A stretch of DNA of 64,000 nt from Verrucomicrobiota bacterium (GTDB lineage: Bacteria; Verrucomicrobiota; Verrucomicrobiia; Palsa-1439): assembly GCA_016871575.1 (NCBI GenBank), contig VHCW01000012.1, positions 1 to 64,000 of the forward strand, given 5' to 3'. The notes under the pieces were generated by a model, which saw only the letters and a list, made by a program, of their open reading frames with translations, was not told the origin of the DNA and did no database searches. Positions 1 to 64,000 of this stretch are shown piece by piece. The position numbers and the translations under genes were made by a program. The stretch's first letter is position 1. Each line of letters begins with the position of its first letter.

Positions 1-54
1 ACGAAACAAAATCAAAGAGTCAGGACAATGAAACCAACAACCGAAGGAGTCGCC

Positions 55-1506
55 ATGACCGAAATCAAACGAAAAAACGAACCACAACCCTCAAACTGGT
101 TCCGCAGGATAGTTACCGGGAGTTCCCTTATGAAGAATGAGTCAGCCAGTCGTCGTTACTTGTTCGGTGTTTGTCTTGTCGCCACTCTCGGCGGGCTGTT
201 GTTCGGCTACGACACGGCGGTCATCAGCGGTGCCATTGGGTTCATGGTCAAACATTTCACGCTCACCCCGGCGATGGAAGGCTGGGCGGCCGGAAGCGCG
301 CTCGTCGGTTGCGTGCTCGGCGCGGCAGTCGCGGGCACCATCAGCGACCGGTTCGGCCGGCGGACGATGCTGATCCTGTCGGCAATCATGTTTCTGGTGT
401 CGGCCATCGGCACGGCGGTGCCGAGGACGTTGACGGAGTTCATTTTCTATCGCGCGCTCGGCGGCGTCGGCGTCGGCGCGGCGGCCATGACGGGGCCGAT
501 GTATATCGCCGAGATTGCCCCGGCGCGGTTGCGGGGCACGCTGGTGTCGTGGAACCAGTTCGCCATCGTCTGGGGAATGTTGGTGGTGTATTTCGTGAAC
601 TACTTCATCGCCGGGCGCGGCGATGAACAATGGAACATCACGACCGGCTGGCGCTGGATGTTCGGCTCCGAAGCGCTGCCGGCGGGGGCGTTTTTGTTGC
701 TGCTGTTCTTCGTGCCGGAAAGCCCGCGCTGGCTCGCCAAACAAGGCCGCAAAGAACAGGCGCGCGACATCCTGACGAAGGTGGACGGCCCCGAGCACGC
801 CGAGCGCGAACTGGCCGACATCGAGAACACGTTGAACCTCGAAAGCGAATCGTTCACCGAGTTGTTGCAGCCGCGCTGGCGCCCCGTGCTCTGGATCGGC
901 GTCGTGCTCGCCGTCCTCCAACAGATCACCGGCATCAACGTCTTCCTCTATTTCGCGCCGGAGATTTTGAAAACGATCGCGGGTGCGAAGATGGACCTGG
1001 CATTGCTGCAAACGGCGTTGGTCGGCGCGGTGAACATGATTTTCACCATCATCGCCATCCGCAAAGTGGACCACTGGGGACGCAAACCGTTGATGCTCGC
1101 CGGCTACGCGGGAATGGCGGTCGCGTTGTTTGCGCTCGGCGGCGCGGCGTTGGCGGGCGAGATCAAGGCGTGGATTCTCGTCGCCATTCTCGGCTACATC
1201 GCGGCGTTCGCGCTCTCGGTCGGGCCGGTCACGTGGGTGCTGTTGTCGGAGATTTATCCGACCCGCCATCGCGGGCGCGCCATGGCCATCGCCACGTTCT
1301 GCCTCTGGACGGCCAACTACATCATCTCGCAGACCTTCCCGATGATGGACAAGAACGACTGGCTCGTCGCGAAGTTCAACCACGGTTTTCCGTTCCTGCT
1401 GTACGGCATCTTTTCCGTGATCGCGGTATTGTTCGTCTGGCGGCGCGTGCCGGAAACCAAAGGCAAATCACTCGAAGAAATTGAAAGGAACTGGCTCCAC
1501 AAATGA
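55..1506 (+). CDS. MFS sugar porter (XylE-like proton symporter)
   Basis: Inner-membrane transporter of the major facilitator superfamily, sugar porter branch, expected to import a monosaccharide with protons. Seen: the first membrane segment carries GGLLFGYDTAVISG; the loop motif GRR follows TM2 (DRFGRRTML); PESPRWL closes the first half; QQITGIN and PETKG close the second half. These are sugar-porter signatures and about 12 hydrophobic segments are visible. Three in-frame ATGs exist. ATG 55 has a perfect AAGGAG 5 nt upstream. ATG 130 has GGGAG 7 nt upstream and gives the XylE-like N-terminus (MKNESASRRYLFG). ATG 28 is the third. I chose 55 on the ribosome site, but 130 is a serious alternative. 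The stop overlaps the start of the next beta-helix gene (ATGA), so the importer and that protein are probably co-translated. Substrate unknown. Confidence 0.9.
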   Translation: MTEIKRKNEPQPSNWFRRIVTGSSLMKNESASRRYLFGVCLVATLGGLLFGYDTAVISGAIGFMVKHFTLTPAMEGWAAGSALVGCVLGAAVAGTISDRFGRRTMLILSAIMFLVSAIGTAVPRTLTEFIFYRALGGVGVGAAAMTGPMYIAEIAPARLRGTLVSWNQFAIVWGMLVVYFVNYFIAGRGDEQWNITTGWRWMFGSEALPAGAFLLLLFFVPESPRWLAKQGRKEQARDILTKVDGPEHAERELADIENTLNLESESFTELLQPRWRPVLWIGVVLAVLQQITGINVFLYFAPEILKTIAGAKMDLALLQTALVGAVNMIFTIIAIRKVDHWGRKPLMLAGYAGMAVALFALGGAALAGEIKAWILVAILGYIAAFALSVGPVTWVLLSEIYPTRHRGRAMAIATFCLWTANYIISQTFPMMDKNDWLVAKFNHGFPFLLYGIFSVIAVLFVWRRVPETKGKSLEEIERNWLHK

Positions 1507-3308
1507 ACCCCACACTAGTTCTATTGGCCGCGACACTTCACGTCGCCATCACCGGCAACGACTCCAATCCCGGCACGCCGGCCAAGCCGTTGCGCACGAT
1601 CCAGCGCGCCGCCGACCTCGCGCAGCCGGGCGACACCATCACCGTGCACGAAGGCGTTTACCGCGAGCGCGTCAACCCGCCGCGCGGCGGCACGTCCGAC
1701 AAGAAACGCATCGTCTATCAGGCCGCCCTCGGCGAGAAGGTCGAGATCAAAGGCTCCGAGGTCGTCAAGAACTGGACGAAGGTCCAAGGCGATGTGTGGA
1801 AGGTGACGTTACCAAATTCGTTCTTTGGCAAGTTAAATCCCTTCAATGATCTCATCCAAGGTCATTGGTTTGATCCCAAAGGTCGCAAACATCACACCGG
1901 GGCCGTTTACCTGAATGGAGAATGGCTGACGGAAGCCGCCTCGCTGGACGAGGTGATGTCTCCCGCCGGCGCGTCCCCGCTCTGGTTTGGGCAAGTGGAT
2001 GATCAGCATACAACCATTCACGCACAATTCCCCGGCGCTGACCCCAATCATGAGATGGTTGAGGTTAATGTCCGCCGGACGGTTTTCTATCCTGAAAAAC
2101 AGGGAATCAACTACATCACCGTTCGCGGATTTACGCTCACGCAGGCCGCCACGCCGTGGTCGCCCCCGACCACCGAACAGATCGGCCTGATCGGAACGCA
2201 CTGGAGCAAAGGGTGGGTCATTGAGAACAACACAATCAGTCATTCCGTTTGCGCGGGGTTGACGTTAGGGCCGAAGAATATGGGCGAGTTTACCGGTAAC
2301 CTTGTCGGGTACACACAAATGATCGAGGAAGCCCTGCGAAACGGCGGATGGAGCAAGGATAACATCGGTCACCATGTGGTGTGTGGGAACCGAATCTCAC
2401 ATTGTGAGCAGGCCGGCATCTGCGGAAGTCTGGGCGGCGCCTTCAGTCTCATTGAAAGCAATGAAGTCTCCCACATTCATGTCCGGCGGCTTTTCCACGG
2501 GCAGGAACAAGGCGGCATCAAGCTGCACGGGGCGGTGGACACCGTGATTCGGGGCAACTGCGTGCATGACACCCCGCGCGGACTTTGGCTCGACTGGATG
2601 GGGCAGGGCGCCATTATCAGCGGGAATCTCGCTTACAACAATTCCACAGTTGACCTTTATCTGGAGGTGAATCACGGGCCGGCATTGGTGGCCAACAATG
2701 TTTTTCTATCTCCAAATTCCCTGAGCAATTTGTCGCGAGGCACAGCCTTTGTTCACAACCTGTTTGCCGGACGCTGCGCAACCAAGGATACCTCTCGCAT
2801 CACGCCCTACCTGAAGGCGCATTCAACCACGGTGGCCGGGAAGCACGCGAACAAGCCCGGAGACGATCGCTTCTACAACAATATCTTTGCCGGCCGGTCG
2901 CCACAAAAGGGCGGGCGTTTCATCAGTCTCGTCGGCGAATATACCGACCCCGCGCTGCCTGTAACGATGAAGGGAAACCTGTTCATCCGGGGCGCGGTTC
3001 CCCATGACAAAGAAGTCTCCCCGGGGTTGTTTCAAGACATGTGGCCGGGGTTGACTCCCGTGCTGAAGGCGGATGGCCTCTATATCGAATGGATCAGCCA
3101 GACGGATTGGCAACAGTCTCCACGCAACCTTGTAACAACGGAACTGCTTGGAAAAGCCGGTGTGTCCGGTGCCCGCTTTGAAAATGCTGACGGCTCGCCG
3201 ATCCGCATCAACACCGATTATTTCGACAAGCTGCGCAACGAATCGAATCCAACCCCCGGTCCATTCGAGAATCCCGGTGCCGGCCCTATCACGTTGAAAG
3301 TCTGGTAA
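1503..3308 (+). CDS. Right-handed parallel beta-helix protein (mosaic paralogue 1)
   Basis: 601-residue predicted beta-helix protein of the pectate-lyase/polysaccharide-binding type. Residues about 13-45 (VAITGNDSNPGTPAKPLRTI) are the usual DUF1565-like start of such helices (GxDxNPGTxxxPxxTIQxA), followed by many coils ending in N-N pairs (IENNTISHSV, IESNEVSHIH). A likely role is binding or cleaving plant or algal polysaccharide outside the cytoplasm; no catalytic residues can be assigned. The signal peptide is short and weak (MNPTLVLLAATLHVA), unlike its paralogue. The first about 270 bp are almost identical to the next gene, whereas the rest is divergent, lower in G+C and different in codon use, so the gene is a mosaic. 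Start ATG overlaps the upstream stop by 4 bp. Confidence 0.8.
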   Translation: MNPTLVLLAATLHVAITGNDSNPGTPAKPLRTIQRAADLAQPGDTITVHEGVYRERVNPPRGGTSDKKRIVYQAALGEKVEIKGSEVVKNWTKVQGDVWKVTLPNSFFGKLNPFNDLIQGHWFDPKGRKHHTGAVYLNGEWLTEAASLDEVMSPAGASPLWFGQVDDQHTTIHAQFPGADPNHEMVEVNVRRTVFYPEKQGINYITVRGFTLTQAATPWSPPTTEQIGLIGTHWSKGWVIENNTISHSVCAGLTLGPKNMGEFTGNLVGYTQMIEEALRNGGWSKDNIGHHVVCGNRISHCEQAGICGSLGGAFSLIESNEVSHIHVRRLFHGQEQGGIKLHGAVDTVIRGNCVHDTPRGLWLDWMGQGAIISGNLAYNNSTVDLYLEVNHGPALVANNVFLSPNSLSNLSRGTAFVHNLFAGRCATKDTSRITPYLKAHSTTVAGKHANKPGDDRFYNNIFAGRSPQKGGRFISLVGEYTDPALPVTMKGNLFIRGAVPHDKEVSPGLFQDMWPGLTPVLKADGLYIEWISQTDWQQSPRNLVTTELLGKAGVSGARFENADGSPIRINTDYFDKLRNESNPTPGPFENPGAGPITLKVW

Positions 3309-3324
3309 CAGAAAGGAAATGACA

Positions 3325-5082
3325 ATGAAATATGCCCTCACACTCGTCGCGCTTCTGCTGATGCCGCTGGCTGCGCTTCACGCCACTGAGCTTCAGGTTG
3401 CCATCACCGGCAACGACTCCAATCCCGGCACGCCGGCCAAGCCGTTGCGCACGATCCAGCGCGCCGCCGACCTCGCACAGCCGGGCGACACCATCACCGT
3501 GCACGAAGGCGTTTACCGGGAACGAGTCAACCCGCCACGCGGCGGCGCGTCCGACAAGAAGCGCATCGTCTATCAAGCCGCCCTCGGCGAGAAGGTCGAG
3601 ATCAAAGGCTCCGAGGTCGTCAAAGGCTGGACGAAAGTCCAGGGCGATGTCTGGAAGGTGACGCTGCCGAATTCGTTCTTCGGCAAGTTCAATCCCTACA
3701 GCGACCTCATCCGCGGCGACTGGTTCAACGACAAAAAGCGCCCGCACCACACCGGCGCGGTCTATCTCAACGGCGAATGGTTCAGCGAAGCGGCGACGCT
3801 CGAAGGCGTCACGAACGCGCTCTGGTTCGCCAAGGTTGACGACAAGACCACGACGATCTGGGCGCATTTCAAACGCGTCAACCCGAACGACCAGTTCGTC
3901 GAGATCAATGTCCGCCAGACGGTGTTCTATCCCGACAAGCCGGGCCGGAACTTCATCACGGTGCGCGGCTTCACGATGCAGCATGCCGCGACGCCGTGGG
4001 CGCCGCCGACCGCCGAGCAGATCGGCCTCATCGGCACGCACTGGAGCAAAGGCTGGATCATCGAGAACAACATCGTCAGTCACTCGATCTGTTCCGGCAT
4101 CGCGCTCGGCAAACACGGCGACCAGTTCGACAACACCTCCGCCAACTCCGCCGAGGGTTACGTCAAGACCATCGAGCGCGCGCACGCCCACGCCATCCCG
4201 TGGACGAAGGAGAACATCGGCCACCACATCGTCCGCAACAATCTCATTTCACACTGCGAACAGGCCGGCATCGTCGGCAGCCTCGGCTGCGCGTTCAGCA
4301 CCGTCACCGGCAACGTCATCCACGACATCCACGTCCGTCAGTTGTTCACCGGCGCGGAGATGGCCGGCATCAAGTTCCACGCGGCGATTGACACCGAGAT
4401 TCGCAACAACTACATCCACCACACAACGCGCGGCCTCTGGCTCGACTGGATGGCGCAAGGCACGCGCGTCACGCAAAACCTTTTCCACGACAACGGCCCG
4501 CGCGAAGACCTTTACATGGAAGTCAACCACGGCCCATTCGTTGTGGACAACAATATCTTCCTGTCGCCGATTGCGCTGCTCGATATGTCGCAAGGCGGCG
4601 CCTACGCGCACAATCTGTTCGCCGGCAAGATCATCAGCCGCCCCGAACTTCGTCGCGAAACGCCCTGGCATCCGGCGCACTCGACGAAAGTCGCCGGGCT
4701 GGTCAACATCAAGGGCGGCGACAACCGGTTCTACAACAACATCCTGATCGCCCCCGCCAGCCTTGCGGAGTATGAGAAACGCGAGTTCCCGTCACAGATC
4801 GCCGGCAACGTGTCGTACGAACCCGCCCAGATTGCCGCGAAGATGGCGGGGATCCTCCTGCAGATCACCGTGCCCGACTCGCTGCCAGCCGCGAAAACGA
4901 CGCTCGTCACCACCAAGTTGCTCGGCAAAACGAAGATCGCCCGTCTGCCGTATGAAACTCCCAACGGGTCGCCGCTGACGATTGACACCGACTACTCCGG
5001 CAAGAAACGAAACTCGACCAATCCAACCCCCGGCCCGTTCGAGAATCCCGACACCGGCCCCGTGAGATTCAGGGTCCGGTAA
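3325..5082 (+). CDS. Right-handed parallel beta-helix protein (paralogue 2)
   Basis: 585-residue exported beta-helix protein, tandem paralogue of the preceding gene and alignable along its whole length. Signal peptide: MKYALTLVALLLMPLAALHA, then the same GNDSNPGTPAKPLRTI start and serial N-N coil turns (VRNNLISHCEQ, IRNNYIHHTTRG). ATG 3325 is preferred to ATG 3319 because AAAGGA lies 7 nt upstream of it and it begins the signal peptide directly. Codon use is uniformly G+C-rich like its neighbours, in contrast to the body of paralogue 1. It lies 16 nt behind paralogue 1 and so probably belongs to the same transcript as the sugar porter. A remnant of a third copy lies at about 47.8 kb. The enzymatic class cannot be assigned from sequence alone. 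Confidence 0.85.
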   Translation: MKYALTLVALLLMPLAALHATELQVAITGNDSNPGTPAKPLRTIQRAADLAQPGDTITVHEGVYRERVNPPRGGASDKKRIVYQAALGEKVEIKGSEVVKGWTKVQGDVWKVTLPNSFFGKFNPYSDLIRGDWFNDKKRPHHTGAVYLNGEWFSEAATLEGVTNALWFAKVDDKTTTIWAHFKRVNPNDQFVEINVRQTVFYPDKPGRNFITVRGFTMQHAATPWAPPTAEQIGLIGTHWSKGWIIENNIVSHSICSGIALGKHGDQFDNTSANSAEGYVKTIERAHAHAIPWTKENIGHHIVRNNLISHCEQAGIVGSLGCAFSTVTGNVIHDIHVRQLFTGAEMAGIKFHAAIDTEIRNNYIHHTTRGLWLDWMAQGTRVTQNLFHDNGPREDLYMEVNHGPFVVDNNIFLSPIALLDMSQGGAYAHNLFAGKIISRPELRRETPWHPAHSTKVAGLVNIKGGDNRFYNNILIAPASLAEYEKREFPSQIAGNVSYEPAQIAAKMAGILLQITVPDSLPAAKTTLVTTKLLGKTKIARLPYETPNGSPLTIDTDYSGKKRNSTNPTPGPFENPDTGPVRFRVR

Positions 5083-5107
5083 CGAAGCGACAGGAAGGCC
5101 GGACTTG

Positions 5108-5133
5108 TCCGCCGAAGCCTTGGCGTAGGCGGA
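5108..5133. repeat. Interspersed palindromic element (TCCGCC...GGCGGA)
   Basis: Imperfect hairpin TCCGCC-GAAGCCTTGGCGTA-GGCGGA in the short gap between the convergent beta-helix and cyclase-fold genes. Read on the minus strand it encodes the peptide AYAKASADK. From memory this motif recurs in many unrelated bacterial genomes. It could act as a bidirectional transcription stop here, but that is inference. Confidence 0.55.
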
Positions 5134-5179
5134 ACAAAACCGGAACCCAACACCAAGCTCGTCTTGTTTTGAGGCGCGT

Positions 5180-6121
5180 CTATTCCATGAAAACCGGCAA
5201 ATAATTCCAGCGGGCCGTGAGCGCAAGGATCGCCATGGAAGTCGAGTAGAGCGGACCGGCCTTGGCTTCGTTGCGCGAATGCGGCGACGCCGGCCAACTG
5301 CCGTCAGCGTTCTGGCGCTCCTGCACCATCTTCGCGTCGAACCCGGCGCGCGCGTGCGCCGTGTGGCAGGCGGCGTGGTAGAAGTAGTCGCACTCCCAGC
5401 GCAACGGATGCTGTTCCAACCAAACCCGCGCCCGGCCAATCGCCGGGTCATCCCAGAGGCCGCACAAGCGCAGGGCAATGATGGCGCCGGCGGTGCGCGA
5501 TTCGTTCGGGAGGCCGCCGGGTTGATAGGCGAACCCGCCGCTGGGATGTTCGCAACGCTTGATGTAACGGGCGGCGCTTTCCATCGCGGCGCGGGGAACC
5601 GACACACCGGTTTCGTGGGCGGCTTTCAATGCGATCACCTGCCAGATGGTGACTGACAAATCGCTGTCGGTCGAGGCCGGCTCGTACCGCCAGCCGCCGG
5701 CGTGGAACTCGCCTTTCTCAACGGTTTGGGCGCGCAGGATCAACGCGACAGCGCGCTGGAGCGCAGGACGGATGAAACGGTCGTCGCGCGTCATGCCGGC
5801 CGACTCGGCGAGCAGGAGCGCGGCGAGGGCGTGCCCGTACATCATGCCGCCGCCGGCGGTGAACGCGCCGTCCTTGTCCTGCTGGCTGAGCAGGAATCGC
5901 AACCCGCGGTCGAGCGGCGAGTCGAACGGCCGGACGCCGGGCGTTTGCCCGGCGGAGAGCATGGCGAGCATCGGCAAGGCGTTGAGCGCGGCGTTGTCGC
6001 TCCAGGAACCGTTGTCGCGCTGCTGCGCGCAAAGCCAGGCAAGGCCGCGTTCGACAGAGTTGGTGTCGGCGAACGTCGTGACGACGGAAAACAGAAGACT
6101 GAGAACCGACAACGGTTTCAT
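5180..6121 (-). CDS. Exported prenyltransferase/squalene-oxidase-repeat protein
   Basis: 313-residue exported protein built of alpha-alpha barrel repeats of the squalene-hopene cyclase/prenyltransferase type. Seen: signal peptide MKPLSVLSLLFSVVTTFA, then QW-like repeats (GLAWLCAQQRDNGSWS, FLLSQQDKDGAF, QNADGSWP). It is about half the length of a squalene-hopene cyclase and lacks a DXDD acid motif, so it is unlikely to cyclise triterpenes. Proteins of this type are common in planctomycetes and verrucomicrobia, where their role is unknown. It is transcribed divergently from the NfeD gene; a weak minus-strand -10 (TAGACT) lies 9 nt before the ATG. Confidence 0.75.
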   Translation of the reverse strand: MKPLSVLSLLFSVVTTFADTNSVERGLAWLCAQQRDNGSWSDNAALNALPMLAMLSAGQTPGVRPFDSPLDRGLRFLLSQQDKDGAFTAGGGMMYGHALAALLLAESAGMTRDDRFIRPALQRAVALILRAQTVEKGEFHAGGWRYEPASTDSDLSVTIWQVIALKAAHETGVSVPRAAMESAARYIKRCEHPSGGFAYQPGGLPNESRTAGAIIALRLCGLWDDPAIGRARVWLEQHPLRWECDYFYHAACHTAHARAGFDAKMVQERQNADGSWPASPHSRNEAKAGPLYSTSMAILALTARWNYLPVFME

Positions 6122-6153
6122 GCGGGTGGCAGTCTATCACATGCCGTTTTAGA

Positions 6154-6182
6154 TTGCACGACACGGCATGTGGGTCTAGCAT
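6154..6182 (+). promoter_or_regulatory. Predicted leaderless promoter of the NfeD-slipin pair
   Basis: TTGCAC, 17 nt, TAGCAT, then 9 nt to the ATG at 6192. Transcription would start at or next to the start codon, and no Shine-Dalgarno sequence is present. Confidence 0.5.
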
Positions 6183-6191
6183 CCAACTGGC

Positions 6192-7460
6192 ATGAAACGA
6201 TGCACGACCATGTTGGCAGTCTGGCTGGCGTTGGCAACAAGCCTGGCCGCCCAGACCGTGTGCGTGGTGCGCGTGAGCGGCACCATCGGCCCGGCGACGG
6301 CATCGTATATTTCGCGCGCGCTCGGCGAAGCGGGCGGTCAGAACGCCCAGTGTCTGGTGATTCAACTCGACACGCCGGGCGGCCTGCTTGATTCGACCAA
6401 GGAGATCATCCAGAGTTTTCTGCGTTCGCCTGTTCCCACGGTGGTCTATGTGTATCCTGCCGGCGCGTGGGCGGGGAGCGCGGGTTGTTTCATCACGATG
6501 GCCGCGGATGTGGCCGTGATGGCCCCGACCACTTCGATTGGGGCGGCGCACCCGGTGGGCATCGGCGGCGGCGGCGAGAAGATTGACGAGACGATGAAAC
6601 AGAAGCTTGAGAATTTTGCGTCGAGCTACATCGAGACGGTGGCCGCCAAGCACAAACGCAACGCCGAGTGGGCAAAATCGTCGGTGCGCGAGAGCGCGGC
6701 AATCACGGCGGACAAAGCGGTGGAGTTGAACGTGGTGGATTTCATCGCCCAGGACATGCCGGACCTGCTCAAGCAGCTCGACGGACGCGAGGCTGGCGGC
6801 CGGAAACTCCAGACGTCCAACGCGGAGACGATGGAGATCCCGATGACGAAGCGGGAGAAGGTGTTTCAGGTCGTGGCGCACCCGCAGGTGATGCTGGTGC
6901 TGATGTTGCTGGTGATGTACGGCATCATCGGCGAATTGACCAGTCCCGGCGCGATTCTGCCGGGCGTGGTCGGCGTGATCGCGCTGGTGCTGGTGTTGTA
7001 TCTGGCGTCGGTGTTGCCGATGAACATCGCGGGACTGGCGTTGATCGGCGTGGCCATCGCGCTGTTCATCATCGAGGCGTTCACGCCGACGCACGGCATC
7101 CTGACGGCCGGCGGCATCGTGGCGTTTTTTCTCGGCGCGTTCATGATGTTTGACCGCAGCGAGCCGTTCCTGCAACTGTCGCTGGCGTGGATTCTGCCCG
7201 CGACAGTCGTGACGGCAGCGTTCTTCATTTTCGTCGTCGGCAAGGGACTGCGCGCGCAGTCGTTGCCGGTCAAGACGGGGACAGAATCCATGAGGGGGCG
7301 TTTTGTCAACGCCCTGACGCGGATTGACGGAACCGGCGGCAAGGTGTTCATCGAGGGCGAGTACTGGAACGCCGTCAGCGATACGCCCGTGGAAGCGGGC
7401 AAACCCATCGAGGTCGTGAGCGTCGAGGGGTTGACGTTGAAAGTGAAACCAAAAACCTGA
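6192..7460 (+). CDS. NfeD family membrane serine protease (ClpP-class)
   Basis: 422-residue membrane protease of the long NfeD type. Signal peptide about 1-20; ClpP-like domain about 22-210 with the oxyanion loop DTPGG at about 60-64 and the likely nucleophile Ser96 in AGSAGCF (archaeal PH1510 uses Ser97); a Ser/Lys dyad is expected, with the lysine probably in VAAKHKRNAEW. Four hydrophobic segments span about 230-350, followed by the NfeD OB-fold (about 360-420, beginning at MRGRFVNALTRIDG and ending with EVVSVEGLTLKVK). Members of this family are paired with stomatin/slipin proteins and cleave them or act in membrane quality control. Here the partner follows 14 nt downstream, the classic arrangement. 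Confidence 0.9.
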   Translation: MKRCTTMLAVWLALATSLAAQTVCVVRVSGTIGPATASYISRALGEAGGQNAQCLVIQLDTPGGLLDSTKEIIQSFLRSPVPTVVYVYPAGAWAGSAGCFITMAADVAVMAPTTSIGAAHPVGIGGGGEKIDETMKQKLENFASSYIETVAAKHKRNAEWAKSSVRESAAITADKAVELNVVDFIAQDMPDLLKQLDGREAGGRKLQTSNAETMEIPMTKREKVFQVVAHPQVMLVLMLLVMYGIIGELTSPGAILPGVVGVIALVLVLYLASVLPMNIAGLALIGVAIALFIIEAFTPTHGILTAGGIVAFFLGAFMMFDRSEPFLQLSLAWILPATVVTAAFFIFVVGKGLRAQSLPVKTGTESMRGRFVNALTRIDGTGGKVFIEGEYWNAVSDTPVEAGKPIEVVSVEGLTLKVKPKT

Positions 7461-7474
7461 GAGGAGAAACTGTC

Positions 7475-8245
7475 ATGCTGGCTATTATAGACGTGTTGTT
7501 CAAATTGGGACCGTGGGCCGTGGTCATCTTCATCCTTGGCTCGTTCATCCTGCCGCAGATGATCCGCATTCTGCGGGAATACGAGCGCGGCGTTATTTTT
7601 CGTCTTGGCCGCCTGCATGCGGTCAAAGGGCCGGGACTGATCTTCCTGATCCCGATCGTGGACCGGATCGTCAAGATGGACCTGCGCGTCATCACCATTG
7701 ACGTGTCCAAACAAGAGGTCATGACGCGCGACAACGTGCCGGTCACGGTGGATGCGGTCGTCTATTTCCGCGTCGTGGACCCGCAGGCCGCCGTGGTGAA
7801 GGTGGAAAACTTCCTCAAGGCCAGTTCGCTGATCTCCCAGACCACGTTGCGCAGCGTGCTCGGCCAGTCGCAACTGGACGATTTGCTGGCCCAGCGCGAA
7901 AAGATCAACCAGGAACTGCAGGAGATCATTGACCGCCACACGGACCCGTGGGGCGTGAAGGTCACGTCGGTCGAAGTCCGCGACGTGGTGTTGCCCGATA
8001 CCATGAAACGCGCGATGGCCAAGCAGGCCGAGGCCGAGCGCGAGCGCCGCGCCAAGATCGTCAACGCCGAAGGCGAGTTCCAAGCCGCCGAGAAGATGGT
8101 GCAGGCGGCCGCCATGATCGCGCAGCAACCGATTGCGCTCCAACTGCGTTTCCTCCAGACGATGCGCGAGATTTCCAGCGAGCACAACACCACGACGTTC
8201 CTGCCCATCCCGATAGACCTGTTCGGCCCGTTCCTGAAGAAATAG
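7475..8245 (+). CDS. Slipin/stomatin-like SPFH-domain membrane protein
   Basis: 256-residue SPFH protein: one N-terminal membrane segment (about 3-27), SPFH/PHB domain about 28-190 (EYERGVIFRLGR, GPGLIFLIPIVD, TRDNVPVTVDAVVYFRV), then an alanine/glutamate-rich coiled coil (AEAERERRAKIVNAEG). Length and motifs match bacterial slipins, which form membrane scaffolds and are substrates of NfeD proteases. The ATG follows a clear GAGGAG site and lies 14 nt after the NfeD stop, so the two form one operon. Confidence 0.92.
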   Translation: MLAIIDVLFKLGPWAVVIFILGSFILPQMIRILREYERGVIFRLGRLHAVKGPGLIFLIPIVDRIVKMDLRVITIDVSKQEVMTRDNVPVTVDAVVYFRVVDPQAAVVKVENFLKASSLISQTTLRSVLGQSQLDDLLAQREKINQELQEIIDRHTDPWGVKVTSVEVRDVVLPDTMKRAMAKQAEAERERRAKIVNAEGEFQAAEKMVQAAAMIAQQPIALQLRFLQTMREISSEHNTTTFLPIPIDLFGPFLKK

Positions 8246-8342
8246 TCCCGACACGGACGCGACTCAGGGCAATTGCTGGAGACACCGAAGCTCTTTCTCG
8301 GCAGCCAAGGCCTCGTCGGCACGGCGGACGGCTATGTTGTTG

Positions 8343-8372
8343 TGGACACCGTGCAACAGTTGCCGGTACACT
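8343..8372 (+). promoter_or_regulatory. Predicted leaderless promoter (GTG start gene)
   Basis: TGGACA, 18 nt, TACACT, then 7 nt to the GTG start at 8380. The short gap supports the GTG as the true start and a leaderless transcript. Confidence 0.45.
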
Positions 8373-8379
8373 GGCTCCC

Positions 8380-10149
8380 GTGAAATGGCTGATCTTCACG
8401 GCCCTGTTGGCCATCGGTGTTTGCGCCGCCCAAGACGCCAATCTTGTCGTGGATCCCGGCTTTGAAGACAATGCCGGCCCGTGGCGGTTGCGCGCCCCCG
8501 TCTATGGCCTCACAACCAACAAGCCACACGCCGGCAAGTATTGCCTCCAGTACACGAACGATGATCCATCGCGCTACTGGCTCTGCGGCCAGCCGCTCAA
8601 GCTCCAGCCCGGCCGCCGCTACGAAATCACCGCGCGGGTCCGCACCGAGAACATCAAGGGCGACGAAAACGGCGCGACCATCTGCGTCGAGTGGTCCGAT
8701 GCCGAGGGGAAATTTCTCGGCGGCTGCTACCCGCAAGGCGTCAAGGGCACACAACGCGACTGGCAACTCGTTCGCGGCCTGACCGGGCCTGTCCCAACAA
8801 ACGCCGCCCGCGGTCACGTCAGTTGCTACGTCCGCAAAGGCATGACCGGCACAGCATGGTTCGATGACGTCAGCGTCCGCGAATACATTCCGCCGGCGAT
8901 CGAGGCGATGATCACCGATTGCTATCGCGACCAGACCGATGGCGGCATTGTGAACGTCCACGTCGGCCTGAGCGATCCGCAGGCCAAAGTCGAAGTCAAA
9001 GTCCGGGACCTGCTTGGGCATCCGGTCGCGACCGATCTGCGGTTCGACACCACGCCGTGGAAACCGGGCGAATACGATATCACCGCCATCGCCCGCAATG
9101 CCGCCGGCCGCGAACTCGGCCGGCAGTCGCTGACGTTGACCCGCGTTCGAAAGTTTCCGCCGCGCAAGTCGTACATTGACCGGCATCGCCGGCTCATCGT
9201 GGACGGCGAACCGTTCTTCCCGCTCGGCACCTATTGGGGCGGGATCAAGACGAACGAAATGGCCATCTACGCCAAGTCGCCGTTCAACTGCATCATGCCC
9301 TACGCCGACGTGGGCCGCGCCGGCGTTGACCTTGCGCACGCTCACGGCATCCGCGTCATCTACAGCGTCAAGGACCTCTACGTCGGCCGGCGCGGCATCA
9401 AAACGCAAGCGGAAGCCCGTCAACGCATCACGCAAACCGTCAACGCGCTCAAGGATCATCCCGCCATCATCGCGTGGTACATCAACGACGAGTTGCCGCT
9501 CACGATGCTCGACGAACTCACCGCGCATCGCCGGTGGCTCGAAGAACTCGATCCGGGCCGTCCGACGTGGGTTGTGCTCTACCAGTACGATCAGGTCCGC
9601 CACTATCTGCCGACGTTCGATGTCATCGGCACCGACCCGTATCCGATCCCGAAAAGCCCGCCGTCGAAGGCGCTCGAATGGACGCGCACGACCGTCGCGC
9701 AAACCTTCGGCGCCCGCGCCGCCTGGATGGTGCCGCAGATTTTCGATTGGGCCTCGTACAAGAAACCAGAGGGACGCCCGCCGTCACTGGCCGAGATGCG
9801 TTGCATGGCGTGGTCGTGCATCGCCGCCGGGGCCAACGGCCTGGTCTTCTATTCGTGGTTCGACCTTTGGCGGATGGACAAGACCACGCCGTTCGAGCAG
9901 CGCTGGAGAGACGTGACGACGATGGCCGACGAAATCCGCCGGTGGATACCTGTTTTGTTGTCGGTGGAACGCGCGTCGCTGCTGTCGGTCGAGGCGCCCG
10001 CGACGGTTGCATGGCGTGCGTTTGCCAAGGACGGCGCCGTTTATGTGCTCTGCGTCAACAGCGACGACAAACAGCCGGCCCGTGTCCAGATCGCCGGGCG
10101 GGCCGTGGAACTGCCGCCGCTTGATGCGCAAGTCGTCCGTTTGCGGTGA
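8380..10149 (+). CDS. Exported carbohydrate-binding / TIM-barrel glycoside hydrolase-like protein
   Basis: 589-residue exported protein starting at GTG (VKWLIFTALLAIGVCAAQ signal peptide); longer in-frame extensions upstream are not protein-like. Residues about 20-175 form a CBM4/9-like jelly roll (NLVVDPGFEDNAGPW, ending TAWFDDVSVREY). About 180-265 is an Ig-like linker, and about 265-520 is a GH2/GH42-like TIM barrel beginning RRLIVDGEPFFPLGTYWGG. Candidate acid/base region: IIAWYINDE, where the N-D-E resembles the N-E of clan GH-A. A second acid is not certain (possibly DVIGTDPYP or the aromatic FYSWFDLW strand). Family assignment is therefore loose. It sits between the slipin pair and a Tat-exported oxidoreductase that follows 31 nt later, suggesting a joint role in sugar release and oxidation. 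Confidence 0.75.
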   Translation: MKWLIFTALLAIGVCAAQDANLVVDPGFEDNAGPWRLRAPVYGLTTNKPHAGKYCLQYTNDDPSRYWLCGQPLKLQPGRRYEITARVRTENIKGDENGATICVEWSDAEGKFLGGCYPQGVKGTQRDWQLVRGLTGPVPTNAARGHVSCYVRKGMTGTAWFDDVSVREYIPPAIEAMITDCYRDQTDGGIVNVHVGLSDPQAKVEVKVRDLLGHPVATDLRFDTTPWKPGEYDITAIARNAAGRELGRQSLTLTRVRKFPPRKSYIDRHRRLIVDGEPFFPLGTYWGGIKTNEMAIYAKSPFNCIMPYADVGRAGVDLAHAHGIRVIYSVKDLYVGRRGIKTQAEARQRITQTVNALKDHPAIIAWYINDELPLTMLDELTAHRRWLEELDPGRPTWVVLYQYDQVRHYLPTFDVIGTDPYPIPKSPPSKALEWTRTTVAQTFGARAAWMVPQIFDWASYKKPEGRPPSLAEMRCMAWSCIAAGANGLVFYSWFDLWRMDKTTPFEQRWRDVTTMADEIRRWIPVLLSVERASLLSVEAPATVAWRAFAKDGAVYVLCVNSDDKQPARVQIAGRAVELPPLDAQVVRLR

Positions 10150-10180
10150 AGAAGCGATTGGCAGGCTCGTCAGAAAGAAC

Positions 10181-11530
10181 ATGAAACACCTCATCACGCG
10201 CCGCCAGTTTTTGATGTCCACCGCCCTCGCCGCGGGAAGCGCGGCTCTGGGCGGTTGCGCCACCCGGTCCACGGTTGTCCGCGCCGTGCCCCGGCGCGTC
10301 TCGCCGAACGAGAAACTCAACATCGGCATCATCGGTTGCGGCGGCAAGGGCGCCAGCGACGCCGCCGGCGTGGCCGGCGAGAACATCATCGCGCTCTGCG
10401 ACGTGGACGAGATTGTCCTGAACCGCGCCGCGAAGAAATATCCCGGCGCGAAACTGTACCGCGATTTCCGCAGAATGCTCGACGAGGTCAAGACGCTCGA
10501 CGCTGTCACCATCAGCACGCCCGATCATCAGCACGCGCCCGCCGCGATGCGCGCCATCACGCGCGGCCTGCACGTCTATGTCCAGAAACCGCTGACGCAC
10601 AACATCTGGGAAGCGCGCCAACTCACCGAAGCCGCGCGCCGCCATCGCGTTGCCACGCAGATGGGCAACCAAGGCACCAGCAGCGAGGAGATCCGCCGCC
10701 TCGTCGAGATGATCCAGGCCGATGCCATCGGTCACGTCCGCGAAGTCCATCTCTGGACGAACCGCCCCATCTGGCCGCAAGGCAAAGACCGCCCGCCCGG
10801 CAGCGACCCGGTGCCGGCGCACCTTGATTGGGACCTCTGGCTCGGTCCCGCGCCGGTCCGCCCGTTCAAGGACAAGTATCCCGATGAGAAACGGCATGTC
10901 TATCATCCGTTCTGTTGGCGCGGCTGGTGGGATTTCGGCACGGGGGCGCTCGGCGACATCGCGTGCCACACGATGAATGCGCCGATGTGGGCGCTCAAAC
11001 TCGGCGCGCCCGTCTCCGTCGAGGTCGTGGATGCCGCCGAGGTGAAGAAGGAAAGTTTTCCCAGTTGGTCCATCATCCGCTGGGATTTCGCCGCGCGCGG
11101 CAACCTGCCGCCGGTGAAGTTGTTCTGGTACGACGGCGGACAATGTCCGCCCACGCCGCCGGAGATGGAAGACCGTCATTTCAACAAGGAGCACGGCGCG
11201 CTGTACATCGGCGACAAAGGAAAAATCTATGCGGGCCGGTTGCTGCCGGAATCGCGCATGAAAGAGTTCACGCCGCCGCCCGCGACGATCCCGCGCATTC
11301 CGGGCGGCGATCATTATCAGGACTGGCTCATCGCCTGCAAAGGCGGCCGCCCGGCGTGTTCGAGCTTCGACTTCGCCGGGCCGCTGACGGAACTGGTGTT
11401 GCTCGGCAACATCGCCTTGCGGCTCGGACGCAAGATCGGGTGGGACGCGCGCCGTTTGCGCGTGCCGCATTGTTCCGAGGCCGGCCAACACATCCGCCGC
11501 GCCTACCGCAAAGGCTGGGAACCGGCCTGA
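10181..11530 (+). CDS. Tat-exported Gfo/Idh/MocA family oxidoreductase
   Basis: 449-residue NAD(P)-dependent oxidoreductase-fold protein. N-terminal twin-arginine signal RRQFLMSTALAAGSAALGGC ends in a lipobox-like GGC, so it may be a Tat-exported lipoprotein. Rossmann fold: GIIGCGGKG (about residue 50). The EKP catalytic motif appears as VQKPLTH, with the Lys retained. The substrate domain carries WRGWWDFGTGALGDIACH, typical of planctomycetal/verrucomicrobial members. Such proteins probably oxidise or reduce sugars outside the cytoplasm with a tightly bound cofactor; the substrate is not known. It lies downstream of the TIM-barrel hydrolase. Confidence 0.88.
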   Translation: MKHLITRRQFLMSTALAAGSAALGGCATRSTVVRAVPRRVSPNEKLNIGIIGCGGKGASDAAGVAGENIIALCDVDEIVLNRAAKKYPGAKLYRDFRRMLDEVKTLDAVTISTPDHQHAPAAMRAITRGLHVYVQKPLTHNIWEARQLTEAARRHRVATQMGNQGTSSEEIRRLVEMIQADAIGHVREVHLWTNRPIWPQGKDRPPGSDPVPAHLDWDLWLGPAPVRPFKDKYPDEKRHVYHPFCWRGWWDFGTGALGDIACHTMNAPMWALKLGAPVSVEVVDAAEVKKESFPSWSIIRWDFAARGNLPPVKLFWYDGGQCPPTPPEMEDRHFNKEHGALYIGDKGKIYAGRLLPESRMKEFTPPPATIPRIPGGDHYQDWLIACKGGRPACSSFDFAGPLTELVLLGNIALRLGRKIGWDARRLRVPHCSEAGQHIRRAYRKGWEPA

Positions 11531-11576
11531 CAATGCATTGCAGTTCCAAACAGGAACCCGGAAAAAGCATCCCACA

Positions 11577-11626
11577 CCCATTGTCCGGAATAGAGGAACG
11601 ATCGTTCCTCTATTCCGGACAATGGG
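11577..11626. repeat. Perfect 50-bp palindrome without a loop
   Basis: Two exact 25-bp complementary halves meet between 11601 and 11602 (central AACGA|TCGTT). The symmetry continues imperfectly outward (CATCCCACAC on the left, GTGTGGGTGATG on the right after a 6-nt interruption). It lies in the 209-bp gap between the oxidoreductase and the Ppx/GppA gene. No U-tract follows, so it is not an ordinary terminator. It may be a mobile or REP-like palindromic element. Confidence 0.9.
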
Positions 11627-11703
11627 CGCCGCGTGTGGGTGATGGAAAAGATGGCGCTGTTCCGCGTGGTGTTCCCGGCAGCGCACCAAGCGGTGTTCCG
11701 GGC

Positions 11704-11733
11704 TTGCGAGGGCATGACCGCGCGTGCTATCCA
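11704..11733 (+). promoter_or_regulatory. Predicted leaderless promoter of the Ppx/GppA gene
   Basis: TTGCGA, 18 nt, TATCCA, then 6 nt to the ATG at 11740, with no Shine-Dalgarno sequence. Confidence 0.4.
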
Positions 11734-11739
11734 GTCGCC

Positions 11740-12588
11740 ATGCGACGCGCGGTCATTGATGTCGGAACCAACACGGTCAAACTCCTTGTCGCGGATGTCG
11801 CGCCGGGTGTCGTCACGCCGGTGGCGGCGGACGCCACGACAACGCGATTGGGCGAAGGCCTGCAGCAAACAGGCCGGCTCTCGGCGGCGGCCATTGCGCG
11901 CACGGTCGAGGCCATCGTGCGATACGTGGAACGGGCGCGCGCGCTGGACGCGGCGGACGTGATGGCGCTGACCACCAGCGCCGGGCGCTCGGCATCGAAT
12001 GCAAACGAGTTCTTGCAGGCGTGCCCGTTGCCGGTCCAAATCATCAGCGGCGAACGGGAGGCGGAACTGATTTTTCGGGGCGCGTCCAGCGATCCGTCGT
12101 GGGCGACGGAGCGTTTGTTGGTGATGGACGTGGGCGGCGGAAGCACCGAATGGATTTTGGGATGCGCTGGCCGGGTGGAACGGATGCAGAGTTTGCCGGT
12201 CGGGGCGGTGCGATTGCTGGAGCGGTTCGGCGACAATTTTGCCGGGATGGCGGCGTATTTGCGGGCTGAATTGAAATCCGCGTTGCGCCCGTTTGCCGGG
12301 GAGCGCTGGCGGATGATCGGGACGGGCGGGACAATTCTGACGCTGGCACGGATCGCGAGGATGCCGGTGGACCGCGCGCGGCTGACGCTGGAATCGGTGC
12401 GGGAATTGGTGACGCACTTGAACGCGCTGCCGCTGGCGGAACGACGGCGCGTGCCGGGGCTTCCGCCGGAGCGGGCGGACATCATTGTCGCGGGCGGGGC
12501 TGTGTTCTTGTTTGCGATGGAGGCATTGGGAGCAACGGAATTGACCGTCAGCGTGCGGGCGTTGCGGTTTGGGGCGTTGGCGGAGTAA
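11740..12588 (+). CDS. Ppx/GppA-type exopolyphosphatase / pppGpp phosphatase family protein
   Basis: 282-residue member of the ASKHA phosphatase family that hydrolyses polyphosphate or pppGpp. Motifs in order: phosphate-1 loop AVIDVGTNTVKLL at residues 4-16, the SGEREAELIFRG segment near 105, phosphate-2 loop MDVGGGSTEW near 130, IGTGGTILTLARI near 190. The length matches the short, N-terminal-domain-only form rather than the about 500-residue E. coli enzymes. The start ATG is set by the promoter 6 nt upstream and by homology beginning at residue 2-4. Its neighbours are carbohydrate genes without an obvious link. Confidence 0.88.
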   Translation: MRRAVIDVGTNTVKLLVADVAPGVVTPVAADATTTRLGEGLQQTGRLSAAAIARTVEAIVRYVERARALDAADVMALTTSAGRSASNANEFLQACPLPVQIISGEREAELIFRGASSDPSWATERLLVMDVGGGSTEWILGCAGRVERMQSLPVGAVRLLERFGDNFAGMAAYLRAELKSALRPFAGERWRMIGTGGTILTLARIARMPVDRARLTLESVRELVTHLNALPLAERRRVPGLPPERADIIVAGGAVFLFAMEALGATELTVSVRALRFGALAE

Positions 12589-12637
12589 CTGCTTTGCGCC
12601 GGCGCCGCGGGGATTCTTCAGCGGGGATTCTTCGCGC

Positions 12638-12666
12638 TTGCTTGTCGGCGGCGGGCGCGCTACGAA
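12638..12666 (+). promoter_or_regulatory. Predicted leaderless promoter of the DUF1080 gene
   Basis: TTGCTT, 17 nt, TACGAA, then 7 nt to the ATG at 12674. A 12-bp direct repeat (CGGGGATTCTTC) lies just upstream, at about 12609-12635. Confidence 0.45.
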
Positions 12667-12673
12667 GTGGCGC

Positions 12674-13252
12674 ATGAAAACCGCAAGACTTCTCTGTTGG
12701 GCGGCGCTGACGTGCGCCGCGGCAACCCTGACCCTCGCCGCCGGGAAACGCGCCCCGCTCTTCGACGGCAAAACACTCAACGGCTGGACGGTGCTGACCT
12801 GCGAGGCGGTCGTTGACAACGGCGACATCCTCCTCAAGGAGGGCAACGGTCTCGTCCAGACCGCACGCAAGTATGGCGACTTCATTCTCGAACTGGAGTG
12901 GAAAGCCCTCAAGACCGAGAAATGGGACAGCGGCATTTATTTCCGTTACGATGAAATCCCGCAAGGCCGCCCGTGGCCGAGACGGTATCAGGTGAACATG
13001 CGCCAGGGCGATGAAGGCAACCTCGGCGGGTTCAAGGACGCCAGAAGCGAAGGGCTGACCAAACCCGGCGAGTGGAACAAATTCAAACTGACGGTGCGCG
13101 GCACAAAGGTGGAGTTGGAAATCAACGGCAAACCGGCGTGGAAGACCGACGGCCTCGAAGGGCCGAAGGAAAGCCACATCTCGCTGCAAGCCGAAGTCCC
13201 CGGCGGCGGCCAGTTCCGGTTCCGCAACATCTTCATCACGGAGTTGAAGTAA
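12674..13252 (+). CDS. DUF1080 (3-keto-disaccharide hydrolase-like) exported protein
   Basis: 192 residues: signal peptide (MKTARLLCWAALTCAAATLTLAA), then a single DUF1080/concanavalin-like jelly roll. Typical motifs: LFDGKTLNGWT at the domain start, YGDFILELEWK, DSGIYFRYDE, GEWNKFKLTVRGTKVELEIN. DUF1080 proteins abound in planctomycetes and verrucomicrobia; some are annotated as 3-keto-disaccharide hydrolases acting with Gfo/Idh oxidoreductases. It heads a packed set with the PL11-like and GH95-like genes (gaps of 3 nt and -4 nt), so a joint role in glycan breakdown is likely. Confidence 0.85.
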   Translation: MKTARLLCWAALTCAAATLTLAAGKRAPLFDGKTLNGWTVLTCEAVVDNGDILLKEGNGLVQTARKYGDFILELEWKALKTEKWDSGIYFRYDEIPQGRPWPRRYQVNMRQGDEGNLGGFKDARSEGLTKPGEWNKFKLTVRGTKVELEINGKPAWKTDGLEGPKESHISLQAEVPGGGQFRFRNIFITELK

Positions 13253-13255
13253 CCC

Positions 13256-14884
13256 ATGCGCTTGACCGTGCTCGTTTTGCTGGTGGCGCTTTCGACGGCG
13301 GCCGCCGAGAAACTGGATCGCGGCCTCGTCGCGGTGTCCGACGGGCAAGGCAAAGCGCACGTCAGTTGGCGACTGTTGCAATCGGACAAACCAAACATCG
13401 GCTTCGATGTGTTTCGCCGGGTCGCCGGCGGCAAACCGGTCAAGCTCAATGCGCAGCCGATCACGAAGACCACTGACTTCACAGATGAATCAGCGCCCGC
13501 CGGCGCGGTGTATTCGGTCGGCGGCGAGTTTGTCGCGCCGGTTCCGTTCGTGCGGATTCCGTTTCGCGGCAAATACTCGGCGCAGATGCTGGCCATCGCC
13601 GATCTCGACGGCGACGGCAAACTGGACTACGTCATCAAACAACCGGCCATCAACATTGATCCGTGGGAAAAGTATTGGCGCAAAAGTCCCGACACGTTCA
13701 AGCTCGAAGCCTATCGTCACGACGGCAAACCGCTCTGGCAATACGATCTCGGTTGGTCCATCGAACAGGGCATCTGGTATTCGCCGTTCATCGTGTATGA
13801 TTTCGATGGCGACGGCAGGGCCGAGGTGGCCGTCAAGATCGGCGAAGGCGATCCGCGCGACGCCGATGGCCGGGTGCAGACCGGTCCGGAATATCTTGCG
13901 ATCCTCGATGGGCGGACGGGAAAACTGATTTGCCGGGCCAACTGGCCGGAGCGCGAGTTGTTCGCCGAGGAAGGCTACAACCGCGCCAGCCGCAACCAGC
14001 TTGGCATTGCCTATCTCGACGGCAAGACACCGAGCATCCTCATTGACCGCGGCACGTACAAGCGAATCGTCATCGAGGCGTGGCAGTATCGCGGACGAAA
14101 GTTGCAGCGGCAATGGCGTTGGGACAACAAAGACCTGCCGAGGGAATACACCGGCCAAGGCTCGCACGGATTGCAGGCCGCCGACCTCAACGGCGATGGC
14201 CGCGACGAAGTGGTCGTCGGCTCTTGTGTGCTTGCGCCGAACGGCAAGGAACTTTGGACGACCGGTCTCGGTCATCCCGACAGCCTATACATTGGCAAAC
14301 TCGATCCGTCGCGCGACGGACTCCAGATTTACTACAACATCGAGACGCGTCAGAAAAGCAACGGCATGTGCATGGTCGAGGCCGCCACCGGCAAGATTCT
14401 CTGGGGCTACGACAAACCCACCAAGCACGTCCACAGTTTCGGCCTGTGCAGCGACATTGACCCGGCGCATCCCGGTTGGGAATGTTACAGCGCCGATTCA
14501 GCGGAACACAAATTTGTTGCCTCCTGGCTTTGGGATTGCCGGGGCCAGCTGTTGTCGGACAACACCAATTGGGGGTTTGGCCTGCGCACGGTTTATTGGG
14601 ACGCTGACCGCCAGCGCGAACTCATCCAAAATGAGCGCATCTTCAAATACAACGGCCCGGACGTTGGACGGATTGAAGGCCGGTTTGTTGCCGTGGCCGA
14701 CATTCTTGGCGATTGGCGCGAGGAAATCATCACCAGTGTGGACGGTGAATTGCGGATTTACAGCACGTCCCTACCGGCGAACGATCGGCGCCCCTGTTTG
14801 CTTCAGGATCCGATCTATCGCCGGTGCGTTGCCCGCCAAAGCTCCGGCTATTACCAGATTCCCACGTTGAGCTACGCCCCGTGA
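13256..14884 (+). CDS. Rhamnogalacturonan lyase-like (PL11 family) exported beta-propeller
   Basis: 542-residue exported protein (signal peptide MRLTVLVLLVALSTAAA). It resembles the eight-bladed propeller lyases of PL11 (YesW type), which cleave the rhamnogalacturonan-I backbone by beta-elimination. Seen: an N-terminal fibronectin-like strand set, then calcium-binding propeller loops (IADLDGDGKLDYV, VYDFDGDGRAEVAVK, AADLNGDGRDEVVVG), the family phrase GPEYLAILDGRTGKL, and a C-terminal LLQDPIYRRCVA segment equivalent to the HDPxYR signature. Length is close to the family norm (about 600). It begins 3 nt after the DUF1080 stop, and its stop overlaps the next gene (GTGA). Confidence 0.82.
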   Translation: MRLTVLVLLVALSTAAAEKLDRGLVAVSDGQGKAHVSWRLLQSDKPNIGFDVFRRVAGGKPVKLNAQPITKTTDFTDESAPAGAVYSVGGEFVAPVPFVRIPFRGKYSAQMLAIADLDGDGKLDYVIKQPAINIDPWEKYWRKSPDTFKLEAYRHDGKPLWQYDLGWSIEQGIWYSPFIVYDFDGDGRAEVAVKIGEGDPRDADGRVQTGPEYLAILDGRTGKLICRANWPERELFAEEGYNRASRNQLGIAYLDGKTPSILIDRGTYKRIVIEAWQYRGRKLQRQWRWDNKDLPREYTGQGSHGLQAADLNGDGRDEVVVGSCVLAPNGKELWTTGLGHPDSLYIGKLDPSRDGLQIYYNIETRQKSNGMCMVEAATGKILWGYDKPTKHVHSFGLCSDIDPAHPGWECYSADSAEHKFVASWLWDCRGQLLSDNTNWGFGLRTVYWDADRQRELIQNERIFKYNGPDVGRIEGRFVAVADILGDWREEIITSVDGELRIYSTSLPANDRRPCLLQDPIYRRCVARQSSGYYQIPTLSYAP

Positions 14885-16992
14885 AACTCCGTTGCTTTGC
14901 CGTTGCGTTCCTGTTCGCGCTGCCGCTTTGCGCCGGTGACGTCAAGCCGCCGTCGGAAAGCGGCCCGGCGGCGGTGACGATTGCCGGGGGATTGACGCTG
15001 CGGTTTCCGTCGTTGAAGGATGTTTCGCCCAGGCAAACGCTCGATGTGTATCACGCTGAAGTTCGCGCTTTCGTTGGTGCTGTCGAGATTCGTTCCATGA
15101 CGCCGCGCGGCAACCCCAGCCTTTCGATCAGCGACATCATCAACAAAGGCGCCGCGCCGGTCGCCGTGGAGATTGAATCGGTTCCCCAACAATCCGTCAC
15201 CGTCGCGCCCGGCCAGATGGCGCGCGTCCTCTTTGATGTTTCCACGAAAAAAATCGTTGCGGCGCTGCCCGAAGCCGACAAACTCATTGCCGATCACCGG
15301 CAATGGTGGGATGCGCACTGGCGCAAGAGCTTTCTGCGGCTTGACGCGGAGCCGTTGCTGGAGCGGATGTGGTCGGTCAGCATGTACGTCATCGGCAGCA
15401 GCCAATCGCCGTCGAAACCGAGCGCCGATCCGCTCGAAGCCGCCATCCGCACCATCAACCGCTGGATCCAGACGCGCGACCTCGAATGGATCAAGAAGCA
15501 ATACCCGCCCCTTCGCGACCTCGCGGACAAATGGGACGAACGCCTTGAAAAAAACAAGGAAACATGGGGCGACAACAATTACCGGTACGTGGTCGCCGGC
15601 GAGCCGTTCAATCCCATCAGCGCGCTCGCGGCGCTGCGGCGGTTTTATCAGGGGATGATCGAGGTGACGTGCGACCTCGACATCGCCGGGTTCGCCACCG
15701 GGCGGACCGGCGTTCATCTGGCCCGGTGGGAGGATTTTCTCGCCCGTCTCAGCGAATACCCAATGAGCCACGCCTACGGGCGCAAGGTGTTCGCGTGGTC
15801 GGAAGACACGCTCCACCCGTTTCTCCGCGCCCAGGCCAGCGTCCTGTTTCCCGTGTTTCCCGCCGAGCAAATCACGCTCAGCTCCGATCCGCGCCTGCTG
15901 GCGACCGCGCGCAACACGTTGGCCGTGAAACCGCAATACTACGTCGAGTCGCCGGAGATTTTCGTGATTGCCGCCCGGCTCGCCCATCATCCGCCGGAAA
16001 TTGTCGAGCGGTTCAACCACCATTTCCGCGCGACGTTTCTCCCGGACCTCGCGACCGCGGAAGCGGTGGTCGAGGCCATTCACGGCATGTTGCTCCACAG
16101 CCACGAGGGATTTCTCCGGTTGTTTCCCTGCTGGCATCATCCGAACGCCGCCTTCGCCGCGCTCCCTGCCGCCGGCGGGTTTTTGGTTTCCGCCGAAAAG
16201 AGAAACGGCGTCTGCCAGTCGTTCACCGTTCGCAGCGAAAAAGGCCGGCCCTGCGGCGTCCTCAACCCGTGGCCGGGCCGGACGTTGACGGTCAACGGCA
16301 TCGAACTGGAAGTCGAGAACCGCCGCTTCGGCCAGCTCTGCCTGTTCCCGACTGAGCCCGGCAAACTCTACACCATCGCGGCGAAAGAACCGTTGCCCGC
16401 GTCGTTGCCGCTCCGAAATGCCGCGCTCTACAAACCTGTCACCGCCTCCAGCAACCACCAGCCGGCCACCGAGAAGGACAACTGGAACGCCAGCAAGCTC
16501 ACCGACGGCGCGCGCATCAACACGCGCGCCGGTCATCGCGGCTGGTCCAGCGCGCTGCTCGACAACCCCGAAGCCGCCGAATGGGTCCAGATTGATCTCA
16601 ACGGCGTCATGCCGGTCAACGCGGTCAATCTCTGGCCGCTCGACCACGGCGACGCATGGCAACACACCGACGGCAGCGAACCGTTTGTGCGCTCCGACGA
16701 GATTGACCAGTCGTACGACGGGTTCCCCGTGGATTTCCGGATCCTCGTTTCCACCGACGGCAAGAAGTGGGACGAAGTCGCCAAGCGCCAGAATTTCCGC
16801 AAGCCCGCCGCCGGTCCCGAGACTTCAGACCTCAAGCCGGCTGACGTGACCGGTCCGGAGCAGTTCAAATTCGGGGCGCGCCCGGTCCGCTACGTCAAAC
16901 TCGAAGTCACCAAGCTCCGCAGGACGCGCGCCTTCGCCAAACACGCCGCCTGCCTCGCCGAGATCGAAGTGCTGCGAAGCGATGTGCCGTAA
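14881..16992 (+). CDS. GH95-like six-hairpin protein with C-terminal F5/8-type C domain, catalytic core apparently missing
   Basis: 703 residues starting at GTG, which overlaps the preceding stop (GTGA); this start is immediately followed by a signal peptide (VKLRCFAVAFLFALPLCAG). About 30-160 looks like the beta-rich N-domain and linker of GH95-like fucosidase/galactosidase relatives (WWDAHWRKSFLRLD). About 180-400 carries late helical-barrel elements (RDLEWIKKQYPPLRD, FNPISALAALRRFY, HSHEGFLRLFPCW). About 515-700 is a discoidin domain (ALYKPVTASSNHQ, DGFPVDFRILVSTDGKKW, RYVKLEVTKL). Between SMYVIGSS and DPLEAAIRTI, where relatives have several hundred residues with the catalytic acids, only a few residues remain. 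It is probably a binding or inactive derivative. Confidence 0.65.
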   Translation: MKLRCFAVAFLFALPLCAGDVKPPSESGPAAVTIAGGLTLRFPSLKDVSPRQTLDVYHAEVRAFVGAVEIRSMTPRGNPSLSISDIINKGAAPVAVEIESVPQQSVTVAPGQMARVLFDVSTKKIVAALPEADKLIADHRQWWDAHWRKSFLRLDAEPLLERMWSVSMYVIGSSQSPSKPSADPLEAAIRTINRWIQTRDLEWIKKQYPPLRDLADKWDERLEKNKETWGDNNYRYVVAGEPFNPISALAALRRFYQGMIEVTCDLDIAGFATGRTGVHLARWEDFLARLSEYPMSHAYGRKVFAWSEDTLHPFLRAQASVLFPVFPAEQITLSSDPRLLATARNTLAVKPQYYVESPEIFVIAARLAHHPPEIVERFNHHFRATFLPDLATAEAVVEAIHGMLLHSHEGFLRLFPCWHHPNAAFAALPAAGGFLVSAEKRNGVCQSFTVRSEKGRPCGVLNPWPGRTLTVNGIELEVENRRFGQLCLFPTEPGKLYTIAAKEPLPASLPLRNAALYKPVTASSNHQPATEKDNWNASKLTDGARINTRAGHRGWSSALLDNPEAAEWVQIDLNGVMPVNAVNLWPLDHGDAWQHTDGSEPFVRSDEIDQSYDGFPVDFRILVSTDGKKWDEVAKRQNFRKPAAGPETSDLKPADVTGPEQFKFGARPVRYVKLEVTKLRRTRAFAKHAACLAEIEVLRSDVP

Positions 16993-17009
16993 CCAGCGTT
17001 GTTTCGGGA

Positions 17010-17037
17010 TTGGCATTCGAGAGCCGACGCCTATACT
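17010..17037 (+). promoter_or_regulatory. Predicted leaderless promoter of the epimerase gene
   Basis: TTGGCA, 16 nt, TATACT, then 6 nt to the GTG at 17044. This is one of the closest matches to the sigma70 consensus in the window. Confidence 0.55.
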
Positions 17038-17043
17038 GGCGGC

Positions 17044-18000
17044 GTGCAACGAATTTTAATCACTGGTGGCGCCGGGTTCATCGGGTCGCATCTGGCCGAG
17101 GCGCTCGTGTCGGCTGGCGCGGAGGTGTACGTCATTGACGACCTGAGCACCGGTTCGCGCGCGAACTTGTCGGCGTTGGAAGGACACGGGCGATTTCATT
17201 TCACGGAAGGCAACGTTCTTGATGCCGCGGCGTTGGAACCGTTGATGGCGAAGGTGGACTTTGTGTATCACCTTGCCGCGGCGGTGGGTGTCGAACTGGT
17301 CATTCACCGGCCCGTGTACACGCTGAAAGACAACGTGGCCGGCACGGAAAACGTCCTGGCGGCGGCGGCGCGGCGCGGCGCGGGGGTCTTGCTGGCGTCA
17401 ACGTCGGAAGTCTATGGCAAAAGCGAGCGCGAACGGTTTTCGGAGTCGGACGATCTGTTGATCGGGCCGCCGGCGTTTTCGCGGTGGGGATACGCCTGCT
17501 CGAAGTTGCTCGATGAATTTCTGGCGCTCGCGTACGGGCGGGAAAAAGGGTTGCCGGTGTTCATCGTCCGGCTGTTCAACACCGTCGGGCCGCGCCAGAC
17601 GGGCCGGTACGGGATGGTGTTGCCGCGGTTCGCGGCGCAGGCGTTGCGCGGCGAGCCGATCACCATTCACGGCGACGGCCAACAGACGCGGTGTTTTTGC
17701 GACGTGAGCGACACGGTCCGGGCATTGATCGGGTTGCCGCGACACAACGAGGCGCGGGGAAAAGTGTTCAACGTGGGCAGCACCGAGGAGGTCACCATCG
17801 CCGAGTTGGCGCGCCAAGTGAACGCGGCAGCCGGCGGACGATCGGTGTTGAAGTTCGTGCCGTACGAAACGGCGTACGCGAAGGGCTTCGAGGACATGCG
17901 CCGTCGCGTGCCCGACATCAGTAAAATCCGCCGGTTGACCGGTTGGGAACCGACGGTCTCACTGGCGGAAATCGTGCGACGCAGCGTGGTTGCCCCATGA
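17044..18000 (+). CDS. NAD-dependent epimerase/dehydratase (UDP-glucuronate decarboxylase / UDP-glucose 4-epimerase like)
   Basis: 318-residue cytoplasmic extended short-chain dehydrogenase acting on a nucleotide sugar. NAD-binding ILITGGAGFIGSHLAEAL at residues 4-21; catalytic region STSEVYGKS and YACSK (YxxxK); substrate strand RLFNTVGPRQTG and the NVGSTEEVTI segment are characteristic of UDP-glucuronate decarboxylase or dTDP/UDP-glucose epimerase-type enzymes. The GTG start is chosen because the Rossmann motif follows immediately and a promoter ends 6 nt before it. It is flanked by extracellular glycosidases but would itself make precursors for surface polysaccharide. Confidence 0.88.
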   Translation: MQRILITGGAGFIGSHLAEALVSAGAEVYVIDDLSTGSRANLSALEGHGRFHFTEGNVLDAAALEPLMAKVDFVYHLAAAVGVELVIHRPVYTLKDNVAGTENVLAAAARRGAGVLLASTSEVYGKSERERFSESDDLLIGPPAFSRWGYACSKLLDEFLALAYGREKGLPVFIVRLFNTVGPRQTGRYGMVLPRFAAQALRGEPITIHGDGQQTRCFCDVSDTVRALIGLPRHNEARGKVFNVGSTEEVTIAELARQVNAAAGGRSVLKFVPYETAYAKGFEDMRRRVPDISKIRRLTGWEPTVSLAEIVRRSVVAP

Positions 18001-18035
18001 GATTCGTTCCGTGTGGATTTGCCCGGTCGTCCGGC

Positions 18036-18041
18036 TATACT
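18036..18041 (+). promoter_or_regulatory. -10 element of a predicted leaderless promoter
   Basis: TATACT followed by 6 nt to the ATG at 18048, exactly as in the epimerase gene 1 kb upstream (TATACTGGC in both). No convincing -35 hexamer is seen at 16-18 nt. Confidence 0.4.
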
Positions 18042-18047
18042 GGCCGC

Positions 18048-21000
18048 ATGAAAAGGTGTTGCTTCCTGATCCTCCTCGTCGCTGCCCCGATGGGACGGGC
18101 GCAGGATTTGCCGCGCTGGGACCTCGGTCCGTTTTCGCGCCGCGAGGATCCCAAACCTATTCTCGCAATCAATCCCAGCGTCTCTTGGGAAACCGGCGGC
18201 GCTTCCAGTCCGTCGGCCATTATTCGTGATGGGAAAATCTGCCTGTTCTACGCCGGCAGCGACAAGACAATCGCGCGAATCGGGCTGGCTGTCAGCGCCG
18301 ATGGATTCGCGTTCGAGCGCAGCGCGCAACCGGTCCTCGCGCCGTCCACCGACCCGCAACGGCTCGCCGAGGTCAAGGGCGGCTGCGCCACGCCGCGCGT
18401 CGTCGAAACCGAAAACGGCATTTACGTGATGACTTACGTGCAACACGGCGAGCGCGGTTCGCGGCTCGCGGTCGCGTCGTCGCGCGATCTTCTGCGCTGG
18501 CAAAAACATGGCCCGGCATTCGGCGAGACTGCCACGGCCCCGCCGGGCGCGGGTGTGATTGTGACGCGATTGGTCAACGGGAAACCGGTCGCGGCGCAAA
18601 TCGGCGGACGGTTCTGGATGTTTTGGGGCGAAGGCAAAATCAACCTTGCGGCTTCGACTGATTTGGCGCGCTGGTTTCCGGTGGCGGAAGCGGTGCTCGG
18701 TCCGCGCAAGGACGAGTTCGATGCCGACGGCGTGACGCCGGGCGTCGCCATGATCACCGAGCGCGGGTTGCTGCTCGTGTACAACGGTCGCGCCGGCAAC
18801 ATCACGGCATCGGGCCAGGCGTTGCTCGATCCGGCGCAGCCGGCGCGCGTGTTGTTGCGGTCGCGGTTCCCGACGCTGCGCCCGCAAACGTTGTTCGAGA
18901 GGAGCCGCAGGGCGGAGAGCGTCGCTGCGATCACGAGCCTCGTGTTGTTCCAAAACAAATGGTTGGCGTACTACACCGCCGTCAACGGCAACGTCGGCGT
19001 CGCGACATTTGATCCCGTTGAGTACTTCGCCGCGCGCAATCCGGGTCTTCCCGCGCCGCAGGAAGGCGCAACGTTGCCGACATCGAAAACCCTGGCCAGC
19101 GCGCCGCGCGCGCAGCAAACCACCGTGCGCGCCGATGCGCGCGTGGACGGGGGCGTGGCGTTGCGAAGCGGCTGGCGGCTCGCGGCGGGGCCGAGCGTCG
19201 CCGCCGATGACGATGCGGTGTCGCGTTCCGGTTTTGACGATTCGACGTGGTGGCCGGCGACGGTGCCGGGCACGGTGTTGGCGACGTTGGTGGACCAAGG
19301 CGTTCATCCCGATCCGTATTACGGCCTGAACAATCTGGCGATTCCCGAATCGCTCAACAAGCAGGACTACTGGTATCGCCTCAAGTTCCGTCCGCCGCCG
19401 GAGTTCGCCAAGCGCAACGTCTGGCTCCAGTTCGACGGCATCAATTATCGCGCCGACTTCTGGCTGAACGGCGCGGCGCTCGGCTCCGTCACAGGCGCTT
19501 TCCAGCGCGCGGTGTTCGACATCACATCGAAACTCGCGCCTGACGGCAACAACGTGCTCGCCGTAAAAATCGCGCCGCCGCCCCATCCTGGCATCCCGCA
19601 CGAACAATCCCTCGACGGCGGACCGGGACCGAACGGCGGCCAGCTTTGCCAGGACGGGCCGACGTTCATCTGCGCGGAAGGCTGGGACTGGATTCCCGGT
19701 ATTCGCGACCGTTGTACCGGGCTGTGGCAGGACGTGTTGTTGCGCGCAACCGGCACGGTCACGCTCGGCGAACCGCACGTCGTGACCAGGCTGCCGTTGC
19801 CCGAAGTGGCGCCCGCCGACGTGTTTGTCAGCGTCGAGGTCGCGAACCAGACCGATCAACCGCAATCGGGCATTCTGCGCGGCGGTTTCGAGGGCGCGCT
19901 CTTCGAACAGAAACTCGAACTGGCCCCGCGCGAGAAGCGCCTTGTGAAATTCGACCCGGTCCGCGTGCCGAAACCGCGCCTCTGGTGGCCCAACGGCTAC
20001 GGCGTGCCGGACCTGTACCGGATGAACCTCGCGTTCCTCGACAACACCGGGCGCGAAAGCGACCGGAAACGAACGCGGTTCGGAATCCGCGAGGTGTCGT
20101 ATGAGTTGACGGCGTTTTCGCCATTGCCGGAGTGGAAGGAACGCCGGATCGAGTACGCGCCAACAGCCGAACGCGGCACGCGCGAACCGGCTGTGGATGT
20201 CCGCCACGCCGCGCTCTGGAGCGTCGGGTCCGACAGTGGCGGGATGCCGACGCTGCGGACGAACTCGCCCGCCGTCCGCGAATTGACCGCGACCAATGCG
20301 CCGCCGCAACTCGTCATCAAGGTCAACGGCCAGCGCATTTTCATCCGCGGCGGCAACTGGGGCATGGACGATGCGCTGAAACGCGTTTCGCGCGAACAAC
20401 TCGAACCCTGTTTCCGCCTTCATCGCAACGCCCGGCTGAACATGATCCGCAACTGGGCCGGGCAGAGCGCGTCGGAGACGTTTTACGACCTGTGCGACGA
20501 GTATGGCTTGCTTGTCTGGAACGATTTTTGGATCTCGACTGCCCGCTGGAACCTCGACCCGGTTGACGAGAAACTTTTTCTCGCCAACGCCGCCGACACG
20601 ATCCGCCGGCACCGCAATCATCCGTCGCTCGCCCTCTGGTGCGGCCGTCACGAGGGCGTGCCCGCGCCGTCGTTGAACGAGGCGTTGTGGCGATTGGTCC
20701 ATGAACTCGACGGCACCCGCTACTATCAGCCCAACTCGCGCCAGCTTAGTTTGATGCCGGGCGGTCCGCGCGATTATCGTTCGCCGGGAACGTATGCGAA
20801 CCTGGCGCGCGGATTCAGCACGGAACTCGGCACCGCGTCGGTGCCCGAAGCCGAGGTGATGCGCGCGTTCATCCCGCCGACGGAACAATGGCCGATCTCC
20901 GACACGTGGGCTTATCACGACTGGCACATCACCGGCGGCGGCAATTGCGCCCGTTACTTCAACGCCATCACCAACCGATTCGGCGCTGTCGGCAGCCTCG

Positions 21001-21788
21001 ACGATTTTTGCCGGAAAGCGCAGATGATCAACTACGACAGCCATCGCGCGATGTTCGAGGCGTGGAACGCCAAACTCTGGAACCCGAGCAGCGGCCTGCT
21101 CGCGTGGATGAGTCATCCCTCCTGGCCGAGTCTCAACTGGCAGTTCTACACGTGGGATTACGACGCGCACGCTTCCTATTACGCCGTCCGTAAAGCCTGC
21201 GAAAGCGTCCATATCCAGTACGATCAACCCGATGGCACCATCAGCGTCATCAACACCACGCTGGCGCCGTTGAAATCCCTGAAGGCCACTGCGGCCGTGT
21301 ATGGGCTTGACGGCAAACCGCTCGGCTCGACCACGACCAACCTCGACGTGCTCGCCAATACCGCCATCACGCTCGCCAAGGCGCCCACGCCGCCCTCGAC
21401 CAATACCGTCGCGTGGTTGTTGCGGCTCGAATTGCGCAGCGACACCTTGCTCTCGCGCAACGACTACTGGCTCGCCACTCAGCCGGAACATTTCCAAAAC
21501 ATGAACCTGATGCCGCCGGTCACGCTCAAAGGCCAGGCCGACGCGCGCGGCAATCTCATCACCGTCAAGCTCCAAAACCCGTCGTTCACGCCTGCCATGA
21601 TGATTCGCCTCACCCTTCGCGACCCGAAGACCGGCGCGCGCATTTTGCCGGCGTATTACAGCGACAACTACTTCAACCTCCTCCCCAGCGAACCGCGCAT
21701 CATCACCATCGAAACCGCCAAGCCGTTGCCCGGCGGCGCACGCGTCACCGCCCACGGCTGGAACATCCCACCCGCCACGCTACAATGA
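18048..21788 (+). CDS. Fusion of a five-bladed beta-propeller (GH43/GH130-like) and a GH2-family glycosidase
   Basis: 1246-residue exported protein. Signal peptide about 1-18. About 20-330 is a GH43/GH32/GH130-type propeller (CLFYAGSDKTIARIGLAVS, GIYVMTYVQHGERGSRLAVA, VYNGRAGNIT). About 370-1245 is a GH2 enzyme closest in pattern to exo-beta-glucosaminidases/beta-mannosidases (ATVPGTVLATLVDQGVHPDP, LQFDGINYRADFWLNG, FIRGGNWGMDDAL, NMIRNWAGQ, YDLCDEYGLLVWNDF). The presumed nucleophile is Glu926 in FSTELG. The acid/base glutamate is Glu869 in LWCGRHEG, where family members usually read CGNNE, so both residues before Glu are changed. Two glycosidase folds in one chain suggest two-step trimming of an oligosaccharide. 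Confidence 0.8.
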   Translation: MKRCCFLILLVAAPMGRAQDLPRWDLGPFSRREDPKPILAINPSVSWETGGASSPSAIIRDGKICLFYAGSDKTIARIGLAVSADGFAFERSAQPVLAPSTDPQRLAEVKGGCATPRVVETENGIYVMTYVQHGERGSRLAVASSRDLLRWQKHGPAFGETATAPPGAGVIVTRLVNGKPVAAQIGGRFWMFWGEGKINLAASTDLARWFPVAEAVLGPRKDEFDADGVTPGVAMITERGLLLVYNGRAGNITASGQALLDPAQPARVLLRSRFPTLRPQTLFERSRRAESVAAITSLVLFQNKWLAYYTAVNGNVGVATFDPVEYFAARNPGLPAPQEGATLPTSKTLASAPRAQQTTVRADARVDGGVALRSGWRLAAGPSVAADDDAVSRSGFDDSTWWPATVPGTVLATLVDQGVHPDPYYGLNNLAIPESLNKQDYWYRLKFRPPPEFAKRNVWLQFDGINYRADFWLNGAALGSVTGAFQRAVFDITSKLAPDGNNVLAVKIAPPPHPGIPHEQSLDGGPGPNGGQLCQDGPTFICAEGWDWIPGIRDRCTGLWQDVLLRATGTVTLGEPHVVTRLPLPEVAPADVFVSVEVANQTDQPQSGILRGGFEGALFEQKLELAPREKRLVKFDPVRVPKPRLWWPNGYGVPDLYRMNLAFLDNTGRESDRKRTRFGIREVSYELTAFSPLPEWKERRIEYAPTAERGTREPAVDVRHAALWSVGSDSGGMPTLRTNSPAVRELTATNAPPQLVIKVNGQRIFIRGGNWGMDDALKRVSREQLEPCFRLHRNARLNMIRNWAGQSASETFYDLCDEYGLLVWNDFWISTARWNLDPVDEKLFLANAADTIRRHRNHPSLALWCGRHEGVPAPSLNEALWRLVHELDGTRYYQPNSRQLSLMPGGPRDYRSPGTYANLARGFSTELGTASVPEAEVMRAFIPPTEQWPISDTWAYHDWHITGGGNCARYFNAITNRFGAVGSLDDFCRKAQMINYDSHRAMFEAWNAKLWNPSSGLLAWMSHPSWPSLNWQFYTWDYDAHASYYAVRKACESVHIQYDQPDGTISVINTTLAPLKSLKATAAVYGLDGKPLGSTTTNLDVLANTAITLAKAPTPPSTNTVAWLLRLELRSDTLLSRNDYWLATQPEHFQNMNLMPPVTLKGQADARGNLITVKLQNPSFTPAMMIRLTLRDPKTGARILPAYYSDNYFNLLPSEPRIITIETAKPLPGGARVTAHGWNIPPATLQ

Positions 21789-21827
21789 ACCCGTAAAGAT
21801 TCCATGCAGACAAAAGGAGAAACATTT

Positions 21828-22859
21828 ATGTCACGTTTTTTGATGAACACCGTTTGGATAGCAATTTGTTTGATGATGGGAGGAATGGCGCAAGCCGAAA
21901 AGCCGTTCACGCTGGCGACCATGCCGCGGATTGATGTGCATACCCACATCAGCAACAACTGGGAAACTCTGGACGAAGTGATGGAGTTGCGCGACGCCAT
22001 CAAGGAACAACTCAATGCCAATATGGCCATCTTTATCAGCCTCGGCCGGGCCGAGCCACCGGATATGGACGAGATGCGGAAACGTTACCGGGGACGAATC
22101 CAGTTCTGCATCAGCGACTTCACGATCAAGGACGGGTTGCGGTTCTCACCGCAGGAACTCGTCGAGTGGCAGCAGCGCGGCGTGATGGGCTTCAAGTTCT
22201 ATCCCGGCTGGCAGCGCGGCGTTCAGATTGACCTGCCCGCCAACGATCCCACCTTCGACAAGATGGAACAGATAGGCATGGTGGCCACATCGCCCCACGT
22301 GGCGAACCCGTGCGGAACGTTTGGCCGGCGCACAGAATGGTTCGATGAACCGGTGGAGTTCTGGCGACAACAACATGCATGGGAAAACGTGCTAAAAAAA
22401 CATCCGCGGCTTGTCGTGGTCAACGCCCACATGCTCTGGCTGTGTCTTTCCGACGAACAGTTGGACTACCTGCGTTATATGCTCAAGACGTATCCGAACC
22501 TGAACGTGGACCTTGCCACCGTGCCGAACTTCCTGCACGCGGTGGGACGCGACAACCTGCGCGACTTCATGATCGAGTACGCCGACCGGATCCTCTTCGG
22601 GACCGACATGGCCAGCAGATGGTTCGTGCCGGAGCTTGACAAGAAGTTCCCGAAGATTCGCGACAAGGTTCCGCAGTATCAGCGGTACTTCGAGTTTTTG
22701 GAGACCGACAAGGAATTGCCAAGCGGCATCAAGGACGAGCACAAGATGCGCGGCCTCGCACTGCCGCTCGATGTGCTGGAGAAAATCTATTTCCGCAACG
22801 CGATGCGCATCTACCCGCATATTGCCGACGCGTTGAAGCAAATCGGCTACTTCCCGTAG
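21828..22859 (+). CDS. Exported amidohydrolase-family (TIM-barrel) metal-dependent hydrolase
   Basis: 343-residue protein with signal peptide MSRFLMNTVWIAICLMMGGMAQA and an amidohydrolase-2 fold: metal-binding IDVHTHI near residue 31, barrel strands GFKFYPGW and VVNAHMLWL, and the terminal ILFGTDMA carrying the conserved aspartate. ATG 21828 is preferred to ATG 21804 because AAGGAG lies 8 nt before it and it begins the signal peptide. Members include decarboxylases and lactonases; the substrate cannot be named. It lies 39 nt after the propeller-GH2 gene and converges on the DUF4178 gene. Confidence 0.8.
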   Translation: MSRFLMNTVWIAICLMMGGMAQAEKPFTLATMPRIDVHTHISNNWETLDEVMELRDAIKEQLNANMAIFISLGRAEPPDMDEMRKRYRGRIQFCISDFTIKDGLRFSPQELVEWQQRGVMGFKFYPGWQRGVQIDLPANDPTFDKMEQIGMVATSPHVANPCGTFGRRTEWFDEPVEFWRQQHAWENVLKKHPRLVVVNAHMLWLCLSDEQLDYLRYMLKTYPNLNVDLATVPNFLHAVGRDNLRDFMIEYADRILFGTDMASRWFVPELDKKFPKIRDKVPQYQRYFEFLETDKELPSGIKDEHKMRGLALPLDVLEKIYFRNAMRIYPHIADALKQIGYFP

Positions 22860-22866
22860 GTCTCCA

Positions 22867-23991
22867 TTACTTGAACGCCGCGACGACGTCCTTTTCAGGC
22901 AAGGAAGCGCCGCGGTAACATTCGATGTCCCTTGCCGTCCAACGGACAACAGCCCATTCGTTGCCGGATTGGGCCAACAAACCAAACATCCCGGCGCCCG
23001 GCGCTTGGAACAGGTCGCGCACCGTCAGTGTCGCGCCGTCCAACGACAACGGGTCATTCGCTCGCAAAGCGGCGGCGGCGGTCGGCGTCAGCGACGCTGC
23101 CGGTTGCGCGGGGCGGAGCAGATGCCAGTGCGACGCGTTGCCCGTCAGGTTGTTGATGAGCAGGAGTTTGTTGTCGAGCGTGTATTCGTGCCAGTCGTAG
23201 CGCGATCCGACGCGGGCAATCTCGATCACGGCATGGCCGGTGACGGTGTAGAACTGGCCGCCGAGCGCGCCGGAAGCGCGGACCACAAGCCGAACCGGCG
23301 GCGTTTTTTGTTTCACAGGCACTGCGCCGAAGCGCCGCTCCTTCGAGGCCGTGTAAGCGGCGAATGCGATCAGCCCGGCGACAAACACCAAAATCACCTT
23401 GGGCAAAACGGGCCAGGACGATCCCGTCGTTCTCCCCGTTTCCGCGCTCTCCAGCGCGAGACCGCCGCCGGTCAGTCCTTCCACCGGCAAACCAAAGCCG
23501 GACGCCACGTCGTCCACCGTCACGTCAATGCCGCGATAAAACTCAATCTCAGCGCCAGTCCAACTGGCCACGTGCATCTCGAACCCGGTGTCGGCGTTGA
23601 AATAGTTGGCGATGTCGCCGACCTCGACGCCCTCGGGGGCTTGTCCTTCGATGTGATAGACGCGCGATTGGCCGGCGAGTGTGATCTTGATGGGCTTGCC
23701 GTCGAGGCTCACGGTGTCGCCGACCCGTTTGCGCGCGGCCTCAGCGACCGCCATCGGCTCGACCGGCTCGAACATTACAAACAGTTTCCATTCGGGGCCG
23801 CCCTCGCCTTCCTCGAAGACGAGCGTGGCGGACTGGCCGGTGTCGTCCATGAGATGAAACTCGTTCCAGTAATACGTCTCGCCCTGCACAGTGACGCCGA
23901 GGACGACGCGCCCGGCGACGCGGTAGTTCACGCCGCAGAGTTTACCGGACTTGCCGACGGTCAGCGCAGTGGGATTGGCGTGGGCATTCAT
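22867..23991 (-). CDS. DUF4178 domain membrane protein of the YjfC-type operon
   Basis: 374 residues. The N-terminal half (about 10-165) matches DUF4178: GKLCGVNYRVAGRVVLG and TYYWNEFHLMDDTG, repeated in degenerate form after the membrane segment (GHAVIEIARVGSRYDWHEYTL). One transmembrane helix lies near 205-225 (VLPKVILVFVAGLIAFAAY). Its start overlaps the stop of the ATP-grasp gene (ATGA), so it is translationally coupled as the last gene of the operon. DUF4178 proteins are recurrent partners of DUF350 and ATP-grasp peptide-ligase-like genes; the biochemical role is unknown. Confidence 0.8.
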   Translation of the reverse strand: MNAHANPTALTVGKSGKLCGVNYRVAGRVVLGVTVQGETYYWNEFHLMDDTGQSATLVFEEGEGGPEWKLFVMFEPVEPMAVAEAARKRVGDTVSLDGKPIKITLAGQSRVYHIEGQAPEGVEVGDIANYFNADTGFEMHVASWTGAEIEFYRGIDVTVDDVASGFGLPVEGLTGGGLALESAETGRTTGSSWPVLPKVILVFVAGLIAFAAYTASKERRFGAVPVKQKTPPVRLVVRASGALGGQFYTVTGHAVIEIARVGSRYDWHEYTLDNKLLLINNLTGNASHWHLLRPAQPAASLTPTAAAALRANDPLSLDGATLTVRDLFQAPGAGMFGLLAQSGNEWAVVRWTARDIECYRGASLPEKDVVAAFK

Positions 23992-25184
23992 CGGAAATAA
24001 TGGGGAACAAACCGGCTCAGGTTGCCGGTGATGCGGCGCGTGTCTTCGCGGATGCCCAACCCGGCCGGTTCGTGGTCAACGATCCAGACGCCGAAGATTG
24101 GGCGGTTGCCGTCGAATTCGGGCACCGGCGCCGCCGCTTGGAACACGTGCCCTTCCTCGCCGTAGTCGCCATCGGTTTCCTCGACGGCGACGCCGCCCTC
24201 GAACCACGCGACGTTGGCGCCTTCGCGGCTGAGTTTCGGTTTGCGGACGAAGTGCGGGCCGAGCGGCGCAGCGTCCTCGTAGGCCGGCAGAAGGTTCGGA
24301 TGGCCGGGGAACAACTCCCAGAGGATCGGCAGGAGACCTTTGTTGCTGAGGAGCATTTTCCAGGTCGGCTCGATGAACAGGACCGGCTCGCGCGCGAGGT
24401 GCGGACCAAACTCCTCGTGCCAGAGCCATTCCCACGGGTAGAGCTTGAAACAATGCGTGATCCGCTCGTTGTCGAGGTCAACGAAACACGATTGCTTCTC
24501 GTCCCAGCCGATGTCCTCGATGAACACCGGTTTGGTCTTCACGCCGGCTTGTTCGCAGGTATCGCGCAGATACAGGACGGTTTGTTCGTCCTCAATGTGT
24601 TCCTTGACGCTGCTGAAGTGGATGCTCGTTGTGGGCCGACACTGTGTGTCGGCGGACGGAACATCGCCGACTCGCAGAGTCGGCCTACAAGAAACACTAC
24701 CGGCAAACCGCCGCCACGCCTCGATGAGCCGTTCGTGAATCGAGTTGAACTGGTCGGCGCCGGTATGCGTGTCTTGAAGCCAGAACCATTGCGCGACGGC
24801 TGCCTCGATCAGCGCCGTCGGCGTGTCGGCATTGTATTCGAGAAGTTTCGGCCCCGACTTGGAGTCGGGGTCGTAGCTGAGGTCGAACCGCCCGTACAGG
24901 CTGAAGTCGTCGCGCTCCCACGAGCGAAGAATGGCGGGCACGGCGAGTTCGGGAATGCCGAGCCGTTGCCACCAGTGGTTGCGTATGACGGACTCCGCGG
25001 CCTCGATGCAAAGATAATGAAGCGCGTGCGCGGCGGTTTCGAGCGCGTCCACCTCGGCGGCAGTGAGTTCGTAGCAGGCCGATTCATCCCAGTACGGGCC
25101 TTCCGGGGGCGTGTGAAACGTCAGGCCGATCTTTTCGACCTTCTCGCGCCAATGAAGGCGGGGTTGGCAAGGATGACGTTGCAT
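23988..25184 (-). CDS. Glutathionylspermidine synthase-like ATP-grasp ligase (YgiC/YjfC family)
   Basis: 398-residue ATP-grasp protein of the glutathionylspermidine synthase family without the amidase half; the E. coli relatives YgiC and YjfC do not make glutathionylspermidine in known assays. Motifs: KIGLTFHTPPEGPYWDE at the N-terminus, LSYDPDSKSGPKLLEYNADTPTALIEA (the E-Y-N-A-D-T-P phrase is diagnostic), FIEPTWKMLLSNKGLLPILW, and the C-terminal GVWIVDHEPAGLGIRED. ATG 25184 overlaps the stop of the upstream gene. A 62-bp REPIN lies inside the frame and adds about 20 residues (CRPTLRVGDVPSADTQCRPT) before IHFSSV, a segment that relatives do not need. Confidence 0.88.
   Translation of the reverse strand: MQRHPCQPRLHWREKVEKIGLTFHTPPEGPYWDESACYELTAAEVDALETAAHALHYLCIEAAESVIRNHWWQRLGIPELAVPAILRSWERDDFSLYGRFDLSYDPDSKSGPKLLEYNADTPTALIEAAVAQWFWLQDTHTGADQFNSIHERLIEAWRRFAGSVSCRPTLRVGDVPSADTQCRPTTSIHFSSVKEHIEDEQTVLYLRDTCEQAGVKTKPVFIEDIGWDEKQSCFVDLDNERITHCFKLYPWEWLWHEEFGPHLAREPVLFIEPTWKMLLSNKGLLPILWELFPGHPNLLPAYEDAAPLGPHFVRKPKLSREGANVAWFEGGVAVEETDGDYGEEGHVFQAAAPVPEFDGNRPIFGVWIVDHEPAGLGIREDTRRITGNLSRFVPHYFR
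24629..24690. repeat. REPIN (inverted REP pair) inside the ATP-grasp gene
   Basis: Two hairpins in inverted orientation: GGCCGAC-ACTGTGT-GTCGGC on one side and GCCGACTCGCAGAGTCGGC on the other, bounded by TTGTGG and the complement of TTGTAG. GTAG/GTGG before a hairpin is the hallmark of REP elements moved by REP-associated tyrosine transposases. The reading frame of the host gene stays open through it. Confidence 0.85.
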
Positions 25185-25561
25185 CAGGTTCCCACGAAAC
25201 GGCTGCGCGAGCTGCTGCCAAAACCGCTGCGGCGCACCACGTCGGTGCGCGCCGACGCGACTTGATTCACCGCCTGCACGGTTGGCGCGGAGATGTTGGT
25301 GATGGTCTGGTGCGGTTCCAGTCCCCACTGGCCGCCGTAGTAGTAACGCCGGGTCTGCGGATCAAAATAATTGTACGGCAGCGAATACCACGCGCGAAAC
25401 GGCGCGTGATAGTAACCCGCGCCGGAAATCTGAAGATTGTTGGTATAAACCCCACCCGTGCTGATCGCGGGCGGCCCGGCGGCGGACGCGCTGTAACTGC
25501 CCAGCGCGCCGGCCGAAAGGCCGCTGAGCAGCACGAGTTTGACGCGACGGCTTCGTTTCAC
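25184..25561 (-). CDS. Small exported protein between DUF350 and the ATP-grasp ligase (YgiB/YjfM position)
   Basis: 125 residues starting at GTG: a basic start and signal peptide (MKRSRRVKLVLLSGLSAGALGSYSASA), then a low-complexity Tyr/Gly/Pro/Arg/Ser tail (GYYHAPFRAWYSLPYNYFD, ending SGFGSSSRSRFVGT). The place in the operon and the Ser/Arg/Gly-rich tail correspond to YgiB/YjfM (DUF1190) proteins beside YgiC/YjfC in enterobacteria. Sequence similarity to them is not obvious by eye. It could be the exported substrate or partner of the ligase (inference). Stop and next start overlap (ATGA). Confidence 0.7.
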   Translation of the reverse strand: MKRSRRVKLVLLSGLSAGALGSYSASAAGPPAISTGGVYTNNLQISGAGYYHAPFRAWYSLPYNYFDPQTRRYYYGGQWGLEPHQTITNISAPTVQAVNQVASARTDVVRRSGFGSSSRSRFVGT

Positions 25562-25567
25562 CGGGGA

Positions 25568-25828
25568 TCAACCCACGATTGCCGCGGCAACAATGATGCA
25601 GACGCCGAGGATCACCGCGCCCGCCACGATGGCGGCGGCCACGTTGCGATTCTCGACGATCTCCTTGTTCATGTCGCCGGGCGTGCATTTGTCGAAGATC
25701 TTGTAGCCGAGCACGGCCACCACGATGCCAACCAAGGCGAAGACCGCCATGTAGCCAAGCGCCTGCAACAGGCTGGTGGGCGTCGCGAGCAGAAGGGTGA
25801 ACGCACAGAAGAGAGGGTGAGTTTGCAT
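25568..25828 (-). CDS. DUF350 (YjfL family) small membrane protein
   Basis: 86 residues, two hydrophobic helices (LLQALGYMAVFALVGIVVA and a C-terminal AAAIVAGAVILGVCIIVAAA) joined by a loop YKIFDKCTPGDMNKEI with the DUF350 phrase N-R-N-x-A. It is first gene of the minus-strand operon, 6 nt before the small exported gene. ATG 25828 is chosen because a strong promoter ends 8 nt upstream. DUF350 proteins are associated with YjfC-type ATP-grasp genes and membrane stress responses. Confidence 0.85.
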   Translation of the reverse strand: MQTHPLFCAFTLLLATPTSLLQALGYMAVFALVGIVVAVLGYKIFDKCTPGDMNKEIVENRNVAAAIVAGAVILGVCIIVAAAIVG

Positions 25829-25836
25829 GGGCAGGG

Positions 25837-25864
25837 ATTCTAGTCCGTCGGCCCGATGAGTCAA
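25837..25864 (-). promoter_or_regulatory. Predicted leaderless promoter of the DUF350-ATP-grasp operon
   Basis: On the minus strand TTGACT, 16 nt, TAGAAT, then 8 nt to the ATG at 25828. It stands back to back with the gmhB promoter, the two -35 boxes being 30 bp apart. Confidence 0.55.
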
Positions 25865-25894
25865 GAACTCCGATGTTCCAACCGGTTTGGGAAC

Positions 25895-25922
25895 TTGCAG
25901 GCGGTCGGTTTCCGCGTACAAT
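25895..25922 (+). promoter_or_regulatory. Predicted leaderless promoter of gmhB
   Basis: TTGCAG, 16 nt, TACAAT, then 9 nt to the ATG at 25932. It rules out an upstream in-frame ATG at 25887, which would lie ahead of the promoter. Confidence 0.5.
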
Positions 25923-25931
25923 GCGCGCCGC

Positions 25932-26474
25932 ATGAAAAACCAACGAGCCGTGTTCCTTGACCGCGATGGCGTCCTCATGGAGGACACCAACTACGTCGGC
26001 GAACTCGAACGCGTCATCATCATCGAAGCCGCCTACCGCGCACTGAAACGGTTGCAGGACGGCGGGTTCAAGCTGCTCGTCGTCACCAACCAATCCGGCG
26101 TCGCCCGCGGCTTCTTCACGCGCCAGCACGTCGAGATTGTCCACGATCATCTCAACAAACAATTCGCCGCCCACGGCGTCCACATTGACCGCTACTACGT
26201 CTGCCCGCATCATCCCGACGATAATTGCGACTGCCGCAAACCAAGCCCCAAGTCGCTCCGTGATGCCGCCGCCGAGTTCGGCCTTGACCTCGCCCGCTGC
26301 TACATGATCGGCGACCGCCCCAGCGACATCAGCACCGGACAAAACGCCGGCGTGACAACCATCCTTGTCCTCACCGGCGGCGGACGCGAAACGCTGGCCG
26401 ACGGCAAAACCAAGCCCAACCACGTCGCCGACGACATCAACGCCGCCGCCGACTGGATTCTGGCACAGGATTGA
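25932..26474 (+). CDS. gmhB: D-glycero-D-manno-heptose 1,7-bisphosphate 7-phosphatase
   Basis: 180-residue HAD-IIIA phosphatase that removes the C7 phosphate of heptose bisphosphate on the way to the ADP-heptose of lipopolysaccharide core, pointing to a Gram-negative envelope. Motifs in order: nucleophile VFLDRDGVL (residues 7-15), VTNQSGVARG, the zinc-binding cluster CPHHPDDNCDCRKP that marks GmhB-type enzymes, then CYMIGDRPSDI. Length is the family norm. It is a single gene divergent from the DUF350 operon. Confidence 0.9.
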   Translation: MKNQRAVFLDRDGVLMEDTNYVGELERVIIIEAAYRALKRLQDGGFKLLVVTNQSGVARGFFTRQHVEIVHDHLNKQFAAHGVHIDRYYVCPHHPDDNCDCRKPSPKSLRDAAAEFGLDLARCYMIGDRPSDISTGQNAGVTTILVLTGGGRETLADGKTKPNHVADDINAAADWILAQD

Positions 26475-26543
26475 CAGGCAACCTGTCGTTCCTCTTGTTG
26501 TGCTATTGTAGTGCGTCGAAAGTCACAAACGGGGAAGGAATCC

Positions 26544-27128
26544 ATGTACATGAAACTGTTGATTGCGGGACTGATAGTGGTAGTGGTCACAGCGTTGATC
26601 GTGGTCGGTTGCTCCACCATCCGCGCGGGATACGAATCGGCTCCGTACCGCGTGCTGCGCGCCGACGGCGCTTTCGAGTTGCGCGATTACCCGAAGCTGG
26701 TCCTCGTGCAGACGCCGATGAGCGGCTCCAACGACAGTTTCATGAAACTCTTCCGCTACATCGGCGGCCAGAACACGGCGACGCAAAAGATTTCCATGAC
26801 CACGCCGGTCTTCATGTCAGGGGCGGAGACGAACGGCACAATGTCGTTCGTGATGCCCAAGACGATGCGCTCCGAGGACGTCCCGCAGCCGACTGCGGCG
26901 AACGTGTCTGTCAGTTCGATTGCGCCCGGCCAGTTTGCCGTGTTCCGGTTCAGCGGCAGCCGCAACGCGCGGAATGAAACCGACGCGCTCGCGCAGTTGA
27001 ACGCGTGGTTGAAACGCCAGAACCTCCAGCCTGACGGCGACCCGATGTTCGCCTACTTCGACCCGCCGTGGACGCCCCCGTTCCTGCGCCGCAACGAAGT
27101 CATGCTCCGCATCGCCCCCGCCAAGTGA
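26544..27128 (+). CDS. SOUL/HBP-type haem-binding lipoprotein
   Basis: 194 residues: membrane-type N-terminus ending in a lipobox (LIVVGC), then a SOUL domain: YESAPYRVLRADGAFELRDYP, FRYIGGQN, ISMTTPVF, MSFVMP, and the terminal PPFLRRNEVML. SOUL proteins bind haem or tetrapyrroles; bacterial ones have unknown function. An AAGGA box sits 4 nt before ATG 26544 and 10 nt before ATG 26550, so either may be used. The stop overlaps a small membrane gene (GTGA). Confidence 0.87.
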   Translation: MYMKLLIAGLIVVVVTALIVVGCSTIRAGYESAPYRVLRADGAFELRDYPKLVLVQTPMSGSNDSFMKLFRYIGGQNTATQKISMTTPVFMSGAETNGTMSFVMPKTMRSEDVPQPTAANVSVSSIAPGQFAVFRFSGSRNARNETDALAQLNAWLKRQNLQPDGDPMFAYFDPPWTPPFLRRNEVMLRIAPAK

Positions 27129-27313
27129 CGTTTGTGTGGTTTGTGTTCGAGGTTGGCGTGGTTCTTGTCGAGGCTTGGGCCATCATGAAGCTGGCCCCAC
27201 ATCGCTTCTACAAGAAGTCCGTTGAACCACTCTTGTGGAAACAGGCGTTGCTTATCTCCGTGTGCGGGAATATTGCATCGCTGGTTGTTGGCTTCGGCTG
27301 GCTGTCCGCTTGA
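27125..27313 (+). CDS. Small two-helix membrane protein coupled to the SOUL gene
   Basis: 62 residues from a GTG that overlaps the SOUL stop by 4 nt. Two hydrophobic helices (about 2-18 FVWFVFEVGVVLVEAWA and about 38-60 ALLISVCGNIASLVVGFGW) are separated by a basic loop (HRFYKKSVEP). No family recognised. The tight overlap and amphipathic layout suggest a real gene serving the SOUL lipoprotein at the membrane. Confidence 0.55.
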   Translation: MTFVWFVFEVGVVLVEAWAIMKLAPHRFYKKSVEPLLWKQALLISVCGNIASLVVGFGWLSA

Positions 27314-27378
27314 AATCAGAATCAAACCAGCAATGTTGCCTACTCTGCCTCGCTCCGAGGGAGATTTGTTGCGTCATG

Positions 27379-27480
27379 CTACTGTTTCTCGATCAGCTCG
27401 CGGAACTGGTCGAAGAGGTAGCCGTCGTCGTGGGGGCCGGGGCTGGCTTCGGGGTGATATTGGACGCTGAAGACCGGCAA
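27379..27480 (-). pseudogene. carA 3'-end fragment A (direct repeat, left copy)
   Basis: 102 bp encoding the last 33 residues of a CarA-like protein on the minus strand ([18 protein letters not shown] through FRELIEKQ, then TAG). It differs from fragment B at 5 positions by my count and is in the same orientation. Its inner edge is 5 bp from the stop codon of the PemK-like toxin. No other part of carA is present here. Confidence 0.85.
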
Positions 27481-27485
27481 ACAAC

Positions 27486-27800
27486 TCAGAGGCGCAACTG
27501 CTGACGAAGCAACTGCTCCACCTTCAGCATTTCCTCAACCGTCAGGGCACCCAGCCGGCGTTCCAGTCGAGCGGTGGGAACTGATTGGATTTGTTGCAGG
27601 TGAAACGCTCCCGCCTTGAGAAATGACTTCGGAATGGACAACTCCCACAAATTGCCTCGAAGTGAAGTCGTGTGAAGGATGACTGTGACAAGGTCAAGCG
27701 CTTCCACGGGAGGACTGTCAGTCAACAGGAGCGCGGGACGGACTTTGGCGGCAATCCCAAAGTCAACGACCCAGACTTCACCCTTGCGAGCGACAGGCAT
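27486..27800 (-). CDS. PemK/MazF-type toxin
   Basis: 104-residue endoribonuclease-type toxin: [21 protein letters not shown] at the N-terminus (the family's RGEVW...RPxL signature), a central TTSLRGN turn, and a C-terminal [18 protein letters not shown] close to the MazF helix. Expected to cleave mRNA when freed from its antitoxin. The start overlaps the antitoxin gene by 23 bp and has GGAG 7 nt upstream. The pair lies exactly between two copies of a carA 3' end. Confidence 0.85.
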
Positions 27801-27966
27801 CCTCAGCCTCCATCCGGTCGAGCAACCGCGCCCCTTCGATGGCGGCGGCATCCGCGAGCGCTACTTCCTCCTGTTCGGTGGCGAGTTCCATCAATTTCTC
27901 GCGCACCGCCCGACGCTCGGCGTCCGTCAGTTTCGGCAGTTCATTAATGATCTCGACTGTGCTCAC
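27778..27966 (-). CDS. Antitoxin-like partner of the PemK/MazF-type toxin
   Basis: 62 residues from GTG: IINELPKLTDAERRAVREKL resembles short addiction-module antitoxins of the prevent-host-death/addiction component kind, followed by an acidic helix (LATEQEEVALADAAAIEG). The start is fixed by a promoter whose -10 ends 6 nt upstream. It overlaps the toxin gene, the usual order antitoxin then toxin. Confidence 0.75.
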   Translation of the reverse strand: MSTVEIINELPKLTDAERRAVREKLMELATEQEEVALADAAAIEGARLLDRMEAEDACRSQG

Positions 27967-27972
27967 GGCTGA

Positions 27973-28001
27973 ACAATACGAAAACTCTCCGATGGATTCA
28001 A
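27973..28001 (-). promoter_or_regulatory. Predicted leaderless promoter of the PemK-type toxin-antitoxin pair
   Basis: Minus strand: TTGAAT, 17 nt, TATTGT, then 6 nt to the GTG start at 27966. Confidence 0.5.
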
Positions 28002-28071
28002 GCGCAGTCGGAACAAGCCGAGCGAAGCGAGACGCCGAGGGCGAGGGCGGCAAACCGGAACATTCGCCGGG

Positions 28072-28320
28072 CTACTGCTTCTCGATCAGTTCGCGGAACT
28101 GGTCGAAGAGGCAGCCGGCGTCGTGGGGGCCGGGGCTGGCTTCGGGGTGATATTGGACGCTGAAGACCGGCAGCTTCTTGTGGCGCCATTCCCTCGATGG
28201 TCTGGTCGTTAGCGCTGATGTGAGTCACCTCGACGTCCGACGGCAGGCTCTTCAGATCAACGGCGAAGCCGTGGTTCTGGGACGTGATGGCGACTTTGCC
28301 GGCCGGCAAATCCTTGACGG
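28072..28320 (-). pseudogene. carA 3'-end fragment B (direct repeat, right copy, frameshifted)
   Basis: About 249 bp homologous to the last fifth of carA (from [18 protein letters not shown] to [11 protein letters not shown]). An extra C near 28185 shifts the frame after DQTIEGM. The first 102 bp repeat fragment A. The text resembles but is not identical to the intact carA at 52.4-53.6 kb, whose protein ends FRELITR, so this is an older paralogous or displaced copy. Confidence 0.85.
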
Positions 28321-28394
28321 TTCACGGTTTCTGCTCCGACCGTTGGGACGGTGGCATTCCACCCGTTGACGAACGCATCGGACTGCACTCAGTC

Positions 28395-28422
28395 TTGCCG
28401 GCAAAGAGGAAACCCGTCAAAG
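28395..28422 (+). promoter_or_regulatory. Possible leaderless promoter of the GNAT gene
   Basis: TTGCCG, 16 nt, TCAAAG (poor -10), 7 nt before ATG 28430 and 1 nt before ATG 28424. It favours the second ATG. Confidence 0.25.
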
Positions 28423-28429
28423 TATGCGC

Positions 28430-28879
28430 ATGACATCTCCGGCAACTGTTCGCATCATCACGGCGCAGGAGGCGATTCCGATTCGGCAGGTCATGTTGCG
28501 CCCCGGGCGGCCGGCGGGTGAATGCGTGTTTGCGCACGACAACGATCCTGACACCCGGCATTTTGGCGCGTTCGCGGGCGGCATCATGGCGGGTATTGCG
28601 TCGGTCTATCATCTCGCGCCGCCGGGCGCGAGCGACGCCGGGGCGTGGCAATTGCGCGGGATGGCGGTGTTGGAGACCGCACAACGCCGCGGCATTGGCG
28701 CTGCGCTGCTCCTGGCGTGTCGCGCGCATGTCGTTGAACGCGGCGGCACAAGGCTCTGGTGCAACGCGCGGACCGGCGCCGTGCCGTTCTACGCGAAGCA
28801 CGGTTTTGAGGTCACCGGCAAAGAGTTCATCATTCCGGATGTTGGTTCCCACCACGTCATGCAGTGGCAACTTCCTTGA
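28430..28879 (+). CDS. GNAT family N-acetyltransferase
   Basis: 149-residue acetyltransferase using acetyl-CoA; acceptor unknown. Core motifs: GAWQLRGMAVLETAQRRGIG (acetyl-CoA loop QRRGIG) near residue 75-90, LLLACRAHVVERGG, and FYAKHGFEVTGKEF at the C-terminus. Two ATGs 6 nt apart are possible starts. It is a stand-alone gene convergent with the sulfatase block and next to the carA remnants. Confidence 0.88.
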   Translation: MTSPATVRIITAQEAIPIRQVMLRPGRPAGECVFAHDNDPDTRHFGAFAGGIMAGIASVYHLAPPGASDAGAWQLRGMAVLETAQRRGIGAALLLACRAHVVERGGTRLWCNARTGAVPFYAKHGFEVTGKEFIIPDVGSHHVMQWQLP

Positions 28880-28951
28880 TGCTGCCAGTGCAACTCGGTT
28901 TGCTCCAGTATTCGTCCTTTGGTTTCCCCCGCATGACGGTGGGATCCGTGG

Positions 28952-30817
28952 TTAGGTTGTCCGTTGCTGGGGGGAAGGTTTCAGGCGATTGACGGCCATC
29001 GAGGCGATGGCGTTCTGAAGGCTCCAGCGCGCGTACAGGTTTTGCGTGCGAAGCAATCCCTCGCGCAGTCGCGGCAACACGGGACGCACTTTTTCGCCGA
29101 GCAACTGCAGCGTCCGCGCCGCATGAACCACCGCGTCATCATCGGTGTTGCTCAACACGGAGGCGAGATGTTCCAATGCTTCGGAGTCGTCGAACTGCGC
29201 AACGAGCACGCCGGCCGCCTCGATGCGCACCGGCAACGAGTTGTCACGAAGCGCCTTCTGGAGCGCCGCCTTGGCGCTGGCAGCTTCCGGCCCGGCGACG
29301 CGCAGGCCGATGGCGGCCCAGTAACGCACGGTCGGGTCCGAATCGCCAAGCCGCTTGGCAAACTCGCCAACCTGTCCCTGTTGGCCGACCCGCCACGCGG
29401 TGTCGAGGATCCGCTCGAACGGGATTCGGGCCGCGGCTTCGATGAGCGGGCGGCCGGTTTCCGCGCACAGCAGGGCTGCCTGCCACTCGTGCAGGAGGCC
29501 GAGGTCGCGGTGTTCAAGCTGCCACCCGCGCAGCGCCTGGCGCAGGCGTTCCAGCGCGGAGCGGTGTTGGGGGTCGGTGGCGAGGTTTTTCAATTGCCAG
29601 GGATCGGTGTCAGTGTCGTAAAGCTCCTCGACCGGTTTCGTCGGCGCGGCGTACGTAAGCTGGTCGGCGTTGAGTTTGCCGGCGGCGGCGAGCTGCGTGA
29701 TTTCGCGGCGCAAATCAAGCTGGTCGGAGAACGTTTCCGGCTGGTTCCACGAGAGGTCGGGCATGAAGTTGCGGACGTAAAGATAGCGTTTGTCCCGAAC
29801 GGACCGGGACAACTCCAGCACCTCATCCACGCGGTCGCGCGCGCCGAAGACGTGTTCGCGCGGCGGCGCAGCGGCCTTGCCCAGAAACGAGCGGCCTTGC
29901 ATGTGCGACGGAACCTTCAGGCCAAGCAGGCTGAGCAACGTCGGGCCGAGGTCCATCAGGCTCACCAGCCGGTCGCACGTTCCGCCGGGCGCGGTTGGCG
30001 CGAGGTGACGATATTTTTCAGGGAAATAAACGATCAGCGGCACCTTCAGGCCGGTGTCCCAGAGCGTGCGTTTGCCGCGCGGGATGCCCTGGCCGTGGTC
30101 GGGCCAGAAAAAGACAATCGTGTCGTCCTTCAATCCTTCCTGTTCCAACTCGGCGAGAATCTCGCCCGCGCGCGTGTCCACGGCGGTGATGCAGTCCTGC
30201 ACGCGCGCCATCGTGCGGCGCGCCGCCGCCGTGTCCGGGTAATACGGCGGAAGCGTGACGGTATCCGGGTTGTGTCGCTCAGCCGGGTCAATCAGCGGCG
30301 AGCGGGTCTGCTCGAAGACGCGGCTCTGGTGTGTCTCGATGAAATTGAACACGGAAAAAAACGGCTGGCCCGGTTTCCGGTTCTTGTAGTGCGCCTCGGC
30401 GCTGCATCCGTCCCACGACTCGGCAATGAGGCGTTTCTCGTCGCTGGTGTTGTAGTCGGTCTTGGCGTTGTTGGAACAGTAATACCCGGCCTGGCGCAGG
30501 TACGATGGAAACCCCCTGATCGTGTCCGGCAGGGCAAACTCCGAGCGGAGCCGTTGGGTGCCGTAGCCGGTCGCGTACGTCCCGGTGATGATCGCGTACC
30601 GGCACGGGGCGCAAACGGGCGCGGAGGCAAACACGTTGTTGTAGTAAACGCCGGCGCGCGCCAAGGCGTCGAGGTTCGGCGTCCGCGCCTGTTTCTCGCC
30701 GCAGAACCCGAACCACGGCGAGGTGTCCTCGCAAGAGATCCAGAGGATGTTCGGTTTGTCAGCCCCGTGGACGGCGGCAGCGACGAGCAATGCGGCCAGC
30801 AAGTGAACGTGTTTCAT
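28952..30817 (-). CDS. Exported sulfatase with C-terminal HEAT-like repeats (1)
   Basis: 621-residue formylglycine-dependent sulfatase. Signal peptide (MKHVHLLAALLVAAAVHG) then the metal-binding KPNILWISCEDTS. The formylglycine motif is Cys69-Ala-Pro-Cys72-Arg73, unusual in having Cys where Ser is common. GTYATG follows, and FFWPDHGQGIPRGK is the second metal site. Residues from about 480 form HEAT-type helical repeats (LGDSDPTVRYWAAIGLRVAG, DDDAVVHAARTLQLLG), frequent in PVC sulfatases. Its ATG overlaps the stop of the upstream sulfatase (ATGA), so the two are co-translated. Substrate is a sulfated glycan, identity unknown. Confidence 0.9.
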   Translation of the reverse strand: MKHVHLLAALLVAAAVHGADKPNILWISCEDTSPWFGFCGEKQARTPNLDALARAGVYYNNVFASAPVCAPCRYAIITGTYATGYGTQRLRSEFALPDTIRGFPSYLRQAGYYCSNNAKTDYNTSDEKRLIAESWDGCSAEAHYKNRKPGQPFFSVFNFIETHQSRVFEQTRSPLIDPAERHNPDTVTLPPYYPDTAAARRTMARVQDCITAVDTRAGEILAELEQEGLKDDTIVFFWPDHGQGIPRGKRTLWDTGLKVPLIVYFPEKYRHLAPTAPGGTCDRLVSLMDLGPTLLSLLGLKVPSHMQGRSFLGKAAAPPREHVFGARDRVDEVLELSRSVRDKRYLYVRNFMPDLSWNQPETFSDQLDLRREITQLAAAGKLNADQLTYAAPTKPVEELYDTDTDPWQLKNLATDPQHRSALERLRQALRGWQLEHRDLGLLHEWQAALLCAETGRPLIEAAARIPFERILDTAWRVGQQGQVGEFAKRLGDSDPTVRYWAAIGLRVAGPEAASAKAALQKALRDNSLPVRIEAAGVLVAQFDDSEALEHLASVLSNTDDDAVVHAARTLQLLGEKVRPVLPRLREGLLRTQNLYARWSLQNAIASMAVNRLKPSPQQRTT

Positions 30818-32685
30818 TCGTTTTCCACCTTTCGTTTTCCAGTTTCGATCCACGCCGGCATGTAGCCGACCATGCGGTTGACGTAGCCGGCGACGTGGTC
30901 TTTCGACTTCATACCAGCGGCGCGGATGTCCGGCAATGCCGGTTTGGCGCGCGCGCCGAACCGGTCGAGGACGTTGAGCGCGGCCAGCCGCACAAACTGG
31001 CTCTCGTCCCGCAACGCCGTGGTGAGCACGCGCAACGCCGCGGCATCATCACCAAGATTGCCAACGGCTTCGGCCGCGGCGATGCGGACTTCCGGCGCGT
31101 CATCGTCCAACGCCTTGCGCAGGGCCGGCAGGGCCGGCTTCGCTTCCCGTCCGAGCGCCACCAAACCCAGTGCGCCCCACCATCGCAACGCCGGGTCCTT
31201 GTTCTCCAGCAACTTCACCAGACGGGGCCGGTTTTCGGGTTTCATCGCATTCGCGAGTTTTGCGGCGTCGAGCAGCGCCGGCAACGGATTCTCCTTCACG
31301 TTGTACAGCACGCCGTCCGGCGCGCGGCGATGGAGTTCGTATTCGGGCAGCAGGCCGAGATCACCGGAGGCAAGCATCCAACGATCGCATTCCGCCCGGA
31401 AGATTTCCAAGATCGTGCGGAACGCGGGATCGCCGGCGAGATTGTGAATCTGGTGCGGGTCGGCGTTGGTGTCGTAGAACTCCTCAACCGGTTTGCGCGG
31501 CTGGAAGTAACGCGCCCGCGGACCGCGCAACGTGTGGTTTTCCGCCGCCCTGCGCCATACTTGCATCGTCGGCATCTCCTCGGTGTAACTGATGTACTGC
31601 GACCATGTCAGGTGCGGATGGAAATTGCGGATGTATTGATATTCGCCGTTGCGGACAACGCGGACGCAGTCGAGCCGCTCGGCCATCCGGTCGCGGATGC
31701 CATAGACAAACTCGCGCGGTTTGGCAGCCTGTTTGCCGAGGAACGCCGTGCCTTGGAAGTGCGGCAGCAACTTCACCCCGGCCAAGTTGAGAACTGTTGG
31801 CGCAAAATCCACAAAGCTCACCAGCCGGTCGGTTGCGCTGCCCGGCGCGCCGGGCGCGAGGTGCTGCCATTTTTTTGGGAAACGGATGATCAGCGGCACG
31901 TGCAGGCCGCCTTCCCAAATCCATTTTTTCATACCCGGCATCCCCGCGCCGTTGTCGCCGAAGAAGAAGACGATGGTGTCCTCCGCGAGGCCGGCGTCTT
32001 CGAGTTCTTTCAGCTTGTCGCCGATCTGGTAGTCCATCGCGGTGATGTTTTCGTAGTAACGCGCCCAATCGCGACGCACTTCCGTCGTGTCGGGATGAAA
32101 CGGCGGCACGGGCGCCTTGGCCGGGTCGCGCCGTTGTGCCGGGGTCAGACGCGCGGTGTTCTTCTGGTATCGCTCCTCGGGAACGCGAATCTGGCTTTCG
32201 TGACAAACCTCGTGGTTGAACACGGCGAAGAACGGCTGGCCGGGCTTGCGATGTTTGTAGTGGGCATTGCGACTGCATTCGTCCCACGCGGTTTTTGGCA
32301 CGGGGAAATTGTAATCGGTCTTCGCGTTGTTCGAGCAGTAGTAACCAGCGGCGCGCAGATATTCGGGGAAACATTTTACCGCATCCGGCAGCGTGACGGT
32401 GGAACGCATCCCGTGAGTGCCGAGCCGCGACGGATAGACTCCGGTGATGAGACAGGACCGGTTCGGCGCGCAGACGCCCGTGATGCCGTAAGCGTGCATG
32501 TAACGGACGCCTTGTTGCGCGAAACGATCAACGTTGGGCGACACGGCATAGGAATCGCCGTAACAGCCGAGGTTCGGACTGATGTCCTCGGCCGAGAGCC
32601 AAAGGATGTTGGGTTTGCCCGCTGTGGCGGAATGGCCACAAAGAGGCACCAGAAACACAAGAAGGAGAACAAGGAATTGTTTCAT
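30814..32685 (-). CDS. Exported sulfatase with C-terminal HEAT-like repeats (2)
   Basis: 623-residue paralogue of the previous sulfatase and first gene of the pair. Signal peptide (MKQFLVLLLVFLVPLCGHSA), metal-binding KPNILWLSAEDIS, formylglycine motif Cys72-Ala-Pro-Asn-Arg76 followed by LITGVYPSRLG, second metal site FFFGDNGAGMPGMKK. HEAT-like tail: KDPALRWWGALGLVALG, DDAPEVRIAAAEAVGNLG, DESQFVRLAALNVLDRFG. It needs a formylglycine-generating enzyme or anSME encoded elsewhere. It ends in an ATGA overlap with sulfatase 1. Confidence 0.9.
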   Translation of the reverse strand: MKQFLVLLLVFLVPLCGHSATAGKPNILWLSAEDISPNLGCYGDSYAVSPNVDRFAQQGVRYMHAYGITGVCAPNRSCLITGVYPSRLGTHGMRSTVTLPDAVKCFPEYLRAAGYYCSNNAKTDYNFPVPKTAWDECSRNAHYKHRKPGQPFFAVFNHEVCHESQIRVPEERYQKNTARLTPAQRRDPAKAPVPPFHPDTTEVRRDWARYYENITAMDYQIGDKLKELEDAGLAEDTIVFFFGDNGAGMPGMKKWIWEGGLHVPLIIRFPKKWQHLAPGAPGSATDRLVSFVDFAPTVLNLAGVKLLPHFQGTAFLGKQAAKPREFVYGIRDRMAERLDCVRVVRNGEYQYIRNFHPHLTWSQYISYTEEMPTMQVWRRAAENHTLRGPRARYFQPRKPVEEFYDTNADPHQIHNLAGDPAFRTILEIFRAECDRWMLASGDLGLLPEYELHRRAPDGVLYNVKENPLPALLDAAKLANAMKPENRPRLVKLLENKDPALRWWGALGLVALGREAKPALPALRKALDDDAPEVRIAAAEAVGNLGDDAAALRVLTTALRDESQFVRLAALNVLDRFGARAKPALPDIRAAGMKSKDHVAGYVNRMVGYMPAWIETGKRKVENE

Positions 32686-32766
32686 GGCTGAATTGTACCA
32701 GAATCAGGCGTCGGTGCAAAGTTCCGCGTTGTTACCGGGTGCAGTTCGAGTTTTGGGCAACCGCTC

Positions 32767-32833
32767 AATGTGGAGCAGGTTTGCAACCTGCTCTTCAATT
32801 AAAATCAGGCAGGTTACAAACCTGCCCCACATT
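32767..32833. repeat. REPIN (GCAGGTTTGCAACCTGC type)
   Basis: AATGTGG-AGCAGGTTTGCAACCTGCT on the left and its inverted partner ending CCCACATT on the right, about 20 nt apart. It occupies the 261-bp gap between the sulfatase pair and the RelE-type module, where no other feature is visible. Confidence 0.8.
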
Positions 32834-32946
32834 CCTGCCCAAAGGTTTGAACTGCACCGCGTTGCTGCCGATTTTTCGTTTCCACGACCGGTGCGGTTGA
32901 AGAAGGGCGAGGAATGGCGCGCGGTCAGACCCGCGCACAACTCGCG

Positions 32947-33213
32947 CTATTTGGAGACGATGCTGTGCGGACCAATCGAAAACGAAACGATGACATCGTG
33001 ATCAATCACGAACAGCACCCGGTAACGGTCAGTCACGTAGAGGTCGAAGACTTGGTGGCCGTGCCAGAGGATGCCTTCGAGTTTGTGGACGTTGAGCGAG
33101 GGATGACGCCAGTTGCGGGTGAACAAGGCAAACTTGGCGAAGGCGGCGCGTTTGATTTCAGGTGGAAGATTGCGGAACTCGCGTTTGAATCGCTTGTCGC
33201 GACGGAAGGTCAT
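32947..33213 (-). CDS. RelE/ParE-superfamily toxin
   Basis: 88 residues with the RelE/YoeB-like fold pattern: basic start (MTFRRDKRFKREFRNLPPEI), helical pair, then YVTDRYRVLFVIDHDVIVSFSIGPH, whose R-Y-R-V-L-F strand is typical. Likely a ribosome-dependent mRNA interferase or gyrase poison. Its ATG overlaps the stop of the antitoxin gene (ATGA). Confidence 0.82.
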   Translation of the reverse strand: MTFRRDKRFKREFRNLPPEIKRAAFAKFALFTRNWRHPSLNVHKLEGILWHGHQVFDLYVTDRYRVLFVIDHDVIVSFSIGPHSIVSK

Positions 33214-33389
33214 AGATCTTTGACCATGTCTTCCATCGAGTCGAACTCTTGCGGCTCGATGGCGTCGTCCTCGCGCTCCTTGCAATCTTCAACGTCTTTC
33301 GGAGTAGGCTTGCGCGAGGGCACGGTGGCGGCAAACAGCACCGGGTCGAAAGGAACTTCAACCTTGATTTTTGAATCTTTGACCTTCAT
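33210..33389 (-). CDS. Antitoxin of the RelE-type module
   Basis: 59-residue acidic protein (MKVKDSKIKVEVPFDPVLFA, then PTPKDVEDCKEREDDAIEPQ) that precedes and overlaps the toxin. No DNA-binding family recognised; it is called antitoxin on position, size and acidity. The start is supported by a promoter with its -10 ending 8 nt upstream. Confidence 0.72.
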   Translation of the reverse strand: MKVKDSKIKVEVPFDPVLFAATVPSRKPTPKDVEDCKEREDDAIEPQEFDSMEDMVKDL

Positions 33390-33397
33390 GGCGAGGC

Positions 33398-33426
33398 AAT
33401 CTAGTGCAACTCCACTGCCCGCGCAA
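33398..33426 (-). promoter_or_regulatory. Predicted leaderless promoter of the RelE-type module
   Basis: Minus strand: TTGCGC, 17 nt, TAGATT, then 8 nt to the ATG at 33389. Confidence 0.5.
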
Positions 33427-33504
33427 AGGAGAAATTTGCCATGAGAAAAGGAGCGGTATACGTGAACAGTGAACAATAGCGAATTGGCACGGTGTGGTTG
33501 TTAG

Positions 33505-33669
33505 CTACTCCTTCGTATGATCGAGTGCAATTCTTTGTGCCATGTCGTATGCCTTCAGTGTCCTCTCCGCCGCTGGCAACCCTGGCTCAAACTCGTCGTA
33601 CTCGAACAGGTGCTCCGCAAGTTCGCGGACGTACTGACGGAAGAAATATCTGAAGGAGCATTTGTCCAC
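33505..33669 (-). CDS. Possible small protein of unknown function
   Basis: 54 codons from GTG (VDKCSFRYFFRQYVRELAEH through RIALDHTKE). It is charged and amphipathic, in a stretch of clearly lower G+C than the surroundings, which suggests recent acquisition. The frame is the same as that of the membrane gene just upstream and is open back to that gene's TGA, so the two may be one gene split by a stop. No family recognised. Confidence 0.3.
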   Translation of the reverse strand: MDKCSFRYFFRQYVRELAEHLFEYDEFEPGLPAAERTLKAYDMAQRIALDHTKE

Positions 33670-33705
33670 GCTCCACGACAGAACTAATGCAGCGGCCGCA
33701 AGCTT

Positions 33706-33879
33706 TCATCCATATTCGTACCACACGCCACCAATAACCCCATACGCGAAGCCAAGATAAAATAGGAAGAACAAAGGCGACCTTGCAATCGCAGGTCTCT
33801 CGACCACGTCCCTCATCGCGCAGTAGTTGTGGTAGAGGATGACGACAAACGATAACAGATATAGCAGCGCCACAATCAT
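33706..33879 (-). CDS. Possible small two-helix membrane protein
   Basis: 57 residues: MIVALLYLLSFVVILYHNY as first helix, a basic loop, then SPLFFLFYLGFAYGVIGG. Low G+C like the small frame after it. A possible promoter (TTGTCC, 16 nt, TATTGG) ends 9 nt before the ATG. No family recognised. The 195 bp from here to the sulfatase remnant (33880-34074) show nothing else. Confidence 0.35.
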   Translation of the reverse strand: MIVALLYLLSFVVILYHNYCAMRDVVERPAIARSPLFFLFYLGFAYGVIGGVWYEYG

Positions 33880-34074
33880 CACATCAGACCAATAGCCAAC
33901 ATTGTTAGTGGGACAAGATCTCCGGCAAGAGGCGAACCCCAAAAACGATGTCCGACTGCGGTGAAAACTAGCGATGGCCCCTCAGGATGTCAACTTGATT
34001 ACCGGGCACCCAAAGTGTTCTGAGAGGCGAACTGTGCGAACGGTGAATTGGGTGCCTTATGGTGCCGTTGCGCG

Positions 34075-34252
34075 TTATTTCTTCTTCGGAGCCGCCTTGG
34101 CGCGCGGCTTGAATCCGGAATTCTCGGTGCCGGTCAGGTTGGCGATGGCGCCTTGAAGACCCCAGCGGGCAAACATGTTCTTGGTCTTCGGCAACGCGGG
34201 CCGGTCGCAGCACTGACAGTCAGCGACGTGAGAAGCGCGAGAAGGAACTGCC

Positions 34253-34256
<4 letters not shown>
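34075..34256 (-). pseudogene. Internally deleted sulfatase remnant (signal peptide plus C-terminal tail)
   Basis: A start codon overlapping the upstream sulfatase stop (ATGA) opens a signal peptide MRQFLLALLTSLTVSAA. After about 6 further codons the frame changes and the text continues as a sulfatase C-terminal HEAT tail, KTKNMFARWGLQGAIANLTG, ending TAA. The tail aligns with the end of sulfatase 1 (RTQNLYARWSLQNAIASM). About 1.7 kb appears to have been deleted, leaving both ends. Confidence 0.75.
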
Positions 34257-35818
<1,562 letters not shown>

Positions 35819-35821
35819 GGT

Positions 35822-37870
35822 TTAGTTCCTTGCTTTTCCGATCCACGGAAAGACAGTTATGCGAAGTGTGGTTGAGCCGTAGGGGATGAGCGTGATCGGT
35901 TCGTCTTTTGCCCCGGCAGGCATGGTCACCGGACTGAGCGGCGGCAGGGCGGCGGAATGCCGGCACAACGTCCATTCCGGCAGGCGAACACCGCGCCCGA
36001 TCAATTTCACGGGCGCAGCATCGCGTTTCCAAGGATTTGCCGGAATCTCACTAACCACTTCCACTTTGAAATGTTTCTGAGGTTGCGTGACAGCCTCTCT
36101 CAAAAGCGCATAGTTCCACGGACTGGCAGGCCGGACTTCGAGGAGGGTGCGATGCGCGGGGTTGGAGGGAGTGACTTCTGGTCGGGTCGGCTCGATCTTC
36201 TTCCATTCTTCGGCAATGCTGAGCGCAAAGACGAGCGGGCCGCGCTCGATGGCATTGGCGCGGGCAAACCACTGTGTCGCCCGCACCGGCATGGGGAAAC
36301 GAAGCGTCACGGTGTCGCCGTTGTTCCACTCGCGCTCGATGCGGTGCATCGTGCCGGGCTTCGGTTCGGGACACGCTTTGCCGTTGATGCTGAGTTGCGC
36401 TCCGGCAGTCCAACCGGGGATTCGCAGATGCAACGGGAACGTGACCGGCCCGCCAATGGTGACTCTGATGGTGACGGTTTCCTTGAACGGATAACCGCCG
36501 GCCTGAGTGAGCGTGACTGCCTTGCCGCCATGCACTTTCGCCGTCACCGATGACGGCGCGTAGGCGGCAACGGCGAGACCGCCGTCTTTCGAGGCCAACC
36601 AGAGATGTTGAGCGAACTTCGGCCAGCCTTGATGGAGATTGCAGGTGCAACAGGGATAACCGCTCAACAGGCCGTACACGACCCGGTCGCTGTTGTCGTT
36701 GAAGAAGTCGCGGTCGCCAATCGTGATCTGCGCCTGGTTGGTCTGCTGGAAATACTGACGACCCCGGTAATCGTCGGTGGTCTGTGTTGGCAGCGCATTA
36801 AACGCCACGCGTTCCAGCCGGTCGGCATGGATGGGATTGCCGGTGATCTCAAACATTTTTTCCAGTGAGAACATCATCTCGACCGCCGTGCAGAGTTCGG
36901 AGCCGCGGTCGGGAGCGTCGCCGTGCATTCCTTCGTCGCCGCCATACAAACCATGCGGCTGGCCGTGAAATGTTCGGATGTCGTGGAAGGCGTTCTCCAC
37001 CGCGTCGAGGTGGCGCTGCTGCTGATCCTGCTGCCAGCGAACGATGGGCGTTTTCATCATCTGGGCAAGATTGACGCAGTGAAGAAACGGCCCCTGGTCG
37101 CTGCGCACTCGAACCTTGTTCTCGTTGCCGGGGCTGAACCAGTCGGTGACGGGAATAGTTTGTTGATGGATGAGATCAGCCAGTTCGAGGAGGAATTTCT
37201 CGCCGGTGACGTTGTAGAGCCAGAGAACGAAGAGCAGATTGTCGCCGCCGCGCTGGGCAGCCCACCATGAGCCGGATTGCGGGTTCTTCGGGTCGTGCAG
37301 AGGACGCTTCGGCAGTTCGACCAACTGGTAGCGGAAGTATTTGGTCAGGCAAGCGATCACGCGCTGGTCGCCGGTGGCCTGATAATGTTGCTGAAGGATT
37401 TTGAGCATGACCATTCGCGGCCACCAGTCTTCGGGTTTCTCAATCTGCGCCCCGGCAGGCGGCGGCTGTTGGCGGTCTTCTTTCTTCAATTCGACCGGGC
37501 CAATCTGTCCGTCTGCACGCTGGTTATTTAGCATCCACTCGATCCATTTCATGGCTTTCGCTTCGAGCGTCTTGTCGCGCAGAAGTTTTGCCAGCGGATA
37601 CAACCCGTCAATCCAGTACGGCCCGCGTTCCCAAGTGTCGCCGTCGCCGCCCAGCCACGCATTGCGGTCGCCACAAACCTCCGGATACCACTCATCAAGG
37701 TGCCCGGTCATCCCGGCTGCCATGCGCTGAAGCTCATCGCGCAACCAGCCTTGCGGCTCAATCGCGCCCAGCGGCAGTTCTGCGTAAGGTTTCTCCGCCA
37801 GCGGCGCGCGGTTGAAGAAGACTGGCTGTTCTGCCGCCAAGGCGGCCGCAACAATGAATGCTATCATCAT
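35822..37870 (-). CDS. GH127-family (DUF1680) glycosidase, beta-L-arabinofuranosidase-like
   Basis: 682-residue exported (alpha/alpha)6-barrel enzyme. Short signal peptide MMIAFIVAAALAA, then PLGAIEPQGWLRDELQRMA. The catalytic zinc/cysteine site is visible: GSELCTAVEMMFS (Glu and Cys of the E-x-C ligand pair) and Cys407-Cys408 in SGYPCCTCNLHQGWPKF. GH127 enzymes use a cysteine nucleophile to release beta-L-arabinofuranose from plant glycans. C-terminal beta domains follow (from about 440). It lies in the same direction and 3 nt upstream of sulfatase 3, consistent with attack on a sulfated, arabinosylated glycan. Confidence 0.9.
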   Translation of the reverse strand: MMIAFIVAAALAAEQPVFFNRAPLAEKPYAELPLGAIEPQGWLRDELQRMAAGMTGHLDEWYPEVCGDRNAWLGGDGDTWERGPYWIDGLYPLAKLLRDKTLEAKAMKWIEWMLNNQRADGQIGPVELKKEDRQQPPPAGAQIEKPEDWWPRMVMLKILQQHYQATGDQRVIACLTKYFRYQLVELPKRPLHDPKNPQSGSWWAAQRGGDNLLFVLWLYNVTGEKFLLELADLIHQQTIPVTDWFSPGNENKVRVRSDQGPFLHCVNLAQMMKTPIVRWQQDQQQRHLDAVENAFHDIRTFHGQPHGLYGGDEGMHGDAPDRGSELCTAVEMMFSLEKMFEITGNPIHADRLERVAFNALPTQTTDDYRGRQYFQQTNQAQITIGDRDFFNDNSDRVVYGLLSGYPCCTCNLHQGWPKFAQHLWLASKDGGLAVAAYAPSSVTAKVHGGKAVTLTQAGGYPFKETVTIRVTIGGPVTFPLHLRIPGWTAGAQLSINGKACPEPKPGTMHRIEREWNNGDTVTLRFPMPVRATQWFARANAIERGPLVFALSIAEEWKKIEPTRPEVTPSNPAHRTLLEVRPASPWNYALLREAVTQPQKHFKVEVVSEIPANPWKRDAAPVKLIGRGVRLPEWTLCRHSAALPPLSPVTMPAGAKDEPITLIPYGSTTLRITVFPWIGKARN

Positions 37871-37877
37871 GGGTTCA

Positions 37878-38027
37878 CTAGGGGTGAGTGTTTGAAGTGC
37901 AGGTCAATGCCAGCGACGCTTCTCCGTGCCCAAAATCAACGGCGAGGATACTGACAATGTTTGGTTTGTCTGCCCAAAGGAATTGGCTGCAAAGAAATAC
38001 AAGGAGGGCCGCAAACAATGTTTTCAT
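37878..38027 (-). pseudogene. 5' remnant of a further sulfatase gene
   Basis: MKTLFAALLVFLCSQFLWA signal peptide followed by DKPNIVSILAVDFGHG, a decayed version of the sulfatase start KPNIVxILADDLGYG, then unrelated residues and a stop after 49 codons. It heads the operon upstream of GH127. The rest of the 448-bp gap to 38318 holds one long palindrome and nothing else recognisable. Confidence 0.65.
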
Positions 38028-38157
38028 GTTCGTAATGTACCAGAATGCAACCGCAATACGAAACAAATGTCGGCCTGATTCCGGTTTGCACCCGTGCGAA
38101 TCCCGATGCCGCCACAGAGCGGGACTCCAGCGTTCCGCCGCGATTTCCCGAAACAGA

Positions 38158-38199
38158 AGTCGCAGCTTTTTGTTATAATTATAACAAAAAGCTGCGACT
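38158..38199. repeat. 42-bp perfect palindrome, copy 1
   Basis: Exact 21-bp half-sites meeting at 38178/38179, with G+C-rich ends (AGTCGCAGC) and an A+T core (GTTATAATTATAAC). The right flank continues TACGGG, so the minus-strand reading begins GTAGTCGCAGC, the GTAG that marks REP-type elements. A near-identical copy lies 25 kb away at 63.7 kb. Confidence 0.92.
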
Positions 38200-38318
38200 A
38201 CGGGAGGGGGCGCGACACGAATGGGAACAGGCCGTCAACGGCGGCCGGGAAACACCGCGAAACAAATGGCTGACAGCGAACAATCGGCAGCGACGGGAGC
38301 GCTTGGATACTTCCGAAA

Positions 38319-40340
38319 TTATTGTGCGGGCGCGCCCTGGATTTCCAGTTCGCGCAGGAAGATGAAACCGTTGGCCTTTCGCTGGAAGGAAATCTCGTGC
38401 ACGTCGGGGAAGAACAGGCGCACGTGAGTCACGCCGCGCGCGGTCAGGCTCGTCAGTTCAAAAACATCTTTTGTGTAATTCTTGAACTCTGTCTTGCCGA
38501 GCGTCTTGAACTCCTTGCCGTCCTGCGAGACTTGGACCTCCACGGTCTTGGTGCCGCCCAACCCTGAGTTGTGGACGCGGATGTCTGTCACGTTGTATTT
38601 GCCTTTCAGGTCCACCGTCACGTGTTTGGGAAACTTCATGGCGCCGCTGGTCGCCCACGCAGTCTTGCTTGTGTCGCCCAAGTCGCCATCCGTCAGGCCA
38701 CCATACAGGCCGTTCGTGATCGGTTGATTGCAAACAGACGGCTTGCCCACGCCGATGCCGGTCACCTTGCCGGCGTCGTTCATTTCAAACTTGTCGGTAC
38801 GGAACGGCACCGCCGGGAAACCTTCTTTGTTGTACAGATTGCACAACGGAAAATCAGCCCACGCATAACGCACCGCCACCGGCGCAGCCACCTTCGGGCT
38901 GGAGACGATGACTTGCTTGCCTTGGATGACAGCGTTCGCCCAGTAAAACTTCTTGTCCGCGCCACAAATAGAGAACCCTTTCAGCGGACTCGCCGGCACG
39001 GAGTGTCCGTCGGTCTCGACCGCTTTCGTAATCAGTCCACCGCCCACGTTGTCGAACTCTAGCGCCGCCTGACCACCCTTGATCGTCATCCGCTTGAACA
39101 TCGGGCCGGCGGCGACGATGTCGCGACCGTACGCCACCTTCAACGCCGACGCCGCGAGCCGGGCGCCAACGGTCGGTTTATCCGGCGGATGGATGTTCGT
39201 CTGGTGCCCGACATCAATCGCCACGGCCATGCCGGTGTTGGGCAGCGAGAGCGTCATCGTTTGCGCCTCGCGCAGCCACGCCCAACCGGTGTCTTCCGTC
39301 TCGGGATTGTATTTGTGGTAAGCCGCCAGTTGGACGAACAGGAACGGGAAATCGCCGAGGCCCCACTGTTGACGCCACGAGGTAATGAGCGCGGGGAACA
39401 GCGTCCGATACTGGACGGCGCGACTGGAGTTGCCTTCGCCTTGGTACCAGATCGCGCCCTTGACGACGAACTGCTGCAACGGCGCGATCATGAAGTTGAA
39501 GAGTCCCGAAGGACGCTTCGGATGCTGCGGCCCCATCGGTGGCTGTGGCGCCCGGGCTTTGCCACGCTCGGACGGCTTCTTCGTCTTCCATTCTGCCAAG
39601 TTTTTTTGGAATTGCTCGTAAGCTTTTGGGTAATTGGCCTTGGCGGTTTCATAACCGTCGAGAATGTCCTTGAACTCTGGCCGGCTGCGCAACGTGTCTG
39701 CTGACATCCAACTCTCGGCCGGTGTCCCGCCGAGCGTGGCGTAGATCAACCCGACCGGCACACCGATCTCTGGTTGCAGTTTGCTGCCGAACAGATAGCC
39801 GGTGGCCGAGAATTCCATCGCACTTTCCTCGTCGCAGAGCCGCCAGACCGCGCCGAACGATTCGTCGGTAACCACGTCGCGCTGCGGCGTGTCCGCGCCG
39901 TCCTGCTTCAACTTGAACAGGCGAATCTTCGGGTTGGCCTTCGGGATGCCGGTGTAGAGGTGTTGATATTCCTTGTAGCCATCGCCCTTGTACGACTTGA
40001 GCACGCCGGCCATGTTGGATTGACCGGTGCAGAGCCAGACATCGCCGACCAAAATGTTCTTCAACGTCACCGCGTTGATCTTCATCGTGTGCGGTCCGCC
40101 CGCTTTCATCGCTGGCAACGCGACTTTCCATTGGCCATTCGCCACGGTGGCCGTGGCTTTCCGGCCGTTGAGTTCGACTGTCACCTTCTCGCCGTCATCG
40201 CCAGTGCCGTACACGGCGACGGGCCTGTCGCGTTGGAGAACCATGTTGTCAGTGAACAGCCCGTGCAGCTTCGCGGCGTTGAGCCGCGCCGGCAGACAGG
40301 CCATCATAAGAACGACAACAATCGAAAGTATTCGTTTCAT
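38319..40340 (-). CDS. Sialate O-acetylesterase-like SGNH esterase with C-terminal beta-sandwich
   Basis: 673-residue exported carbohydrate esterase. Signal peptide MKRILSIVVVLMMACLPARLNA. The N-terminal beta domain (LFTDNMVLQRDRPVAVYG) is typical of DUF303 esterases. The catalytic serine lies in CTGQSNMAG; block VKGAIWYQGEGNS follows; the His of the D-x-x-H type motif lies in NIHPPDKPTVGARLA. About 545-670 is an F5/8-type or NPCBM-like sandwich (KYNVTDIRVHNSGLGGTKTV). It would remove acetyl groups from sialic acid or pectic glycans. Its start overlaps the stop of the beta-helix gene (ATGA). Confidence 0.88.
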   Translation of the reverse strand: MKRILSIVVVLMMACLPARLNAAKLHGLFTDNMVLQRDRPVAVYGTGDDGEKVTVELNGRKATATVANGQWKVALPAMKAGGPHTMKINAVTLKNILVGDVWLCTGQSNMAGVLKSYKGDGYKEYQHLYTGIPKANPKIRLFKLKQDGADTPQRDVVTDESFGAVWRLCDEESAMEFSATGYLFGSKLQPEIGVPVGLIYATLGGTPAESWMSADTLRSRPEFKDILDGYETAKANYPKAYEQFQKNLAEWKTKKPSERGKARAPQPPMGPQHPKRPSGLFNFMIAPLQQFVVKGAIWYQGEGNSSRAVQYRTLFPALITSWRQQWGLGDFPFLFVQLAAYHKYNPETEDTGWAWLREAQTMTLSLPNTGMAVAIDVGHQTNIHPPDKPTVGARLAASALKVAYGRDIVAAGPMFKRMTIKGGQAALEFDNVGGGLITKAVETDGHSVPASPLKGFSICGADKKFYWANAVIQGKQVIVSSPKVAAPVAVRYAWADFPLCNLYNKEGFPAVPFRTDKFEMNDAGKVTGIGVGKPSVCNQPITNGLYGGLTDGDLGDTSKTAWATSGAMKFPKHVTVDLKGKYNVTDIRVHNSGLGGTKTVEVQVSQDGKEFKTLGKTEFKNYTKDVFELTSLTARGVTHVRLFFPDVHEISFQRKANGFIFLRELEIQGAPAQ

Positions 40341-42235
40341 GGTTTTGATTCCTTGATGGATGTGTTTTCCAACTGCACGTCGGCGGTGTTGCCGCGCACT
40401 ACGGCATTTTGCACGTCGCGGAGCAGGATTGCAACACTGGGAAAGCCGGTGATCTCGTTGTCGGTGATGAACAGGTTGCGGTGGAGTTTGTCAGCGCCGC
40501 TCTTGAAAATAGTCGCCCAGATGGCGGCGTGCTCGCGCGCGAGTTGGCCGCAGTCGCGAATCCGATTACCGCGCACAACATAGTCCACCGCGCCCAAACC
40601 CTCGAACGGCGCATTCCAGAATTCGACCGCACCGCCGCCGAGTCCCTCGAACGTGTTGTTCTCGATCAACCCGCCCCGGCCTTTCGCCAACACACCGATG
40701 CGGCGGCCGTTGCGCACGGTGTTGTTGCGGAATACAAACTGGTTGCAGGTCCGGCTTGCGTTAAAGACCTGCGTGATCGTCGCGTCGGACGGAACTTTCT
40801 TCAACCCAACCCGTTTGACGCCGGGGCGGCCAGTCACGATGTCGCCCACGTCGCCGTCGAGCGTCACGTCGAGCATAGTAGTCCTCACGCTCCGCGTGAG
40901 GAACCCGCCGGCATCATCACGCGGAGCGTGATGACTACTGCTGACGACCTTGCGCTCGCTGATGAGCCGGCCTTCAGCGCGATTGAAGAACTGCAGAACA
41001 TCGCCCCGCTGGATGTCGAGCGCGACATTCGGGCCGACGGCGTCGTAGGGATTGCGCAGTGGCAAACGGACACGGTCGGACGCGAGCTTTTCCTCAACGC
41101 CCATGACGAGGCAGTTGACGTGACAGATGTCGTCGCCGGTATTTTCCCATGTGCAGCCTTCGATCCACGGGCCGACGCGGGCGTTGTGGTGGTTGTGGCC
41201 GCCGTTGTTGGCAGCAATGAAACGGCCTGGCTTCAAACGGATGCCGCAGTGCAGGATGCTGAGGCGGTTGCCGTAGTGGGAGTTAAATCCCTCGTTGGCG
41301 ACGGCGTACGCAGTGAGATTGTAAAAGACGATTTCGTCGCAAGCGTCCACGTCGAACCCCGTGGCGATGCGCGGGTCGAGCACATACACGTCACCGGGGG
41401 CCAGTTCGGTTGTCTGCTTGGCTCTCGCCGCCGTGAACCGGTAGCGACGCTCGCCGAGCTTTTGCCAGCCGGCGTGCTCGAACACCAGCGTCACGCCGCG
41501 TTTCATGCGCGGGAATTTCGGGTCAACGATCATCCCTTTCTTGTCCTTCTCGAAATACGGGTTCGTCTCCGGCAGCGGATGACCGGGCGCGATCTCGACG
41601 TCAAACGTCCCTGCCTTCGTGTCCACCGTCAACACGCGCCCCGCCGTGTACGGCAACGGGTCGTAGTCGAACGTAAGATTCTTCACCAGCACGCGCCGGC
41701 AATGTTCCAGCTTCACGAACTTCAAGAACCCGGTGAACGTCATGTTTGCGCCGTTGCCGTCAATGACGAGGTCGGTTGCGTTCGTGAAGTTGATGAATGC
41801 CGCCGCGCCGCCGGGATCGAGGCGGTAGTCGCTTTTCTCGAACTTGATCAGTGCCGGTGTTTGAGTGGCAAACGCGCGCTGGATATCGGCAAACGTCGCG
41901 CTCTTCGGAATCTCCACGATGCGTTCCGGTTGCCGTACCGTGAACTTCCCCGTCGCGCCCGCCACGCGCCACCAGTAATCGCCCGGCGCGAGTTCCTTGT
42001 CCGGCACATACCGGTTGATGACAGGGGCGATGCGGTCTTCGTCCACAATACGCGTGAACTTCTCGTCCGCGGCGATCTGGATGTGATAGTCGGACTTCTG
42101 TTCACTCGCCGGCTGCCAGCGGAAATGCGGAATGCTCATCATCGTCACTGCGCCATTCGCCGGTTCAAGCAAGGTAGTCGCTTCCGCTGCGTGCAGTGCG
42201 GCCAGAAACACGACGAAGTTCAAAGCGTGTCGCAT
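40337..42235 (-). CDS. Right-handed parallel beta-helix protein carrying an in-frame REPIN
   Basis: 632-residue exported protein. MRHALNFVVFLAALHAAEA signal peptide; about 20-110 Fn3-like domain (IPHFRWQPASEQKSDYHIQI); then a long beta-helix with pectate-lyase-like and GH110-like coils (LVIDGNGANMTFTGF, NLTFDYDPLPYTAG, VFRNNTVRNGRRIG, ENNTFEGLGGGAVEF). The overall order resembles GH110 alpha-galactosidases, but I cannot assign catalytic acids. Exactly 63 bp of REPIN (21 codons, SSSHHAPRDDAGGFLTRSVR region) lie between LISERKVV and MLDVTLDG without breaking the frame. ATG 42235 is preferred to 42250, since it directly opens the signal peptide just after the HzsA-like stop. Confidence 0.82.
   Translation of the reverse strand: MRHALNFVVFLAALHAAEATTLLEPANGAVTMMSIPHFRWQPASEQKSDYHIQIAADEKFTRIVDEDRIAPVINRYVPDKELAPGDYWWRVAGATGKFTVRQPERIVEIPKSATFADIQRAFATQTPALIKFEKSDYRLDPGGAAAFINFTNATDLVIDGNGANMTFTGFLKFVKLEHCRRVLVKNLTFDYDPLPYTAGRVLTVDTKAGTFDVEIAPGHPLPETNPYFEKDKKGMIVDPKFPRMKRGVTLVFEHAGWQKLGERRYRFTAARAKQTTELAPGDVYVLDPRIATGFDVDACDEIVFYNLTAYAVANEGFNSHYGNRLSILHCGIRLKPGRFIAANNGGHNHHNARVGPWIEGCTWENTGDDICHVNCLVMGVEEKLASDRVRLPLRNPYDAVGPNVALDIQRGDVLQFFNRAEGRLISERKVVSSSHHAPRDDAGGFLTRSVRTTMLDVTLDGDVGDIVTGRPGVKRVGLKKVPSDATITQVFNASRTCNQFVFRNNTVRNGRRIGVLAKGRGGLIENNTFEGLGGGAVEFWNAPFEGLGAVDYVVRGNRIRDCGQLAREHAAIWATIFKSGADKLHRNLFITDNEITGFPSVAILLRDVQNAVVRGNTADVQLENTSIKESKP
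40877..40939. repeat. REPIN of 63 bp inside a beta-helix gene
   Basis: AGTAGTC + hairpin CCTCACGCTCCGCGTGAGG, spacer, hairpin CATCACGCGGAGCGTGATG + GACTACT. GTAG tetranucleotides face outwards at both ends. The length is an exact multiple of three. A second copy of this family is at 56.4 kb. Confidence 0.92.
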
Positions 42236-42237
42236 GG

Positions 42238-44514
42238 CTACCGGTGCCACGGCGGCGCGAGGAAACTCGTGGCTTCCACGAACGTCGCCCGGCGACGGAA
42301 GTCGGCGGGATTGTAGTCGGGAATCTTCGGATCAGGGTTGACCCATTGAGGATGCTGGCGGCCAAAATAGCTTCCGTAGAACTGATAGTTGCTGTCCACC
42401 CAACGACTGAGAATCATCAGTTCCATCGGCGTGAGCCGCTGGGTGTGGTCTTGCTTCGCGTTCTTCGGATGTCTTGCGTCGGTGAGCAACGCGATCAGCG
42501 TGCTCTTCGGGCAGCCGAGGTTCTTCGGCGGCAGATACGCGCCGTTGTAGTTGCCGCGGTCGCCTTCGTTGAACGAGGTGAATTCGGGAATGATCGGCCC
42601 GGCCAGTTTCTTCTTGGCCAGTTCCTCGTAGGAGGTGCTGTAGAATTGCGTGATCTCGCCGGTCAACCGCAGTCCGCCGGCGGGTTCGTTCCGGCCGTGG
42701 CATTTGACACACTTGGCGTCGAGGATCGTCTGGATGTCGGTCGGGTAATGGATGACTTGTCCCGGCTGGCCGTCGAGGTCGCACGGTTGCGGCTGGGGGA
42801 TGCTCGGCGCACGGGCCGAGGCCAACGACGGCGCGGACTCGCCCGCCGTGGCGGTGCGGTGTGACGGAACATGACAACCCGTGCATGATCGCACTTCGCC
42901 GGGCGCGTAGTTCACATACGTCCGCTCACGCTGGAGTTCGCGGAAATTCACATCGAGGGCTTGGAAGAAAATATTCCGGTTCGCCGGCACGACGAAATGG
43001 GCGGAACCGTCTTTCTCGACCGGCACGACGCCCCATTGGACGCGCGGCCAGAGCGCCGCCTTCCAACTGGAACTGCTCAACGACGGCGTCCATCGGCGGC
43101 CCGTGGACCAGTACCGCGGCAGCGCTTCGTTGATGCGCAACCATTTCACTTCACCCGGCTTCACTCCGTCCATGCCTTGATAGACGTTGTGCACGACGCA
43201 GAGAGACTGGTTGCTGGCAACATAACGCGGATCACGGGGCGAAGCCACCTGCGGCGGAACGCGCCTCGCGATCAATGGCGTGGGATGCCAGCACGAGAGA
43301 TCCGGGTCGGCGTGGATAAGTTGGTGGCGGCCCTTGGTGTCGAGGAGATACAACGCGTAGGCGTTGGCGACGTCCTTGTAATGGTCGCCGGGCCGGACTT
43401 TGTAGGAGACGAGGAACTCGTGGTCGTTGATTGGAAACGGATGCGTGTAGAGATGCCCCTGCTTGCCGAGTTTGTCCAACACGTAGTTGCCCTGCTCGGT
43501 ACGGAAATGCCAGCCCGGTTCCATTCGCCGCTGAATGAACACCGCCGGCGTGATGTTGACGACCGGATACCGGCTGTCGCCTTGCACGTAGCCCGGTTCA
43601 TCCGGGTCCGGCCCCGGCAGTTTCGTTTCCCGTCCGAAATCAACCAACAGAATCGAACCCAAACAGCCGCCCTGCGGGTAGTGGCACGTTCCCACGCACA
43701 CGAAACGATGAGTGCTGCCGGGAATCGGCTGCGGATACATGTAAACCGGCGTCGCGTCGTCAGCCAAGCCGAAGAGTTCCTGTGAGCGCGTGCCGTCGGG
43801 GTTCATTGACCAGATTGTCTTCGAGACTCGCGCGCCGCGGTCAATGTACTCCCAGCGATGATACATCACGCGCCCGTCATCGAGCATTACCGGGCAAAAC
43901 TCACTCACGGGACTCCGGGAGAGCTGTTCGACATGCGACCCGTCGGCGTTCATCCGGTGCAACACGGGGGCTGCGAGCGCCGCCGAACCGCCGCACAGAA
44001 TCGTGTGCTCGGAGCGCGTTGAAGAGAAAATGATCTTCCCATCCGGCAAGTAACAAGGATGAATGTCGTCGGTGTGCCAACCCGGCTTCCAGCGCGCCGC
44101 CTTCTCCGCTTCGTCGGCCGGCGGGAACGACACCTGCCGCAGCCCCTTGCCGTCGGTCTTCACTTCCCAGATGCGGAACCCGGAGTTCGGGTCCTGACGA
44201 AAATCGAAAAGGATCTTCTTCGCATCGAACGACAGGCTGATGTAACCGATGAACCCCTGGCCGCCGGGCAACTTGGCCGCAGTGACGACGGGGCGCTCGG
44301 TGCGCGTGCGGACGTTGTAGATGTAGATGCCGTTGTCGGGCTGGAACCGGTCGGCGCTGGTGCCGTTGTTGATGTCGGTGTAGTAATGGTCCGACGAGTA
44401 GGGCTTGCGTTTGACGAACGCGATCTCATCGCAGCCCAACTCCTTCGGCGTGACATCCGCAAGCGCCGACGAAAAACAAGCCATCACGCCAAGAAAGAGA
44501 CGAAACGTTTTCAC
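42238..44514 (-). CDS. HzsA-related exported di-haem cytochrome c-type protein
   Basis: 758 residues from GTG (VKTFRLFLGVMACFSSALA signal peptide). About 30-420 is a WD40/TolB-like propeller (YISLSFDAKKILFDFRQDP, DIHPCYLPDGKIIFSS), the middle matches the hydrazine synthase alpha-subunit-like domain, and two c-type haem sites follow: CTGCH at about 544 and CVKCH at about 602. No HzsB/HzsC genes are near, so hydrazine synthesis is not implied. Relatives are widespread in planctomycetes and verrucomicrobia beside glycan genes. The start is set by a promoter ending 6 nt upstream. It heads a minus-strand transcript with the beta-helix and esterase genes (gaps 2 nt and -4 nt). Confidence 0.82.
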   Translation of the reverse strand: MKTFRLFLGVMACFSSALADVTPKELGCDEIAFVKRKPYSSDHYYTDINNGTSADRFQPDNGIYIYNVRTRTERPVVTAAKLPGGQGFIGYISLSFDAKKILFDFRQDPNSGFRIWEVKTDGKGLRQVSFPPADEAEKAARWKPGWHTDDIHPCYLPDGKIIFSSTRSEHTILCGGSAALAAPVLHRMNADGSHVEQLSRSPVSEFCPVMLDDGRVMYHRWEYIDRGARVSKTIWSMNPDGTRSQELFGLADDATPVYMYPQPIPGSTHRFVCVGTCHYPQGGCLGSILLVDFGRETKLPGPDPDEPGYVQGDSRYPVVNITPAVFIQRRMEPGWHFRTEQGNYVLDKLGKQGHLYTHPFPINDHEFLVSYKVRPGDHYKDVANAYALYLLDTKGRHQLIHADPDLSCWHPTPLIARRVPPQVASPRDPRYVASNQSLCVVHNVYQGMDGVKPGEVKWLRINEALPRYWSTGRRWTPSLSSSSWKAALWPRVQWGVVPVEKDGSAHFVVPANRNIFFQALDVNFRELQRERTYVNYAPGEVRSCTGCHVPSHRTATAGESAPSLASARAPSIPQPQPCDLDGQPGQVIHYPTDIQTILDAKCVKCHGRNEPAGGLRLTGEITQFYSTSYEELAKKKLAGPIIPEFTSFNEGDRGNYNGAYLPPKNLGCPKSTLIALLTDARHPKNAKQDHTQRLTPMELMILSRWVDSNYQFYGSYFGRQHPQWVNPDPKIPDYNPADFRRRATFVEATSFLAPPWHR

Positions 44515-44520
44515 AGCGGC

Positions 44521-44550
44521 AGAGTATCGCAATTGCATGGCGTCTGTAAA
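44521..44550 (-). promoter_or_regulatory. Predicted leaderless promoter of the HzsA-like operon
   Basis: Minus strand: TTTACA, 18 nt, TACTCT, then 6 nt to the GTG start at 44514. Confidence 0.5.
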
Positions 44551-44589
44551 GCGCGGCGCATGTCACATGCAGGGGTTACGTATCATATA

Positions 44590-44677
44590 AATTGTGTGTC
44601 ATTCCGAACGAAGTGAGGAATCTCTAACTTCTCTCCGGAGGGATTCCAGAGATTCCTCGCAAGCTCGGAATGACAAT
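44590..44677. repeat. Inverted repeat of the TGTCATTCCGA...GAGGAATCTCT type
   Basis: Two arms of about 28 nt (TGTCATTCCGAACGAAGTGA on the left and its partner TCGGAATGACA on the right) separated by about 27 nt. From memory this motif is scattered through genomes of many phyla. It lies in a 451-bp gene-free stretch (44515-44965) that otherwise holds only REP hairpins. Confidence 0.8.
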
Positions 44678-44756
44678 TGTTCTGCTTTTCCTGACTTTTC
44701 TTGATGCGTAAGCCCTGATGTCACAGGGGGCGCACAGTTCAAATCCTTGGCAAAGA

Positions 44757-44816
44757 GCCGCCGAGACGGCGGCTACTACACCATTTGTAGATGTAGCAGC
44801 GTCCGTCCCGGACGCC
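44757..44816. repeat. REPIN (GCCGCC...GGCGGC / GGACGCC type)
   Basis: Hairpin GCCGCCGAGACGGCGGC followed by TACTAC, then GTAG followed by hairpin GCGTCCGTCCCGGACGC. The outer ends differ, but each hairpin carries GTAG at the side facing its partner. The same unit recurs at 53716-53775. Confidence 0.85.
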
Positions 44817-44835
44817 TCCTCGCGTTACGGTTGTT

Positions 44836-44907
44836 GTAGCGGCGCTTCTGTGAAGCGCCGTTTCTTGGGAGAGCGGGCTATTCTGCGCTTGGCACAAGCG
44901 CAGCTAC
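44836..44907. repeat. REPIN (GTAGCGGCGCTT / AAGCGCAGCTAC type)
   Basis: GTAG + GGCGCTTCTGTGAAGCGCC hairpin on the left; CTGCGCTTGGCACAAGCGCAG hairpin + CTAC on the right, in inverted orientation. Confidence 0.85.
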
Positions 44908-44947
44908 AACAAACAAGCCCTGTTTAACCGCGACCGGGACGCGAATC

Positions 44948-44969
44948 GCGGCCAGAAGGCCGCTCCTAC
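44948..44969 (-). repeat. Single REP hairpin overlapping a stop codon
   Basis: On the minus strand GTAGGAGCGGCCTTCTGGCC: the TAG of the GTAG tetranucleotide is the stop codon of the jelly-roll gene that ends here. Confidence 0.75.
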
Positions 44970-45721
44970 TTCACCTTCCAGATTTTCACGTCGTCCACCC
45001 AGACAGTCGAGGGGACGAGGAAACTGAACCAGCGTTTCACCGGGTGCGCGAAGCCTTCGGAGCGATGACGGGCAACAAGCTTGCCGTCAATGCTCAGCCG
45101 CATCTCGTCGCCTTCGGTGACGAGCACGAGGTCGTGCCAGGCGTTGTCGGCTTTCCACGGCACGACGATTTGCTTCGTCTTCAACAACGCATCGAGGTCG
45201 GCGGGCAGTTTCTCCTTTTGCTGTCGTCGCTCGCGGATGTCGAGTTTCATCACGCCGGTTTTGTGGTCAATGAGCGTGACGCTGGTGGGCGCGAGAATCC
45301 CGTAGCACAAGTGCCCGGCGTGAACGCCTTTCGTCTCGCGATCCACGAAGCCGAGCTGGAGCGACTCGCCCTTGTTGAGGCCGGGGAACTTGAAACGGAC
45401 CAGCACACCGCCGTCGGCGAACCCGGCCTCGTGGTGGATGTGCGCGGAATGACCGGCCTCCTTTGATGCGCTGGCAATCTTGAGGATGCCGGCGTCGAGG
45501 TCGGCTTGCTTGATGTGCGGGACGCGGTCGGCTGTGGCGCTGTTCCAGCCGTTGCCGATGGCCTTCGCGAGGTTGCCCGTCTCCTCGCGCTCAAAGGCGT
45601 CGTGAAAGATGAGCGTGCCCTTCTCGCGAAGCCACACGGCATCATCACGCGGCGCGGCAGCGGGCAGTGCAGTCAGCGGTGTCAGCAGCAAGGCGATGAG
45701 GGAAAGAATTTTGCATTTCAT
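44966..45721 (-). CDS. Exported concanavalin-like jelly-roll protein (DUF1080/LamG-like)
   Basis: 251 residues: signal peptide (MKCKILSLIALLLTPLTALPA), then a single beta-jelly roll with ERE-type opening FHDAFEREETGNLAKAIGNGW, GVLVRFKFPGLNKGESLQLGF, and the closing VPSTVWVDDVKIWKVK. Such proteins accompany SGNH/GH genes in PVC bacteria and probably bind or trim glycans. The start ATG overlaps the stop of the upstream SGNH-GH99-like gene. The stop codon TAG lies inside a REP element. Confidence 0.7.
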   Translation of the reverse strand: MKCKILSLIALLLTPLTALPAAAPRDDAVWLREKGTLIFHDAFEREETGNLAKAIGNGWNSATADRVPHIKQADLDAGILKIASASKEAGHSAHIHHEAGFADGGVLVRFKFPGLNKGESLQLGFVDRETKGVHAGHLCYGILAPTSVTLIDHKTGVMKLDIRERRQQKEKLPADLDALLKTKQIVVPWKADNAWHDLVLVTEGDEMRLSIDGKLVARHRSEGFAHPVKRWFSFLVPSTVWVDDVKIWKVK

Positions 45722-47622
45722 TTTGTTTTCTCCGGCAACGGCGGCGCGGTGAAGGCGATGCCTTTCCAGTCCGCCAATATCTTCAGGTAGAGGTAGGGAT
45801 CGGGCCACGAGGACGACGGCTCGACGATGGTCGTCTCCGGCCATTCATTCCAACTGGTGACCATGACGTAATCCGCTCCGGCATCGGTGGCGGCGCGCAG
45901 GTAATCACGAAGCGTCTGGCCGTCACAACGCGGCATCACGTACGGATCATCACGGAAATACGAGTTATCGTGCCCCGGATGAACGGGGAGCAGCATCTTC
46001 TTTCCCGCATCATGGGCTAGCTTCGTCATGTACCGGTATTTACCGGCCAGTTCGTCGTAACGATGCGCCTTGAAGTTCGAGAAAGTGCTGTAGAAAGCGA
46101 AGCTGTCAATTCCCGGTGTCACCAGCCATTCGGCGGGGATGCATTTCACGCGGTCCTCATCGCCGGCGCGCTGGGCCTTGGGATCGTGAGCGATTTTGTC
46201 CACAATCCAGTACACCGGCCCGACTTCGCCCTCGACGTGCTTCTTCAGAGCCGTGAAATCGGACGGAGTCAGTCCCGGTTTAGTCGCAACTTGATAGAGA
46301 TAAACTGCGGGTTTGCCGTCGAGCTTCAGGTACACGGGGCTGTCCTTGTATCGCCGCAGCGCGCGGGTGAGCATCACCTTGTAGTCGTCGAGCTTGTTGT
46401 GGAACTGCGCCCGCTCGTCCAGCAACGCAAACTTGAAGCCGAGTTTCTCCGCGGCGGCGACAATGCCGCGATCCACGTTTTGATCGAGGCCGTTGTGTGT
46501 GTCCCACCAATCCACGAGGAACGCATCGAAGCCGGCGGCCTTCGCCAACTGCACGTGCCACACGGCGACGACAGGATCGGCGCTGTCGTAGAAACCGACA
46601 AGCGGACGCGCCGCGCTGTTGAGCGGCGGCTCGCCGGGACGTTGTGCGTTCAACGCCACCGCGTTCGTCGCCGAGGACGGATACGTCCAGTGCAACCACG
46701 GCTGACGCCGATTTGCGCTGTCGTGATACCAGCAGTAATACGCCGCGAACAACATCGGCCGCGCTGTTCGTCTCAAGAGCTTCTCCACCACCGGCTTCAA
46801 TTTGCTGGCGTACAGTTTGTAACCGCCGTCTTGCGTGAGGTGGATGTTGTCCGCAGTGAACAAGCCTTTCTTCAGCGTGCCGTCGGCGTTGGTGAAGTCG
46901 GCGGTCAGATCGAGCACCGTCACCTTCGGGTCGCTGTCGAGCTTCAACGGATCAAGCGCGGCGTTGGTCTTCTTGATGTCCTCGTAGAACCGGTTGCCCG
47001 GCGCGTGGGCGGGGAAAATCTTCACGACAATCAACGGTGCGTTGGGAAATTTCTCGCGGAGATTGGCCGCGCACATCTTGATGCCTTGCGCGGCGGCCTC
47101 GATGCCGGTTTCGGGCGTGAAGAACATGTTGTTGTTGCCGATGAGCAGGACGATGAGTCGCGGTTCGATACCGGCGACGCCACCGTGGTCGAGTCGCCAG
47201 AGCACGTTCTGCGTTTTGTCGCCGCCGATGCCGATGTTGACGGTCTTCAACGTCGGGAAATGCTTCTTCCACGCCGCGCCCCACTGCATCGTGATGCTGT
47301 CGCCCACGAGCAGCACATCAATTGGCCCTTTGTTCTCCTCGGCGTCCTTCACCAGCTTGGCGTGTGTGTCCAGCCAACTGGTTCCGCCCCAATTCCCGGC
47401 CGACGGCACCACCGGCCACAAGTGCGGCAGATGCTTGTTCTGCTCCCGTCCCGGCCGTCGCTCGTGTTCGGGTTTGAGAACGTACGCTCTTTCTTCCTCC
47501 GACAACGGCCAGCCGGTCTTCTGCGGCTCGGCAGTTGTGTAGGGGTAATCGAGGGCACGCAACGCGGCCAACGGTGCCAGCAACAAGACGGCGAGGCTGA
47601 TGAAGAACTGACTCAGGTTCAT
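45718..47622 (-). CDS. Fusion of SGNH/GDSL hydrolase and GH99-like (WbsX-type) glycosidase
   Basis: 634-residue exported protein. Signal peptide about 1-24. About 80-290 is a GDSL/SGNH esterase: block I VLLVGDSITMQWG (Ser), block III IVLLIGNNNMF, and DNIHLTQDGGYKLYA with the catalytic Asp-x-x-His. About 305-630 is a GH99/GH71-like TIM barrel: PMLFAAYYCWYHD, AAGFDAFLVDWWD, LKLDGKPAVYLYQV, VMVTSWNEWPETTIVEPS. The second motif (SWNEWxExxxxEP) is typical of the WbsX/GH99-like group. De-esterification and glycan cleavage in one chain suggest action on an acylated mannan- or rhamnan-type polymer (inference). Confidence 0.85.
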   Translation of the reverse strand: MNLSQFFISLAVLLLAPLAALRALDYPYTTAEPQKTGWPLSEEERAYVLKPEHERRPGREQNKHLPHLWPVVPSAGNWGGTSWLDTHAKLVKDAEENKGPIDVLLVGDSITMQWGAAWKKHFPTLKTVNIGIGGDKTQNVLWRLDHGGVAGIEPRLIVLLIGNNNMFFTPETGIEAAAQGIKMCAANLREKFPNAPLIVVKIFPAHAPGNRFYEDIKKTNAALDPLKLDSDPKVTVLDLTADFTNADGTLKKGLFTADNIHLTQDGGYKLYASKLKPVVEKLLRRTARPMLFAAYYCWYHDSANRRQPWLHWTYPSSATNAVALNAQRPGEPPLNSAARPLVGFYDSADPVVAVWHVQLAKAAGFDAFLVDWWDTHNGLDQNVDRGIVAAAEKLGFKFALLDERAQFHNKLDDYKVMLTRALRRYKDSPVYLKLDGKPAVYLYQVATKPGLTPSDFTALKKHVEGEVGPVYWIVDKIAHDPKAQRAGDEDRVKCIPAEWLVTPGIDSFAFYSTFSNFKAHRYDELAGKYRYMTKLAHDAGKKMLLPVHPGHDNSYFRDDPYVMPRCDGQTLRDYLRAATDAGADYVMVTSWNEWPETTIVEPSSSWPDPYLYLKILADWKGIAFTAPPLPEKTK

Positions 47623-47629
47623 GGCCGGT

Positions 47630-47659
47630 AGAATAGGCTAACGCTCCGCCGCCTGTCAT
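47630..47659 (-). promoter_or_regulatory. Predicted leaderless promoter of the SGNH-GH99-like operon
   Basis: Minus strand: ATGACA, 18 nt, TATTCT, then 7 nt to the ATG at 47622. Confidence 0.5.
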
Positions 47660-47708
47660 GTCACAAAAATTGTGGCCTTGACCGTCTGGTCTCCACTCTG
47701 ACAAACCC

Positions 47709-47727
47709 GGCGGAGCGCCGTGACTAC
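47709..47727 (-). repeat. REP hairpin (GTAG-TCACGGCGCTCCGCCG)
   Basis: Minus-strand GTAG followed by a CGGCG-CTC-CGCCG hairpin, upstream of the SGNH-GH99-like operon. The 446-bp gap 47623-48068 otherwise holds one gene remnant and two promoters. Confidence 0.55.
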
Positions 47728-47810
47728 AGGCGGAATCATCCCTTCTCAGACGACGGTATTCCGGCTTTGTTCCGGTCTTCGTGTTCTTCGTGGTGAATCT
47801 TGCCGGTTTA

Positions 47811-47913
47811 TTACCGTACCCTGAACCTCACGGGGCCGGGGGTTGGGTTGGTTGCGTTTCGTTTCTTGCCGGAGTAATCGGTGTCAATCGTCAGCGGCGA
47901 ACCGTTGGGCAGC
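47811..47913 (-). pseudogene. 3' remnant of a third beta-helix paralogue
   Basis: The minus strand encodes LPNGSPLTIDTDYSGKKRN, ATNPTPGP, VRFRVR and a TAA stop, matching the C-terminus of paralogue 2 except that seven residues (FENPDTG) are missing and the text upstream of LPNG is unrelated. It lies 43 kb from the intact tandem pair. Confidence 0.85.
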
Positions 47914-48028
47914 GGAGCGACGGAATCGAGTTGCCGTCAATACCAATGTCGGTTCAAGCGCCCCGGCGAATTTGGGAGTTCACGTGGGGATGACGTTCGC
48001 GCGCATTATTGGTGTCAAAACAAGACTA

Positions 48029-48057
48029 TTGCATTCCGTGAACGTCTTGGGTAGATT
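48029..48057 (+). promoter_or_regulatory. Predicted promoter of the small DUF4032-like gene
   Basis: TTGCAT, 17 nt, TAGATT, then 11 nt to the ATG at 48069, giving a leader of about 4 nt at most. Confidence 0.45.
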
Positions 48058-48068
48058 GCGCCGCAATT

Positions 48069-48320
48069 ATGACGTTAGAGGTTAGTATCGTGAGCGACAA
48101 GATTGAATCCAGCATGGACTCCAAGGAAATGGTCATGAACTCGGCGTTGTATCGCGAGTTTCTGGCCGAACGGGAAGAGATTATGCGCCACAAGTGGTTG
48201 GAAAGCGAGAAAGAGGGATGCGACATCGGGTTTGAGCGCGCGTTGCTGGATTGGATTGTGAAACACCGCGTCAAGTGGCGCGAGGCGCGCCGCAAGCAAA
48301 TGGCACGACCCAAATCATAG
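48069..48320 (+). CDS. Small DUF4032-like protein upstream of the pyr genes
   Basis: 83 residues. The conserved core YREFLAEREEIMRHKWLESE, then CDIGFERALLDWIVKHRVKW resembles short DUF4032-type proteins that I recall from acidobacteria and verrucomicrobia; function unknown. All-helical and highly charged. An internal GTG 48090 is an alternative start. It ends about 16 nt before the PyrR-binding leader, so pyr transcription may read through from here. Confidence 0.65.
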   Translation: MTLEVSIVSDKIESSMDSKEMVMNSALYREFLAEREEIMRHKWLESEKEGCDIGFERALLDWIVKHRVKWREARRKQMARPKS

Positions 48321-48336
48321 TTCCATACCACAAGCG

Positions 48337-48367
48337 CCTTTAAGCCGGCCCTGAGAGGCCGACAAGG
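48337..48367 (+). promoter_or_regulatory. PyrR-binding RNA hairpin (anti-antiterminator)
   Basis: Lower stem CCTTT/CAAGG and an upper GGCC-CTGAGA-GGCC hairpin. The loop side GGCCCTGAGAGGCC fits the PyrR consensus ARUCCNGNGAGGYU with paired substitutions in the stem. UMP-bound PyrR would stabilise it and favour termination just downstream. Confidence 0.8.
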
Positions 48368-48398
48368 AGCAACCAATGAGACAAAGCAAATCGAAGAG

Positions 48399-48435
48399 GC
48401 CGCTGTCTGCCGCACGCCGGCAGGCGGCGTTTTTT
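48399..48435 (+). terminator. Pyrimidine-responsive attenuator terminator
   Basis: Stem GCCGC-(TGT)-CTGCCG, loop CACGC, stem CGGCAG-GCGGC, then G and six Ts, ending 6 nt before the pyrR ATG. The AGAGGCCG of the PyrR hairpin is repeated at 48396, so the leader's CCGGCCCT could pair with either copy, giving a competing antiterminator. Confidence 0.8.
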
Positions 48436-48440
48436 GTGCC

Positions 48441-48971
48441 ATGAACGCCACCCCGATCATGGACGCAACCGCCATCGAACGGGCGCTCGCCCGGATGGCG
48501 CACGAGATTGTCGAAGGAAACCCGCAGACCGACGCGCTCGTCTTCGTCGGCCTTCGCACCCACGGCGCGCCGCTGGCCCGGCGGCTCGCAGCGAAGATCG
48601 GCGAAATCCTCGGAAGCGAATTTCCGACGGGCGAACTCGACATCACCATGCACCGCGACGACCTCGACCTGCGCGAGACACCGCCCGCCGTCGGGCCGTC
48701 ACACATCCCGTTCGACGTGACGGACAAAACCGTGGTGCTTGTGGACGATGTGCTCTACACCGGACGCTCCATCCGCGCGGCAATGGATGAGTTGTCGGAC
48801 TTTGGCCGCCCGAAATGCATCCGGCTGGCCGTGCTTGTGGATCGCGGCCATCGCGAGCTGCCGATCCGGCCCGATTACGTCGGCAAAAACCTGCCGACTT
48901 CCATGACCGAGCGCATCAGGGTCAGCCTCACCGAGATCGCCGGCAAAGACGAGGTGGTGATCGAGAAATGA
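48441..48971 (+). CDS. pyrR: PyrR bifunctional pyr operon attenuation regulator / uracil phosphoribosyltransferase
   Basis: 176 residues, family length. PRPP-binding motif [17 protein letters not shown] near residue 95-110; N-terminal helix [17 protein letters not shown] and the YVGKNLPTS flexible loop are PyrR traits. It binds pyr leader RNA when UMP is high and may also convert uracil plus PRPP to UMP. The leader in front of it carries the cognate hairpin and terminator. It overlaps pyrB by 4 nt (ATGA). Confidence 0.95.
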
Positions 48972-49909
48972 AAAAGACCAAGTTCATCTGGAAACGCAAA
49001 GACCTCCTCGGCATCCAGGACCTTTCCGCCGATGAGATCGTCCACATCCTCGACACTGCCGCTGCGTTCAAGCAGGTGGGCGAACGCAACATCAAAAAAG
49101 TCCCTTCACTCCGCGGCAAGACGCTCATCAATCTTTTCATCGAGCCGTCCACCCGCACCCGCACCAGCTTCGAACTGGCCGCCATCCGCCTCTCCGCCGA
49201 CATCGTCAACATCACCGCCACCGCCTCCAGCCTCGTCAAGGGCGAGACGCTCAAGGACACCGCGCTGAATTTGCAGGCGCTTCACGCCGACATCATCGTC
49301 ATCCGCCACGGCGCCGCCGGCGCGCCGCATTTCCTGTCAAGAATCGTCAAGGCCAGCATCATCAACGCCGGCGATGGCGCGCACGAACACCCGACACAGG
49401 CGTTGCTCGACGCGTTCACCATCCGCGAAAAGAAAGGCACAATCGCCGGGCTGAACGTCACCATCCTCGGCGACATCCTGTACTCGCGCGTGGCGCGCTC
49501 GAACATCTGGTTGCTCACCAAGCTCGGCGCGAACGTCACGCTGGCCGGGCCTTCGACGCTTGTGCCGCGCGTGTTTGAGCAACTCGGCTGCCGGGTCACG
49601 CACGACATGGAGGAAGCCATCCGCGACGCCGACGTGATCAACCTTCTTCGCATCCAACACGAGCGCCAGCGCAAGACGATGTTCCCCAGCATCGGCGAGT
49701 ACACGGCGATGTTTGGCCTGAACAAGGAACGGTTCGCCCGCACCAAACCCGACGCGCTCATCATGCACCCCGGACCGATCAATCGCGGCGTCGAGATTGA
49801 CAGCGACGTCGCCGATTGCGGCCGCTCGGTCATCCTCGAACAAGTCACCAACGGCCTCGCCGTCCGCATGGCCGTCCTCTACCTCTGCGCCGGAGGGCAA
49901 CCCGTATGA
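48968..49909 (+). CDS. pyrB: Aspartate carbamoyltransferase catalytic subunit
   Basis: 313 residues. Catalyses carbamoyl phosphate + aspartate to carbamoyl aspartate, the committed step of UMP synthesis. Carbamoyl phosphate site STRTRTSFE (about 55-63), [16 protein letters not shown], a domain-2 [10 protein letters not shown] loop and [12 protein letters not shown] at the aspartate site are all intact. Start ATG overlaps the pyrR stop, and the stop overlaps pyrC. No regulatory pyrI follows. Confidence 0.96.
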
Positions 49910-51171
49910 AGCCGCTCCTCATTCAACACGGCCGCGTCCTCGACCCCGCCAACAATGGCGATGAAGTCCGCGACCTCCTCATCGCCGACGGCAAAATCGC
50001 CACCGGCCCCGCGCCGGGCGACGCCGACGTGCTTGATGCCAAGGGCAAACACGTCGTGCCCGGCCTGATTGACTTGCACGTCCACCTGCGCGAACCGGGC
50101 CGCGCCGACAAGGAATCCATCACCAGCGGCACGCTCTGCGCCGCGCGCGGCGGATTCACCAGCGTCGTCTGCATGCCGAACACGTCGCCCCCCGCCGACA
50201 ACGCCGGCACCATCGCCTACATCAAACAACGCGCCGCCGAAACCGGCTGCGTCAACGTCTTCCCCGCCGGCGCGATCACGAAGGAACTCAAAGGCGAAGA
50301 ACTCGCGCCCATCGGCTCGCTCAAACGCGCCGGGGTCGTCGCCATCACCGACGACGGGAATTGCGTCCAGAACAACGACCTCATGCGGCGCGCCGTCGAG
50401 TACGCGAAGATGTTCGACCTGCCGGTGATGGATCACTGCCAGGACTACCATCTCGCCGCCGAAGGCATGATGAACGAAGGTTACTGGAGTGTCGCGCTCG
50501 GTTTGCGCGGCTGGCCGGCTGCCGCCGAGGACATCATCGTCGCCCGCAACATCCTTATCGCCGAGATGGCCGACTGGTGGGTGCATTGCCAGCATCTGTC
50601 CAGCGCCCGCAGCGTCGCGCTCGTGCGCGAGGCAAAGAAACGCGGCGTCAAGATCACCGCCGAAGCCTGTCCGCACCATTTCACGCTGACCGAGGAGTCG
50701 TGCAAGACCTACGACGCCAATTTCAAAATGAACCCGCCGTTGCGGACCGAGCGCGACCGCGCCGCGTTGCTGGAGGGGCTGGCCGACGGAACGATTGACT
50801 GCATCGCCAGCGACCACGCGCCGCACTGCAACTACGAGAAGGAAGTCGAGTTCGACGTGGCGCCCTTCGGCATCATCGGTTTGGAGACCGAACTCGCACT
50901 TTCGCTGGCGCTGGTCCACAAGAAAGTGCTGACGTTGCGCCAACTCATCGAGAAGTTCACCGTCAACCCGGCCAAGTTGTTGCGCCTGAACAAAGGCACG
51001 CTCTCCGCCGGCGCCGATGCCGACGTGACCGTGATTGATCTCGACCGCGAATGGACGTACGACGTGACGCAAAGCCCCAGCAAATCCCGCAACAGCCCGT
51101 TCCACGGCTGGGAGTTGAAAGGCAAGCCCGTCGCGACGATCGTGGCCGGCAAGATTGTCTGGCAGTTGTAG
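49906..51171 (+). CDS. pyrC: Dihydroorotase (class I)
   Basis: 421 residues. Closes carbamoyl aspartate to dihydroorotate; in this class it often forms a complex with the catalytic chain of pyrB. Zinc-binding [12 protein letters not shown] near 53-64, [30 protein letters not shown] and the catalytic ASDHAPH are present, so it appears active rather than a pyrX-type pseudo-enzyme. Overlaps pyrB by 4 nt. Confidence 0.95.
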
Positions 51172-51194
51172 GCTGTCGTCCGTTCGCACCATGC

Positions 51195-51218
51195 GGCCAC
51201 GCCGGAGCGTGGCCCTCC
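51195..51218 (-). repeat. REP hairpin (GGAG-GGCCACGCTCCGGCGTGGCC)
   Basis: On the minus strand a GGAG tetranucleotide precedes a GGCCACGC-TCCG-GCGTGGCC hairpin, between pyrC and the Phd-PIN module. It may end pyr transcription. Confidence 0.65.
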
Positions 51219-51229
51219 ATCCGACAACC

Positions 51230-51258
51230 TTGACGGTGTCCGTCGTTTGTGACACACT
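51230..51258 (+). promoter_or_regulatory. Predicted leaderless promoter of the Phd-PIN module
   Basis: TTGACG, 17 nt, CACACT, then 7 nt to the ATG at 51266. Confidence 0.5.
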
Positions 51259-51266
51259 GTGTCACA
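51248..51266. promoter_or_regulatory. Probable antitoxin operator
   Basis: Inverted repeat TGTGACAC-ACT-GTGTCACA spanning the -10 element, the predicted transcription start and the first base of the antitoxin ATG. It is well placed for autorepression by the Phd-type antitoxin. Confidence 0.65.
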
Positions 51267-51529
51267 TGAAAGCGATTTCTATTCGAGAACTGCACGAACG
51301 GACCGGTGAGTGGGTGCGCAAAGTCGGCCACTTTGGTGAGATTCAAGTTACGGATCGCGGGCAGGCCATTGCCAAGCTCGTGCCCCAAGCGAGCGAGCCG
51401 GAAGTGCCCTACTTTGCGCGGCGCAAGCTATCGCCAGCATTTCGCAAACTCATGGAAAGCGGTAAGCTCCGTGGCGGCACTGACAGCACGACCATCATCT
51501 CAGAAGACCGGGATCGTCCCCTCGAATGA
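51266..51529 (+). CDS. Phd/YefM-type antitoxin
   Basis: 87 residues: [20 protein letters not shown] and [14 protein letters not shown] form the Phd/YefM DNA-binding fold, and the C-terminal arm ([18 protein letters not shown]) would bind and block the toxin. The start is fixed by the promoter and operator. Its stop overlaps the toxin start (ATGA). Confidence 0.88.
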
Positions 51530-51954
51530 TCTACTTCGACACCAGTTACCTCGCCCGGTTGTATCTGGAGGACGCCGGCTGGGAAAAGGTGCAGATGCTT
51601 GCCGGACAGCAGCCGATTGCTTGTTGTGTCCACGGCCAGGCGGAAGTGATTGCCGCATTTCACCGGCGCCTGCGTGATGGCCTGTTCAACGTGCGTGAAC
51701 TGGAAGCCGCGATTGAACAATTCGAGATGGATTGTGCTGCCGGCGCGTTCAACTGGTTACCGTTGTCTGCAGCGGTGCTTGATCGGGTGACCAAGACGTA
51801 TTCGACGCTACCCAAGACGATAGCCTTGCGTTCCGCTGATGCCATTCATCTGGCCTGTGCGGCCGAGAAAGGTCTGAAGGAGATTTACTCCAACGACCAA
51901 CGCCTCCTCGCCGCCGCCCCGCACTTCGGCTTGAAGGGGATCAACGTCATCTGA
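51526..51954 (+). CDS. PIN-domain (VapC-type) toxin
   Basis: 142-residue ribonuclease-type toxin. PIN acidic residues: Asp5 in [13 protein letters not shown], Glu in [12 protein letters not shown], Asp in [12 protein letters not shown], and Asp in [11 protein letters not shown]. The size is the family norm. It is coupled by a 4-nt overlap to the Phd-type antitoxin and inserted between pyrC and carA. Confidence 0.88.
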
Positions 51955-52007
51955 ACCGCGCCTTCACGGTGCGCCAGCGCCCCTCGATCTGGACGGCGGG
52001 GATGAGA

Positions 52008-52140
52008 TCAGGCTTGCAGCGGGTTGATCCAGCGGAGCCGGGGGAAGCGTTGGAAGTCGGTGTCGGTGGAGTAGAGCGTCGCGCCGTTCTCAATGGCGAA
52101 TTCTCCTGACACCTTGGCGCTCTCCTGCGCCCAAGGTTCG
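52008..52140 (-). pseudogene. 3' remnant of a VapC-like PIN toxin gene
   Basis: The minus strand reads [20 protein letters not shown], then WINPLQA and TGA, the typical C-terminus of a VapC protein (GATLxTxDxDFxRFPGLRW). No start, antitoxin or N-terminal PIN residues survive. It is oriented towards the intact PIN toxin. Confidence 0.7.
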
Positions 52141-52331
52141 AACGCTGCGTTTCTTGGCGGCCACCACCACTCGGCTGTCGTCCAGGTCGGTCGCCAACGA
52201 CAATGCCTTGTCCAAGCAAATTCTTGGTTTGCCCAGCCAAAACGCAGGGCACGCGTAAAGTTTTCCTTTGTGTTTCAATCGTCTTCTCACGTTCAGAATC
52301 TTCCCATCGTTGAGGGTGAAGTCAACCTCTT

Positions 52332-52386
52332 GTCTCACCTTTGTCTCACCTTTCGGAATCTTTCGGAATCTTTCGGAATCTGCGTT
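52332..52386. repeat. Short tandem repeats before carA
   Basis: TTGTCTCACCT twice (period 11) followed by TTCGGAATCT three times (period 10), directly upstream of the carA promoter. The rest of 52141-52331 shows nothing recognisable. Confidence 0.75.
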
Positions 52387-52413
52387 GACCCGGCTGCCGA
52401 ATCTGCGTACAGT
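52385..52413 (+). promoter_or_regulatory. Predicted leaderless promoter of carA
   Basis: TTGACC, 17 nt, TACAGT, then 9 nt to the ATG at 52423. carA therefore seems separately transcribed from pyrRBC, without a visible PyrR hairpin. Confidence 0.55.
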
Positions 52414-52422
52414 CCGCGCCCG

Positions 52423-53568
52423 ATGAACGGAGTATTTGCACTCGAAGACGGCACCGTGTTCCGCGGCAGCGGGTTTGGCGCGACAGCCACCGCTTGCGGT
52501 GAAGCTGTCTTCAATACGTCCATCACCGGCTACCAGGAAATCCTCACCGATCCATCCTACAAAGGCCAGATCGTCGCGATGACCTACACCCAGATCGGCA
52601 ACTACGGCATCAACCCCGAGGACGTCGAAAGCTGGAAACCGCACGTCGCCGGGTTCCTCGTCCGCGAACTGTCCGCCGTCGTCTCCAACTGGCGCAGCAC
52701 GCAATCGTTGCCCGACTACCTCGCCGAGAACAAGATTCCCGCTGTCCAAGGTATTGACACCCGCGCGCTCACCAAGATTCTCCGCGTCAAAGGCGCGATG
52801 AAATCCTGCATCTCCACGGAGAAACTCACCGACAAGGAAGCCGTCGCGCGCGCGAAAGAATGGCGCGGCATCGTCGGCGTGGACTACGTCAAGGAAGTCA
52901 CCCACCCCAAACCGTTCGCGTGGGACCCCGACGACAAGCTCAGTAGCAACTGGAAGATCGAGCGCGGCGCCGATGGCCAGATGCACTACACCGACGAGCT
53001 GCGCCCCGCCGACATCCCGATTGTCGCGTTCGACTACGGCATCAAATACAACATCCTCCGCCGCCTCCGGCAGCGCGGGTTCAAAGTCCAAGTCGTCCCC
53101 GCGACCACGACCGCCGAGGAAGCGTTGAAATACAAACCCGCCGGCATCTTCCTCTCCAACGGTCCCGGCGATCCCGACGCGTTGCCGTATGCCCATGCCG
53201 CCGTCCGCGGCCTCCTCGGCAAAGTGCCGATCTTCGGAATTTGTCTCGGCCACCAAATCCTCGGACACGCCTACGGCGGCCGCACCTTCAAACTCAAATT
53301 CGGACATCGCGGCGGCAACCAGCCCGTCAAGGATTTGCCGACTGGCAAAGTCGCCATCACCTCGCAGAACCACGGCTTCGCCGTTGACCCGAAGAGTCTG
53401 CCGTCAGACGTCGAAGTCACGCACATCAACCTCAACGACCAGACCGTCGAGGGAATGCGCCACAAGAAATTGCCGGTCTTCAGCGTTCAATATCACCCCG
53501 AAGCCAGCCCCGGCCCCCACGACGCCGGCTACCTCTTCGACCAATTTCGTGAGCTGATTACAAGATAG
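52423..53568 (+). CDS. carA: Carbamoyl-phosphate synthase small (glutaminase) subunit
   Basis: 381 residues. Hydrolyses glutamine and feeds ammonia to CarB to make carbamoyl phosphate for pyrimidines and arginine. N-terminal domain [15 protein letters not shown] and [18 protein letters not shown]; class I glutamine amidotransferase domain with [12 protein letters not shown], nucleophile Cys in [17 protein letters not shown] and the His/Glu pair in [13 protein letters not shown]. The C-terminus is FRELITR, unlike FRELIEKQ in the two carA remnants at 27-28 kb. carB does not follow; toxin-antitoxin genes or remnants lie on both sides. Confidence 0.96.
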
Positions 53569-53587
53569 AGGAGCGGTGCAGATTGGG

Positions 53588-53665
53588 GTTGTCGCTGCGC
53601 TTCTGCGAAGCGCAGATCAGATTTTCCTGCGCGTCACGGCACTTCACAGAAGCGCGGCTACATCA
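53588..53665. repeat. REP pair (CTGCGCTTCTGCGAAGCGCAG type)
   Basis: A CTGCGCTT-CTGCG-AAGCGCAG hairpin preceded by GTTG, and an inverted partner ending GGCTAC about 50 nt later. It lies in the 261-bp gap after carA. Confidence 0.7.
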
Positions 53666-53715
53666 AACTTTACCATTGCTCCGTACTGGGATGTAATTCG
53701 ATATTTTGGCAAAGA

Positions 53716-53775
53716 GCCGCCGGGACGGCGGCTACTACACCGCACGTTGGTGTAGTGGCGTCCGTCCCGGACGCC
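53716..53775. repeat. REPIN (same family as 44757-44816)
   Basis: GCCGCCGGGACGGCGGC followed by TACTAC, then GTAG and GGCGTCCGTCCCGGACGCC. The 5' flank GGCAAAGAGCC is also shared with the copy at 44.8 kb. Confidence 0.85.
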
Positions 53776-53792
53776 CTCCGTGGTTGCCATGC

Positions 53793-53820
53793 TTGCCAGT
53801 CAACCGCTGTTCGTTATATG
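53793..53820 (+). promoter_or_regulatory. Predicted leaderless promoter of an orphan antitoxin
   Basis: TTGCCA, 16 nt, TATATG, then 9 nt to the ATG at 53830. Confidence 0.4.
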
Positions 53821-53829
53821 TTTTGCCGC

Positions 53830-54084
53830 ATGAGCACGTTGGCGGAAATCGAGAAGGCCACGGAGAAATTGCCGGCTGAACAGAAGCAGGAGTTGATGCT
53901 GTTTCTGGCCGCCCGACTGCGCGCGGCAGGAGCAAAGCTGCCGGAGCCGCGCCAGTTCTCCCGCGAGCAGACGGCGGCGTGGATTGCCGAGGATGAGGCC
54001 GATCTCGAACGGTTCCGGAACTGTTCCTCGACACCAGCATCCAATATCATACGGAAGCCAGCCTTGGGGAATTGCGATTCTTGA
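53830..54084 (+). CDS. Orphan antitoxin-like gene fused to a toxin remnant
   Basis: 84 codons. MSTLAEIEKATEKLPAEQKQ then ELMLFLAARLR, with a QFSREQTAAWIAEDEADLER arm, looks like an addiction-module antitoxin. Its end runs out of frame through text whose other frame encodes LFLDTSIQYHTEASLGEL, the start of a PIN-type toxin, which stops after 28 codons. The toxin has therefore been lost by deletion and the antitoxin end is altered. Confidence 0.6.
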   Translation: MSTLAEIEKATEKLPAEQKQELMLFLAARLRAAGAKLPEPRQFSREQTAAWIAEDEADLERFRNCSSTPASNIIRKPALGNCDS

Positions 54085-54109
54085 CTTTCAATTGCGGGAA
54101 GCGTAGGGA
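54081..54109 (+). promoter_or_regulatory. Predicted leaderless promoter before the 54.1-kb exported-protein gene
   Basis: TTGACT, 17 nt, TAGGGA, then 8 nt to the ATG at 54118. Confidence 0.45.
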
Positions 54110-54117
54110 ACCGGGCC

Positions 54118-55074
54118 ATGCGCTCGAACCATATCGGGTTTTGGGTTGTCTTTGCATCGGTTGCCTGCACCGTTCTCGCTCAAGAGAAACTTGTCCGCAA
54201 TGAGGCGGAGCAGTCGTTTGCATTCGACACGCCGGTGATGTCGGGCTGCATCAGCACCACCGGCAGTTACCATGGCGTGACGCGATTGGTGGACAAGCGG
54301 TCCGGCAAACAACTCACCGATACCCGTTACAGCGCGCTCAATCTGTTCCGGCTCTTCTCTGTCAATCTCGGCATGGGCACGCCGCGCACGATGGAACGCA
54401 AAGTCCGCGCGACGGACACCGCCGTCGAGATCACGTGGCCGCCTACTCCCGAACATCAAGGCGAGATCACGGCGCGCTATCAAGTGAGCGGGCCGGACAC
54501 GATTGATCTGCGGCTGACGCTACGCGTCAAGGGCACCTACGCCGGCTACGAGCTGCTGCTGCCGAACTACTTCGACACGACGATGATTCCGCATGTTTAT
54601 CTGAAGGGACGGGCACACGCCGGCAAAACGCCCACCGCGGACTTGGTGGTGCCGATGTTGAGCGAGGTCTATCGCGGCTGTTGCCTCGTCTTCCCGCGCG
54701 ATGCTCATGCGGCGCGGCGTCCGTTGGACGGGCGGTGGGAACGCAGCGAGTTCAAGATGCCCACGGCGCCGTTCTTTCCGGTCCGACACTACGCGCACCC
54801 GGTGACGTTCATGACCAATCCGGAGAAGAAGACCGCCGTCGTGCTGATGATGCGGCGGCCGAGTTGCTCGGCAATCAGCGCGCGTTACTTCGCCGAACGC
54901 ATGGAGGACCGCGCCACGTCGTACAGCGCGGTGGATTTCCTCGTGTTCGGCGATGACCTGCTGCCGGGCGATGTGCGCACGGCGGATGTCCGTCTTGTGG
55001 TGACGCCGCTGGATGCGGAGATGTCGCAGCCGTTGAAACTGTACGAGAAATTCCTGTCCGAACCAGAACGGTGA
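54118..55074 (+). CDS. Exported protein of unknown function
   Basis: 318 residues with signal peptide (MRSNHIGFWVVFASVACTVLA). The body is beta-rich (VEITWPPTPEHQGEITARYQ, LLPNYFDTTMIPHVYLKG, HPVTFMTNPEKKTAVVLMM), suggesting a galactose-mutarotase-like or other super-sandwich carbohydrate-binding fold. No catalytic motif or family recognised. It is in an operon with a Gfo/Idh oxidoreductase 4 nt downstream, so a sugar-related role is likely. Confidence 0.7.
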   Translation: MRSNHIGFWVVFASVACTVLAQEKLVRNEAEQSFAFDTPVMSGCISTTGSYHGVTRLVDKRSGKQLTDTRYSALNLFRLFSVNLGMGTPRTMERKVRATDTAVEITWPPTPEHQGEITARYQVSGPDTIDLRLTLRVKGTYAGYELLLPNYFDTTMIPHVYLKGRAHAGKTPTADLVVPMLSEVYRGCCLVFPRDAHAARRPLDGRWERSEFKMPTAPFFPVRHYAHPVTFMTNPEKKTAVVLMMRRPSCSAISARYFAERMEDRATSYSAVDFLVFGDDLLPGDVRTADVRLVVTPLDAEMSQPLKLYEKFLSEPER

Positions 55075-55078
55075 TTCT

Positions 55079-56359
55079 ATGAACGAAGCTACCAGCAGTC
55101 GTCGTGATTTCCTGAAAACGTCCGGCGCCACGGCATTGGGCGCGCTCGCGTTTCCTCACATCCTCTCCGCTGCTCCCAACACCCAGACGCTGCGTATCGG
55201 TCTCATCGGCTGCGGCGGACGCGGCACCGGCGCGGCGAAGGAAGCGTTGAACGCCGACAGCAACACCGCAGTCGTTGCGCTCGGAGACTTGTTCGAGGAC
55301 CGACTGGCGCAAGGCCTTGATGCGCTGCGGAAACACGCACCCGACCGGGTACGAATTGACAAGGCGCGCTGCTTCCTTGGTTTCGACGCCTACCGAAAAG
55401 TTATCGCCAGCGATGTGGATGTCGTCTTGCTCGCCACGCCGCCGGCGTTCCGTCCACAGTATTTGAAGGCCGCCATCGAAGCGGGGAAACATGTTTTTGC
55501 CGAGTGCACTGCTGGCGTGGATGCGCCGGGCATCCGTTCGTTCCTGCGTTCGGCGGAACTGGCCGAGTCCAAGCGCCTCGGAATTCTCTCCGGTTTTTGT
55601 TGGCGTTACGACAACTCCGCCCGCGCGGCCCTCGAACAGATTCGTGCCGGTGCCATTGGCAAGATTCGCGCGGTTTATGCCACTTATCATCGTCAGGGTT
55701 TTAATAAATACTACGGCAAGGAACGCCGCCCGGAGTGGAACGACCTGCAATGGCAGATTCGCGACTGGGGTGACTTCCTCTGGCTCGGCGGTGATTTCTG
55801 CATCAACCTCTCCGGCGGCCACAGCGTGGACAAAATGGCTTGGTGGCTGAATGATGTGATGCCCATCAAGGCAGTCGGCGTCGGTGGACGACAATTCCCC
55901 GGCGAAGGCGACACGTTTGACCACGCCCAGATTAACTATGAGTATGCGGATGGCATCCGTGGATTTCTCGGAGTGCGCAGTCAGGACGGATGTCACCGGG
56001 AGAACGCCGACTACATCATCGGCGCCACGGGAGTCTGCACGATTGGCCGTGGCCCCGCCCCGGTCATCACCGGCGTAAACTCGTGGACATTCACCGGCAA
56101 GCGGACCCGCATGCATCAAGTCGAGCATGACGAATTCTTCGCTTCGATCCGTTCCGGCCGGCCCATCAACGACGGGCGCCGCATGGCGCACACGACATTG
56201 ATGGCGCTCATGGGCCGCATGGCCGCCTACACCGGCCAGGAAATCACGTGGGAACAAGCGCTCAATTCCAAGCAACAACTCGTGCCTGACGAACTCGACT
56301 GGAACACGAAGATCGAATTGACCCCGCCGCCGCAGCCGGGCCAGACGAAGTTTGTTTAG
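55079..56359 (+). CDS. Tat-exported Gfo/Idh/MocA family protein with altered EKP motif
   Basis: 426 residues. Twin-arginine signal SRRDFLKTSGATALGALAF; NAD-binding LRIGLIGCGGRGTGAA near 45-60; the substrate domain includes FCWRYDNSARAALEQIRAGA and WLGGDFCINLSGGHSVDKMAWW. At the place of the catalytic E-K-P the protein reads HVFAECTAGVD, so the usual lysine is absent. It either uses a different residue or is not a classical dehydrogenase. Follows the unknown exported gene by 4 nt. Confidence 0.85.
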   Translation: MNEATSSRRDFLKTSGATALGALAFPHILSAAPNTQTLRIGLIGCGGRGTGAAKEALNADSNTAVVALGDLFEDRLAQGLDALRKHAPDRVRIDKARCFLGFDAYRKVIASDVDVVLLATPPAFRPQYLKAAIEAGKHVFAECTAGVDAPGIRSFLRSAELAESKRLGILSGFCWRYDNSARAALEQIRAGAIGKIRAVYATYHRQGFNKYYGKERRPEWNDLQWQIRDWGDFLWLGGDFCINLSGGHSVDKMAWWLNDVMPIKAVGVGGRQFPGEGDTFDHAQINYEYADGIRGFLGVRSQDGCHRENADYIIGATGVCTIGRGPAPVITGVNSWTFTGKRTRMHQVEHDEFFASIRSGRPINDGRRMAHTTLMALMGRMAAYTGQEITWEQALNSKQQLVPDELDWNTKIELTPPPQPGQTKFV

Positions 56360-56363
56360 GAAA

Positions 56364-56425
56364 GTTGTCCTCACGCTCCGCGTGAGGAACGATCCCGGAA
56401 CCATCACGCGGAGCGTGATGAGTAC
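56364..56425. repeat. REPIN (same family as the one inside the beta-helix gene)
   Basis: GTTGTC + CCTCACGCTCCGCGTGAGG, spacer, CATCACGCGGAGCGTGATG + AGTAC, starting 4 nt after the oxidoreductase stop. Here it is extragenic. Confidence 0.9.
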
Positions 56426-56531
56426 TTTTTACTGCGTAAACAAGTTGGGCCGACGACGCGCACTTTCACGGCAACAGCTTCCGGTGTTGTTCCGACTTGA
56501 AAACTGGCCGGCGAATTCAGCAGGCGCAACG

Positions 56532-57683
56532 CTACTTCTTCTCGGCGGGAGGCGGCAAAGGCAGAATGGCGAGCGCTGTCCTGTCCGGCAACGCGGGGAA
56601 CTTGGCGTGCGGTTCGGTCTGGTACCAGAACGCGACCGAGGCGATGTCGTCCTGCAACGGAAGATAGCGGCGATCCGGTTGCCAGCCGAGCGCCTGAATC
56701 GTGACGCGCAAATCCTTCTCGAAACGGATCGGGTCGGTGATGTGCCAGCGGTAAAGGCCGAAGCGTTGCGGCGGCACATAAGCGGAATCGGGCGGAATGA
56801 CTTGCGGCAGTCCCGCGTACGGCGTGCTGAATGGCTGGTATTTCTTCGTCTCGCGGTTCTCGAAGTTGTAGGAGCCGCAGAAATAATCTTCCGTGCCGGT
56901 GCCGCAGATCGTCGGCCACTCCTTGTCGCCGTCCATGAAGAACTTGATCTCGCCTTCGCCCCACCAGCCGGGGCTGCGCGCTTCCCACGCCATGTAGGTG
57001 CCGACGTAATGGCCGCGTCCCTTGACGCCGTCGAGGACAGTGTAAATCCCTTTTTGCTGAAGCGGGTTCTCGCGTCGGAACTGCGCGTGCAGGTAGGCGG
57101 CGTCGCGCGGCACGGGCGCGAGCGCGTAGTTGATCTGGTAGTAGAGCGTCATGGGTCTGGAGTCCCGGTTCTCGAATGTGATGCGGGCCTTTTTGCGGAA
57201 CGGCATCGGCCAGTAGCAGTTGAACGCGCTGCCGGGATTGACGCAGACCGCCAGCGAATTGATCTGGCAGTATTTGCCCCAGCCGCACGCGAAGAAATCG
57301 CCGACCGGACATTCGATGGACGGCTCCGGTTCGTCGTCCCAGTAAAACCGGATGATCGAGTGGCGCCAGTTGCCGGTCGGCGTCATCCAGATTTGCTGGA
57401 TGCAACCCGGTCCTTTGATCTCGCCGAGCGTGAAGGTCGTGTTCGGCTCGATGCGGACGGAGGGCGACACCTTCCATCCCTGACCCAGATCGCGCGCGGC
57501 GTTTTTGCCGGTGCCCTCCGTCGCCATCCCAGCCTTGCCTTTTTCGCCGGTGAAATTCTCCGGGCTGATCGAGCGCGACTGGGCTGCCGATAATTGGTGC
57601 AGGTTTTCCAACCCGCTGAACTCTTGCGTGCTTCTGCACGAAACAAGCGCCAACGCGAACACCGCACAAAGGATCGTTCTCAT
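56532..57683 (-). CDS. GH172-family (DUF2961) lipoprotein glycosidase
   Basis: 383 residues. Lipoprotein signal MRTILCAVFALALVSC. DUF2961 body: GPGCIQQIWMTPTGNWRHSI, ECPVGDFFACGWG, FENRDSRPMTLYYQINYAL, and the conserved acid segment ICGTGTEDYFCGSYNFE. GH172 includes difructose dianhydride and D-arabinofuranose-acting enzymes, so a role in furanoside release is plausible. The start is supported by a strong GGAGGAG 7 nt upstream, unlike the leaderless genes. Confidence 0.87.
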   Translation of the reverse strand: MRTILCAVFALALVSCRSTQEFSGLENLHQLSAAQSRSISPENFTGEKGKAGMATEGTGKNAARDLGQGWKVSPSVRIEPNTTFTLGEIKGPGCIQQIWMTPTGNWRHSIIRFYWDDEPEPSIECPVGDFFACGWGKYCQINSLAVCVNPGSAFNCYWPMPFRKKARITFENRDSRPMTLYYQINYALAPVPRDAAYLHAQFRRENPLQQKGIYTVLDGVKGRGHYVGTYMAWEARSPGWWGEGEIKFFMDGDKEWPTICGTGTEDYFCGSYNFENRETKKYQPFSTPYAGLPQVIPPDSAYVPPQRFGLYRWHITDPIRFEKDLRVTIQALGWQPDRRYLPLQDDIASVAFWYQTEPHAKFPALPDRTALAILPLPPPAEKK

Positions 57684-57749
57684 GTCATGGCTCCTCCGGT
57701 TATTGGCCGGTGAGAATACTGCTGCAAACGCGCCGAGACAAGCCAACGC

Positions 57750-59672
57750 TCAGCCGACAACGATGAGGCGGATTTCCTCCGGCAGTTGGGAGCCGACTTG
57801 TTCCAGCAGGTTGCCGCGCAAGAGGCGCGTGAACGCCATGCGCCGGGAATGTCCCAAGATCAGCGAATCCACGCCCGCAATGGCCGCGTGGTCGAGGATG
57901 GTCCAGGCGAGGTCGTCGCTGACCGCATAGATGGTGGTGATTTTGACGTCCTCGGCGATGGAGCGGATGGCGTGGAACACGGCCTGCGCCTCGGTGTCTT
58001 CTTCCTCCACCAGCCGGGTCGGAATGGTGGTGAACACCTCGCGAATAAAAAGAACGTAGAGTTCGGCTTGATGAACGCGGGCCTGCTCGATGGCAAAGCG
58101 CAGGGTCGGCGTCACGCCGCGCGCAGCGACCATGATGGCGCCGGTGTGGCGTTCGGGTCCCAACTGCTTGACCAGTTTGACCACCAATTCCTCGGAGGGC
58201 TGCGCCATGGCGTGTTCCGCTTCGACGTGCGGCAGCAGGGTGCGTTTCAAGCGCGACAAGATGGGCGGCACGGGAATGTTGTGCGCGTGCGACCAGTCGG
58301 AGAGCGCCAGCATCCAACGCCCGAACCACGACGGCAGGCGAACGCCCTTGTGGAACGCGCGCGCGCCAAACCCCAGCGCCAGCACCGTTCCGGCAAACAG
58401 GGCGGCCATCGGCTTGGTGACGGCGATGGTGATCTCGATGGCCAGCACCACCACAAACGTCGCGGCCATGACGCTGCGTTCGGTGCGTGTCATTGGCAGT
58501 TGGAAATTGAACACGCAGGAGCCGAGATTGACCGCGATGGCGCCGACGACGCCGATGGCGTACAAGACCGCCAAGCCATGCAGCGCGTTCTCGGTCTGGA
58601 TGTCGAGCACGAGGATCGGCGCCAAAATGGCGATCAGCATCAAAATCCACGGCACGCCGAAACGGTTCAACCGGCCGAACTGCGCCGGCATCTCGTTGTC
58701 CTTGCACATCAGGTAGAGTACGCTGACCAAGGCGACGATGGCCGTGTTGGTCGCGCTCAACAACAGCCCGCCAATCACCAAGCTCGTCAGGTCCGCAAAC
58801 GGCGTGTGCTGGCCGAGCCACCCCAACCACGACACGTTCCGGAGCGGCTCGTCCACGAACACCTGCCCCATGTAACGCAACATGTCGCCTTCATGATCGC
58901 GGGCGCCGAGGTTGGGGATCGCGTTCATCGCCAGCCCGAACAACATCGTCAGCACCACCACTTCGATCAGGACCGGCCAAATCGCCTTGCGCGCCGTCAC
59001 CGACACGCGCGGCTGGGCGCTGCTCGCGCCGGGGTCCAGTTTCATCACGCCCGTCATGTTGGCGATGGACTCGACGCCGGAGAGCGCGAGGATGACGCCG
59101 GTAAACGCCACCCACCATTCCATCGGCGCGCGACGGGGTCGCTCCAGATTCGCCACCGCCGCCGGCAAATGCGGCAGGCAGGCCACCGCCAATATCGCCA
59201 TCACCGCCACGGTGGCCAGCGCGAGCCAGATCGCCAGCGTCCCGGAATGGCGCGGCCCGAAAAAGTTCACCGCGCCGATGATGAAAATCGTCAGGATCGC
59301 CCAGCGTTTCGCGTCCTCGTAGGTGAACCCGAAATAGACGAACGCCTCAAAACAACTCAATGCCGCCGTGACCAGATAATTGGCCACCAGCAGGAATCCG
59401 CCGATTAGCGCCAGGTGACGGGAGTGGGCGCGCGCCGCCGAATAGACGCCGCCGCCTTCGGGGAAGTATTTGCAGACCCAGATGTAGTTGAAACCGACGA
59501 TGGCCGTCAACAGGCCGACGGCGAGCACCAGCCAGAACGAGCTTTGCATCGCGATGGCAAACGCGATGCCCGTGACGTATGCCTTGCTCGTGCCCCAATC
59601 GCCGTAGAGCAAGGCCGCCGCTCGTTTCCAATCCACGTTGCGTGGACGGGTTGCGCCTGTTGATAGTTCCAT
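57750..59672 (-). CDS. APC-superfamily permease with C-terminal UspA-like domain
   Basis: 640 residues. About 10-480 is an amino-acid/polyamine/cation permease: YGDWGTSKAYVTGIAFAIA, YFPEGGGVYSAARAHSRHLA, ILALSGVESIANMTGVMKL, with about 12 membrane spans. About 510-640 is a universal-stress-type alpha/beta domain (HTGAIMVAARGVTPTLRFAI, then LILGHSRRMAFTRLLRGN, an approximate ATP loop). Such fusions probably sense nucleotide to control transport. The start at ATG 59672 omits a weak upstream extension. Substrate unknown. Confidence 0.85.
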   Translation of the reverse strand: MELSTGATRPRNVDWKRAAALLYGDWGTSKAYVTGIAFAIAMQSSFWLVLAVGLLTAIVGFNYIWVCKYFPEGGGVYSAARAHSRHLALIGGFLLVANYLVTAALSCFEAFVYFGFTYEDAKRWAILTIFIIGAVNFFGPRHSGTLAIWLALATVAVMAILAVACLPHLPAAVANLERPRRAPMEWWVAFTGVILALSGVESIANMTGVMKLDPGASSAQPRVSVTARKAIWPVLIEVVVLTMLFGLAMNAIPNLGARDHEGDMLRYMGQVFVDEPLRNVSWLGWLGQHTPFADLTSLVIGGLLLSATNTAIVALVSVLYLMCKDNEMPAQFGRLNRFGVPWILMLIAILAPILVLDIQTENALHGLAVLYAIGVVGAIAVNLGSCVFNFQLPMTRTERSVMAATFVVVLAIEITIAVTKPMAALFAGTVLALGFGARAFHKGVRLPSWFGRWMLALSDWSHAHNIPVPPILSRLKRTLLPHVEAEHAMAQPSEELVVKLVKQLGPERHTGAIMVAARGVTPTLRFAIEQARVHQAELYVLFIREVFTTIPTRLVEEEDTEAQAVFHAIRSIAEDVKITTIYAVSDDLAWTILDHAAIAGVDSLILGHSRRMAFTRLLRGNLLEQVGSQLPEEIRLIVVG

Positions 59673-59767
59673 AACTGGCAGCGGAACACACGTGTCCGCC
59701 GACAAAGGCTGGACGCTAACGCAACCCGCCCCCCAGCGCAAGCCCGGCGTTACCGGTGCAATTCCTA

Positions 59768-59796
59768 TTGAGTTGCCGGGAGAATTCCGGTAGAAG
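59768..59796 (+). promoter_or_regulatory. Predicted leaderless promoter of the ThuA-oxidoreductase operon
   Basis: TTGAGT, 17 nt, TAGAAG, then 7 nt to the ATG at 59804. Confidence 0.4.
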
Positions 59797-59803
59797 TCAG
59801 CCC

Positions 59804-60571
59804 ATGCGAAATGTTCTCGTCACTGCTTTGTTGGTGCCATTGATCGCCGGCGCCATTTCGATACGCGCGGAGAATCCCAAAGTGCTCATCTATACCCGTA
59901 ACGGTCCGACGCTCGACGGCAAGAAAGGCTACGTTCACGACAACATTGCCGCCAACGTCGCCATGCTCCAACAGCTCGGCAAGGACAACGGGTTCGCCAC
60001 CGATGTCACCGACCAGCCCGACGTGTTCACCGACGCCAACCTCAAGCAGTACCGCGCCATCATCTTCGCCAACTCCAACAACCGGGCATTCGACACCGAG
60101 GAGCAGAAGGCCGCGTTCCAGCGGTTTGTCCGCGGCGGCGGCGGGATCGTCGGCATTCACTCCGCCTGCGCCTCCGAGCGGGACTGGCCGTGGTTCTGGG
60201 CAATGATGGGCGGCACGTTTGTCCGGCACCCGAAACTCCAGCCGTTCACCATCAACGTCTTGGACCGTAAACACCCCTCGACCGCCCATCTCGGCGCGAC
60301 GTGGCAATGGGAAGACGAGTTCTATTTCCTCAAGGAAATGCCCAAAGACCTCCACGTCCTCCTCGAAGGCGACCTGACCAAGCTGAACGACCCGAAGAAA
60401 GACCTGAACGAAAAAAGCCGTCCGCTGGCGTGGTGCCACGAGTTCGAGGGCGGGCGCGTCTGGTTCACCGCGCTCGGCCACAAGAAGGAACATTATTCCG
60501 ATCCCAATTTGCAGAAACACATCCTCGGCGGCATCCGCTGGGCCATGACGAAAAAGGAGAAAACCAAATGA
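59804..60571 (+). CDS. Exported ThuA-domain protein
   Basis: 255 residues: signal peptide (MRNVLVTALLVPLIAGAISIRA), then a class I amidotransferase-like ThuA fold: KVLIYTRNG, FTDANLKQYRAIIFANSN, FQRFVRGGGGIVGIHSACA, HPKLQPFTINVLDRKHPSTA, FTALGHKKEHYSDP. ThuA proteins accompany Gfo/Idh enzymes in trehalose and other disaccharide oxidation pathways. The stop overlaps such a gene here (ATGA). Confidence 0.88.
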   Translation: MRNVLVTALLVPLIAGAISIRAENPKVLIYTRNGPTLDGKKGYVHDNIAANVAMLQQLGKDNGFATDVTDQPDVFTDANLKQYRAIIFANSNNRAFDTEEQKAAFQRFVRGGGGIVGIHSACASERDWPWFWAMMGGTFVRHPKLQPFTINVLDRKHPSTAHLGATWQWEDEFYFLKEMPKDLHVLLEGDLTKLNDPKKDLNEKSRPLAWCHEFEGGRVWFTALGHKKEHYSDPNLQKHILGGIRWAMTKKEKTK

Positions 60572-61971
60572 ATCAGTCCCGCAGAGAGTTCTTCAAGACT
60601 TCCATGATCGGCGCCGCCGGTGCTTTCGTGTTCCCCACCATCATCCCGGCGCGCGTGCTCGGCGCCGACGCGCCCAGCAAGAAAGTGAACATTCTCCAGA
60701 TTGGTTGCGGACGCATTGCCCGCAGCATGGACATGCCGGGCATTCTCAAGCAGGACGCCGCCCGGATGGTTGCCGTCTGCGACGTTGATTCCATCCGCGC
60801 AGCCGACGCCAAGAAGGTTGTCGAGGAGTTCTACGCCAAGAAGGGCATCACGCTCGACGTGAAAACCTACGGCGATTATCGCGGGGCGTTGCAGCGAACG
60901 GACATTGACGCCGTCGCGCTCAGCACGCCTGACCACTGGCATGCGCAGCCGATGATCGAGGCGGCGCTTGCCGGCAAGGACATTTACGTCCAGAAACCAT
61001 TCACGATGACGCTGGTTGAAGGACGCGCCGCGAGCAACATCATCCGCAAGAAAAAACTCATGTTCCAGATCGGCAGCCAGCAGCGGTCGAACCCCGGTTT
61101 CCGCATGGCCTGCGAAGTCGTCCGCAACGGCCGCATCGGCAAGCTCCACACCGTCAAGGTCGGCCTGCCCGTGGATCCCGCCGGCGGCAGCACGGAGAAG
61201 ATGCCGGTTCCCTCCAACCTCAACTACGACATGTGGCTCGGCTCGACCCCCCTCGCGCCGTACAACGAAGACCGCGTCCACTCGCAGAACAAGGACTCGA
61301 AGAAGCGCTACGGCGACCGGCCCGGCTGGTTGCGGATTGATTCGTACTGTCTCGGCATGATCACCGGCTGGGGCGCGCATCACGTGGACATCGCGCATTG
61401 GGGCATGGGCACCGAGATGACCGGTCCCATCGCGGTCGAAGGCAAAGCCGAGTTCCCCGCCAGCGGCCTCTGGAACGTCCACGGCCCGTATCACGCCGAG
61501 GCGAAATACGCCAATGGCGTCACGCTCATCATTGACAATACCTTTGATGTCGGCGTCCGCTTCGAAGGCTCCGACGGCTGGGTGTTCGTCACGCGCGGCG
61601 CGGAGAAAATCACCGCCAGCGATCCGAGCACGGGCAAGAAGGGAAAGAAATCGCTCGACGCCAGCAACCCCGACATCTTCAAGCAACCGCGCGGCGCCAA
61701 GGACATCAAGCTCCACGTCAGCCCCAAGGACGACCATCATCTCGACTGGATCACCAGCATTCTCACCCGCAAACCCGCCGCCACGTCGCCGGAGCAGGCG
61801 CATCGTTCCAACAGCGCCTGCATCGTCCCGTGGATTGCCATGAAACTCGGGCGCAAACTCAAATGGGACTCGAAGGCCGAGAAGTTCATTGGGGACGACA
61901 CGGCGAACTCGATGCTCTCACGCGCCGAGCGCGCTCCCTACGGAATCCAAAAACTCGTAAAGAAAGCCTAA
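60568..61971 (+). CDS. Tat-exported Gfo/Idh/MocA family oxidoreductase
   Basis: 467 residues. Tat signal SRREFFKTSMIGAAGAFVFP; NAD-binding VNILQIGCGRIARSM; EKP equivalent VQKPFTMTLVEG with Lys kept; substrate domain with GMITGWGAHHVDIAHWGMG, as in other large exported members of the PVC group. AAGGAG lies 8 nt upstream and the ATG overlaps the ThuA stop, so ThuA and this enzyme are made together. Likely to work with ThuA on an extracytoplasmic sugar. Confidence 0.9.
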   Translation: MNQSRREFFKTSMIGAAGAFVFPTIIPARVLGADAPSKKVNILQIGCGRIARSMDMPGILKQDAARMVAVCDVDSIRAADAKKVVEEFYAKKGITLDVKTYGDYRGALQRTDIDAVALSTPDHWHAQPMIEAALAGKDIYVQKPFTMTLVEGRAASNIIRKKKLMFQIGSQQRSNPGFRMACEVVRNGRIGKLHTVKVGLPVDPAGGSTEKMPVPSNLNYDMWLGSTPLAPYNEDRVHSQNKDSKKRYGDRPGWLRIDSYCLGMITGWGAHHVDIAHWGMGTEMTGPIAVEGKAEFPASGLWNVHGPYHAEAKYANGVTLIIDNTFDVGVRFEGSDGWVFVTRGAEKITASDPSTGKKGKKSLDASNPDIFKQPRGAKDIKLHVSPKDDHHLDWITSILTRKPAATSPEQAHRSNSACIVPWIAMKLGRKLKWDSKAEKFIGDDTANSMLSRAERAPYGIQKLVKKA

Positions 61972-63317
61972 TGAAAACAACCATCCTACTCACCACACTC
62001 ATCGCCATGCCAACACTCGCTGCCGAAATCAAAGAAGTCCGACTGATGACACTCGATCCGGGGCATTTCCACGCCTCGCTCGTCCAGAAGGAAATGTACC
62101 CACAGGTCAACCCCGTCGTGCACGTCTATGCGCCGGGCGGCCCCGAGCTGGAACAGCACCTCAAACGCATCGAGCTGTTCAACACCCGCTCCGAAAACCC
62201 CACGCGCTGGGAACAAAAAATCCATACCGGCCGCGATTTCCTCGCCAAGATGCTCAAGGAAAAACCTGGCAACGTCGTCGTCATCTCCGGCAACAACGCC
62301 AAGAAAGCCCAGTACATCCTCGCCTGCATCCAGGCCGGCCTGAATGTGCTCGCCGACAAACCGATGGCCATCACGCCCGCCGACTTCCGGCTCCTCGAAA
62401 AGGCATTCGTCGAGGCGCGCAAACGCGGCGTGTTCCTCTACGACATCATGACCGAGCGCTATGAGATCACCACCATCCTCCAGCGTGAATTGTCCCGTCA
62501 TGCCACCGTCTTTGGCCGTCTCGAAGACGGCTCGCCCGACAATCCCGCCATCACCAAGGAAAGCGTCCACTACTACTCCAAGCTCGTCGCCGGCAAACCG
62601 CTCGTCCGGCCGCCGTGGTTTTACGACGTGAAACAACAGGGCGAAGGCATCGTGGACGTCACCACGCACCTCGTGGACATGATCCAGTGGGAATGTTTCC
62701 CCGGTCAGGCGCTCCATCCGCGCGAAGTCAATGTGCTCAGCGCCCGTCGCTGGCAGACGCCCATCACCCTCGCCGAATTCCAGAAGACCACCGGCTTCGA
62801 TCGTTTCCCCGATTACCTGAAACCGAACATTGACTCCAAGAACGTCCTGCAAGTCCATTGCAACGGCGCGTTTGTCTATACGCTCCGCAGCGTCCACGCA
62901 AAAATCTCCGTCGAATGGAAGCACGAAGCCCCGCCCGGCACCGGCGACACCCATTATTCCATGATGCGCGGCACCAAGGCCGCCCTCGTCATCCGGCAGG
63001 GACAAGAACAAAACTACAAGCCGATCCTCTACGTCGAGAAACGAACGCGGACCTCCGACGACGAATTCGAGCGCGCCCTCCGCATCGCCGTCGGCAAGAT
63101 CGCCAATGAATGGCCCGGCATCGAGGCCAGGAAAAACGCCGCCGGCTGGGAGATCGTCGTCCCCGACAAATACAAGGTCGGACACGAAGCCCACTTCGCG
63201 CAGGTCACCCGGAAATACCTTGAGTACCTCGCCACCGGCCGGATGATCGACTGGGAAGTGCCCAACATGATCACCAAGTACAGTACGATCATGCGCGCCT
63301 ACAAACTCAGCCGGTAA
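61971..63317 (+). CDS. Exported putative oxidoreductase (Gfo/Idh N-domain with Oxidoreductase_C-type C-domain)
   Basis: 448 residues. Short signal peptide MKTTILLTTLIAMPTLA, then a Rossmann-like domain opening with RLMTLDPGHFHASLVQK instead of a glycine-rich GxGxxG. The EKP equivalent NVLADKPMAI has its Lys; the C-terminal portion (FQKTTGFDRFPDYLKPNIDS, KYLEYLATGRMIDWEVP) fits the putative oxidoreductase C-terminal family. The missing glycine loop suggests it may not bind NAD in the usual way. TAATG overlap with the upstream gene; third gene of the ThuA operon. Confidence 0.85.
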   Translation: MKTTILLTTLIAMPTLAAEIKEVRLMTLDPGHFHASLVQKEMYPQVNPVVHVYAPGGPELEQHLKRIELFNTRSENPTRWEQKIHTGRDFLAKMLKEKPGNVVVISGNNAKKAQYILACIQAGLNVLADKPMAITPADFRLLEKAFVEARKRGVFLYDIMTERYEITTILQRELSRHATVFGRLEDGSPDNPAITKESVHYYSKLVAGKPLVRPPWFYDVKQQGEGIVDVTTHLVDMIQWECFPGQALHPREVNVLSARRWQTPITLAEFQKTTGFDRFPDYLKPNIDSKNVLQVHCNGAFVYTLRSVHAKISVEWKHEAPPGTGDTHYSMMRGTKAALVIRQGQEQNYKPILYVEKRTRTSDDEFERALRIAVGKIANEWPGIEARKNAAGWEIVVPDKYKVGHEAHFAQVTRKYLEYLATGRMIDWEVPNMITKYSTIMRAYKLSR

Positions 63318-63667
63318 CCTGCGCTGTTGTCGTCTTGCCGTCGTGAAATGTTCCGGTTTGTCGAAGACGGCGTTTGCCGCGCACAACAGCGGCGTCTCGC
63401 AGCTTCGGCTCCGCTTCGCTTGGCTTTTTCCGGTGGCGCAAGCGTCCCTGCTTGCGCAGCCAAAGGCTTTTGCCTTCCAGAAGGCTCCGTCGCCGCGTTC
63501 ATGTTCCGGATGGCGACGATTGTTCTGACAGTTGTTGGGGACGTGGAGTGAAATGCCCAACATGTTCGCGGCCATCGTCAAGTTGATGTAGGACAAGGTG
63601 CGGGGCAAACAGCGTGTCGTCTCCTCTCATGCCCAAGCCACACGTCCGGCTTATCCCCCGCTCGTGG
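63318..63667. other. Gene-free stretch with repeats
   Basis: No supportable gene. It contains an inverted pair GGCGCAAGCGTCC/GCTTGCGCAGCC near 63440 and a low-complexity CTTCGGCTCCGCTTCGCTTGGC run. The segment 63345-63440 resembles, in reverse complement, the spacer at 28010-28062 beside carA fragment B (shared AATGTTCCGGTTTG, GGCGTCTCGC). Confidence 0.4.
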
Positions 63668-63711
63668 CAGTCGCGGCTTTTTGTTATAATTATAACAAAA
63701 AGCTGCGACTG
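63668..63711. repeat. Long palindrome, copy 2 (overlaps a gene end)
   Basis: Same 42-bp sequence as at 38158-38199 except one G for A in the left arm (a G-T opposition), extended by one C-G pair. The left half overlies the end of the macro-domain gene and supplies its stop codon. Confidence 0.92.
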
Positions 63712-64000
63712 TGTTCTTTGGGAATCTGGCCGTTTGGCTGGGAAGATGGCGCTTCGCCCGCGTCAGATCGTGCCGCTGCGAATGCCTGATGCGTCGGCGC
63801 GTCGTAGAGGCAGAAGATCACGCGCTCCAGTTTCGTTGAGCCACGCAGGTGCTCCGCCGCTTCCGCCAACATCAGCTTCGCGGCGCGCTTGACGGGAAAC
63901 CGATAAATACCCGTGCTGATCGCCGGGAACGCGATGGACTTCAACCCTTTCTCGTCCGCCAACGCGAGCGAGTTGCGAATGGAGCGGCGCAGCTTGTTGT
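63690..64000 (-). CDS. Macro-domain (ADP-ribose/O-acetyl-ADP-ribose binding) protein, C-terminal part
   Basis: Partial: the gene continues past the right edge. Seen are about 103 C-terminal residues: GLKSIAFPAISTGIYRFP is the macro-domain phosphate loop, followed by KRAAKLMLAEAAEHLRG and VIFCLYDAPTHQAFAAA, the usual domain end. Macro domains hydrolyse O-acetyl-ADP-ribose or bind ADP-ribose. After the domain end an extra tail of about 25 residues runs into the long palindrome. The last residues SRSFLL and the TAA stop are encoded by that element, so the original 3' end was probably replaced. Confidence 0.85.
   Translation of the reverse strand, partial: NKLRRSIRNSLALADEKGLKSIAFPAISTGIYRFPVKRAAKLMLAEAAEHLRGSTKLERVIFCLYDAPTHQAFAAARSDAGEAPSSQPNGQIPKEHSRSFLL

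Follow-up and report, generated by a model that had tools for sequence, protein, structure and literature searches.

A palindromic repeat of the REPIN type lies at 40877-40939, inside an open reading frame on the minus strand of the 64,000-nucleotide stretch of Verrucomicrobiota DNA analysed here (the window). This locus raises the question of whether such an element is tolerated as a coding insert or adapted as one, both of which had been proposed in the initial annotation, and whether selection for open frames shapes the copies found in genes.

Structure and reading frame of the element

The element reads AGTAGTCCTCACGCTCCGCGTGAGG-AACCCGCCGGCAT-CATCACGCGGAGCGTGATGACTACT and consists of two inverted 25-bp REPs and a 13-bp spacer. 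A C-type half on the plus strand (40877-40901; AGTAGTCC-TCACGCTCCGCGTGA-GG) is followed by the spacer AACCCGCCGGCAT (40902-40914), which none of the other copies shares, and by an inverted A-type half on the minus strand (40915-40939; CA-TCACGCGGAGCGTGA-TGACTACT). The two inverted REPs form a hairpin: the 63-bp single strand folds at -28.2 kcal/mol, compared with -8.9 kcal/mol for shuffled sequences (z = -9.5). Sequence and fold thus agree with the annotation of a REPIN of exactly 63 bp with outward GTAG at both ends; other copies carry GTAC or GTAG as their outer heads. The exact core TCACGCTCCGCGTGA matches four times in the window, only as two inverted pairs, one in this element and one at 56371-56418. 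The second pair belongs to a copy of the same family with a different spacer at 56364-56425, which is extragenic, as annotated.

In minus-strand orientation, the element makes up exactly 21 codons without a stop in ORF 40337-42250 and codes in frame for SSHHAPRDDAGGFLTRSVRTT (residues 438-458). Both flanks are coding in the same frame (codon scores 17.5 and 18.3), and the whole dimer lies in a stop-free ORF of more than 120 amino acids, as intragenic REPs are defined. Two genes with translated REPINs had been counted in the window. Only one gene holds a REPIN of this family. At 24838-24878, a coding ORF of the minus strand (..SYDPDSKSGPKLLEYN..) contains, in frame, a single REP with a GTAG tag that belongs to a different family (CCCCGACTTGGAGTCGGGGTCGTAG). 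The window also contains a perfect, loopless 50-bp palindrome at 11575-11628 (CCCATTGTCCGGAATAGAGGAACGA and its reverse complement) and two near-identical AT-cored palindromes (GTCGCAGCTTTTTGTTATAATTATAACAAAAAGCTGCGAC) at 38156-38201 and 63668-63711, apparently extragenic.

The host gene and the insertion site

The host gene (40337-42250, minus strand) is an intact ORF of 637 amino acids counted from GTG. Translation probably begins at the ATG of residue 6, where MRHALNFVVFLAALHAAEA resembles a signal peptide by eye, and the protein is presumably secreted. A Pfam Beta_helix match covers residues 502-623 (40382-40747, minus strand), downstream of the insert. The annotated insertion into a beta-helix protein therefore applies to the host, whereas the insert itself lies about 44 residues upstream of the match and outside it.

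The closest homologue found (G032:C37:25974-27842) is 55% identical, aligns over residues 12-622 and does not contain the element. Its site reads VVSAVPQEKAIEVTVDRD, and the window protein there reads VVS[SSHHAPRDDAGGFLTRSVRTTM]LDVTLDGD, giving a loop of 9 residues in the homologue versus 24 in the window protein. The 21 codons are present in frame and without a stop, but the net gain over the homologue is about 15 residues rather than the 21 first proposed; native codons were presumably lost at the insertion site. Loop length also varies in more distant homologues, so the element occupies a variable loop, probably one belonging to a beta-hairpin. An AF2 run on the window protein with single-sequence input was uninformative (mean pLDDT 38).

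Copies across the genome and the length of intragenic elements

The genome from which the window comes (G000) is a 5.19-Mb draft in 257 contigs, 95% complete. It contains 23 perfect REPIN pairs, and 70 half-sites at no more than one mismatch resolve into 42 elements. Two of these, the one-mismatch half-sites L032:4011 and L056:4057, have no REP heads and were set aside as probable chance matches. About 31 of the remaining ~40 near-identical copies are extragenic, as is usual for REPINs, and nine lie in frame within ORFs with recognisable domains. The intragenic calls, and with them the putative coding status of the bearer genes, are based on 300-bp flanks scored with a home-made codon table trained on the longest ORFs and on Pfam domains. 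By Pfam, the bearers are four sulfatases (L029, L030:10036, L054:4043 and L054:8525, the first two with single REPs), three GH106 alpha-L-rhamnosidases (L030:4050, L036 and L051), one FG-GAP/ASPIC protein (L040) and the Beta_helix protein of the window (ORF 40337-42250, minus strand). Locus L049, considered as a disrupted gene, appears instead to be a sulfatase with its 3' end inside the REPIN.

Nine genic copies in 40 is far below what random landing would give in a mostly coding genome (80-90% coding assumed). Genome-wide, the intragenic copies were not confined to pseudogenes, and the nine in-frame copies in ORFs with intact domains bear out the earlier view that these elements are tolerated as coding inserts. 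The intragenic halves at L051:4016-4065 and L347 (G387:C108:4965) have a compensated stem variant, TCTCGC..GCGAGA in place of the usual TCACGC..GCGTGA, in which both arms are changed and the palindrome is preserved.

Total lengths inside genes were 63, 63, 63, 63, 66, 66 and 64 bp; extragenic copies are mainly 64, 71 and 60 bp. In this genome, length was divisible by three in six of seven intragenic versus 7 of 24 extragenic elements (Fisher p=0.012), in a small sample in which L030 and L036 are non-independent. The 64-bp intragenic copy is also in frame because its boundaries differ. Two of three frames are open in each REP half, and all intragenic full left halves in this genome use the APRD frame (HHAPRD, HLAPRD, RLAPRD), never the hydrophobic LTLRV frame. 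The proposed selection for open frames holds on these data as survivorship.

Recurrent occupation of the sulfatase hinge

There are 148 sulfatase (PF00884) matches in the 5.2 Mb of G000, of which 141 were collected for comparison. Four of these ~141 sulfatases are REP-bearing, and five more bearers occur in four other genomes. All four bearers in G000 carry the element in the hinge that links the end of the Pfam domain to the motif DGV. By the same counting, native hinges are mostly 12-14 residues long, those with a full REPIN 28-29 and those with a single REP 14-16. Native residues appear to be missing and not merely displaced, because a full REPIN codes for ~21-22 residues, yet the hinges reach only 28-29. 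In one sulfatase, a single REP has taken the position of the native loop, matching its length and keeping P/D in register (LAASSHHAPRDESLDGV versus LAAAGVPLPTDKPLDGV). Further hinge copies were found in G398, G387, G394 and G393, and some of them are decaying.

The grouping of REP-bearing sulfatases in one clade was rejected with the insert masked (p-AU 5e-56, at least 6 changes); a larger sulfatase tree gave 5 changes. A single insertion followed by simple duplication was likewise rejected by the tree tests. Judged from these trees, the hinge is occupied independently several times. One bearer has a sister sulfatase, 62% identical, without the element. Solved S1 sulfatases (6prm) align over a stretch that lacks the length of the insert. 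For the REPIN-bearing sulfatase of G398, AF2 gives a fold matching solved S1 sulfatases, in which the insert (391-407) has pLDDT below 50 between well-predicted helices.

DNA identity in FG-GAP and GH106 paralogues

The FG-GAP gene site holds a full REPIN in G000, in G398 and in two paralogues of G393, a single REP in two genes and no element in three. The genes of G000 and G398 are 86% identical in amino acids and have the same site and a related spacer, as do those of G393. The two G393 paralogues differ at 0 of 66 insert positions, whereas their hosts have ~72% nucleotide identity (~28% differing). The identical tract is ~110 nt long and centred on the REPIN, with ~67-92% identity per 24-nt block outside it. 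In the GH106 pair L030/L036, a 47-nt core including the spacer is identical and the hosts are 56% identical in amino acids (44% differing); identity is raised in the right flank only. These alignments, from only two pairs, suggest local conversion between paralogues. The pair search behind the full G393 and G398 copies demanded exact cores, which biases these copies towards identity at 30 of the 66 nt; the rows with a single REP in G393 and G387 were chosen without this demand and still have the exact core.

Distribution of the family and association with RAYT

Of 384 genomes of the class, 6 contain the exact REPIN pair, G000 included; ten other genomes of the family do not. Among contigs of Planctomycetota, Lentisphaerae and Verrucomicrobia, the pair occurs in at least 114 stretches, and nine of the 136 elements scored among the matches listed in PVC contigs are in frame by the same criterion. 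Across 294 genomes of the G393 phylum, a peptide search run with no positive control gave nothing at E<=1e-6; the search was repeated with a control in 24 REPIN-bearing genomes.

The relative G044 (C117) contains a RAYT-like Y1_Tnp gene at L065:1504-2475 with the REPIN family of 40877-40939 on both sides, although its Y1_Tnp match of 21.9 bits is just under the Pfam cut-off of 23. A REP flanking both sides of the gene is the expected REP-RAYT arrangement. Among the nine Y1_Tnp matches of G000, of which eight loci were inspected in an assembly with ~5% of the genome missing, none was found adjoining a REP of this family. Presence and absence among homologues are consistent with a REPIN mobile as a unit.

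In G000, the two Y1_Tnp genes L006 (G000:C57) and L008 (G000:C33) each have a distinct GTAG REP family in their flanks, which means that several RAYT-REP pairs coexist in this genome. At L008:1351-2532 (around 39487 of C33), the RAYT-like Y1_Tnp and its flanking GTAG REPs are in frame at the 5' end of trpF (PRAI); the trpF part has no directly preceding ATG, GTG or TTG, making an apparent RAYT::TrpF fusion ORF. A REPIN type with a 55-bp core directly precedes an ATG (..TGACTAC..ATGAAACA..), with the same context in L181 (G013:C20) and L189 (G044:C335).

Origin of the intragenic copies

We consider it likely that the intragenic copies reflect RAYT/REPIN insertion that is tolerated in surface loops and frame-filtered by selection. 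A RAYT, a Y1 single-strand transposase, would spread the family, and one copy would have landed in a beta-hairpin loop of a secreted beta-helix-type protein. It may have survived there because it is 63 bp long and has one open hydrophilic frame (HHAPRD...LTRSVR), at a site largely indifferent to length and sequence. Genome-wide and across PVC phyla, genic insertions would be purged unless in frame in tolerant loops such as the sulfatase hinge, the GH106 end and the FG-GAP loop, and this filter would make the same sites recur. RAYT mobilisation in G000 and neutrality of the insert are presumed here. Against this reading, none of the Y1_Tnp loci inspected in G000 adjoins a REP of this family, and in two pairs of paralogues the elements are more alike in DNA than the genes that carry them, which goes beyond simple old neutral inserts.

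Domestication, in which the REP-coded peptide is useful as a loop or linker or in binding a partner and is kept by protein-level selection, would also account for the reuse of sites within sulfatases, GH106 and FG-GAP proteins (across several phyla for the first and last of these), and for the single REP that matches its native loop in length and register. We regard it as unlikely, since survivorship accounts for the recurrence equally well, presence varies among close homologues, several copies are decaying and the host families have no common function beyond being (probably) secreted catabolic proteins. The low-confidence loop in the one modelled bearer also argues against it, and of the two fates first suggested, tolerance is supported, with adaptation only a possibility. 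Inheritance of an ancient insertion with genes that then moved vertically or horizontally would fit the FG-GAP gene, with its shared site and related spacer in G000, G398 and G393, but the sulfatases do not fit, the closest homologue found for the window gene is without the element, and the core would have had to stay exact over large divergence; this is highly improbable. An assembly error or a chance palindrome might be suspected in a draft of 257 contigs, given that palindromes can misassemble; we give this hardly any credence, as the element does not reach the length of a read and has a spacer of its own, its position is mid-contig and in frame, and the pattern recurs in independently assembled genomes.

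The raised DNA identity in the G393 FG-GAP and L030/L036 pairs favours spread from paralogue to paralogue by local gene conversion or a homing-like process begun at the hairpin, in place of independent transposition. This concerns two pairs only; other intragenic copies have differing spacers, and those in sulfatases are, in addition, spread over distant paralogues, which makes it a distinctly doubtful general route. A broader possibility, which we offer as speculative and improbable, is that the REPIN hairpin is a cassette working at the DNA level, which would overwrite homologous surface loops of enzyme families again and again in PVC bacteria through paralogue conversion at the hairpin, leaving a standard hydrophilic peptide. 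If so, a selfish repeat would remodel the loops of the genome's large sulfatase repertoire. Repeats named for lying outside genes prove to supply protein loops repeatedly within a large set of enzymes. At a single structural site, many paralogues have an insert, lack one or have one in decay, so that the choice between neutral passenger and useful coding module is directly testable.

Comparison with known systems

REPINs were described as replicative units in extragenic space (Bertels and Rainey 2011, PMC3116915). The present family resembles the REPIN-RAYT system in its inverted REP doublet hairpin, its many copies and the adjoining RAYT (here in the relative G044); unlike that system, nine of ~40 elements are in frame inside genes, and no cognate RAYT was found in G000 itself. 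The Rickettsia palindromic elements, insofar as they are described in the comparison within PMC3733652, are likewise palindromic repeats in frame in many protein genes. Those compared there are CGTC-tagged, whereas the tags here are GTAG or GTAC and the sequence is different; the element at 40877-40939 ends in GTAG.

The closest precedent is the GTAG-tagged REP dimers found in frame in genes, coding for 20-30 aa and most abundant in the verrucomicrobium Opitutus terrae, for which a loop or linker location was suggested (Di Nocera et al. 2013, PMC3733652). In-frame intragenic GTAG REPs, Verrucomicrobia included, are therefore already known, and the window copy alone is another instance of them. 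That study emphasised DNA repair genes, with mostly differing sites (except recB of Xanthomonas); in the present data, insertions recur at homologous loops of sulfatases, GH106 and FG-GAP proteins in several phyla, with native residues apparently replaced. As far as our literature search shows, this repeated occupation of homologous loops across PVC phyla in the three families is new, and so, to the same extent, are the apparent replacement of native loops and the tracts of DNA identity.
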